Below, piece by piece: positions 1 to 34,268 of a stretch of 34,268 nt of DNA (its first letter is position 1; each line of letters starts with the position of its first letter). The DNA is from Terriglobia bacterium (GTDB lineage: Bacteria > Acidobacteriota > Terriglobia > 20CM-2-55-15). The stretch lies in NCBI GenBank assembly GCA_036496425.1, contig DASXLG010000178.1, positions 1 to 34,268 of the forward strand. Direction: 5' to 3'. The position numbers and the translations under genes were made by a program. Below the pieces are notes generated by a model. The model did no database searches, was not told where the DNA came from, and saw only the letters and a list, made by a program, of their open reading frames with translations.

Positions 1-69
1 TTGCATCATTAGAAGTTGCTGCATTTCAAATTTAGAACTGCAAAAACTTCCAATGTTGCAATGATGCAA
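1..69. repeat. Palindromic intergenic element (copy 1)
   Basis: The ends TTGCATCATT (1-10) and AATGATGCAA (60-69) are perfect inverted repeats, and an inner AAGTTGCTGCA (13-23) pairs imperfectly with TGCAAAAACTT (39-49). It lies just past the stop of the M16 peptidase gene. The same terminal motif opens and closes the much more perfect hairpin at 29304-29383, so the two look like members of one dispersed family. It may act as a 3'-end structure for the peptidase mRNA. The window starts at the first base of the arm, so it could extend further left. Confidence 0.55.
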
Positions 70-80
70 TAAGATCCCTT

Positions 81-2747
81 CTACTGCTGCGCCGGGCCGC
101 GGACCACCTGAATGAATCCATCCGGCCTGATCCACTTTTGAAAGGCGGCTCGCACCTGCTCGGCCGTCAGATCAAAATAGCGGCTTGCCGCCCGGGTCGG
201 TTCGTCCAGGGGCAGGTCCATCTGGGCTCTTGCGAGAAGTCCTCCGGCGACCGAGTCTTCACTCGATTCCCGGAGCGGAATCTGGCGGAGCAAAAGCGCT
301 TTGGCCTGTTGTAACTCGGCGGGAGTGACATCTGTCTTTTGCATATCGGCAAGATCGCGGGCGATTAAAGCGGCAGCCTTGGAGGAATTCTTTGGATCAC
401 AGGCGTAGGTCACGGAATAGGTTGCGCGCGAGCGTGTCGCCTCGAACCGCACGTCCACGGTGTAGACATAGCCGGTCACTTGCCGGAGATCATGATAGAG
501 ACGTGTCGCATAGAAGCCGCCGCCCAGAACGTGATTCGCCAGATCCAGCGCGTAGTAGTCGGGATTGTAGCGGTTCATTTCCACCTGTTCGGCCAGCGTC
601 ACGTTGTCCTGCAACTCGCTTGGATCCGGAACATTCACGGCCGAGACCTTGTTTACCGGCACAGCCGGAAGAACGACATCCGGTGCATTGCCAGGCGCCT
701 TCCACGAGCCGAACCATTTGTCGATCACCGTTCGCGCCTCGTCTGGCGAGACGTCTCCGATGACGACAATCGTGGTCAAATCCGGGCGAATCGTAGCGGC
801 GTGATACTGTTTCAGATCATCTAACGTGATGTTGCCGATCGTTTTTGGCGTGACTTCCCGGAGTCCGGCATCACCGGCGGGCAGCAACCCGTCGATCACC
901 GCGCGCCGCGCCCGGTAGCCCGGGCTTTCGAGATTGCCTTTAACGAACTCCGCCGTCTGTTGCTTGACGATGTCGAAAGCGTCCGCGGGTAAAGCCGGAT
1001 TCAATTCGTTGTCGGCGAGCAGTTCTACTCCCCGCGAGAAATCGTTCTTGAGAGTACGCACCGAGAAATTAAAACCGGCTGTCTCGTTGGCCGCAATATC
1101 ATCGAGTGCTTTTTGAAATGCCAGCCGATCCAGCGTCTTCGTCCCGTAGCTGAACAGATCTTCCAGAACGTCGTCTTCACCGTCTTTGCCCGCCGGGGTT
1201 TCAAGGTTGGGTTCATGCCTGACGTTTCCCAGGACCGTAATCGTCGGGCTGGTTTTGTCCGTCTTCACGATCAATCGGAGACCATTGGCGAGCTTCATAT
1301 CCGCCGGCTTCGGCTCCGCCTTTGGCACTTCCACGGCCGCCAGCCTTCCCGCAGCCCACGATGGAAGGTCCACAGGTTTGCTTGGCGTTGAAGTGAGCTT
1401 CTCATCACCTCCGAAGCCCTTCGAGGCTACCGGGCCTCCGGAAGGCACCGGCTTTAAAATACCGACCACTGAATTGTCTTCGCGAAGATATCGCTTCGCA
1501 ACGCGGTTGACATCGGCAAGGCTGACCTTGCGAATGGCAGCCACATCAGCATCGGGTGAATTGCGGCCCTCGGCGGCAAGCGCATCCGACCATACGGATG
1601 CCAAACCCGGGATTGAGTTGCGTTCGAATTCCGCGTTCGCGATTTCGGAGCGCTTCGCCGCATCGACGAGTTCGGCCGGCACGCCGTGGTCGGCATAGCC
1701 GGCCAGTATCTTTTTCACCTCAGCGACACTCGCGGGTCCATCGCCGCCGGCAGGCAGCGCCGTCAGGGCGTAAGCGACGCTCGCCAGCGGGTACGTCTCG
1801 GCCAGGCCGAATTCCGCTGCCAGCGCTTTTCCCTGTGGCACCAGAGCATATAAATCGGCGCGTTGGCTGGCCAGCACGTCGGAGAGGACCCGCGTTGCAG
1901 CGTAATCGGTTCCATGGGTTCCCGGCATGCGGTAGGCAATGAAGGCCAGCACGTACGGCAGATTGCTGTCGAGCGTAAATGTCTCGGATTTGATGGGCTT
2001 CAATCCGATGGGCTGACGGCTCGGAATCGGGCGCCTGGGAATCGAACTATAGAAGTCTTTGACCTGTGCCAGGGCCGCCTGAGGATCGAGGTCGCCGACA
2101 ACCACAAGCAACCCGTTGTTCGGCGCATACCAGTCGCGCGCAAATTTCTTCAGCATGGCGCCTGTAGTGGCATCGAAGGAATCCCTGGTTCCCAATGCAT
2201 CGTGCGCATATGGAGATCCCGGGAAGAGATCCTCATTGAGGCGTGTGATGAATTTGTAAGTCGGATTCGAGAGGTCCCGCGCGACTTCCTGCTCGATCGC
2301 GCCGCGCTCCTGATCCCATTCCGTGTCGGCGTCCTCGATGTGTTGCATGCATGCCGCGTCCATCCGAAGCGCGATATCCAGATCTGCTGCCGGAACCGTT
2401 GCGAAATACTGCGTTATGTTCTGCTGCGTGTCGGCATTATTAAGCCCGCCAAGCTGCGCATAGATGGCGGATGTCTGATCGGCTGAAACTCCTTCACAGC
2501 CGCGGAAGGCCATATGTTCCTGCGCGTGCGCCATGCCGGGGAAGCCGGCAGGCGTTTCATCAGCTCCTACGAGATAGTTCTCTTCCACCGTAACGACCGG
2601 CGCCAGAGGATTTCGGATGATTACTACCCTCAAACCATTACTTAGAGTGGCTCTCGTAACATTGGAGGGCACTATGTTCGTCTGTGAAGAGGAAACCTGC
2701 ACGCCGCAGAGCAACAATAAGACGATGCAACAAATGCGATGTTTCAT
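81..2747 (-). CDS. Secreted M16 family zinc peptidase (pitrilysin-like, two M16 halves)
   Basis: Predicted exported metalloprotease of 888 residues. A signal peptide (MKHRICCIVLLLLCG...) is followed by an N-terminal M16 domain with the inverted zinc motif HAQEH at residues 74-78 and the distal glutamate in a GAIEQEVARD segment about 75 residues later. The second half (from about residue 490) is an M16 domain without the HxxEH motif, as in the inactive half of pitrilysin-type enzymes. I chose the ATG at 2747, not the longer frame to 2861, because GGAG lies 7 bases before it and a signal peptide starts there; the longer version would begin inside an intergenic hairpin. It diverges from the amidohydrolase gene. 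Family membership is secure; substrate (probably periplasmic peptides) is unknown. Confidence 0.93.
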   Translation of the reverse strand: MKHRICCIVLLLLCGVQVSSSQTNIVPSNVTRATLSNGLRVVIIRNPLAPVVTVEENYLVGADETPAGFPGMAHAQEHMAFRGCEGVSADQTSAIYAQLGGLNNADTQQNITQYFATVPAADLDIALRMDAACMQHIEDADTEWDQERGAIEQEVARDLSNPTYKFITRLNEDLFPGSPYAHDALGTRDSFDATTGAMLKKFARDWYAPNNGLLVVVGDLDPQAALAQVKDFYSSIPRRPIPSRQPIGLKPIKSETFTLDSNLPYVLAFIAYRMPGTHGTDYAATRVLSDVLASQRADLYALVPQGKALAAEFGLAETYPLASVAYALTALPAGGDGPASVAEVKKILAGYADHGVPAELVDAAKRSEIANAEFERNSIPGLASVWSDALAAEGRNSPDADVAAIRKVSLADVNRVAKRYLREDNSVVGILKPVPSGGPVASKGFGGDEKLTSTPSKPVDLPSWAAGRLAAVEVPKAEPKPADMKLANGLRLIVKTDKTSPTITVLGNVRHEPNLETPAGKDGEDDVLEDLFSYGTKTLDRLAFQKALDDIAANETAGFNFSVRTLKNDFSRGVELLADNELNPALPADAFDIVKQQTAEFVKGNLESPGYRARRAVIDGLLPAGDAGLREVTPKTIGNITLDDLKQYHAATIRPDLTTIVVIGDVSPDEARTVIDKWFGSWKAPGNAPDVVLPAVPVNKVSAVNVPDPSELQDNVTLAEQVEMNRYNPDYYALDLANHVLGGGFYATRLYHDLRQVTGYVYTVDVRFEATRSRATYSVTYACDPKNSSKAAALIARDLADMQKTDVTPAELQQAKALLLRQIPLRESSEDSVAGGLLARAQMDLPLDEPTRAASRYFDLTAEQVRAAFQKWIRPDGFIQVVRGPAQQ

Positions 2748-2802
2748 CGGAAGACTCCAGTAATAGTTATACGCCGCCAACGTCGAAGGGAGCCAAAGAA
2801 GT

Positions 2803-2872
2803 GTTAGCCGCAGATGACGCGGATGACGCAGATGGGGCCTTTTCTGCGTCATCCGCGCCATCTGCGGCTAAC
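2803..2872. repeat. 30-bp-arm inverted repeat in divergent intergenic region
   Basis: Arms 2803-2832 and 2843-2872 are inverted copies with a single mismatch and a 10-base loop. Each arm is built of 9-base steps around GCAGATGAC. A 33-base stretch of the left arm (2806-2838) recurs with one difference at 31601-31633. It sits between the divergent start codons at 2747 and 2949, so it is not a simple terminator between convergent genes; it would form a hairpin in the 5' leader of either mRNA, depending on start sites. Confidence 0.8.
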
Positions 2873-2948
2873 TGCAAAACCACGCCACAGTCTGTTTCAG
2901 TTGTGTTCCCAGGGGTCTGGCCGTAATCTTCCGGTCACGGGAGGAATG

Positions 2949-4295
2949 ATGTTCCTGCGACGAATCACCTTTTATTTGTGGATCCTGGCCGTGGGCTGCC
3001 TGCCTGTCCTGTTGGCGGCGCAGGCGCGCCGTTCCGCGACATGGTTTGAGGGCGCCCGCCTGATCATCGGGGATAAGAGTCCGGCCATCGAGAGCTCGGC
3101 GTTTCTGGTCGAGGGCGACTCCTTCACCTGGGTCGGCAAAAAAGGCGAGCGCCAGCCGCCGCCGAATGCCATACGGGTGGATCTCACCGGAAAGACCGTG
3201 ATTCCCGCACTGATCGACGGGCACAACCACATTGGTCTTGTGAACGAGAGAGACGGCACGAACAAGAAGGCAAACTATACACGCGAAAATCTTGTCGACC
3301 AGCTTCAGCGCTACGCCTACTACGGAACCGGAGCGGCAATGAGCATGGGGCTCGAAGCCGATCAGGAGCTCGCCTACAGGCTTCGTGACGAGGTCATTCC
3401 GAATGCGGCAAGATTTCTTACCGTCGGGAAGGGAATCGCGGCTACGCCGATGGCGGGCCCTCCCGGCGAAGCCCGGCTCGGTATTCCCTACGGCGCGGCC
3501 ACGCCCGAAGAAGGCCGCACCCATGTCCGCGAGCTCCATGCCCGCGGTGTGCATTTCGTTAAGATCTGGGTCGATGACCGGGAAGGTGCTGTACCCAAGC
3601 TCAAGCCTGAGGTCTACCGCGCGATCATCGATGAAGCTCACAAATCAGGTATGGAAGTACTCGTACACCTCAGCCGGACATCGGCGCTGCAAGATGCGAA
3701 GGACCTGTTCAAAGCCGGCGTGGATGGATTCGTCCACACCGTCCGTGACCGCGATGTCGACGCCGAATACATTGCATTGGTGAAGCGGTATCCGAAAGTC
3801 TGGACAGGGCCGAATATTCCGGGCCCAGGCGAGACTGAAGACGACATCGCCATGCTGTCGGAAACGCTTCCGGCGGCCACCATCCTTACGATGCGGCGCC
3901 AGCTCGCGGAACGGACCGCCGCCGGAAACCCGCCGAATGCGCTGTTCGAACTCCATTGCCGTAACGTGAGGAAAATTCACGATGCCGGCATGGTCATTGG
4001 ACTTGGAACCGACGGCACCGGCGATGGCTTCGGACCGCTTCAACAACTCGCTTACTACGGGCGTTGCGGTTTTACAGCGGCGGAAGCGATTCAGGCCGCT
4101 ACGTCGGTAAACGCACGGATTCTCGGATTGACGCGAATGGGCACAGTCGCCGCCGGCAAGGAAGCCGACTTCGTCGTCCTGGATGCCGATCCGCTGCAGA
4201 ATATTTCGAACACGCGCAGGATCAACAAGGTTTATCTCCGAGGTACTGAGGTGGATCGCGCCGGGCTGCGAAAGAAATTTATGGGTAACTCCTAG
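2949..4295 (+). CDS. Secreted metal-dependent amidohydrolase
   Basis: Amidohydrolase superfamily protein of 448 residues (imidazolonepropionase/prolidase-like group, COG1228 type). After an N-terminal signal sequence or anchor (residues 1-25) comes the HxH metal motif in ALIDGHNHIG (H92, H94), a lysine in VKIWVDD (K205) placed to be the carbamylated bridge, H240 (VLVHLS), H263 (GFVHTVRD) and the catalytic aspartate D355 (GLGTDGTG). All metal ligands are present, so it should be an active hydrolase of cyclic amide or peptide-like substrates outside the cytoplasm; the substrate cannot be told. GGAGG lies 4 bases before the ATG at 2949 and only 1 base before an adjacent in-frame ATG at 2946. Its original terminator (6227-6264) is now separated from it by the intron. 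Confidence 0.9.
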   Translation: MFLRRITFYLWILAVGCLPVLLAAQARRSATWFEGARLIIGDKSPAIESSAFLVEGDSFTWVGKKGERQPPPNAIRVDLTGKTVIPALIDGHNHIGLVNERDGTNKKANYTRENLVDQLQRYAYYGTGAAMSMGLEADQELAYRLRDEVIPNAARFLTVGKGIAATPMAGPPGEARLGIPYGAATPEEGRTHVRELHARGVHFVKIWVDDREGAVPKLKPEVYRAIIDEAHKSGMEVLVHLSRTSALQDAKDLFKAGVDGFVHTVRDRDVDAEYIALVKRYPKVWTGPNIPGPGETEDDIAMLSETLPAATILTMRRQLAERTAAGNPPNALFELHCRNVRKIHDAGMVIGLGTDGTGDGFGPLQQLAYYGRCGFTAAEAIQAATSVNARILGLTRMGTVAAGKEADFVVLDADPLQNISNTRRINKVYLRGTEVDRAGLRKKFMGNS

Positions 4296-4314
4296 GAAAA
4301 GAGAGGTAAAAGAG

Positions 4315-4387
4315 GTCGCGGTAGGGATGCCGATCACTCGGCACCCCCCGCACAGATCCGTACGAGCGGGATTACCGCATACGGCTC
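4315..4387 (-). ncRNA. Group II intron domains V and VI
   Basis: Domain V (4354-4387) begins GAGCCGTATGCGG and closes ...CGTACGGATCT, with the AGC catalytic triad at its start. Domain VI (4315-4353) folds as a long stem with a GTGA loop and a bulged A at 4322, seven bases before the 3' splice site at 4315, fitting the branch-point adenosine. The RT stop codon directly abuts domain V. Confidence 0.85.
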
Positions 4388-5755
4388 CTACCTTGGATGA
4401 AGCTTGGCGAAACGCTGCTCAGGATACGGGTGTTGGAGGCGAGGCACCGGAACCCAGCGTTCGGACAGTCTCAGGAACTGCGTCCACCGAAGCCGGCCGC
4501 ACTGACTGCGGCGCCGGAGGGTGCGCAGCCATTGACGCTGAATCTGGCGGTAGAAGTGACCGAGCGTATCCAGATTGCCAGGAACCGCATGGTACAGGTA
4601 ATAGCCTGTTACCACGCGATGCAACCATTCACCCGTGAGAGCGACCGGTTCATGCATGCGCTGTCGGAGCGCGACCTTGATTTGCCGCAACTTTTCCGTC
4701 ATGCGCCGTTTCGCCGTCTTTCTCCAGACAATGAAGCTGCCGTTCGAACGACGCTTACCGCAGATATGGACGAACCCGAGAAACGTAAACGTTTCCGGCT
4801 TGCCCTCTCCACGTTGACGCCGATTCGATTCCGCCTTCTGGCCAAACTCGATCAGCCGAGTCTTGGCGTCGTGCAGCTCCAACCCGAATTTGGCGAGCCG
4901 GTCCTTGAACTCATTCAAAAACTGCTCCGCTTCCTGCCGGTGTTGAAACCCCACCACAAGGTCATCGGCATAGCGCACGACAATCACGTGACCACGCGCG
5001 ACCTTGCGTCGCCAAGCTTCTACCCAAAGATCGAAGGCGTAATGCAGGTAGATATTCGCCAGCAGGGGCGATATCACTGCACCCTGCGGCGTACCTACCT
5101 TCGTCTCCGACCACTCGCCGGCTTCGGAAACTCCAGCCTTCAACCATTTCTGAATGAGCCGGAGCATTCTCGGATCGGCGATCCGATGCTCTACAAACTT
5201 GAGCGTCCATTCGTGACTCATATTGTCGAAGAATCCGCGAATGTCGGCATCCAATATCCAGTTCACCGGCTTCCGCATAATGCCCACTGCCAGCGCATCC
5301 AACGCCTGGTGAGCTCCGCGTCCCGGCCGAAACCCGTAAGAGAATCCTCGAAAGTCGACCTCATAAATCTCGTTGAGGATTGTCACCACGGCCTGTTGAA
5401 CAATCTTGTCTTCCAGCGCCGCAATACCCAACGGCCTTTGCCGGCCATCGCTTTTCGGTATGTAGACTCTCCGTGACGGTTTTGCCCGGTACGCGCCGCG
5501 GTGAACCCGGCTGTGGAGATCGGGCAACCGATCGTCCAATCCGGTTTCATACTCCTGCCACGCCATCCCATCGATTCCGGGCGCTGCCTGTTTCTTTAAG
5601 GCATAGTAACTGTCCCGCAGCAGATCGATCGTGACGTGATGCAAGAGTGCAGTGAACCGTTCCTGTCTTCTTTCCTTTGCAACTCTTCGCACACCCTGAA
5701 GTCCCTCAGGCACGCCGTGTTTCTCGCTCTGTGTCGAGGACATGGGGTCCTTCAT
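4388..5755 (-). CDS. ltrA: Group II intron reverse transcriptase/maturase
   Basis: Intron-encoded protein of 455 residues that splices the intron and copies it into DNA targets. RT blocks are clear: PGIDG (59-63), IPKSDGRQRPLG (99-110), ADIRGFFD (170-177), GTPQG (221-225) and the active-site YADD (262-265). The maturase (X) region follows, ending in the basic LHPYPEQRF tail. No HNH endonuclease domain is present, in keeping with IIC introns that target hairpins using the RT alone. The ATG at 5755 is preceded by AAGGAG with 6-base spacing; an earlier in-frame ATG at 5815 has no such site. No frameshift or lost motif is visible, so the element is probably competent. Confidence 0.95.
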   Translation of the reverse strand: MKDPMSSTQSEKHGVPEGLQGVRRVAKERRQERFTALLHHVTIDLLRDSYYALKKQAAPGIDGMAWQEYETGLDDRLPDLHSRVHRGAYRAKPSRRVYIPKSDGRQRPLGIAALEDKIVQQAVVTILNEIYEVDFRGFSYGFRPGRGAHQALDALAVGIMRKPVNWILDADIRGFFDNMSHEWTLKFVEHRIADPRMLRLIQKWLKAGVSEAGEWSETKVGTPQGAVISPLLANIYLHYAFDLWVEAWRRKVARGHVIVVRYADDLVVGFQHRQEAEQFLNEFKDRLAKFGLELHDAKTRLIEFGQKAESNRRQRGEGKPETFTFLGFVHICGKRRSNGSFIVWRKTAKRRMTEKLRQIKVALRQRMHEPVALTGEWLHRVVTGYYLYHAVPGNLDTLGHFYRQIQRQWLRTLRRRSQCGRLRWTQFLRLSERWVPVPRLQHPYPEQRFAKLHPR

Positions 5756-6226
5756 GATGTTCTCCTTAGTCTGCGGCCTTCCCTCCCCCTCCTCCGCTGA
5801 CGTCGTTTCCGCCATTGTTCGGAGAGTTCATCGGTACTATGCCGCAGTCCGACTCCTCACCGGCGTTCATGCGCGTCTTCAGCTTTCGCCTTCACGCACC
5901 GGCCTGTTCACTTCCTTCAGGCGCCGACGAGGTCTCCCGGTTCTCGTGCATATTGTTTCTTCGCGTGCACGGGGTCTTCGACTACGCGGGATACCATCAA
6001 CACTCGCGAAACCGTCTTGATGATTGTGGCCTTCCCCATCTGTCCACAGGGTCAGCATCCCAATTGGCTTTTTCGCAGCTCTATACCCGGCCCACGAATG
6101 CCTCTGTCTACGCTTCGACCGCCACCTCACGATGACTGCCGCAAGACTCGAGGTCAGGATGGTTCGCTACTCCTTTCCTGCAGGACTCTTTCATTCCCGA
6201 CAACATGCCGGTTTATCCCGGCGCAC

Positions 6227-6273
6227 GGACAGTGAGTAATTTCGGGTGAAATTGCTCACTGTCCCTCTTTTTA
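6227..6273 (+). terminator. Rho-independent terminator (intron target hairpin)
   Basis: GGACAGTGAG (6227-6236) pairs with CTCACTGTCC (6255-6264); the inner AATTTC/GAAATT stem (6238-6243, 6248-6253) and a T-G pair make a 17-bp stem with a GGGT loop, followed by CTCTTTTTATTT. With the intron removed, the left flank is AAAAGAG, so the ancestral hairpin was longer and could stop transcription from both sides. It would have ended the amidohydrolase transcript; now it stands 1.9 kb away, just upstream of the DUF488 gene. Confidence 0.85.
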
Positions 6274-6295
6274 TTTCTGCAGCTAATATTTAAGG

Positions 6296-6820
6296 ATGAA
6301 CGATGTCTACACTCTCGGCTTCTCGAATCGGAGTTGGGAGGACACCCTGGACATATTGAGAGCCTTCAACATTCAGCGGCTGGTGGATATCCGGACATTG
6401 CCGGGTTCAAAACACACGCCGCAGTTCAATCTGGAGCATCTCCAGGCAGAGTTGCCAAAGTCCGGAATCGACTACATCCATATGAAGAGCCTCGGCGGTC
6501 TGCGCAAGCCTCGTAAGGACTCCACCGTCAATAGCGCCTGGCAGAACAGCGGATTCCGCGGCTATGCCGATTACATGCAGACGCCAGAGTTCGAGGCCGC
6601 ACTGGATGAGTTGATCGGACTTTTTAAAGAAAAAACCAGCGTCTATTGCTGCACCGAAGCGGTTTTCTGGCGATGCCACCGCCAGCTGGTCTCGGACGCG
6701 CTGCTGGTCCGCGGCTACACCATCGGTCACATCTTTTCAGCTTCAAAAGTCGAGGCGCACAAGCTGACAAAATTTGTGAAGGCAGAAGGGACACGCGTCA
6801 CGTATCCTAGCCTGATATGA
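6296..6820 (+). CDS. DUF488 family protein
   Basis: Cytoplasmic protein of 174 residues of the DUF488 family, whose biochemical role is not established. Typical family marks are the N-terminal YTLGFSNRS, the VDIRTLPGSKHTPQF stretch (about residues 30-45), YIHMKSLGGLRKP, GFRGYADYM, and the cysteine-histidine block CCTEAVFWRCHR (about 118-129). The start ATG has no usable Shine-Dalgarno, but a TAATAT hexamer at 6284-6289 ends six bases before it, suggesting a leaderless mRNA. Its stop overlaps the tldD start by four bases (ATGA), so it is the first gene of the coupled tldD-tldE-M23 run. Confidence 0.87.
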   Translation: MNDVYTLGFSNRSWEDTLDILRAFNIQRLVDIRTLPGSKHTPQFNLEHLQAELPKSGIDYIHMKSLGGLRKPRKDSTVNSAWQNSGFRGYADYMQTPEFEAALDELIGLFKEKTSVYCCTEAVFWRCHRQLVSDALLVRGYTIGHIFSASKVEAHKLTKFVKAEGTRVTYPSLI

Positions 6821-8256
6821 AGGACTTGACGGACCACGCACTGAACATCGCCCAAATCGAGGGAGCCCGTTATGCGGACATCCGCATTCTGGACCGCCGC
6901 GAGCAGGTGGTCAGCGTCAAAAACGGCCATGTCGACGGTATCGGCGATCAGGACAGCCAGGGTTTCGGCATCCGGGTCCTGGTCGGCAATTCCTGGGGAT
7001 TCGCCGCCAGTGCATACCTGCACCGTGCCGAAATCGAGCGAGTCGCGGCGACGGCCGTGAAGGTTGCGCGCGCCAGCGCGCTGGTTCCGGGCGAGAAGAT
7101 CGATCTGGGGCCGGCCGTCAGCAGTACCGGCAAATACACCACTCCCATCCAGATCGATCCATTCAGCATCCCGCTCGAGGAGAAACTCGACCTGCTGTTT
7201 CGCGCCGACGCCATAATGCGCCGCAACGCGGGCGTCAAGGTCGCCGAAGGCAACGTCCTGGCTATCCGCAATCACAAATTCTTCGCGAACTCGGAGGGTG
7301 CATACCTCGAGCAGGTGATCTGTGAGACCGGCGGCGCCATCGCCGCGACGGCCGTGAACGATACCGAAGTGCAGGTTCGCTCGCATCCGAATTCCTTCCG
7401 CTATCAAGGCACGGGCGGGTGGGAATATGTGACCAGTGCGGACTTTGTGGGCAATGCCGAACGGGTCGCCGAGGAGGCCGTGAAGCTTATCTTTGCAGAT
7501 GTCTGTCCAACCGGTGACACAACGCTCATCCTTGGCAGCTCGCAACTCGCACTGCAGATCCATGAATCATGTGGTCATCCGACCGAGTTGGACCGGGTCT
7601 ACGGGACAGAAGCCGCCTTCGCGGGGCGGAGTTTTCTGACCACCGACAAACGAAATCATTTCAAATATGGTTCCGGGATTGTGAACCTGACGGCCGACAG
7701 CGTCCGGGCCACAGGGCTTGGAACGTTCGCCTGGGACGACGAAGGTATACCGGCATCGAGCACGCCACTCGTGAAGGACGGCGAGTTTGTCGGTTATCTG
7801 ATGTCGCGCGAGACGGCTGCAAAGCTGGGTTTGCGCAGCAACGGCTGCATGCGCGCGGACGGCTGGAACCGGATTCCGCTGATCCGGATGACTAACGTTT
7901 CGCTGGAGCCGGGAACCTGGGAACTCGAAGACCTCATCGCCGATACCGACGACGGCATTTACATGGAAACCAACCGTTCCTGGAGCATCGACGATATGCG
8001 GTTGAATTTTCAGTTCGGCACGGAAGTCGGTTACGAGATCAAGCGCGGGAAACGCGGACGCCTGTTGAAGAACTGCACCTATGCCGGGATCACGCCCGAG
8101 TTCTGGAACAGCTGTGATGCCATTACCAATGATAAATACTGGACGCTGTGGGGAACCCCGAACTGCGGCAAGGGCGAACCGATGCAGACGATGGGCACCG
8201 GGCATGGCGCCTCGCCGGCACGGTTCCGCAAGATAAAGGTTGGTGTTTTTCAATGA
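6817..8256 (+). CDS. tldD: TldD-type metalloprotease, catalytic subunit
   Basis: Catalytic half of the TldD/TldE heterodimer, a cytoplasmic zinc protease that in Enterobacteria degrades unfolded peptides, matures microcin B17 and is linked to CcdA turnover. The zinc motif HESCGH (residues 249-254) fits the family's HExxxH, and C450 in PNCGKG occupies the place of the C-terminal cysteine ligand. The length of 479 residues is normal. It overlaps the upstream DUF488 gene (ATGA at 6817) and the downstream tldE gene (ATGA at 8253), so the subunits should be made in step. No modified-peptide precursor or maturation enzyme is seen nearby, so a general peptide-degrading role is more likely than a dedicated biosynthetic one. 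Confidence 0.93.
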   Translation: MKDLTDHALNIAQIEGARYADIRILDRREQVVSVKNGHVDGIGDQDSQGFGIRVLVGNSWGFAASAYLHRAEIERVAATAVKVARASALVPGEKIDLGPAVSSTGKYTTPIQIDPFSIPLEEKLDLLFRADAIMRRNAGVKVAEGNVLAIRNHKFFANSEGAYLEQVICETGGAIAATAVNDTEVQVRSHPNSFRYQGTGGWEYVTSADFVGNAERVAEEAVKLIFADVCPTGDTTLILGSSQLALQIHESCGHPTELDRVYGTEAAFAGRSFLTTDKRNHFKYGSGIVNLTADSVRATGLGTFAWDDEGIPASSTPLVKDGEFVGYLMSRETAAKLGLRSNGCMRADGWNRIPLIRMTNVSLEPGTWELEDLIADTDDGIYMETNRSWSIDDMRLNFQFGTEVGYEIKRGKRGRLLKNCTYAGITPEFWNSCDAITNDKYWTLWGTPNCGKGEPMQTMGTGHGASPARFRKIKVGVFQ

Positions 8257-9587
8257 ATTTTCGGCAGATTGCCGACGCCGTCCTGAGCGCCTCGAAAGCC
8301 GAACAGACGGAAGTGCTCGCGCTGGAGCAGGACGAAAGCCTCACGCGCTTCGCGAACAACTGCGTGCATCAGAACGTCACCGAGCGGAACGTCCAGATCA
8401 CGGTCAGAGCGGTTATCGGAACGAAGATCGGCATTGCGGTTTCGAACGATACCCGGCCCGAAAGTCTCCGGCATCTGGCGTCCCGCGCCTGCGATGTCGC
8501 AAAACTTCAGCCCGACAATCCGGAGTTCAAGGGACTTCCGGAGCCGCAATCGGTGACGCCGGTCGCCGCGTATGATCATGCCGTGGCGGAATGCACGCCC
8601 GAGCATCGTGCAAAGACTGTCGGGATTATCTGCCGGAAAGCGGCTACCGCCGGTTGCTCTGCCGCGGGCTCCATGACGACATCGTCGCTTTCGATTGGAG
8701 TCGCGAATTCGAAGGGCGTTTCTGCAGAACATCGATCAACGCTGGCCGACGCATCCACCGTCATCATGGGCACCAATTCCTCGGGCTGGGCCCAGAATAC
8801 CGGATGGCAGCTGCCCGCAATCGATGCCGAGGCTATTGCCAACGAAGCATTGGCGAAACTGCGTCTTGGAATCGATCCGGTCGATTTCGAGCCCGGTGAG
8901 TACGCGGTGATCCTCGATCCTTACGCCACCGCGGACCTTCTGGAAATGCTGGCATTCGACGGAATGGGCGCGCTTTCGGTACAGGAAGGACGATCCTGGA
9001 TGAATGGCCGTCTCGGCCAGCGGATTATGGCGGACAGTGTGAGTATCATTGATGATGGATTGAACACCAGCGGCGTTCCGTGGCCATTCGATTTCGAAGG
9101 CGTCCCGAAGAAAGTGGTTCCGATCGTTTCTTCCGGCGTCGCGCTGACGCCGGTTTACGATTCGTTCACCGCGGGCCGGGAATCGGACAAACACTCCACC
9201 GGCCATGCAACGCCGCCATCGCCGCAAGGGCGATTCGGGCCCGCGCCGATGAATCTATTCCTGCGGCCGGGAACGACATCAATTGAAGCGATGATCAAAT
9301 CCACCAAGCTCGGGCTCTATATCACGCGCTTCTGGTATACGCGCACGGTGCATCCCCGCGACGCCGTCGTCACCGGCATGACTCGCGACGGCACGTTCGT
9401 CATCCGCAACGGTGAGATTGCGCATCCCGCGAAATCGCTCCGCTTTACGCAGTCCTACGTCGACGCGCTCAAGTACACCGAAGCCATCGGCACCTCGCCG
9501 CGATTGCTTCGCTCCGGTTTCGGCGGCGCGACGAGCGTTCCCGCCGTGAAACTGGCGCGGTTCCGATTCACGAGCGCGACGAAATGA
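8253..9587 (+). CDS. pmbA: TldE/PmbA-type metalloprotease partner subunit
   Basis: Non-catalytic partner of TldD, 444 residues, homologous in fold but lacking the HExxxH zinc motif. Family features include an N-terminal region with ESLTRFANNCVHQNV, the SGWAQNTGW and GEYAVILDP segments, LGQRIMADSVSIIDDGLN, and a C-terminal TRDGTFVIRNGEIAHPAKSL block. The start at 8253 overlaps the tldD stop (ATGA), preferred over a longer frame opening at 8148 inside tldD. The stop again overlaps the next start (ATGA at 9584). Adjacent coupled tldD-tldE genes strongly support a heterodimeric product. Confidence 0.93.
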   Translation: MNFRQIADAVLSASKAEQTEVLALEQDESLTRFANNCVHQNVTERNVQITVRAVIGTKIGIAVSNDTRPESLRHLASRACDVAKLQPDNPEFKGLPEPQSVTPVAAYDHAVAECTPEHRAKTVGIICRKAATAGCSAAGSMTTSSLSIGVANSKGVSAEHRSTLADASTVIMGTNSSGWAQNTGWQLPAIDAEAIANEALAKLRLGIDPVDFEPGEYAVILDPYATADLLEMLAFDGMGALSVQEGRSWMNGRLGQRIMADSVSIIDDGLNTSGVPWPFDFEGVPKKVVPIVSSGVALTPVYDSFTAGRESDKHSTGHATPPSPQGRFGPAPMNLFLRPGTTSIEAMIKSTKLGLYITRFWYTRTVHPRDAVVTGMTRDGTFVIRNGEIAHPAKSLRFTQSYVDALKYTEAIGTSPRLLRSGFGGATSVPAVKLARFRFTSATK

Positions 9588-10390
9588 GCGGGCTGATCTA
9601 TTTGTTTCTCACGCTGGTCGCCTTCAGCGCCAACCAGGGAAGCGCTGTCCGGCTGACGATTCCAAATGAGGCAGGAGTGAAAGCGCTGGAAGTCGTCTGG
9701 GAAACAAAGAAAGTACCGGCCTTTCTTGAAGGAGATCTGTGGGTCACCATCCTCGGTGTTGATCTGGATACGAAGGCCGGGAACCATATAGCGGATGTCC
9801 TGCTGACGATGACGGACGGGCACATCGAAAAGCGCGAAGTCACGGTTCAAGTTGTCTCGAAGAAATATCCGACAACGGAACTTCAGGTCGAGGATAAGTA
9901 TGTCGAATTGAATAAGGCGGACCTTGCCCGCGCCAATCGGGAGAGCAGGGAGACTGCCGCCATCTACGCCAGGATCACGGATCAGATGCTTTGGACGCAG
10001 CCGTTCGCCATTCCCATTCCCGGCGAGACCTCCGGGACTAATTTCGGTCATCGGCGAGTCTTCAATGGTGAGCCCCGCGCCCCTCATGCCGGAGCGGATT
10101 TGCGCGCGAAGACGGGAACGCCGATACACGCAACGAACCGGGGGCGTGTGGTTCTGGCGAAGAGTCTGTTTTTCACCGGGAACACTGTCATCCTTGATCA
10201 TGGACTGGGAATTTATTCGCTCTATGCCCACCTTTCGCGTATCGATGTGAGAGTGGGTGAAGTTATCAACAATGGACAACAAGTGGGTCTTTCCGGCGCT
10301 ACCGGCCGCGTGACCGGCCCGCACCTGCATTGGGGAATGGTCGTGCAGGGCGCGCGCGTTGATCCTTTTACTCTGGTGAATATCAAATAA
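9584..10390 (+). CDS. Secreted M23 (LytM-type) peptidase
   Basis: Predicted periplasmic or cell-wall endopeptidase of 268 residues. A short signal peptide (about 1-20) leads to a beta-rich N-terminal region of unknown function and a C-terminal M23 domain (about 150-265). Zinc ligands are visible in HAGADLRA (H168, D172) and HLHWG (H247, H249), and NTVILDHGLGIYSLYAHLS is the usual core. All catalytic residues are present, so this is likely an active murein peptidase and not just a LytM activator. The start is coupled to pmbA by a four-base overlap, and the HEAT-repeat gene begins one base after the stop. Confidence 0.92.
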   Translation: MSGLIYLFLTLVAFSANQGSAVRLTIPNEAGVKALEVVWETKKVPAFLEGDLWVTILGVDLDTKAGNHIADVLLTMTDGHIEKREVTVQVVSKKYPTTELQVEDKYVELNKADLARANRESRETAAIYARITDQMLWTQPFAIPIPGETSGTNFGHRRVFNGEPRAPHAGADLRAKTGTPIHATNRGRVVLAKSLFFTGNTVILDHGLGIYSLYAHLSRIDVRVGEVINNGQQVGLSGATGRVTGPHLHWGMVVQGARVDPFTLVNIK

Positions 10391-10391
10391 C

Positions 10392-11114
10392 ATGTTCGAC
10401 TTTTTCAAACGCGGTCAATCGCCATCCCAGAGACAAATCGACAAGCTCGTCAAGCGGCTCACCGAAGAGCAGGGTGAACGCGGGCCACGCGAGGAAGCCG
10501 CAATGCGCCTCGCTGAATGGGGAACGCCGGATGCGCTTTATGCGCTTCTGAAACGTTTTACGATGTCCAGCAAAACACTTTCCGAGGACATCGACGAAAA
10601 GCGCGTCGTGGTCCGGATGCTGGTCGAGAAGGGTCATGATGCGGTCGAGCCTATCCTCCGCTTTGTCAGTTCCCACCATAATGTCGAGTGGCCTATTCAG
10701 GCGCTTTCCGAAATCCTTCCCCGGGAAGAGCTGGTTCCGAAGCTGGTCGGCGCACTCGAAAAGGTTGCGGCCGGCAGCGAATTCACCCCGCCCCAACACA
10801 AATCGGATTTGATCCGCGCGATGCGAGGGCATGTCACGCCGGAAATTGCGGCCGTGTTGGGCCGGTTCATGGCGGACGATGACGACGACGTTCGCATTGC
10901 GGCAATCGATGCCTTGTCCGAAGTCGGAGAAGAGATGCGCGAGCCGCTGATCGAAGCATTTCTCCAGGCCGAAGAGCGGCCGCGGATCCGGATCAAGATC
11001 GCAGAAATATTTGCGGATCATGACTGGCCTGTGAAAGGATACCGGCCGAGGATCGAAGAAACACTGCCGGAAGGATTCCACCTCTCCGCGAAAGGACTGA
11101 TTCGGAGGAGATAG
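10392..11114 (+). CDS. HEAT-repeat protein
   Basis: Cytoplasmic protein of 240 residues without signal peptide, made of alpha-helical HEAT-like repeats. Repeat-like pairs are seen at EEAAMRLAEWGTPDALYALL (about 36-55), PIQALSEILPREELVPKLV, and DDVRIAAIDALSEVGEEMREPLIEAFL (about 160-190). It probably is a protein-binding scaffold; no partner can be named. It follows the M23 gene by one base and precedes the next gene closely, so it belongs to the same transcription unit. Homologues with a similar N-terminal MFDFFKRG are known to me only as HEAT-repeat proteins without assigned function. Confidence 0.82.
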   Translation: MFDFFKRGQSPSQRQIDKLVKRLTEEQGERGPREEAAMRLAEWGTPDALYALLKRFTMSSKTLSEDIDEKRVVVRMLVEKGHDAVEPILRFVSSHHNVEWPIQALSEILPREELVPKLVGALEKVAAGSEFTPPQHKSDLIRAMRGHVTPEIAAVLGRFMADDDDDVRIAAIDALSEVGEEMREPLIEAFLQAEERPRIRIKIAEIFADHDWPVKGYRPRIEETLPEGFHLSAKGLIRRR

Positions 11115-11116
11115 TT

Positions 11117-11647
11117 TTGGAGATTCGCAAAGCCCGCTCGTGGGCGATCTTCTGCATGGCCGTGTGGCTGACAGGGACTGTCGCCATGGCCATCGTCGCC
11201 ACCGAAAATTTTTTCAGAATCGACCCGCTTCTCGATGCGCAGCCGAACCCTGTTTTTGCCTCAGATATCGAAAAGCTCGGCAGGGACGCCATTCACGACG
11301 TCATGTATTACTACTCGTCGGAACTGAACCGGTTGTATTTTCAGTTCTGGAACCTGGCGCAGCTGGCCATCGGAATTCTGACGTTGTGGTTGATTGCGAG
11401 GATCCCCGGCGCGGAGCGCGCGAAGTGGGAAGTGGTGGCGATGCTGGGTATCGTGTTGTTTCTGACCGTCCTGATTACGCCGCGGATCGTTTCCGTCGGC
11501 CGCTCGCTCGATTTTGTTCCGCGGACGCCGCCGCCGGAGGGTTTGCGGACGTTCGGATTGCTGCACGCGGCGTATACGGTGTTCGATGGGATTGAGTTGA
11601 TCCTGGGTATTCTGGTGACGTTGAAACTGGTGCACTCAAAAGATTAA
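11117..11647 (+). CDS. Small integral membrane protein (DUF4149-like), TTG start
   Basis: Membrane protein of 176 residues with about four hydrophobic segments: 9-29 (WAIFCMAVWLTGTVAMAIVA), about 80-96, 105-122 and 150-172. The hydrophilic loop after the first segment carries YYSSELNRLYFQFWN. The arrangement resembles DUF4149-type membrane proteins, but I cannot be sure of that assignment. The start is a TTG at 11117: GGAGGAG (11104-11110) precedes it by six bases and no ATG is near. It is two bases after the HEAT gene stop and ends the plus-strand run that begins with DUF488. Confidence 0.72.
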   Translation: MEIRKARSWAIFCMAVWLTGTVAMAIVATENFFRIDPLLDAQPNPVFASDIEKLGRDAIHDVMYYYSSELNRLYFQFWNLAQLAIGILTLWLIARIPGAERAKWEVVAMLGIVLFLTVLITPRIVSVGRSLDFVPRTPPPEGLRTFGLLHAAYTVFDGIELILGILVTLKLVHSKD

Positions 11648-11694
11648 TTTTTAAATCTGCAACGTCGGCCCACCAAAGTTGATTAAATTTCCCC

Positions 11695-12984
11695 TTATCG
11701 AATTCCGCCCATCAACTTCCGGACAGGCCTCACCAGCACCCCAAGGACACCCGCCGCAACCAGCGTCACCACGGCGACATAACCAAACAGGGTCGGCAAT
11801 GGCAATGTGGTAAAGAACCCCGCCGTCCAGCCGGCCAGCTTATCGCCGACGGCAATCGATAACAGCCATACTCCCATCATGAGCCCCACAATCCGCACAG
11901 GGGCGAGCTTCGTCACGATGCTCAGCCCGACGGGGCTCAACGCGAGTTCCCCGATCTCGATGATGAAGTAGCCGCCGATCAACCACCACGGGCTCACATG
12001 AAGACCGGGCACGCTCTGCGCCAGACGCGCAGCCGGGACGAGCAGTAAAAAGGAAAGCCCCGCAAACAACAACCCGATAGCGAACTTCGCCGGACTCGAC
12101 GGCTCATACTTTCCCAGCCGGACCCAGAGCGCCGCCATGATTGGAGCAAGAATGATAACGAACACCGCCGGGACCGCCTGAAACCACGACGAGGGAAACG
12201 AGACGCCAAATATGCTGAGCCGTGTGTAGCGATCCGCAAAGAGGTTCAACGTCGATCCGCCCTGCTCATAGGCGCCCCAGAACACCGCGGCGAATACAAA
12301 CAGAATCGCGATCGTTGCCAGGCGTCTCCATTCCGGCGTCGAGGATCCGGTCACGACGGCCTGCTTCTGCTTCACGGACAGCTTGTTCAGAGCCGGCCGC
12401 AGCCGTTCCTTTCCGAGAACGTACTGCGTCAATCCGAGCGCCATTCCAACGCCCGCGCACGCGAAACCGATGTGCCAGTCGACTTTCTGCGCCAGATATC
12501 CGGCAATGATCGGGCCGAGGAAGGCGCCGAGATTGATGCCCATATAGAAAATCGAAAACCCGGCGTCACGTCGGCTGTCGCCCTCTTCGTAAAGCGAACC
12601 TACCATCGCACTGACATTCGGCTTCAACAGCCCGGTGCCGATAACGATCAATGCCAGTCCGCTGTAGAAGAACGGCAGCGCTCGGAAGGCCAGCGTGAAA
12701 TGTCCGGCGGCGATGATGATTCCACCGATCAGCACGCTGCGATACTGTCCGAGCCCGCGATCCGCGGCGATTCCGCCGAGGATTGCTGCAGCCCACGCAC
12801 TTCCCGTGTAGGTGCCGTAAATCGAGGCAGCGCGTTCGACCGGAAATCCCAGCCCTCCGGCGGCGGCGGGCGCCGTCATATAAAGGATGAGAAACGCGCG
12901 CATCCCGTAGTAGCTGAAACGCTCCCACATTTCGGTGAAAAACAACGTGCTGAGGCCGCGCGGATGGTGGACTTTTCCGGACAT
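11695..12984 (-). CDS. POT/PTR family proton-coupled peptide transporter
   Basis: Inner-membrane symporter of the major facilitator superfamily, 429 residues, importing di- and tripeptides with protons. The POT signature near the N terminus, ERFSYYGMRAFL (about 21-32), and the second signature FYMGINLGAFLGPIIAGYLAQ (about 145-165) are both clear, along with the GTGLLKPNVSAMVG segment. The length is a little below the usual 460-500 residues, consistent with the 12-helix core without the two extra helices of DtpA-type proteins. It is convergent with the DUF4149-like gene (47-base gap) and has its own leader of about 250 bases. A role in recycling peptides made by the window's several peptidases is inference. 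Confidence 0.92.
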   Translation of the reverse strand: MSGKVHHPRGLSTLFFTEMWERFSYYGMRAFLILYMTAPAAAGGLGFPVERAASIYGTYTGSAWAAAILGGIAADRGLGQYRSVLIGGIIIAAGHFTLAFRALPFFYSGLALIVIGTGLLKPNVSAMVGSLYEEGDSRRDAGFSIFYMGINLGAFLGPIIAGYLAQKVDWHIGFACAGVGMALGLTQYVLGKERLRPALNKLSVKQKQAVVTGSSTPEWRRLATIAILFVFAAVFWGAYEQGGSTLNLFADRYTRLSIFGVSFPSSWFQAVPAVFVIILAPIMAALWVRLGKYEPSSPAKFAIGLLFAGLSFLLLVPAARLAQSVPGLHVSPWWLIGGYFIIEIGELALSPVGLSIVTKLAPVRIVGLMMGVWLLSIAVGDKLAGWTAGFFTTLPLPTLFGYVAVVTLVAAGVLGVLVRPVRKLMGGIR

Positions 12985-13167
12985 GAACGAGTGAAGTTAC
13001 CACAGTAGCGCGAATGGTAAGAATTTTAAACCGGGATCGCCGGCGCAGGACCGGCGAAGGCGTGGTGGGTTTTCTGTAATGGCGGACAAGCGTTCCGGCA
13101 AGAGGTAACGAGCCGGAAGCAGGCTGCCCAAGAAATCTTCGGCGAAAAAGAAGTTTATCCTCTGGCT

Positions 13168-13225
13168 GGAGCGACAGGAGAGCATCCGGTGAGTTCTTCA
13201 ACGGATGCCCTTCCGATGTCGCTCC
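13168..13225. repeat. Stem-loop downstream of the DUF4142 gene
   Basis: GGAGCGACA (13168-13176) pairs with TGTCGCTCC (13217-13225), and inside it GCATCCG (13182-13188) pairs with CGGATGC (13202-13208). It starts about 10 bases past the stop of the DUF4142 gene (minus strand). There is no U-tract on the minus side, so it may protect a 3' end or be a REP-like palindrome and not a classical terminator. The rest of 12985-13235 holds the transporter leader; nothing else was recognised. Confidence 0.6.
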
Positions 13226-13235
13226 GATTTTCCCC

Positions 13236-13796
13236 CTACTTCGCCGTGCCGCCAACGCTGCGGTCAACCTGCTCGGCCTGGCTGAGATGTTTTTGCAGAG
13301 TCGGCAGGAGTTCACGCGCGATCTCCGCATCATTGGCGCCGTTTGCGCCAGGCTTTTGCCGTGATGTGTTGGCTGAGCTTCCGGTGCCGGCTTCGCTCTG
13401 AAATGTCTGGACGGCCACCCGGTGATCGCGCACCATCGCATCCATATAGGCCTTATCGAATTGGGTTCCCGTCAGCTTGGAAAGCCTATCGGACGTCTGT
13501 TGATGTTGTTTGGTAAGTTGGACCGAACCTTCCGAAGTACCCGCGGCGTTTCGCAATTTTTGGAGCGCCTGCGTGTGGTCCTGAACCATCATCTCGGCAT
13601 ACTGCTTTACTTTCGGATCCTGGGCTTTGCCCTGGGCCATGCGGCCAAGATCGATTTCCGCCTGATTCATTTCAATCGCTTTGCTCAAAAAAGGATCAGT
13701 TGCCGTTCCCTGCTGATTGTTTTGGCCACGGGCCGCGGGCGCGAGCAGCAGCACGATCGAAAATACCAAAGAAAATATCCAGCATGCATTCTTCAT
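13236..13796 (-). CDS. Exported DUF4142 protein
   Basis: Secreted helical protein of 186 residues. A signal peptide (MKNACWIFSLVFSIVLLLAPAARG) is followed by a DUF4142 domain (about 33-165), a ferritin-like helical bundle family often called 'predicted outer membrane protein', with the typical DPKVKQYAEMMVQDHTQAL and FDKAYMDAMVRDHRVAV segments, each with an acidic-histidine pair (QDH, RDH). A low-complexity linker (about 138-152) splits the last helix. The ATG at 13796 is preceded by GGGAG at good spacing. DUF4142 proteins are frequently stress-linked; next to hemerythrin this would fit, but that is inference. Confidence 0.9.
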   Translation of the reverse strand: MKNACWIFSLVFSIVLLLAPAARGQNNQQGTATDPFLSKAIEMNQAEIDLGRMAQGKAQDPKVKQYAEMMVQDHTQALQKLRNAAGTSEGSVQLTKQHQQTSDRLSKLTGTQFDKAYMDAMVRDHRVAVQTFQSEAGTGSSANTSRQKPGANGANDAEIARELLPTLQKHLSQAEQVDRSVGGTAK

Positions 13797-13837
13797 GTAT
13801 TTCTCCCTATTTTTTCGTTTTCGAAATGCGAAAGAAA

Positions 13838-13864
13838 AGCCACGGCAAATTACCTGCCGTGGCT
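13838..13864 (-). terminator. Rho-independent terminator (minus strand)
   Basis: AGCCACGGCA (13838-13847) and TGCCGTGGCT (13855-13864) form a perfect 10-bp stem with a 7-base loop. Read on the minus strand it is followed by TTTCTTTC. It would end transcripts from the hemerythrin side; it is about 200 bases beyond the hemerythrin stop, leaving a stretch (13865-14071) with no ORF that could be a long 3' UTR or a small RNA. Confidence 0.75.
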
Positions 13865-14071
13865 CGAGACAATAGAACCAACTGTTTGGCCGGTCTCCGA
13901 TGCCGACAGGAAACCTTCGTTGCCACCAGAGAAACCCGGCGCGCCGGAACTGTCAGACAAATCCTCACGTCCGCATCAGTGTGAAGCGCACAGAGAGACG
14001 GGTACATCGCCGGATTCCTGCTTCAAGCGCGGTTCGATCTAACGGGGCGCCGCTCCCGTATTCGGAACCAT

Positions 14072-14587
14072 CTATGCGGCATCGCTTTCCATGTCCGCCA
14101 TCAGTTCACTCTTACGGTCCGCCAGCTCCTGGCCAAGTTCGCGTAACCGTGCCGCACCCAGGGTTTTCCGGGCTTTAGGAAACATTTCGGTCTCTTCCTG
14201 TTCAGCGTGATGTTCGATGAGATCTTTGAGCACCTTGGCTTTGGCCGCGAACTTTTCCGAGGCGGTATCGGTGCTCTTAATTTCGGGCATGACCAAATCG
14301 ACAACGTGGTGCTCTTCCAATGCTTCGAAGTAGAGGCGTGCCTGGGATTCCTGCCGGATGGCGTCCTTGAATGCCGGGTAAAAGATTTCTTCCTCGATCT
14401 GCGTGTGAACCGTTATCTCGGTTTCGACCTCGGCCAGAAGCTCATCCCGTTCCTCTGTATCGTCCTCTGTGGTTTTTTCGAGACGCTGCAGCAGCCCTTT
14501 GACGTTTTTATGATCTTCCTTGAGAAGAGCGATCGCGTCCTTCCGTGATTGTCCCGTATTAGAGCGTTTGCGCGATTTTGCCGCCAT
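14072..14587 (-). CDS. Hemerythrin HHE domain protein
   Basis: Cytoplasmic four-helix-bundle protein of 171 residues expected to bind a di-iron centre and oxygen or NO-related ligands. The ligand pattern is visible in order: LKEDHKNVKGLL (about 23-34), VHTQIEEEIFYPAF (about 61-74), LEEHHVVDLVM, and IEHHAEQEETEMFPKARK. The basic N-terminal MAAKSRKRSNTG resembles a tail and not a signal peptide. The ATG at 14587 follows AAGGAG with 6-base spacing, so the longer in-frame opening to 14785 is rejected. It lies 67 bases after the pyrophosphatase stop on the same strand, possibly co-transcribed, and is followed by the terminator at 13838. Confidence 0.93.
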   Translation of the reverse strand: MAAKSRKRSNTGQSRKDAIALLKEDHKNVKGLLQRLEKTTEDDTEERDELLAEVETEITVHTQIEEEIFYPAFKDAIRQESQARLYFEALEEHHVVDLVMPEIKSTDTASEKFAAKAKVLKDLIEHHAEQEETEMFPKARKTLGAARLRELGQELADRKSELMADMESDAA

Positions 14588-14654
14588 ATGTAACTCCTTT
14601 CCCCACGAATAATTTCTGCATTTGAAATACCAGCTGTGGACCTGGCCCGGAACG

Positions 14655-15155
14655 CTACGCGGCTTCCTGGTTTCCTTCTTTTGTGTACGCCGCTCGAAGC
14701 AGGCGGGCTGCTTTGCCGGGACCACCGTGCCGGAGGACCTTGAATGTCCGGCCCTGCACTTTGTGGTAGGCGATGAAGAACTCATCGATTTCTTTCAAAA
14801 ACGTCCGGTTCAGGTCACGAAGTTCCCGAACATCCGAATGGGTATACGATTCTTCGGCTACAGCAATGAGACGGTCGTTCCTGTTTGTCTCGCCTTTCTC
14901 GGTCTGTTCGCCTTCGATTACGCCGATGAGTCTGCTTTCTACCCGGCATCCAGGAAAAGCCGGGGCATCCATAAGCAGAAGTACATCGATCGGATCGCCA
15001 TCGTCCGCTTTCGTGCCAGGTATAAAGCCGAAATCATTGGGAAATATCATCCCTTCCGGCAGGACTCTGGACAGTTCTATCGCTCCGCTTTCGGGATCGA
15101 ATGCGTACTTGTTTCGACTGCCCTTAGGTGTTTCAACGATGACCGTTACCTTCAT
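14655..15155 (-). CDS. ppa: Family I inorganic pyrophosphatase
   Basis: Soluble enzyme hydrolysing pyrophosphate to two phosphates, which pulls biosynthetic reactions forward. At 166 residues it has the usual short prokaryotic length. The family signature D-G-D-P-x-D is seen as DDGDPIDVL (51-59), with substrate-binding lysines in PKGSRNKYAFD (10-20) and the region NDRLIAVAEE in place of the third metal-binding block. The ATG at 15155 is preceded by AAGGAG at 6 bases. It follows the TPR gene by 47 bases and precedes hemerythrin; functional links are not obvious. Confidence 0.93.
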   Translation of the reverse strand: MKVTVIVETPKGSRNKYAFDPESGAIELSRVLPEGMIFPNDFGFIPGTKADDGDPIDVLLLMDAPAFPGCRVESRLIGVIEGEQTEKGETNRNDRLIAVAEESYTHSDVRELRDLNRTFLKEIDEFFIAYHKVQGRTFKVLRHGGPGKAARLLRAAYTKEGNQEAA

Positions 15156-15202
15156 GCGATTCTCCTTTCACGCGCATCGGGCCTCGGGCCGCGCAAAACC
15201 GG

Positions 15203-15808
15203 TCAGGTATGCGCCTCGTCCCAGGCGCTTAACTGCTCGTCGAAAAACCGGGTGATGACCTTGTCGTTTATGGCGTCACGCAGATGCATCAAGGCGTCGC
15301 GGGCGCCCGCGGGATTTTTCAACTTTTCGTTTACTTCCATGAGCAGTATCCATCCCTCGAGCAGATCGGGATTTGCCGCCACTGCTTCTGCTGCGGTGCG
15401 GGCTGCTTCGGCGTATCGGCCCTGGCTGCACTGGATCTTCGCTACGTAGTAGTGAGCAAGGCTCAGGTGCGGATCGTCCTTAAGAACCCTGGACAACAGT
15501 TTCATCGCGCCACCATAGTCCGCCTGCTCGGCCATGGCAATGGCGATATTGATATTGATGACAGGGTCAGTATCGTCGACGTTCTGCGCTCGCCGCAGGA
15601 ACGCCAAAGCCGCATCCGGGCGGTTAAGGAGAACGAAGGTCCCTCCCAGGTCGGTGACCGCCTCGACATATGCCGGATACATCCGGATGGCGGTGCCGTA
15701 TTCGATCAATGCCTTATCGAGTTGGCCCTCTCGATGGAATTGAACAGCTCGCAAATAAGCGTCTCTGGCTGCACCAGGAACCTTTTGCTGTAGGCGCTTG
15801 GCCGGCAC
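15203..15808 (-). CDS. TPR protein, possibly N-terminally truncated
   Basis: Protein of about 201 residues made mostly of tetratricopeptide repeats: YLRAVQFHREGQLDKALIEY (about 18-37), VEAVTDLGGTFVLLNRPDAAL, INIAIAMAEQADYGGAMKLL and AHYYVAKIQCSQGRYAEAAR. The best available start is a GTG at 15808 without a Shine-Dalgarno. One codon upstream in the same frame is a TAG (15812-15814) and before that the frame stays open to 16159. In related proteins as I remember them, the segment (S-V-x-x-L-x-x-K-V-P) follows an N-terminal carboxypeptidase-like beta domain behind a signal peptide. This copy may be the remnant of such a gene broken by a stop codon. Repeat assignment is secure; whether it is expressed is not. 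Confidence 0.68.
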   Translation of the reverse strand: MPAKRLQQKVPGAARDAYLRAVQFHREGQLDKALIEYGTAIRMYPAYVEAVTDLGGTFVLLNRPDAALAFLRRAQNVDDTDPVININIAIAMAEQADYGGAMKLLSRVLKDDPHLSLAHYYVAKIQCSQGRYAEAARTAAEAVAANPDLLEGWILLMEVNEKLKNPAGARDALMHLRDAINDKVITRFFDEQLSAWDEAHT

Positions 15809-16222
15809 CGACTATACCGGCATAAATCGCGGTTCATTGCGAAAAGAGTGAAGAACAGCGACGCGGTAATCGGTCTCTTTGGTTCCGGGTTTGAAAGTCA
15901 GATCCACTCGCAATGGAATGTAAAGCGGAGAATAGCTAGCTAGTCGCCGGAAGTCTACGCCGGTGGGGAATATCGGCGCTATAAGCGAAATCCGAAAAGC
16001 GCTATCAGGCCGGGACCTACATATCTCATATGAGGGATACAAGAAGAAGAACCCCGTACAAGCAGGAAGCGAAGAATCAGCAATCCGGCTGACGCTCCGG
16101 AATACGGCACGGCCGACGCATATGGTCCCGGGCTGCACCGATTGTCTGCATGGAGTCATTCACACGCCGTATAGCGGCGGGAGCGATGCTGCCCAGGGCA
16201 ATTGATCGCGCATGAGCACCGA
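15809..16222 (-). other. 414-base stretch with no confident gene; possible decayed 5' part of the TPR gene
   Basis: The only frame of interest is minus-strand 16159-15812, ending in the TAG one codon before the TPR ORF and in the same frame. Its last third (about 15812-15960) reads like a beta domain (YSPLYIPLRVDLTFKPG, then TDYRVAVL), but the earlier part does not look like a signal peptide or a known domain and has no ribosome site. I see no RNA gene or clear promoter here. It separates the TPR gene from the mrpD stop at 16223. Confidence 0.35.
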
Positions 16223-18019
16223 TCATAACTGGACCATGAGTGCGACCCCGACCGCGACTACGCCGGCAACAATCCACACGACATAATCTCCGACAACGCC
16301 GGAGTGCAGTGATCGGAGGCCATTCACCATCGCCTGAACGGGAGAAGCCGCGAGTGATCGGCGGAATCCCCTGAACCGTCCGGCCAAAGCAAACCAGCCC
16401 AGGGCAGCGGCAATCAGCGCACTGCTGCACGATCGAATGATGGTCGCAACCTCGATATCCGCGGACGTCGACGTCTGGACAGGAGTTGGCGTTCCTTCAA
16501 GCACCCGTGAGGCATATGCGCCGGAGTCCTGCAGCGTTGCCGCATATCGCAAAATGCCGTCACGAAACGACCGGGGAACTCCGATACAAAGCGCGATCGC
16601 CAGAAGGGCAAGAGCCGGAATCGTCATGACAGGGGAAACAGGCCCGCGCTTCTCCGAGTCGTCATGAGACTCGGATGAAGGCAACGGCCGGCCCCTCCCG
16701 ATACCCAGAAAGATCCGCATCCCGCTGCGAAGGACAGCTCCTCCCGTCAAAATTCCCGCCAGCATGATGACGGCAGGCGCCCAGCCGTAGCCGGACCTTT
16801 TTGCGGCGTCCTCCAGCATTGCCGTCCCAAAGAACGTCGCGAATGGCGGCAGTCCTGCAAGCGCGAGCCCGCCGCCTGCAAAAATCAGGCCGGCTGCCCA
16901 TGAATGACAACGGCCCTTCAGCGCGACTTCATCGACGGTTCTGAACTGATGCACTAAGATACCGGCACCCATGAAAAGAGCGGCCTTCACCAGTGAATGG
17001 CCGGCCAGGTACGTCCAGACACCACTCATCGCCTGCGGCGTCATCATGCCGATTCCCATCAAAAGGATGCCCATATGACTGATTGTCGAGAACGCCAGGA
17101 GGCGCTTCAGGTGATGTTGGGCGAAACACATCACGCCGCCAACCACCGCGGTTGCAGTTCCAAAAAGGATGAACAACCACTGCAGCGCCGGTGTCGAATC
17201 CGGCAATGCCCGGGAAAACACCGTCCAATAGAACCGGACGACGGCATACAAACCAAGTTCGACCATGACGCCGGAAAACAAAACACACACGGGAGTCGGA
17301 GCAACCGCGTGCGCATCGGAGAGCCACAGGTGAAACGGGACGACGGCGCCTTTGATCAGGAATCCGGATGTGATCAATGCAAAGGCGATCAGGGTCAATG
17401 CGTCGCGCGATGCGCCCAGGGTGCGTCCGATCTGCGCGAGGTTGAGTGCTCCGGTGCGCGCATAGATCAACGCGATACCGTCCAGGACCAGGAACGCGCC
17501 GATCGTATTCGTGACCGCGAAATTCGCGGCGCCCTGAAGCGCTTCACGCTCCTCCGTCTTATACGCGCACAACGCAAAAGCGGAAGCGCTCATCAGCTCA
17601 AAGAACACGAACATGTTGAAGGCATCGCCCGTCAGGCAGAATCCGGACATTGCGGCAAGGAAAACCAGCATCAGGACATGGAACAACGTGCCGGCACGAT
17701 CGAAGTACTTGCAGGAAAAGATCAGCGCGGCAACCGTCAGACCTCCGCACAGTGTTGCCAGACCGGCGCCAATCGGATCCACTGCAAAGCAGATCCCAAT
17801 GGCAATACCGTTTCGGGGCTGCCAGTTACCAAGCCAATAAACGATGGTCTGGTGGCGGGAAGCAGAAAGAATGATTCCGGAAAACACGGTGCTCGAACCG
17901 GCCGCGATCAGCGCGATGCCGTCGGCTGCCCGGGAGTTGCAAATCGCCCTCAACGCCGCGAGAAGGACGGCCGCAAACAGCGGAACGATTACTGGAAGCG
18001 TGACAAGCCTTAGATCCAC
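16223..18019 (-). CDS. mrpD: Mrp-type cation/proton antiporter subunit D (NuoN/NuoM-like)
   Basis: Polytopic membrane protein of 598 residues of the proton-translocating subunit family shared by complex I (NuoL/M/N), Mrp antiporters and Mbh hydrogenases. Diagnostic segments are FFELMSASAFALCAYK (about 140-155), KGAVVPFHLWLSDAHAVAPTPV (about 225-245) and HHLKRLLAFSTISHMG (about 305-320). It is the last gene of the seven-gene operon, three bases after mrpC. In this operon it is the only large antiporter-like subunit, because no NuoL-like MrpA is encoded. A long C-terminal extension with extra helices (about 480-598) is present. It should carry the ion/proton channel of the complex. Confidence 0.9.
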   Translation of the reverse strand: MDLRLVTLPVIVPLFAAVLLAALRAICNSRAADGIALIAAGSSTVFSGIILSASRHQTIVYWLGNWQPRNGIAIGICFAVDPIGAGLATLCGGLTVAALIFSCKYFDRAGTLFHVLMLVFLAAMSGFCLTGDAFNMFVFFELMSASAFALCAYKTEEREALQGAANFAVTNTIGAFLVLDGIALIYARTGALNLAQIGRTLGASRDALTLIAFALITSGFLIKGAVVPFHLWLSDAHAVAPTPVCVLFSGVMVELGLYAVVRFYWTVFSRALPDSTPALQWLFILFGTATAVVGGVMCFAQHHLKRLLAFSTISHMGILLMGIGMMTPQAMSGVWTYLAGHSLVKAALFMGAGILVHQFRTVDEVALKGRCHSWAAGLIFAGGGLALAGLPPFATFFGTAMLEDAAKRSGYGWAPAVIMLAGILTGGAVLRSGMRIFLGIGRGRPLPSSESHDDSEKRGPVSPVMTIPALALLAIALCIGVPRSFRDGILRYAATLQDSGAYASRVLEGTPTPVQTSTSADIEVATIIRSCSSALIAAALGWFALAGRFRGFRRSLAASPVQAMVNGLRSLHSGVVGDYVVWIVAGVVAVGVALMVQL

Positions 18020-18022
18020 ACC

Positions 18023-18373
18023 TCACCATCTTAAAAAGCGGATTTTGTCGGGGTCCAGCGAGCCGGCCCGCTGATGGATCTGCATCGCCAGGGCGAGCAG
18101 CAGCGCCATCACCACGGCTTCAACGACAATATCGGTCAACATCAGCGCCTGAACAATCGGATCCACCGCCGGCGTGTCCGGAGAGATGTTGGCGTATATC
18201 GGCGATGTCGCGCCGCTCCGATATCCGATCGTGACGAGAAGTACATAAGTCGAGGACTGCAGCACGGCGATGCACATGATCAGGTGCACATAATTCCTGC
18301 TGGTGACGATACCGTAGAGACCCACGATGAAGAGCCATGCGGCAATGCCATATGGCCAGTGTGTAGCGATCAT
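18023..18373 (-). CDS. mrpC: Mrp antiporter subunit C (NuoK-like)
   Basis: Small membrane protein of 116 residues with three helices, homologous to NuoK. Helix 1 (about 7-25), helix 2 (about 29-49, VHLIMCIAVLQSSTYVLLVTIGY) and helix 3 (about 75-97, containing DPIVQALMLTDIVVEAVVMALLL) are in the order typical of MnhC/MrpC, and the PIVQALMLTDIVV stretch is highly characteristic. Its start overlaps the end of the MrpB gene by four bases. It bridges the D subunit to the rest of the antiporter complex. Confidence 0.9.
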   Translation of the reverse strand: MIATHWPYGIAAWLFIVGLYGIVTSRNYVHLIMCIAVLQSSTYVLLVTIGYRSGATSPIYANISPDTPAVDPIVQALMLTDIVVEAVVMALLLALAMQIHQRAGSLDPDKIRFLRW

Positions 18374-19149
18374 TTGCCCCTCCTCTTCGTTTTCAATCGG
18401 AGCTCGAGCGTCTCTTCCAGAAACGAAATGAGCAGAAGCACAAAACCGCCCGCTACCGCCATCCCCGTCGCGAGGCTGATCAGCGGTATGGTGCCCCCGG
18501 AGTAAACCTTCGGGTCGGCCGGGCCGAGGGGAACAACGTTTTCAAGAAAGGATTTGCCCCAGATCAGGCCTGCCACGCCAATCAGGATGTAACCGCCGAC
18601 GCCGGCCGATTCCGCAAGTTCGCCAAGCATTGCAGGCGCGACTTTCTTGAATATTTCCAGATCGCCGGCAACATAGACCAGCAGTGGAACCGTCGCAAGA
18701 ACGACTCCTCCCTGGAATCCTCCGCCCGGGGTGAGTTGCCCATGAGTCACGACGTAAATTCCAAACAGAACCGCGGGCGCTGCAAGCGCAAGACTCAGGA
18801 GCCGGACGGCATCGCTCGGTTCCGGAACTTTCCGGGCGCCCTCATCCTGTTCGCTCTCATTCGTGTCTTTGATCTCGTCGGGCCGCTGGCGCAACAGAAG
18901 AGTCGCGCCGATAACAGATACAAAAAGGATGGATTCTTCGCCAAGAGTGTCGAACCCGCGATAATCGAAATTCACGGCAGAAACGACGCCGGTGGTGTGC
19001 CGTTCTTTGACGGTGATGGCATTCAGGACATCGCCATACGGACCTCTATAATGTCCGATGGCAGGTATTCCCTCCATTGCGGCCAGAAGCAGGATCAAAA
19101 ACGCTGCGGCCAGAGGAAGGAATAAAAAGATTCGAACCCGCCGGCTCAT
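18370..19149 (-). CDS. mrpB: MbhE-MrpB fusion: antiporter subunit B with MrpA C-terminal domain
   Basis: Membrane protein of 259 residues joining two modules. The N-terminal part (about 1-90) has the VNFDYRGFDTLGEESILF motif of the C-terminal domain of MrpA, which archaeal complexes encode separately as MbhE. The C-terminal part (about 110-250) is MnhB/MrpB: APAVLFGIYVVTHGQLTPGGGFQGG is the family signature, followed by two more helices. A charged linker (about 90-112) separates them. The start overlaps the preceding DUF4040 gene by four bases. The fusion, plus the separate DUF4040 gene, replaces the C-terminal end of a conventional MrpA. Confidence 0.88.
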   Translation of the reverse strand: MSRRVRIFLFLPLAAAFLILLLAAMEGIPAIGHYRGPYGDVLNAITVKERHTTGVVSAVNFDYRGFDTLGEESILFVSVIGATLLLRQRPDEIKDTNESEQDEGARKVPEPSDAVRLLSLALAAPAVLFGIYVVTHGQLTPGGGFQGGVVLATVPLLVYVAGDLEIFKKVAPAMLGELAESAGVGGYILIGVAGLIWGKSFLENVVPLGPADPKVYSGGTIPLISLATGMAVAGGFVLLLISFLEETLELRLKTKRRGK

Positions 19150-19385
19150 TCCCGATCCCGCCGGAATTTGGCGAGCGTGAGCATCACCATGAGAGGCAGC
19201 GCGACCGCGCCGATCGCAATTTGAGAAAGAGCAACGTCCGGGGCCTGAAACACAAAGAACATCAGGGCAAGGATCAACCCATAAAAGCTGAGCCCGATCA
19301 CTTGATCGACCGGACGCCGCGTCAACACGACGGCGGTTCCGCCGATACCCGCCAGAATCAGAACGAGTGTTTGCAGCCCATCCAT
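19146..19385 (-). CDS. MbhD-like (DUF4040) antiporter subunit
   Basis: Membrane protein of 79 residues with three hydrophobic segments, equal to the DUF4040/MbhD part of MrpA. The telltale stretch is QAPDVALSQIAIGAVALPLMVMLTL (about 45-69), which matches the family's APDVAxTExxVGA pattern. The ATG at 19385 is thirteen bases after the mrpG stop; a longer opening to 19481 would overlap mrpG and has no better start. It is coupled to the MbhE-MrpB gene by a four-base overlap. Confidence 0.82.
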   Translation of the reverse strand: MDGLQTLVLILAGIGGTAVVLTRRPVDQVIGLSFYGLILALMFFVFQAPDVALSQIAIGAVALPLMVMLTLAKFRRDRE

Positions 19386-19398
19386 GTTTTGTCTGTTC

Positions 19399-19719
19399 TC
19401 AGCCGGCCTGTTTACGATCGTCTTTTTCCTGCACTGCCCAATGGCCCGACGCCCGGATCCGCGCCGCACGCGCGGTTGCATGAGTCAACACGGGATTGGT
19501 GATGAAAAGGATGAGGGCGCAAAGAATCGCCTTCACTGTGGCCTGGGAGGAACCTTCCTCCAATACGATGGCAGCGGCAATCAGACCGACACTCAAGGTA
19601 GAAGGCGGCGCGAGATAGTGCAGTTTCTCATTGACGCCCGGCATCACTAAGACTCCGATGCAGCTGAACAGCGCGATGACCACACCGCCGTATATGAGGA
19701 TGTGAATTATCCATTCCAT
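19399..19719 (-). CDS. mrpG: Mrp antiporter subunit G
   Basis: Membrane protein of 106 residues with three helices, MnhG/MrpG/PhaG family. The IGVLVMPGVNEKLHYLAPPSTLSVGLI segment (about 20-46) has the typical pattern of conserved proline and a helix-breaking loop, and LCALILFITNPVLTHATARAA (about 67-87) is the family's C-terminal motif. Start ATG at 19719 overlaps the mrpF stop (ATGA), preferred over the open frame running back to 20067. A hydrophilic tail ends the protein. Confidence 0.9.
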   Translation of the reverse strand: MEWIIHILIYGGVVIALFSCIGVLVMPGVNEKLHYLAPPSTLSVGLIAAAIVLEEGSSQATVKAILCALILFITNPVLTHATARAARIRASGHWAVQEKDDRKQAG

Positions 19720-19973
19720 CACATCCAGCGCTCCAGGAAACGCGCAAACACCATTCCGCCGCCGAATGAGAGCAGCGCCATCATCAGAGCCAGATCGAAC
19801 AGAAAGCTGCGGTGGTACCCCTCGGCAAGCAGCATCATGATTACTACAGCTAAAACCGTTCCGCACTCCAGGCCCACCAGACGGCTGGCGGCATCCTTCG
19901 TGAACGCCACAATCCCGCAGGGGACGAATCCCAGCATCAACAGGAATGCGGTAATGAGCCAGACATTGTTCAT
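19719..19973 (-). CDS. mrpF: Mrp antiporter subunit F
   Basis: Small membrane protein of 84 residues, MnhF/MrpF/PhaF family, with three helices. The second helix holds RLVGLECGTVLAVVIMMLLA (about 31-50), where family members have DR(I/V)xAL at the equivalent place, and FLFDLALMMALLSFGGGMVFARFLER closes the protein as usual. It overlaps mrpE by four bases at its start and mrpG by a stop/start overlap at its end. Confidence 0.88.
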   Translation of the reverse strand: MNNVWLITAFLLMLGFVPCGIVAFTKDAASRLVGLECGTVLAVVIMMLLAEGYHRSFLFDLALMMALLSFGGGMVFARFLERWM

Positions 19974-20464
19974 TTCGCACCCAGCCGTTTCGCCATTTCA
20001 GGCACATCCGATGGCGCGAGCTGGTGCACCAGCATCGAATCTTTTTCCTGGTCGATTCCGATAACAATGGAATTCGGAGGCATCGTCATAAAACCCAACG
20101 CGAGGGCACGGCGGGCCGACGAACGCGCGGAGTGTCCACCGGCATCAAACGCGATGGAACGGAGCACACTGTCAGGTTCCTTTTGCAATACGAGCCGCCG
20201 GATCAGGACTCTGAACACGACCGCTGTATCTTGAACGATATATCCCGGCAAACGCCAGACCTCCAGAAGCCATCCCGGCCGGGGACTGAACCGGGCGAGC
20301 CGCCGCCGGATCGCCGCGTCTCCTGTCGCAGCCAGTGCCGCCGCGGCAATTCCGATAACAACCTCCGCCATTTCAGTTTTGGCAACGAAGGCGAACCAAA
20401 GTGCCAGCATCACCAGAAACTGTACCGGCCAGGTCCGCACATACGTTTGCAGAAAACCTCGCAT
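19970..20464 (-). CDS. mrpE: Mrp antiporter subunit E
   Basis: First gene of the antiporter operon, 164 residues, MnhE/MrpE/PhaE family. N-terminal helices (about 11-45) are followed by the family core WRLPGYIVQDTAVVFRVLIRRL (about 70-90) and the soluble C-terminal region with ALGFMTMPPNSIVIGIDQEKDSMLVHQL (about 120-147), equal to the family's TPGT-like block. ATG at 20464 lacks a clear Shine-Dalgarno. It diverges from the regB-like gene with a 267-base intergenic region (20465-20731), in which I see no further gene and which must hold the operon's promoter. Confidence 0.87.
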   Translation of the reverse strand: MRGFLQTYVRTWPVQFLVMLALWFAFVAKTEMAEVVIGIAAAALAATGDAAIRRRLARFSPRPGWLLEVWRLPGYIVQDTAVVFRVLIRRLVLQKEPDSVLRSIAFDAGGHSARSSARRALALGFMTMPPNSIVIGIDQEKDSMLVHQLAPSDVPEMAKRLGAK

Positions 20465-20731
20465 GATATGACAGCAACCAAGGCTTGCAATTGCTCTGCC
20501 AACGTAGAGGTCACAACAGCAGTGGCAGATCAATCCTCGAGGAGCAGTGGTCTGACAATGGGCCTGACAAGACTCACCGAACGGAATTCCGGTACCGCCC
20601 GGGCACTTCCTGCAAATCGCGGTCGCTCACGCCAGACGGCTCCAGCACAGCCATTCGCGACGAATCTGCGGATGGTAGATTTTTCCGGGACAGCCGCACG
20701 CCGCCGGCGAAAAGCGTTATAAACTTTGCCC

Positions 20732-21982
20732 ATGATTGTCGATAGGCATCTGGCCTTGCGCTGGGTCGTCCGGCTACGGCATGGATTGATCGTGGGCGAG
20801 ATCGCCCTGATCGCCGGTTTGTCGTACGGACTCCGAATTCCGATGCCGTTGGTATGGCTGGGGCCGGCTCTTGCCGTTCAAGCCTTGAGCAACTGGCTGC
20901 TCAACCTTGAGAAAGGGCGCCTTAACTGGAATGCGGAACATATGGTCGGCGGACTATTCGTGCTGGATACCTTCTGCCTGACGCTGATTCTCGCATTGAG
21001 TGGCGGTCCGGCGAATCCCTTCAGTCTCCTGTACCTCGTTCAGATTACCTTTTCCGCTGTGGTGCTGCGCGAGTGGTGGACGCGCGGGCTCGGTATCATT
21101 TCAACGCTCTGCTTCGGACTGCTGTTTCTGGTGTCACGGGACGTGCCGGCTTTCCATCAGCACACGGAGCCGGGCGTGGTTTCGGTTCATCTGCTCGGGA
21201 TGTGGGTGGCGTTTGCGAGCGCCGCCTTGCTCATCAGCTTTTTCGTCGGCCGGCTGTCGGCCGAAATCCTGTTGATGCAGAAGCGCCTGGCCCGGAACGA
21301 ACGGCTGGCATCGCTTGTAACGCTGGCTGCCGGAGCTGCCCACGAGATTGCAACTCCGCTTTCAACGATTGCCGTGACCGCAAAAGAAATGGAGCACGAC
21401 GCGGGGGTTCGTCTTTCCGATCAGCGAATGCAGGAGGATGCGCGCCTGATCCGCTCTCAAGTGGAACGCTGCCGGTTGATTCTCGAGCGCATGGGCGCGC
21501 AAGGCGCGGATCCGTTTGGAGAGTCGCCCCGGGTCATCGGTTTGGAACAATTGCTCATGCAGGTGCGAGAGAACTTTCCGGACGAGCGCTCGCGCATTTG
21601 TATCGAGACGGATTCCCGAAGCGCGGCGAATTGTATGATCCCGGTTCGCGCCGCGGTCGAGGCATTGTCCGCTCTCGTGAAGAACGCCCTGGACGCCAGC
21701 CCGAACGGCCATGCGGTAAAGTTACGAGCCATGCGCCATGCTCCCGAGAGCGTGCGTTTTCTGATTCGTGATGAAGGTATCGGAATGAGCGCCGAGATCA
21801 TGGAGCGCGTTGCAGAACCGTTCTTTACGACCAAGGCGCCGGGGAAGGGGATGGGACTCGGCGCATTTCTGGCCCACCTCTTTGCCCAGACTCTGGGCGG
21901 AAATTTATCGTTCGAATCGGCGCCCGGGCGCGGGTGTACGGCGATTCTCGAACTTCCGGATATGACCGATGCGCGATCCTGA
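20732..21982 (+). CDS. regB: RegB/PrrB/ActS-type redox sensor histidine kinase
   Basis: Membrane sensor kinase of 416 residues. About six helices (residues 12-175) contain the GGPANPF motif (91-97) that matches the quinone-binding GGxxNPF of RegB. The H-box is GAAHEIATPLSTIA with H204; C247 in the VERCRLIL segment sits where RegB has its redox-active cysteine. N-box (LVKNALDAS), DEGIGM and GKGMGLGAF nucleotide motifs are intact. Kinases of this type sense the quinone pool and thiol state and phosphorylate RegA. I prefer ATG 20732 to a TTG two codons earlier. A TATAAA at 20718-20723 is eight bases before it, hinting at an almost leaderless mRNA. It overlaps the regulator gene by 14 bases. Confidence 0.9.
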   Translation: MIVDRHLALRWVVRLRHGLIVGEIALIAGLSYGLRIPMPLVWLGPALAVQALSNWLLNLEKGRLNWNAEHMVGGLFVLDTFCLTLILALSGGPANPFSLLYLVQITFSAVVLREWWTRGLGIISTLCFGLLFLVSRDVPAFHQHTEPGVVSVHLLGMWVAFASAALLISFFVGRLSAEILLMQKRLARNERLASLVTLAAGAAHEIATPLSTIAVTAKEMEHDAGVRLSDQRMQEDARLIRSQVERCRLILERMGAQGADPFGESPRVIGLEQLLMQVRENFPDERSRICIETDSRSAANCMIPVRAAVEALSALVKNALDASPNGHAVKLRAMRHAPESVRFLIRDEGIGMSAEIMERVAEPFFTTKAPGKGMGLGAFLAHLFAQTLGGNLSFESAPGRGCTAILELPDMTDARS

Positions 21983-22511
21983 TTTAACAGTTCTCGTGGT
22001 CGACGACGATCCAACCTTTCGGAATCGCCTGTGCCGTGCGTTTCGCGATCGGGATTGCGAGGCCTACGAGGCGGAGACGGCACAAGCGACGCTGGACGTT
22101 GCACGCAGCGTAAGCCCCGATCTTGTTCTGCTGGATCTGAAAATGCCTGGGCTGAGCGGGCTCGATCTGATTCAAGACATCAAGAAGGTCGATTCCACGA
22201 TTGCCGTTATCATTCTCACCGGTTACGGAAGTATTCCCACCGCAATGCAGGCCTTGAAGCTCGGCGCCGATCACTACCTGGGCAAACCTGCCGATGCGGA
22301 GCAGATTCTGGCCGCTTATCAGGACCTGGCATCCGGTTCAGCGCGGAAGCCGGCGCCGACAACGGTTCCGTCGCTCGCAAGGGTGGAGTGGGAACACATC
22401 CAGCGCGTGCTTTCAGATTGTTCCGGAAATATCAGCCAGGCAGCGAAGCTGCTAGGGATCCATCGCCGCTCGCTGCAGCGGAAATTGTCGAAGTATCCGC
22501 CGGCGCAGTAG
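21969..22511 (+). CDS. regA: RegA/PrrA/ActR-type response regulator
   Basis: DNA-binding response regulator of 180 residues paired with the RegB-like kinase. The receiver domain (about 6-118) has the acidic pair DDD (12-14), phospho-acceptor D56 in LVLLDLKMPG, T84 and K106 (GKPAD). A proline-rich linker leads to a Fis-type helix-turn-helix: NISQAAKLLGIHRRSLQRKLSK (about 155-176), nearly the RegA recognition helix as I know it from Proteobacteria. RegA-type regulators control respiration, redox and carbon metabolism genes. Here the divergent antiporter operon and the downstream copper protein are the nearest possible targets; that is inference. Confidence 0.92.
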   Translation: MRDPDLTVLVVDDDPTFRNRLCRAFRDRDCEAYEAETAQATLDVARSVSPDLVLLDLKMPGLSGLDLIQDIKKVDSTIAVIILTGYGSIPTAMQALKLGADHYLGKPADAEQILAAYQDLASGSARKPAPTTVPSLARVEWEHIQRVLSDCSGNISQAAKLLGIHRRSLQRKLSKYPPAQ

Positions 22512-22532
22512 GATTTCATGAGGAGGAAGGGA

Positions 22533-22850
22533 ATGAAGAGATCTGTTGTCTTGATCGCTACGATTCTATGTCTGGCGGCTGGTCTGGCCTTTGGCCAGCA
22601 GGGCGGCAAGGACGGAAAAAAGGAGTTTCCTTTTAAAGGGAAGGTCGAGAAGGTCGATCCCAATGCCAAGACGATTTTAGTGAATAACGAGAGCATCCCG
22701 GGCTGGATGAGTTCGATGTCGATGACCTACACCGTCGACAAGCCGGCAGTCTTGAAGAGTGTGAAACCCGGTGACCAGGTGACGGCCAAAGTACATGAAG
22801 GGGATTTTAAAGTCCTCTATGACCTGAAAGTCGTTCCGCCAAAGAAATAA
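22533..22850 (+). CDS. CusF-like periplasmic copper-binding protein
   Basis: Secreted protein of 105 residues. A signal peptide (MKRSVVLIATILCLAAGLAFG) precedes a small beta-barrel domain with GKVEKVDPNAKTILVNNESI, GWMSSMSMTYTV and LKPGDQV-like (VKPGDQVTAKV) segments, the pattern of CusF-type and related copper-chaperone domains; the W-M-x-x-M-S-M methionines and tryptophan are the presumed metal site. AGGAGG (22521-22526) is six bases before the ATG at 22533, preferred to the ATG at 22518. It begins 21 bases after regA, so it is probably in the same transcript. Metal specificity is inferred from family only. Confidence 0.85.
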   Translation: MKRSVVLIATILCLAAGLAFGQQGGKDGKKEFPFKGKVEKVDPNAKTILVNNESIPGWMSSMSMTYTVDKPAVLKSVKPGDQVTAKVHEGDFKVLYDLKVVPPKK

Positions 22851-22857
22851 AAAAACC

Positions 22858-22946
22858 ACATGGTGCGTGAGCGACCCCCTGCCGCCGCTTCGCGGCGGCT
22901 GTCCCCCTGTATCAGGGGGACAGTAGAACATGGCAAAGCACCATGT
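22858..22946. repeat. Composite palindromic element between convergent genes
   Basis: An outer stem ACATGGTGC (22858-22866) / GCACCATGT (22938-22946) encloses two hairpins: GCCGCCGC/GCGGCGGC (22881-22888, 22892-22899) and CTGTCCCCCTG/CAGGGGGACAG (22899-22909, 22913-22923). All stems are perfect, giving a three-way-junction shape. It fills the gap between the copper-protein stop and the MscS stop, so it can serve as a bidirectional 3'-end structure. Its form suggests a small dispersed repeat. No U-tract follows it. Confidence 0.7.
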
Positions 22947-22955
22947 TGATCGCGC

Positions 22956-24869
22956 TCACGCTGCTGGACTTCCAGGGACGACCGGTTGAATGTTCGGCGT
23001 GCCCGAGCCCACCAGTTTCAGCTTCGGCGGCTTTTCGAGTGCGGTCAGCAGTTCGCGGATAATCTGGTCATCGACTTCGGCGGACTTCTCCAGTTCCAGC
23101 GGATAGCGGATCACCACTTCCAGTCCGGTCTGCGTTAAGCGCAGGCGGCTCTTCGGCTGCGGAAGGTCCAGACCCATCGTGAAGGCCTGTTCCATGCGCC
23201 TGTGCTGCTCCTCCATCTTGCCTTTATAAGTGGTATATACATGTTCCACGGCGCCGAGCATGCGCTCCTCGGCAAGGTGGTAATCACTATCGGGTGAGAG
23301 AATAAGAGTCACTTCGTGCCATCCGAAGTTGGTTCCCGGGATTTGCTTGAAGAAGCTGGCGGTGGGCTGAAACACGATGGAGTTGGAGAACACCACCACG
23401 CGGCCGGTCGGCTGGCGGTCATTTCCCGGGCCCGCCAGTTCCATCATGTGCATCCGGATCATGCCGATATCGACGACCGTTCCGGTGACTCCGGAAATCT
23501 GAACGCGGTCCCCGACACGAACCCCATATTTGCCGACCAGAAAGAAGTATCCGGCAATCGCCAGGATCACATTCTGCAGGGCCACGGCGATTCCAGCCGT
23601 AATCAAACCGGCAAACGTTGCAAGAGACCCGATCTCCGTTGCCAGCGCAAAAGCAATCGTGATTGCTATGGCAATCCAGACCACAATCCGGCGTATCAGC
23701 AGGAACTGGTACCGCCGGCGCATATCACGGACGTATTTCAACGTCGCCTTCCGCCAGATTTCCGCGAGAATAAATACGACCGCGAGCGCCAAGGCAAGGC
23801 CGATGGCACGGCCGGCAAGCTTTTGAAGCTCGGTGGAGTATTCACTCTGGACGCTCGCTTTCCATCGCTCGAGCGTTCCCTTGTAAACGCTAAACAGCAG
23901 GCGCTGCCGGCCGAGCGGCACGACGAGGCTCGAGATGGCCTGAAAATGAGCGGTCAGCCCATCAAGATCTTTTTTCTGCTGTTCGAGCTGTACAGGACCC
24001 GACGTGTCCGCGGCCTTGGCGAGTTCCTCTCCGCGCTGGGCTGTCGTGATCAGATTCCTGGTAAATGGATTCCTGAGTTGTTGCGCCAAGCTGGCAAGCG
24101 CATCTGTCGACTGGTCGGCCCGGCCGAGCGCGCGCATCTTGCTCGCCAAACTGAACAGACTGGTGACGAGATCGAGGATGCCGGCTGGAGTTTGAGTGCG
24201 GGGCGCGGTCTGAGCGGCCGGAGCCTGAGGCGCAGCCGCAGTGCTCTGCGGTCCTGCGGGTTTGGCCGTTTCGGCCGCCAGTTCGGGTACAGTTTGCTGC
24301 AATTGCGCGATCTGCGTCTCGAGACTCGTTCCCGAAGTTCCAGATGCCGCCACGAACTGGATAATGCTGCGGAATGTATCCCCGCGTGTCTTTGCCAGAT
24401 TGATCTCGCTTTGCAGTTCGTCGACCGTCGCTTGCAGTTGCCGCTGTCGTGCTCCTTCCGCGGTTTGCAGCTTGGCCCTTGTCTGATCCAGTTCCTGCTG
24501 GGTGTTTTTGACTTCGTCTTCGGCAGCGGCCGCTGCCTTCGTGAGACCCGAGTATCCCGCCACCTCGCTACTTTGTTGATCCGAAGCGGTGGAAGGCGAC
24601 TGCTTGGACAGCAATGCCGCCTGGGCCTTCGCGAAATCAAAGGACAGTTTCAAAATCTGCAGAGCCACTGTCCGTTCGTCGTTCAGATATGTGGTGTCTA
24701 CCGCCGTGGTTGCGAGCGCTTCTTCGTCGTGAAGTTGCTGGTACCAGCTGATGCTTTCTTTTACGTAATTCAGTGTCTGGTCGGCAGTGGGGAGGTTCGG
24801 CGCCGGGGTCGATTGCTGCAGGAACACGGCCAATAGACAGAGAGAAACGAATGAGCGCATAACGATCAC
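22956..24869 (-). CDS. Large MscS-type mechanosensitive channel
   Basis: Membrane channel of 637 residues. A signal peptide leads to a long periplasmic region with a coiled coil (about 110-175, rich in Q/E/A: AAEDEVKNTQQELDQTRAKL) and an A/P/Q-rich linker (about 195-225). Helices follow at about 350-370, 385-405 and 410-440, then the MscS beta domain with KYGVRVGDRVQISGVTGTVVDIG (about 447-469) and a cytoplasmic alpha/beta end. The size and periplasmic extension resemble the MscK/YbdG-like group, not the short MscS. GTG at 24869 overlaps the stop of cyaY (GTGA), favouring coupling; ATG at 24860 is an alternative. It should open on hypo-osmotic shock. Confidence 0.87.
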   Translation of the reverse strand: MIVMRSFVSLCLLAVFLQQSTPAPNLPTADQTLNYVKESISWYQQLHDEEALATTAVDTTYLNDERTVALQILKLSFDFAKAQAALLSKQSPSTASDQQSSEVAGYSGLTKAAAAAEDEVKNTQQELDQTRAKLQTAEGARQRQLQATVDELQSEINLAKTRGDTFRSIIQFVAASGTSGTSLETQIAQLQQTVPELAAETAKPAGPQSTAAAPQAPAAQTAPRTQTPAGILDLVTSLFSLASKMRALGRADQSTDALASLAQQLRNPFTRNLITTAQRGEELAKAADTSGPVQLEQQKKDLDGLTAHFQAISSLVVPLGRQRLLFSVYKGTLERWKASVQSEYSTELQKLAGRAIGLALALAVVFILAEIWRKATLKYVRDMRRRYQFLLIRRIVVWIAIAITIAFALATEIGSLATFAGLITAGIAVALQNVILAIAGYFFLVGKYGVRVGDRVQISGVTGTVVDIGMIRMHMMELAGPGNDRQPTGRVVVFSNSIVFQPTASFFKQIPGTNFGWHEVTLILSPDSDYHLAEERMLGAVEHVYTTYKGKMEEQHRRMEQAFTMGLDLPQPKSRLRLTQTGLEVVIRYPLELEKSAEVDDQIIRELLTALEKPPKLKLVGSGTPNIQPVVPGSPAA

Positions 24870-25198
24870 AACACAATCGGCGCGACGCCCAGCTGCTCGC
24901 CGACCAGCCGGCCGATCAGCTGGTTCAGGCTCTCGCCGGTTGCAGGGAGAACGAATGCGTCACCGCCCCAGTTGAGCTTGAAGCTTGTGGACTGGGCAGA
25001 AATCCAGATCTGCCGCGTCGGAGCCTGCGGGCTGATCACGATCTTTCCCGGCTCCGGGGCCTCGATCTCGATTGACAGGACGCCGTTCTGGAGCAGGATC
25101 TCCGCGTCATAGTTTTCTGCCACCACATCCAGCGCCCGGTTCAATCGGTTGAATACATCCTCGCAGCGCGACCGAAATTCAGCTTCAGTTAGACCCAT
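24866..25198 (-). CDS. cyaY: Bacterial frataxin, CyaY-like
   Basis: Cytoplasmic protein of 110 residues resembling frataxin/CyaY, which binds iron and tunes iron-sulfur cluster assembly at the cysteine desulfurase. The N-terminal helix (TEAEFRSRCEDVFNRLNRAL) is less acidic than in E. coli CyaY, and the beta sheet follows with LQNGVLSIEI, GKIVISPQAPTRQIWIS and FKLNW, ending with the helix SLNQLIGRLVGEQLG. The N-P-Q-x-P-x-x-Q-(I/V)-W core motif is conserved in variant form. I chose ATG 25198; it has no Shine-Dalgarno but a perfect TATAAT (minus strand, 25211-25206) lies seven bases before it, suggesting a leaderless mRNA. Its stop overlaps the MscS start. Confidence 0.83.
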   Translation of the reverse strand: MGLTEAEFRSRCEDVFNRLNRALDVVAENYDAEILLQNGVLSIEIEAPEPGKIVISPQAPTRQIWISAQSTSFKLNWGGDAFVLPATGESLNQLIGRLVGEQLGVAPIVL

Positions 25199-25230
25199 GA
25201 CCGCTATTATAGGAGGGGAATAAGTGAAGA

Positions 25231-26223
25231 ATGAATCCCTTTGAATTGACCCGGCGGTTGATCGAGATTCCATCCGTCACCGGCTCAGAGCGGGAGATTG
25301 GGGAATTTCTTTCCTCTCACCTGGCCTCGCTCGGTTATCGCGTCGAACGGCAGGCCGTTACCGCCGGCCGCTTCAACGTGTTCGCCTTTGCCGGCGAGGG
25401 CCACGTTATGTTCTGCACGCACATCGACACTGTTCCTCCTGCGACCATCCCATTCCGCGAAGACGCCGATCATCTTTACGGCCGCGGCGCCTGCGACACG
25501 AAAGGCATCATTGCCGCGATGCTCGAGGCGGGCGGCCGGCTCCGGCGCGATGGCATCACCAACTTCGGTTATCTGTTTCTCGTCGGCGAGGAAACCGACA
25601 GTATCGGAGCAAAGACTGCCAACACGCTGAAGTGGAATTCGGAATTCGTCATCGTCGGTGAACCGACGCAGAATAAACTCGCGCGGGCTCAAAAGGGAAT
25701 GTTGATGGTCAGCCTCACTGCCGCGGGCCGGGCCTGCCACTCCGGTTATCCCGAGCATGGCGAATCCGCGATCAGGAAATTAATCACGGTCATTCAGGCC
25801 TGCGAGTCCGCCGACTGGGGAAACGATTCGACCCTCGGCAAGGGATCTTTTAACACCGGAGTCTTCCAGGGCGGACAGGCGGCGAATATCGTGCCGCCCT
25901 CGGCGTCCGCATCCGTCATGATCCGCACGGTGGAACCACGCGCTCAAGTTGAAGAGAAGATGCGGCGGATCGTGGGGAATTCCGCTACTATGGAAATCGT
26001 CGGCGCATCGGATCCCTTGATATTGCACGTCGTGGACGGTTTTGAAACCACTGTCGTATCGTTCGGCAGCGACGCGCCGCATCTGCCGGATACCGGCAAG
26101 CGGCTGTTGATCGGTCCGGGTTCGATCCTCGACGCGCATACCGCGGGCGAGAAAATCAGCAAGCGTGAGTTGATTGACGGCGTCGGACTGTATGAGCGGC
26201 TCGTTCGAACACTCTTGATGTAG
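25231..26223 (+). CDS. M20 family deacylase (ArgE/DapE/LysK type)
   Basis: Zinc-dependent amidohydrolase of 330 residues, shorter than the usual 370-400. Metal ligands and catalytic residues are present: THIDTVPP (H64, D66), RGACDTKG (D89), the catalytic glutamate pair in VGEETD (E120, E121), a distal acid in VGEPTQN (E148) and the C-terminal histidine in DAHTAGEKIS. It removes acyl groups from an amino acid. Placed directly before dapB and dapA, it is most simply a succinyl- or acetyl-diaminopimelate deacylase; acetylornithine or LysW-linked lysine deacylase activity cannot be excluded. AGGAGGGG ends 12 bases before the ATG, a longer spacing than usual. The dapB start follows the stop by four bases. 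Confidence 0.88.
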   Translation: MNPFELTRRLIEIPSVTGSEREIGEFLSSHLASLGYRVERQAVTAGRFNVFAFAGEGHVMFCTHIDTVPPATIPFREDADHLYGRGACDTKGIIAAMLEAGGRLRRDGITNFGYLFLVGEETDSIGAKTANTLKWNSEFVIVGEPTQNKLARAQKGMLMVSLTAAGRACHSGYPEHGESAIRKLITVIQACESADWGNDSTLGKGSFNTGVFQGGQAANIVPPSASASVMIRTVEPRAQVEEKMRRIVGNSATMEIVGASDPLILHVVDGFETTVVSFGSDAPHLPDTGKRLLIGPGSILDAHTAGEKISKRELIDGVGLYERLVRTLLM

Positions 26224-26227
26224 AAAC

Positions 26228-26938
26228 ATGAAAATTGCACTCTTCGGCTACGGCAAAATGGGCCGCGAAATCGAGTCTGTTGCGCGCGAACAGGGCGAGA
26301 CCATCGCGGAGGTCTTCGACGAGTTCCGCCTCGTGGAGGCTGGACCGCTTGCCGGCGTCGACATGTGCATCGATTTCTCGATGCCCGACGCCGTTCTCGG
26401 CAATATCCGCGCGGCAATTCAGGCGAAACGCGACATTGTCGTCGGGACGACCGGCTGGGATAAACATCTGCCCGAGATCCGGGACGCTGTGAAAGATTCG
26501 GGGTTGCTGTATGCGTCGAATTTTTCGCTGGGCGTGAATCTGTTCTTCAGAATGGTGAAACATGCCGCCGGCTTGATGAACCGGGCAGCCGAGTACGATC
26601 CCTACGTGCATGAGATTCATCATAAGGACAAAGTCGACAGCCCCAGCGGCACCGCGCTCACGATCGCGCGGATCCTGGTAGACGGCATCGACCGGAAGAA
26701 AGAGATTCTGACGCGGCCCCCGGATGGAAGCATCAAACCCGGGATGCTCCACGTTTCTTCGACCCGCGCCGGCGCCGTTGCCGGGACGCATACGGTGGCT
26801 TTCGATTCCGCCGCCGACTCGATCGAACTGAAGCACACGGCCAAGTCCCGCCGCGGCTTTGCGCTCGGCGCGCTGGCCGCAGCCCGCTGGCTGCGCGGGC
26901 GAAAAGGCGTCTACACAATGGATGATGTGGAATTGTAG
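26228..26938 (+). CDS. dapB: 4-Hydroxy-tetrahydrodipicolinate reductase
   Basis: Second enzyme of the diaminopimelate branch, reducing the DapA product with NAD(P)H; 236 residues, at the short end of the family. The Rossmann motif is GYGKMGRE (7-14), the GTTGW loop is at about 73-77, and the substrate-binding signature HHKDKVDSPSGTA (about 136-148) is intact with the catalytic histidine pair and lysine. It follows the M20 gene by four bases and precedes dapA by thirty, so the three form one unit supplying cell-wall diaminopimelate and lysine. The gap to dapA holds a small GCGGG/CCCGC hairpin (26940-26955). Confidence 0.96.
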   Translation: MKIALFGYGKMGREIESVAREQGETIAEVFDEFRLVEAGPLAGVDMCIDFSMPDAVLGNIRAAIQAKRDIVVGTTGWDKHLPEIRDAVKDSGLLYASNFSLGVNLFFRMVKHAAGLMNRAAEYDPYVHEIHHKDKVDSPSGTALTIARILVDGIDRKKEILTRPPDGSIKPGMLHVSSTRAGAVAGTHTVAFDSAADSIELKHTAKSRRGFALGALAAARWLRGRKGVYTMDDVEL

Positions 26939-26968
26939 TCGCGGGTTTCAGCCCGCCTGAGGAGAGCT

Positions 26969-27874
26969 ATGACAAAGAAGTCATTTCAGGGAACCGGCAC
27001 GGCGATGATTACGCCATTCAAGGCGGATGGCAGCATCGATGAGAAAGCCCTCCGGCGTTTCGTCGATTTTCAAATCGACGGCGGTGTGGACATGCTGCTG
27101 CCTTGCGGCACAACGGGCGAGGGCGCGACGCTCGACGAAAGCGAAACCGATCGCGTTATGCAGATCGTTATCGAGCAGGCAAAGCACCGGGTGCCGGTGA
27201 TCGCCGGGGCGGGCAGCAATTCCACCGCAAAAGCCGTTCAAATGACCAAACGCGCCAGGAAGATCGGCGCCGACGGTGTGCTCTCCGTCGGTCCTTATTA
27301 CAACAAGCCGACGCAGCAGGGCTACTACGAACACTTCAAGGCAATCGCTGAAGCCGAGAACATGCCCGTGATTGTGTACAACGTGCCCGGCCGCACCGGA
27401 GGGAACATCGAAGCGAAGACGATGCTCCGCCTGGCCTCCGAGATCCCGAACATCGTTGCCGTGAAGGAAGCTTCCGGGAACATCGGTCAGATGATGGATA
27501 TCATCCGCGAGGCTCCGCGGGATTTCCGCGTCCTGTGCGGCGACGACGCGATGGCGCTGCCGCTGATTGCCGTCGGCGGCGCCGGAATCGTCTCCGTGGT
27601 CTCGAACGAAGCTCCCTCGATGATGAGCGCAATGATCGACGCGGCTCTCGATGGCCATACCGGGAAAGCCAGGGACCTGCATTACAAGCTGCTGCCGTTG
27701 ATGAATATCAACTTCATCGAGTCGAATCCGATTCCGGTGAAGGCGGCGCTCGCGATGATGGGCTTGATCGAGGAGAATTACCGCCTGCCGCTGGTACCCA
27801 TCACGCCGGCGAATCGTGAAAAGCTGGCGAAGGTGGTCGAGGAGATCGGATTACTCCAACCTGCGGGTAAATGA
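26969..27874 (+). CDS. dapA: 4-Hydroxy-tetrahydrodipicolinate synthase
   Basis: First enzyme of the branch, a TIM-barrel lyase of 301 residues condensing pyruvate with aspartate semialdehyde. The GTTGEG motif (about 48-53) binds the substrate carboxylate, VYNVPGRT (about 135-142) carries the catalytic tyrosine and VAVKEASGN the Schiff-base lysine (K166 or close). GAGGAG is at good spacing before the ATG. It stands last in the M20-dapB-dapA unit. No riboswitch of the lysine class or other leader structure is seen before the unit. Confidence 0.97.
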   Translation: MTKKSFQGTGTAMITPFKADGSIDEKALRRFVDFQIDGGVDMLLPCGTTGEGATLDESETDRVMQIVIEQAKHRVPVIAGAGSNSTAKAVQMTKRARKIGADGVLSVGPYYNKPTQQGYYEHFKAIAEAENMPVIVYNVPGRTGGNIEAKTMLRLASEIPNIVAVKEASGNIGQMMDIIREAPRDFRVLCGDDAMALPLIAVGGAGIVSVVSNEAPSMMSAMIDAALDGHTGKARDLHYKLLPLMNINFIESNPIPVKAALAMMGLIEENYRLPLVPITPANREKLAKVVEEIGLLQPAGK

Positions 27875-28223
27875 AGGAAGGGTCGAGAGAAACCCCCGGA
27901 ACGCCCTGCGGATTCCATTGCGCGCCGTCCGGATTCCGGTTCGCGGCCCGCAACCTTTGATAATGCTTAGCAATCCATTTTGGCATCCGGCCTGCATTAA
28001 GGCGGGCGGAGGCTGAAGAAGCCAAAGAGTTTTGTACCACAATTAAGCCGGCTCGATAACAGGCGTACCTAATTTGCAACCCGCCTGTCTGAATCCAGTC
28101 GTATGAACCCTAAACCCCTAATCGAGCGTCTGGAGCCGGCTCCCCGCCTTTCTGCAACATTCGTCGTCTTCTGCTACAATTAACTCATTAACGTAATAAT
28201 TTGGTATTTACTCTGAGGACACC
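27875..28223. other. 349-base intergenic region without a recognised gene
   Basis: Between the dapA stop and the small ORF at 28224. No ORF with a plausible ribosome site, no RNA gene and no strong terminator were recognised. The right-hand part (28170-28210) becomes AT-rich, with TACAAT and TAATAATTT stretches, and probably contains the promoter of the small ORF; I could not place a convincing -35 box. Confidence 0.4.
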
Positions 28224-28397
28224 ATGCCGCATCCGTCTGATCGTCCTGTTTCCCAACGTACAGAATTCATCCGCAAGATCGTCGGCGATTATTTCGCTCG
28301 ATTGGGCAAAACCCGCGAGGAATCCGAGCAAAAGGCATTCCATCTGAAGCGCGATCAGGGCCGGGAGCCTCCACTGCGAAGTCGTCGAATTTCATAG
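28224..28397 (+). CDS. Small hypothetical protein, 57 residues
   Basis: Short ORF with a good ribosome site (GAGG five bases before the ATG) just after an AT-rich promoter-like region. The product, starting MPHPSDRPVSQRTEF, is hydrophilic with a probable central helix (EFIRKIVGDYFARLGKTREE) and a basic C-terminal end; no signal peptide or cysteine is present. I do not recognise the family. It ends 30 bases before the metallo-beta-lactamase gene and may be its upstream operon partner or a leader peptide. Confidence rests on start context and amino-acid make-up only. Confidence 0.55.
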   Translation: MPHPSDRPVSQRTEFIRKIVGDYFARLGKTREESEQKAFHLKRDQGREPPLRSRRIS

Positions 28398-28427
28398 GAT
28401 TTCCGATTTCACATTTCCAAAAGAATA

Positions 28428-29288
28428 GTGCGCAAATCGATATTAGTGCTTATCGCCCTGTCTTTTCTTCCACTGCGGGCGTTTTCTCAGGCTGCGGCTC
28501 CGGCCGGCTGGAACGATCCGTTTCCGCCTCACAAGATCATGGATAACTTTTACTACGTGGGGACCAAGGAACTGGGGTCCTTCCTGATCGTCACACCTCA
28601 GGGTTTGATCCTGATGAACAGCGACTATGAAGCCTCTGTTCCGGTAATTCGCAAGAACGTGGAAGATCTCGGCTTCAAGTTCACCGACATCAAAATCCTG
28701 ATTGCCGGTCATGCCCACCCGGATCACGTCGAAGGAGATGCGATGGTCAAGCAGTTGACGGGTGCGCAGGTGATTGTCGGACGCGTCGATGCGCCGAAGA
28801 CGGCGGAGTTTCGGCCGGGAGGGAAGACGCATCCGATCGATCGGCTGATCGATGACGGCGAAACCGTCACATTCGGCGGAACCACACTGACGGCTCATAT
28901 GATGCCCGGCCACACGAAGGGGTGCCTCGCCTGGACGATGGATCTGAAGGAGAACGGCAAAACCTATCACGGGTTTGTCGAGTGCAGCCTGAATGGCCGC
29001 TTCCTCCAAGTCCTGGACAACTACCCGGGCATGCTGGACGATTTCCGGGCCACCTATAAGAAAGCCCGCACGTTTCCGGTCGACGTCTGGGTCAGCTCGC
29101 ATGCGTCCTTCTATAACATGGCTGAAAAGTATGCGAAGCTGCAGAAGCGAGGTCCGGGAGATCCGAATCCCTTTATCGACCCGCAGGGATACCTGGCTCA
29201 CGTCGATGAGTATGAGAAGAGCTTCGAAGCGGCGGCCGCGGCGCCGCCTCAGCGAGGCCAGGGCAGAGGCAACCGGGGGCAGCGGTAG
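28428..29288 (+). CDS. Exported subclass B3-like metallo-beta-lactamase fold hydrolase
   Basis: Periplasmic enzyme of 286 residues with signal peptide MRKSILVLIALSFLPLRAFS. The metal motif GHAHPDHVEGD (about 94-104) has the H-x-H-x-D-H pattern of the fold; MPGHTKGC supplies the next histidine as in class B3, and SSHASFYNM the last. The B3-type LGSFLIVTPQGLILMNSDYE lead-in is also present. B3 homologues in soil Acidobacteriota are numerous and not always antibiotic-active, so beta-lactam hydrolysis is possible but not shown. Start is a GTG (28428) with a weak AAGAA site. A glycine/arginine/glutamine-rich tail (RGQGRGNRGQR) ends the protein. Confidence 0.86.
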   Translation: MRKSILVLIALSFLPLRAFSQAAAPAGWNDPFPPHKIMDNFYYVGTKELGSFLIVTPQGLILMNSDYEASVPVIRKNVEDLGFKFTDIKILIAGHAHPDHVEGDAMVKQLTGAQVIVGRVDAPKTAEFRPGGKTHPIDRLIDDGETVTFGGTTLTAHMMPGHTKGCLAWTMDLKENGKTYHGFVECSLNGRFLQVLDNYPGMLDDFRATYKKARTFPVDVWVSSHASFYNMAEKYAKLQKRGPGDPNPFIDPQGYLAHVDEYEKSFEAAAAAPPQRGQGRGNRGQR

Positions 29289-29303
29289 AGGGGGGAAATA
29301 AAT

Positions 29304-29383
29304 TGCATCATTGAATCATTTCGACGTTTTTTCATTTCTTCAATTGAAGCAATGAAGAAACGTCGAAATGATTCAATGATGCA
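29304..29383. repeat. 33-bp-arm palindromic hairpin (copy 2 of the TGCATCATT family)
   Basis: Arms 29304-29336 and 29351-29383 match over 33 bases with one U-G type mismatch; the outer 26 bases are perfect. The 14-base loop itself holds the palindrome CTTCAATTGAAG (29338-29349). It lies between the convergent hydrolase and TonB-like genes and would fold strongly in either transcript. The terminal TGCATCATT/AATGATGCA is shared with the element at 1-69. Confidence 0.85.
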
Positions 29384-29430
29384 CTGTTCTCATTGTCTTT
29401 TTGTGCTTCTTGTGTTCCTTCCCCTTTTCT

Positions 29431-30399
29431 TTACCCCCGCACAAATTCCATAGGTTTGCCGGATCGCGACGACAGCGCTGAGGCAATCGACAGCGCGACG
29501 TTCCGATCCAGGCGGAACGTCACTGTCTGTTTCTGATTCGCGGTTTCCGAGAAGGTGATGCTCAGGAGGTCGCCGCCGGGCCTGCTGTCGTTATATTTCA
29601 TTTCCGTGATCCACAAGTAGGGCAGTGTCCAATGCGAATCGCCGTAGCGGAAAACCATCGTGGCGGCATCGCCGGCGGACAGAACCCCCGCTGAGCCGGC
29701 CGGAATGCCTTGCGACTCTCCGCTCACGAACACGGCCTCACGTTCGAGATCCTCGGCCGAACTGGTGTCCGCGGCCTCGGTCTTCGGCGCTTCGAAGTAC
29801 ATGACGATGACGGAAGTCCGCGACAGAGGATCGAGGTCCCCAGTCACATCAAACTTCCATTGGCGCGCAGCTTTCACGGCAACCTCTGCCAGCATCGGCG
29901 GGCCGTCGATCACGCTGATGCTTCGGACGGAGCCATCGGGATCGAGTCCGCTTTGCAGAATGACCTCGCCACCCGACATGCCCCCCGCCGGATAACCGGG
30001 ATCCACGATTTTCACCGGGACAGGGGACTGTATCTGCTGCTTCGCTTCAGGCCGCGGTATGTTGAACGCGGATCGCGAGTCGGGGAGATCCAGGCGTGGC
30101 TTGTACAGGAACGTCGCGTTCACGTGCACCGCATTCCGGGACGTCTGTATGAAACGCCAATCGTTGAAGGCCAGCCGCGATCGTTCAATGAAAGGAATGC
30201 CGCCTTGAATCGTCGAGTCATTGACGACGCGGCCGTCGGAGTTCACTTCGAGATCGAACACGGCCAGTCCCACCTCCGTGATGCGGGCGGGGGCCGGCTC
30301 TTTCGATGCCGTTTCCAGCTGAAGGTATGTCTCGTTCAACGGCATGAACGTGAAGGCAAAGCCGGCGGCGCCTGCAAACACAGCCGTCAGGAAGTTCAC
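29431..30399 (-). CDS. TonB C-terminal-like domain protein
   Basis: Envelope protein of 322 residues with an N-terminal hydrophobic segment (MNFLTAVFAGAAGFAFTF). The middle part (about 128-205) resembles a TonB C-terminal domain: VKIVDPGYPAGGMSGGEVILQSGLDPDGSV then AVKAARQWKFDV, with the YP and W-x-F marks. A C-terminal beta region (about 235-320) is unassigned. It lacks the proline-rich spanning segment of real TonB, so it may be a periplasmic TonB-fold domain protein and not an energy transducer. The start is a GTG at 30399 overlapping the HtrA stop (GTGA), so it is translated together with the protease. Confidence 0.76.
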   Translation of the reverse strand: MNFLTAVFAGAAGFAFTFMPLNETYLQLETASKEPAPARITEVGLAVFDLEVNSDGRVVNDSTIQGGIPFIERSRLAFNDWRFIQTSRNAVHVNATFLYKPRLDLPDSRSAFNIPRPEAKQQIQSPVPVKIVDPGYPAGGMSGGEVILQSGLDPDGSVRSISVIDGPPMLAEVAVKAARQWKFDVTGDLDPLSRTSVIVMYFEAPKTEAADTSSAEDLEREAVFVSGESQGIPAGSAGVLSAGDAATMVFRYGDSHWTLPYLWITEMKYNDSRPGGDLLSITFSETANQKQTVTFRLDRNVALSIASALSSRSGKPMEFVRG

Positions 30400-31550
30400 T
30401 TTTCACCACCTTTTTGTTGCGGCGGTTGTTCGCCCAACGTGACGTTGATCTGCTGCTGCCGGCCGCCGCGGAAAATCGTCAGCGCCACGGAAGATCCCGG
30501 GGACATCTCCGATACGGTGAGTTGCAGGTCGCGATTGTCTGTAACAGGCTTAGCGTTCATCCCGGTGATGATGTCGCCTCTCTGCAAGCCCGCCCGCTCG
30601 GCCGGGCTTCCCGGCTCAACTTCGCCGACAAGCGCGCCGTTGCCGCCGCTATATGTGAATTGCTTCGCAAGCTCGGGAGTGACCGCCTGCACCGTGACGC
30701 CGAGGTAGCCGCGGATCACCTTCCCGGACTTCGAAATCTGCTCCATGACAAAGCGCGCCATATTCGATGGCACGGCGAAACCGATGCCCAGGTTTCCGCC
30801 GGTCGGGCTCAGAATGGCTGTGTTGACGCCGATCAATTCACCGCGCGTATTGATCAGTGCGCCGCCTGAATTGCCCGGATTGATCGCGGCGTCGGTCTGA
30901 ATAAAATCCTCTTCGTTCTCGATGCCGAGATTGCCCCGGCTCGTCGCGCTGACGATACCCATCGTCACGGTGCGTCCGATTCCGAATGGGTCGCCGATCG
31001 CGAGCGCGATGTCGCCGACCTGCACTTCCGACGAATCGGCCAGGGGAAGCGGCGTCAGTCCGTGCCGGTCGAGCTTGACGACAGCAAGATCCGTGCGCGA
31101 GTCGGTGCCGATGATGCGGGCAGGAATCTGGCTTTCATTGTCGAAAGAGACTTCGATGTCGCTGGCGTTTTCCACCACATGATTGTTCGTCAGGATGTAG
31201 CCGTCGGGGCTGATGACGACCCCCGAGCCCAGGCTATGTTCTTTCTGCTCGCGCGGAATGGATCCGAAAAAGTGACGGAAGAATGGGTCTTCCAGAAAAG
31301 GCGCCAGTTGCTGAGTCGGGACCACTCGCGAGGAAGAAATGTTGACTACCGACGGGGTCACCTTCTTCACGACCGGCGCGAAAGATCCGCTAAACGGGAT
31401 GCCCATGTCAGGCCCCGAAGCGGCTGCGACGGTAAAAAACGGCTGTGCACTTTGCTTTCCGCGGTGCAAGCCGACCCCCGCACTGATGATCACGATAAAG
31501 ATAAGCACCAATAACAGCAACCAGATCGGAGCAACCACGTGTCTGCGCAT
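30396..31550 (-). CDS. degP: HtrA/DegP-type periplasmic serine protease
   Basis: Envelope quality-control protease of 384 residues. An N-terminal membrane anchor (about 8-28) is followed by the S1C protease domain with the catalytic triad H124 (TNNHVVE), D154 (SRTDLAVV) and S228 (GNSGGAL), and by one PDZ domain (about 280-375, GYLGVTVQAV and RAGLQRGDIITGMN). One PDZ domain and an uncleaved anchor make it DegS/HhoA-like, not DegP with two. A typical GGAGG is seven bases before the ATG. It is translationally coupled to the TonB-like gene behind it. The symbol degP is used in the broad sense. Confidence 0.93.
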   Translation of the reverse strand: MRRHVVAPIWLLLLVLIFIVIISAGVGLHRGKQSAQPFFTVAAASGPDMGIPFSGSFAPVVKKVTPSVVNISSSRVVPTQQLAPFLEDPFFRHFFGSIPREQKEHSLGSGVVISPDGYILTNNHVVENASDIEVSFDNESQIPARIIGTDSRTDLAVVKLDRHGLTPLPLADSSEVQVGDIALAIGDPFGIGRTVTMGIVSATSRGNLGIENEEDFIQTDAAINPGNSGGALINTRGELIGVNTAILSPTGGNLGIGFAVPSNMARFVMEQISKSGKVIRGYLGVTVQAVTPELAKQFTYSGGNGALVGEVEPGSPAERAGLQRGDIITGMNAKPVTDNRDLQLTVSEMSPGSSVALTIFRGGRQQQINVTLGEQPPQQKGGEK

Positions 31551-31600
31551 GACGGAGCCTCCACTCCGAAATGTGCAAGATCAACTCCGAAACGCGAATG

Positions 31601-31633
31601 AGCCGCAGATGACGCAGATGACGCAGATGGGGC
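31601..31633. repeat. GCAGATGAC-type repeat (second copy)
   Basis: The 33 bases starting AGCCGCAGATGACGCAGATG match 2806-2838 with one difference. Here the unit stands alone, without the inverted partner arm seen at 2843-2872. It lies eight bases past the stop of the 31641-32156 gene and upstream of degP. The 9-base internal period (three steps) is clear. Confidence 0.8.
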
Positions 31634-31640
31634 AGAAACC

Positions 31641-32156
31641 TTATTGCCGGTCGTAAACGAGCGTCTGAGGCGAATTGTCCACCGTCACGGTCAGCGTCCT
31701 TCCATCCTTTGAAACGATCTTCTGTCCACGCGAAGTGATCCTGCCATTCGCTTTGTCGATCCAGTCTGTGGTGTCGTCGTCAACGATGGTTTCGGAGTAC
31801 ATCCGCGGTGTCTGCCTGCCGGCCGCTATCCAGTCGGCGAGGATTGCATCGCTAAATTCCGGGTAATCCTTTCCATCGCTCTTCGCGGTGAATTGCAGAT
31901 AGTGGTACCCGCCTTGCGGGTCCTGGGTGACCAGCAGGCCAACCAGGAATCCATCGGGGCGCAGTCTGTATTGCCGTATTTCCAGTGCACCGGCGCGGGC
32001 CGGCGGCAGGTGCGACTTCCCGGCATTCAGCTTCCAGACGCCGGCAATTCGCGGCGTCCGTCCTGCAGGTGCCTGTACGACCGGCAACGCGAGCGCCACG
32101 TGCAGTATTGCGGACGCGATGATGCCGCAGAATGTGAGCAAACTGACGGAATTCAT
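31641..32156 (-). CDS. Secreted hypothetical beta-barrel-like protein
   Basis: Exported protein of 171 residues with a signal peptide (about 1-24). The mature part begins RIAGVWKLNAGKSHLPP and ends with GQKIVSKDGRTLTVTV, a pattern I associate with small secreted lipocalin-like proteins common in Acidobacteriota (W-K-L-N-x-x-K-S start, V-S-K-D-G-x-T-x-T-V end); the function is unknown. The ATG at 32156 has GGAGG five bases before it, so the longer frame to 32495 is not used. It probably forms an operon with degP 90 bases downstream, separated by the repeat at 31601. Confidence 0.8.
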   Translation of the reverse strand: MNSVSLLTFCGIIASAILHVALALPVVQAPAGRTPRIAGVWKLNAGKSHLPPARAGALEIRQYRLRPDGFLVGLLVTQDPQGGYHYLQFTAKSDGKDYPEFSDAILADWIAAGRQTPRMYSETIVDDDTTDWIDKANGRITSRGQKIVSKDGRTLTVTVDNSPQTLVYDRQ

Positions 32157-32231
32157 CCTTACCTCCGGTGTTGTTCGGATCGCTTGATCTGACGACCATT
32201 CTCGGCCGCTCCGGGGCCGTAGTCCACGAAA

Positions 32232-33080
32232 ATGCGTCTGGCAGAAAATACATCTACTCTGGAGTATAAGAATGCTTACACGGCGGCGGCAGGAATGGTT
32301 GCGTTCAGGAGGGGACAGCTTACGGAAGCCGAGAAGTATTTCCGGGCCTCGCTGCAATTGAACCCGAAGGATGCCGGCGCGCTTTCCGGCCTGGCCAACG
32401 CATATGCAATCGTCAGCCGGTTCAAAACCGCGTGGGAAATTCGCCTGCAGGCCTATGCAGCAATGCCGACCGACCCTGTATTGATGGCGAACCATGCCGA
32501 GACGTTACGGGGTGAAGCGAGGATTCAAGCTCTCGAGCAGGTTCTGGCAATTTACGATCCTTCGACACCGGAAGCCCGCTCTCTCCGCTTCCGCATCGCG
32601 ATACTGCGCGCGTTGGGAGATAAAACGCCGGGACGGCTGGCCAGTGCATATGCGCCCGCTCAGCTGAAGTCAATGACGATTCAAAACGGCGTGAAACAGA
32701 AAAGAGGCGTCGGCCTGCGGGTTCAAGGAAACCGTCACGCTGGTGCTGGATACGGGAGCATCCGGCATCGCTGTTTCGCCGGAGGCTATCGCCAAGACGG
32801 GATTGCAGGCGCTCGGCAACGAAAGCACAGACGTGCGAGGCATCGGGGATACAGAAGTGTCGCAGCGCGAGTACCTCGCTTCAAAAGTTCGGATCGGGTC
32901 CGTTGAATTCGAGGACTACCCGGTTTCCGTGTTCACGACCCCAAAGACTCTGACATCGATGGACTGATCGGCGCCGACGTGTTCCGCGATTTTATGGTGT
33001 CCATTGATTTCGCTTTGGGCCAGATCTCTCTCTCAACAGACAGATGTTTGGGGAGGGCCACTCCCCGCCTGAGTTAGCTG
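32232..33080 (+). pseudogene. Broken TPR plus retropepsin-like aspartyl protease gene
   Basis: The first frame (32232 to about 32725) encodes two TPR-like repeats (AYTAAAGMVAFRRGQLTEAE, GALSGLANAYAIVSRFKTA) and a linker. At about 32725-32735 the sense shifts by one to the frame 32743-32967, which has the aspartyl-protease motif LVLDTGASGIAVS. That frame stops at MD-TGA (32965-32967), while the next frame continues GLIGADVFRDFMVSIDFALG, the second protease motif. Inserting four bases (a lost GGAC copy in a GGACGGAC run) would repair the second break. The coding sense then runs into a palindrome at 33050 and stops at about 33080, far short of the family's length as I recall it. The start is also uncertain. 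Confidence 0.75.
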
Positions 33081-33146
33081 AGTTAGGCGCGTGGCCGCGT
33101 CATCGCCCCAGCCCTCGTTACGCGAGGGCATCCCCGCCTAACTCAG
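33050..33146. repeat. Palindromic element abutting the tandem array
   Basis: GGGGAG/CTCCCC (33050-33055, 33061-33066) forms a small hairpin. A larger stem CTGAGTTAGGCG/CGCCTAACTCAG (33078-33089, 33135-33146) is perfect over 12 bases and encloses CCCTCG/CGAGGG (33112-33117, 33123-33128). The right arm ends exactly where the first 41-base unit begins (33147), so element and array probably belong together. Confidence 0.7.
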
Positions 33147-33515
33147 TCCCAGGACATTGTCGCGAGACGACAAAGTGCTTGGACGCGTCCCAGGACATTG
33201 TCGCGAGGCGACAAAGTGCTTGGACGCGTCCCAGGACATTGTCGCGAGACGACAAAGTGCTTGGACGCGTCCCAGGACATTGTCGCGGGACGACAAAGTG
33301 CTTGGACGCGTCCCAGGACATTGTCGCGGGACGACAAAGTGCTTGGGCGCGTCCCAGGACATTGTCGCGAGACGACAAAGTGCTTGGACGCGTCCCAGGA
33401 CATTGTCGCGAGACGACAAAGTGCTTGGGCGCGTCCCAGGACATTGTCGCGAGACGACAAAGTGCTTGGACGCGTCCCAGGACTTTATCGTGGCGCGACA
33501 AAGTGATTGGCCCCT
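33147..33515. repeat. 41-bp tandem array, 8 full copies plus 1 degenerate
   Basis: Units start at 33147, 33188, 33229, 33270, 33311, 33352, 33393, 33434 and (degenerate) 33475. Each begins TCCCAGGACATTGTCG and contains a hairpin TTGTCG-5 bases-CGACAA; the junction between units is a second palindrome GGACGCGTCC. Differences between copies fall in the hairpin loop (CGAGA, CGAGG, CGGGA) and at one base of the junction (GGA/GGG), while the stems stay fixed. The length 41 is not a multiple of three, so reading frames through it rotate and it is not coding. It contains no spacers, so it is not CRISPR. Confidence 0.92.
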
Positions 33516-33586
33516 TCTAGCTTCCAAAGTCGCCTCGTTAGGTATATTTAACAGTCACTTACGGATTTCGGAAAAATCTTTGCCAC

Positions 33587-33626
33587 CTGTGACAAACAGG
33601 GGGGTCCGAAACGTTGTACCTGATGA
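33587..33626 (+). promoter_or_regulatory. 40-bp duplicated promoter-like element, copy 1
   Basis: CTGTGACAAACAGG... (33587-33626) matches 34083-34122 at 38 of 40 positions. TGTGAC and CGTTGT are 18 bases apart, similar to the -35/-10 layout of ECF promoters, and CCTGT/ACAGG (33586-33600) makes a small palindrome over the -35 part. It lies just upstream of the broken ECF sigma gene at 33634, as an autoregulated promoter would. Promoter activity is inference. Confidence 0.6.
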
Positions 33627-33633
33627 AGGGCAG

Positions 33634-34059
33634 ATGAGCACCGAAATGGATGGAGAGGAAACAAAGGATGGCCGTGGCGGACGAACAACCGAGGACCTGT
33701 TCGTCGAGCACTACGATTTCATGTTTCGCGCGGCCCGGAAATCTCTCAGGAAGACGGAAGATGCCCAGGATGTGATTCAGAGCTTGTACTTAAAGCTCAT
33801 CGATTCCAAGCTTCCGCCGGATGTCTGGAGGGACCCGAAGGGCTACCTCTACAGGACGCGTGTCATGACTGGAGACGGGCGCGGAAAAGCCGCAGGGAAA
33901 ACCGGGGAGTCGAGCAGCTCGAAATCCGGGAGCCCCGCAGCGAGCACGCGAACCAAACGAGCCCCAACTGGCCTTCAGCATCACGGCGGAAGGCAAATGC
34001 ATGCTGAGTTCAGTGAAAACCGGGGCCAGGCGCCTGGTCGAAGCGCTCGCGGATTTTGA
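33634..34059 (+). pseudogene. ECF-type RNA polymerase sigma factor, frameshifted
   Basis: From ATG 33634 the protein reads LFVEHYDFMFRAARKSLRKTEDAQDVIQSLYLKLID then WRDPKGYLYRT, a typical sigma-70 region 2 of ECF type. At about 33858 the sense jumps to the frame giving CHDWRRARKSRRENRGVEQLEIREPRSE, the expected continuation (region 2 end and linker); some bases of the conserved LYRTAxNxC stretch have been lost. This second frame ends in a stop near 34000 and no region 4 follows, so the gene has lost its -35 recognition part. A third frame (about 33972-34070, ...TGARRLVEALADFE) is open to a stop but unassigned. Confidence 0.72.
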
Positions 34060-34082
34060 ATAGCTAAAAAAAGTTTGAGGGG

Positions 34083-34122
34083 CTGTGACAAACAGGGGGT
34101 TCCCAAACGTTGTACCTGATGA
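34083..34122 (+). promoter_or_regulatory. 40-bp duplicated promoter-like element, copy 2
   Basis: Second copy of the element at 33587-33626, with differences at two positions. It sits 36 bases upstream of the ATG of the intact-looking ORF at 34158, the same kind of place copy 1 has before the sigma gene. Conservation of the whole 40 bases while the sigma gene has decayed suggests recognition by another sigma factor, possibly a paralogue elsewhere. Confidence 0.6.
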
Positions 34123-34157
34123 GGAAGCAAATACGGAAGAAAGGAGGTAAAAAGCCA

Positions 34158-34268
34158 TGACAAAACAAGTACGTGTGAAACTGGCCTACGCCGGCATCGC
34201 TGATATGCAAGTTGCGACTCAGGGGATCGCCGTCGTGGACGGAATGACGAACAACACGAAGTTGCCGA
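34158..34268 (+). CDS. Partial ORF downstream of ECF-like promoter, runs off the window
   Basis: Starts with MTKQVRVKLAYAGIADMQVA and continues open to the window end (37 residues seen). An excellent ribosome site, AAAGGAGGT (34141-34149), is eight bases before the ATG. The N-terminal part is soluble with no signal peptide. I have an impression of a family of small acidobacterial proteins of unknown function with this kind of start, but cannot assign one. It is the most likely target of the promoter-like element at 34083. Confidence 0.7.

Follow-up and report, generated by a model that had tools for sequence, protein, structure and literature searches.

Tandem operators and upstream activating sequences are palindromic sites that lie on one helix face upstream of a bacterial promoter. 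The iterons of plasmid replication origins are direct repeats about two helical turns apart that are bound side by side; they are asymmetric and occur at the origin together with a Rep gene. The known element nearest in layout to the one reported here is sopC (parS-F) of the F plasmid, where a SopB/ParB dimer binds the 16-bp inverted repeats contained in twelve 43-bp tandem repeats (PMC9178275, PMC6238139).

Here we analyse a tandem array near the end of a stretch of 34,268 nucleotides (the window), which is contig C178 of a 6.16-Mb genome in 407 contigs. Dozens of such arrays exist in this uncultivated Acidobacteriota lineage, where nearly every paralog of one gene family, the FnIII family, has an upstream array of its own. 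Sequences differ from locus to locus, but a spacing of about 20.5 bases and mirror symmetry are common to the arrays, which appear to represent a novel type of gene-control DNA.

In length, copy number, a period near four helical turns and the presence of dyads, the array comes close to sopC, and its 41-bp dyad units resemble the tandem repeats of about 43 bp, each with an inverted repeat, of a sopC-type partition centromere. Membership in sopC nevertheless fails: no sopA/sopB-like genes were seen at the array loci, the one ParB_N match of the genome lies on contig C219, and here dozens of chromosomal arrays of unrelated sequence each stand upstream of an FnIII gene. Iterons share the two-turn repeat spacing but are asymmetric, whereas arrays of the present class are mostly symmetric, and a survey of recurring array neighbours found no Rep initiator gene among them. 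Tandem operators differ in that about 5-13 units are continuous here, with a private sequence per paralog and a single gene family as partner. REP/BIME elements, with their RAYT genes, are likewise dispersed palindromic repeats; here there is one RAYT gene in the genome, and the arrays are long, regular and fixed upstream of one gene family. No known family passed the membership tests made, and we rate the class as new. A literature search with narrow terms, covering few subscription journals, returned no description of paralog-owned arrays of fixed geometry and free sequence; for arrays as such, a narrow search gave relevant papers limited to sopC.

The array in the window and its copies

The coordinates of the features discussed are collected in Table 1. 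TRF returned a single array (period 41, 8.9 copies, 95% matches, zero indels, score 646), and the unit list gives eight full units, starting at 33146, 33187, 33228, 33269, 33310, 33351, 33392 and 33433, with a decayed ninth, where the preliminary description had placed them. Differences among the full units are confined to two loop positions and one junction base. The stem TTGTCG/CGACAA is kept in all eight, the loop reads CGAGA five times, CGGGA twice and CGAGG once, and the junction GGACGCGTCC is replaced by GGGCGCGTCC in two instances; in each of these points the earlier account was accurate. It was also right that the array is not a CRISPR, the units abutting without unique spacers between them. 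That the array is non-coding holds as well, although several frames are open across it, the unit lacking stop trinucleotides by chance. A protein-coding repeat was considered and rejected because of stops in most frames of other arrays in the class.

Two kinds of dyad alternate along the array, the hairpin type (centres 33165.0, 33206.0 and so on) and the junction type (33185.5, 33226.5 and so on), at a centre-to-centre distance of exactly 20.5 bp throughout. The array is thus a row of palindromes two helical turns apart, similar when read on either strand.

Table 1. Features of the window array and its surroundings, with related genes at other loci (positions refer to the window unless a locus is named)
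Feature	Position	Strand	Remarks
Tandem array, 41-bp unit x 8.9	33146..33510	.	consensus GTCCCAGGACATTGTCGCGAGACGACAAAGTGCTTGGACGC; TRF and unit list
Hairpin-type dyad TTGTCG-CGAGA-CGACAA, first copy	33157..33173	.	recurs every 41 bp; last intact copy 33444-33460
Junction dyad GGACGCGTCC, first copy	33181..33190	.	recurs every 41 bp until 33468-33477
Decayed ninth unit, gene-proximal	33474..33514	.	GTCCCAGGACTTTATCGTGGCGCGACAAAGTGATTGGCCCC; unit list
Non-repeat leader	33515..33589	+	CTTCCAAAGTCG...GTATATTTAACAnTCACTTACGG
ECF-type promoter-like motif	33590..33619	+	TGACAAACAGGGGGGTCCGAAACGTTGTAC; before the sigma-gene relic; promoter function putative
ECF sigma-factor gene relic	33634..33955	+	internal deletion; intact homologue L070:4514-5068
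PadR-like gene, 3' remnant	33957..34063	+	gene follows the sigma gene; intact homologue L070:5046-5537
Second promoter-like motif	34086..34115	+	TGACAAACAGGGGGTTCCCAAACGTTGTAC; before the FnIII gene
FnIII-family gene start	34157..34268	+	37 codons within the window
TIGR03435/DUF3738-type gene	L070:5585-6550		family match
TIGR03435/DUF3738-type genes	L072:2347-3240, L093:4955-6640		resemblance only

The FnIII gene runs off the end of the window; contig C322 starts with an exact copy of the window's final 93 bp and carries the gene on to its stop. Between array and gene stand two promoter-like motifs, starting 80 and 576 bp beyond the array end. A genome-wide search for the motif (TGACAAACAGGGGG...CGTTGTAC) at up to three mismatches gave six matches, all of them before ECF or FnIII genes of the system. 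Its ECF-like layout and this distribution suggest that it would be the promoter of an ECF sigma factor. Since the motif lies between array and gene, the array falls outside any transcript initiating there.

Many FnIII genes have a long leader between array and gene. In leaders such as those of L173, L184, L183, L158, L159 and L165 a pseudoknot is likely, formed by pairing of the hairpin loop CCGGCCGC or CCAGCCGC with GCGGCCGG/GCGGCTGG further downstream; the hairpin arms vary between loci with pairing retained, and Rfam gave no match at these leaders in the loci scanned. Other leaders (L154, L162, L166, L176, L179) contain TGGCAC-N5-GTGC-like sequences that resemble sigma-54 promoters, and seven FnIII loci have as neighbour an ORF of one family (up to 625 aa) that resembles, by reading only, an FHA-type sigma-54 activator. 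Elsewhere in the window are a group II intron RNA (RF02005, E=1.9e-51; 5972-6189, minus strand) with a reverse transcriptase ORF (4388-5815, minus strand), and two long near-perfect inverted repeats at 29304-29383 (80 bp, 95%) and 2803-2872 (70 bp, 89%). Rfam matches in the window at E=0.1-1 were to miRNA families and were ignored as far under the cut-offs.

The preliminary description had proposed a genome-wide search for the unit and a comparison of copy number among strains. The search was positive: the window unit forms arrays of 10.2 and 9.6 copies on contigs C198 and C367 and occurs singly on C108 (near the contig end) and C39. Leader and sigma gene recur at C198 and C108, and the leader in part at C367, which has the leader only; at C198 both the sigma gene and the PadR-like gene are intact. 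The unit had no exact match in a scan of 84,980 genomes and was absent from 60 relatives, and homologous DNA was found in none of 30 relatives.

Other arrays of the genome have other sequences. The second-best homologue of the sigma gene (78% identity), on C378, is preceded by a 6.2-copy array of period 41 and unrelated sequence; C15 has a third array sequence, again of period 41, and C80 a 123-bp (3 x 41) repeat. An FnIII-family gene is present at these three loci as in the window.

Arrays and the FnIII gene family

Proteins of the FnIII family are about 210 residues long and combine a helical domain at the N-terminus with a fibronectin type III domain at the C-terminus. There are at least 50 copies in the window's own genome (G000) and 4 to 26 in four of five genomes of the same genus (26 in G004; none found in the fifth, G005). 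The family was absent from 55 other relatives, and a phylum-wide sample of 396 genomes contained it in just two more, both belonging to other families; a search of other species matched one genome, read as G004. Plasmid and phage collections yielded no FnIII match, and the plasmid collection no array match. Values of dN/dS of about 0.1-0.6 show purifying selection on the genes. ECF, PadR-like, FnIII and TIGR03435-type genes recur as neighbours at array loci, FnIII being the only gene common to nearly all of them. TIGR03435/DUF3738-type genes, an Acidobacteriota paralog family, repeatedly adjoin arrays or array loci and are oriented towards the array. The helical domain of FnIII has a charge near neutral, and an AlphaFold model from a two-sequence alignment (mean pLDDT 75) gave known-fold matches limited to the fn3 half; for these two reasons we do not claim DNA binding by FnIII.

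The association was measured at loci chosen by FnIII match score, blind to arrays, an array being scored where a segment at most 1.5 kb upstream had a self-identity of at least 46% at lag 40, 41 or 42. Such arrays were found upstream of the FnIII gene at 16 of 20 loci in the window's genome, 12 of 19 in the same genus and six of eight in two other families. Downstream of the genes the same criterion gave none in 46. Among 191 control windows the two that scored were runs of N, and after their removal the count was 0 of 189; in other genomes, codon-periodic DNA in rare cases just reaches the 46% threshold (0.46-0.47 at lag 42). TRF found no array of 40-42 bp in 467 kb of genomes that lack the FnIII family. 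Best lags at FnIII loci were 40, 41 and 42, and also 20, 21, 60, 63, 80 and 82, whereas control lags track codons; in the two distant families the upstream arrays have units of 21, 42 or 63 bp. The 39 arrays measured are 190-531 bp long, and the median distance from array end to the start of the matched FnIII protein is 356 bp. Some FnIII genes have no recognisable array, and two arrays of period 41, at L166:1934-2345 and L159:14662-14810, are orphans far from any detected FnIII gene.

Neutral minisatellites that arose by replication slippage and stand upstream of FnIII genes by chance would have homogenised copies and changing copy numbers, and one orthologous pair of arrays does diverge like its intergenic flanks. 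We nevertheless consider this origin very unlikely, given that the arrays are always upstream, symmetric and of period 40-42 only, with a sub-period of 20-21, and that the pattern is repeated in three families and absent elsewhere.

Symmetry, turnover and mobility of the arrays

Of 34 periodic arrays, 25 had a reverse-complement identity 3 sd or more above that of column permutations that preserve the period. A stricter measure of consensus symmetry averaged 0.61 against 0.46 for shuffled consensuses, and 12 of the 39 arrays exceeded the 99th percentile; some arrays have weak symmetry, among them most of those from the two distant families. Conservation across copies is higher in columns paired in the dyads than in unpaired columns (0.846 vs 0.743, p=4e-19).

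Conserved symmetry would also be expected of a transcribed array whose hairpins are functional or processed RNA units, another role put forward earlier. Two window units folded as RNA are predicted to be 5.6 sd more stable than dinucleotide shuffles (z -5.6), most arrays are dyad-symmetric, paired columns have slightly more G.U-forming than A.C-forming transitions (243 vs 173), and an orthologous pair of arrays shows one consensus-level compensated arm change. Set against this, the transition bias is found in unpaired columns too, and compensated double changes at the level of single copies numbered 28, against 35 expected from arm shuffling (29 arrays, about 2,470 cells). A base-paired RNA or a cruciform would be expected to show such compensation in individual copies; given its absence, the symmetry is a property of the site and not of pairing inside a copy. 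Rfam has no family at gathering score over the arrays, the window dyad GGACGCGTCC leaves no space for a loop, and leader and promoter-like motif both lie downstream of the array. We therefore regard the RNA reading as unlikely; a double-stranded dyad site read by a dimer fits better than an RNA hairpin.

The period is near four helical turns everywhere, and in the A+T/G+C patterns even harmonics dominate, which is a sub-period of 20-21 bp. Phase-locked repeats that bend or stiffen the DNA upstream of a promoter, bound by no sequence-specific protein, would account for a conserved period despite free array sequence. That the dyad-paired columns are the most conserved is not required by such an architectural role, to which we give a decidedly low probability.

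Array consensuses fall to about random similarity once FnIII protein identity drops to about 70%; judged by sequence comparison, the array changes faster than the FnIII gene. In the orthologous pair L176/L179 (90% protein identity) array copy number differs by indels, so that the expected variation among strains is borne out for an array other than that of the window; the array diverges at a rate like that of the intergenic flanks, and the consensus arms changed jointly from GCTGTCCAG/CTGGACAGC to GCTGTCTAG/CTAGACAGC. The suggestion of a selected structure or binding site combined with homogenised copies we judge right. Co-divergence of array and gene is significant yet weak (Mantel r 0.13) and was set aside as evidence of recognition, since co-duplication alone would yield the same.

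In several pairs of recent copies homology extends from the outer edge of the array to 12-15 bp past the FnIII stop, limits which indicate that array and gene move as a unit. At the end of the duplicated unit, for example in L154, L162 and L166, the copies share about 12 bp after the stop and then continue with a hairpin that differs per copy. Array and gene might accordingly form a dispersed unit without a transposase of its own, with the array as its recombining or growing end; the window's unit occurs at four loci and as a relic in differing surroundings, and the FnIII copies are many. Yet no transposase, terminal repeats or target duplication were recognised, most paralogs are old and diverged, the FnIII genes are under purifying selection, and the architecture of the arrays outlasts their sequence. 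These points make a mobile-unit end improbable. The related proposal of a repeat-amplifying element is disfavoured in its RAYT form, as the one Y1_Tnp match of the genome adjoins the C15 array only.

A putative operator array and its meaning

Our preferred reading, to which we give a probability of roughly 45%, is a row of palindromic operators, phased with the helix and placed upstream of a promoter; among the roles listed in the preliminary description, a protein-binding array appears the best supported. The window array would be a cis-acting DNA element of about 17 dyad sites spaced 20.5 bp, successive dyads being two helical turns apart and all presumably presented on one helix face. It would act from immediately upstream of the promoter region of the FnIII gene, which here has an ECF-type motif, the local sigma gene surviving only as a relic. 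A putative dimeric DNA-binding protein would most likely fill the dyads side by side, and the bound dimers may build a multi-dimer complex that controls the adjoining promoter. Copies would be homogenised within each array, so that each locus may drift to a private sequence while spacing and symmetry are retained. We infer that a protein binds, that the motif acts as a promoter and that the array regulates the FnIII gene.

Because the arrays are unrelated between paralogs of about 70% protein identity or less, recognition would have to be either fast co-evolving or sequence-tolerant. That each FnIII paralog, or a partner varying with the paralog, recognises its own upstream array only is a conjecture we think rather doubtful. 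If true, there would be some fifty private protein-DNA address pairs per genome, with sequences turning over by concerted evolution under a fixed two-turn dyad layout, and these would make up a new class of self-diversifying gene-plus-array units.

If the array turns out to be an ordinary operator array, the class would count as a variation on an already known type of element. Recognition of regulatory DNA normally depends on conserved letters; in the present class the letters vary freely, and what is conserved is the geometry, a palindrome per two helical turns, together with the partner gene family. The arrays, their spacing, symmetry and sequence turnover are observed, as is their position upstream of FnIII genes in three families of the phylum; geometry and partner family are conserved across dozens of paralogs and those three families. 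If confirmed, the system would supply, within a single cell, many parallel site arrays that evolved independently, a natural collection for studying how close paralogs keep their DNA-protein specificities private and how tandem sites undergo concerted evolution.
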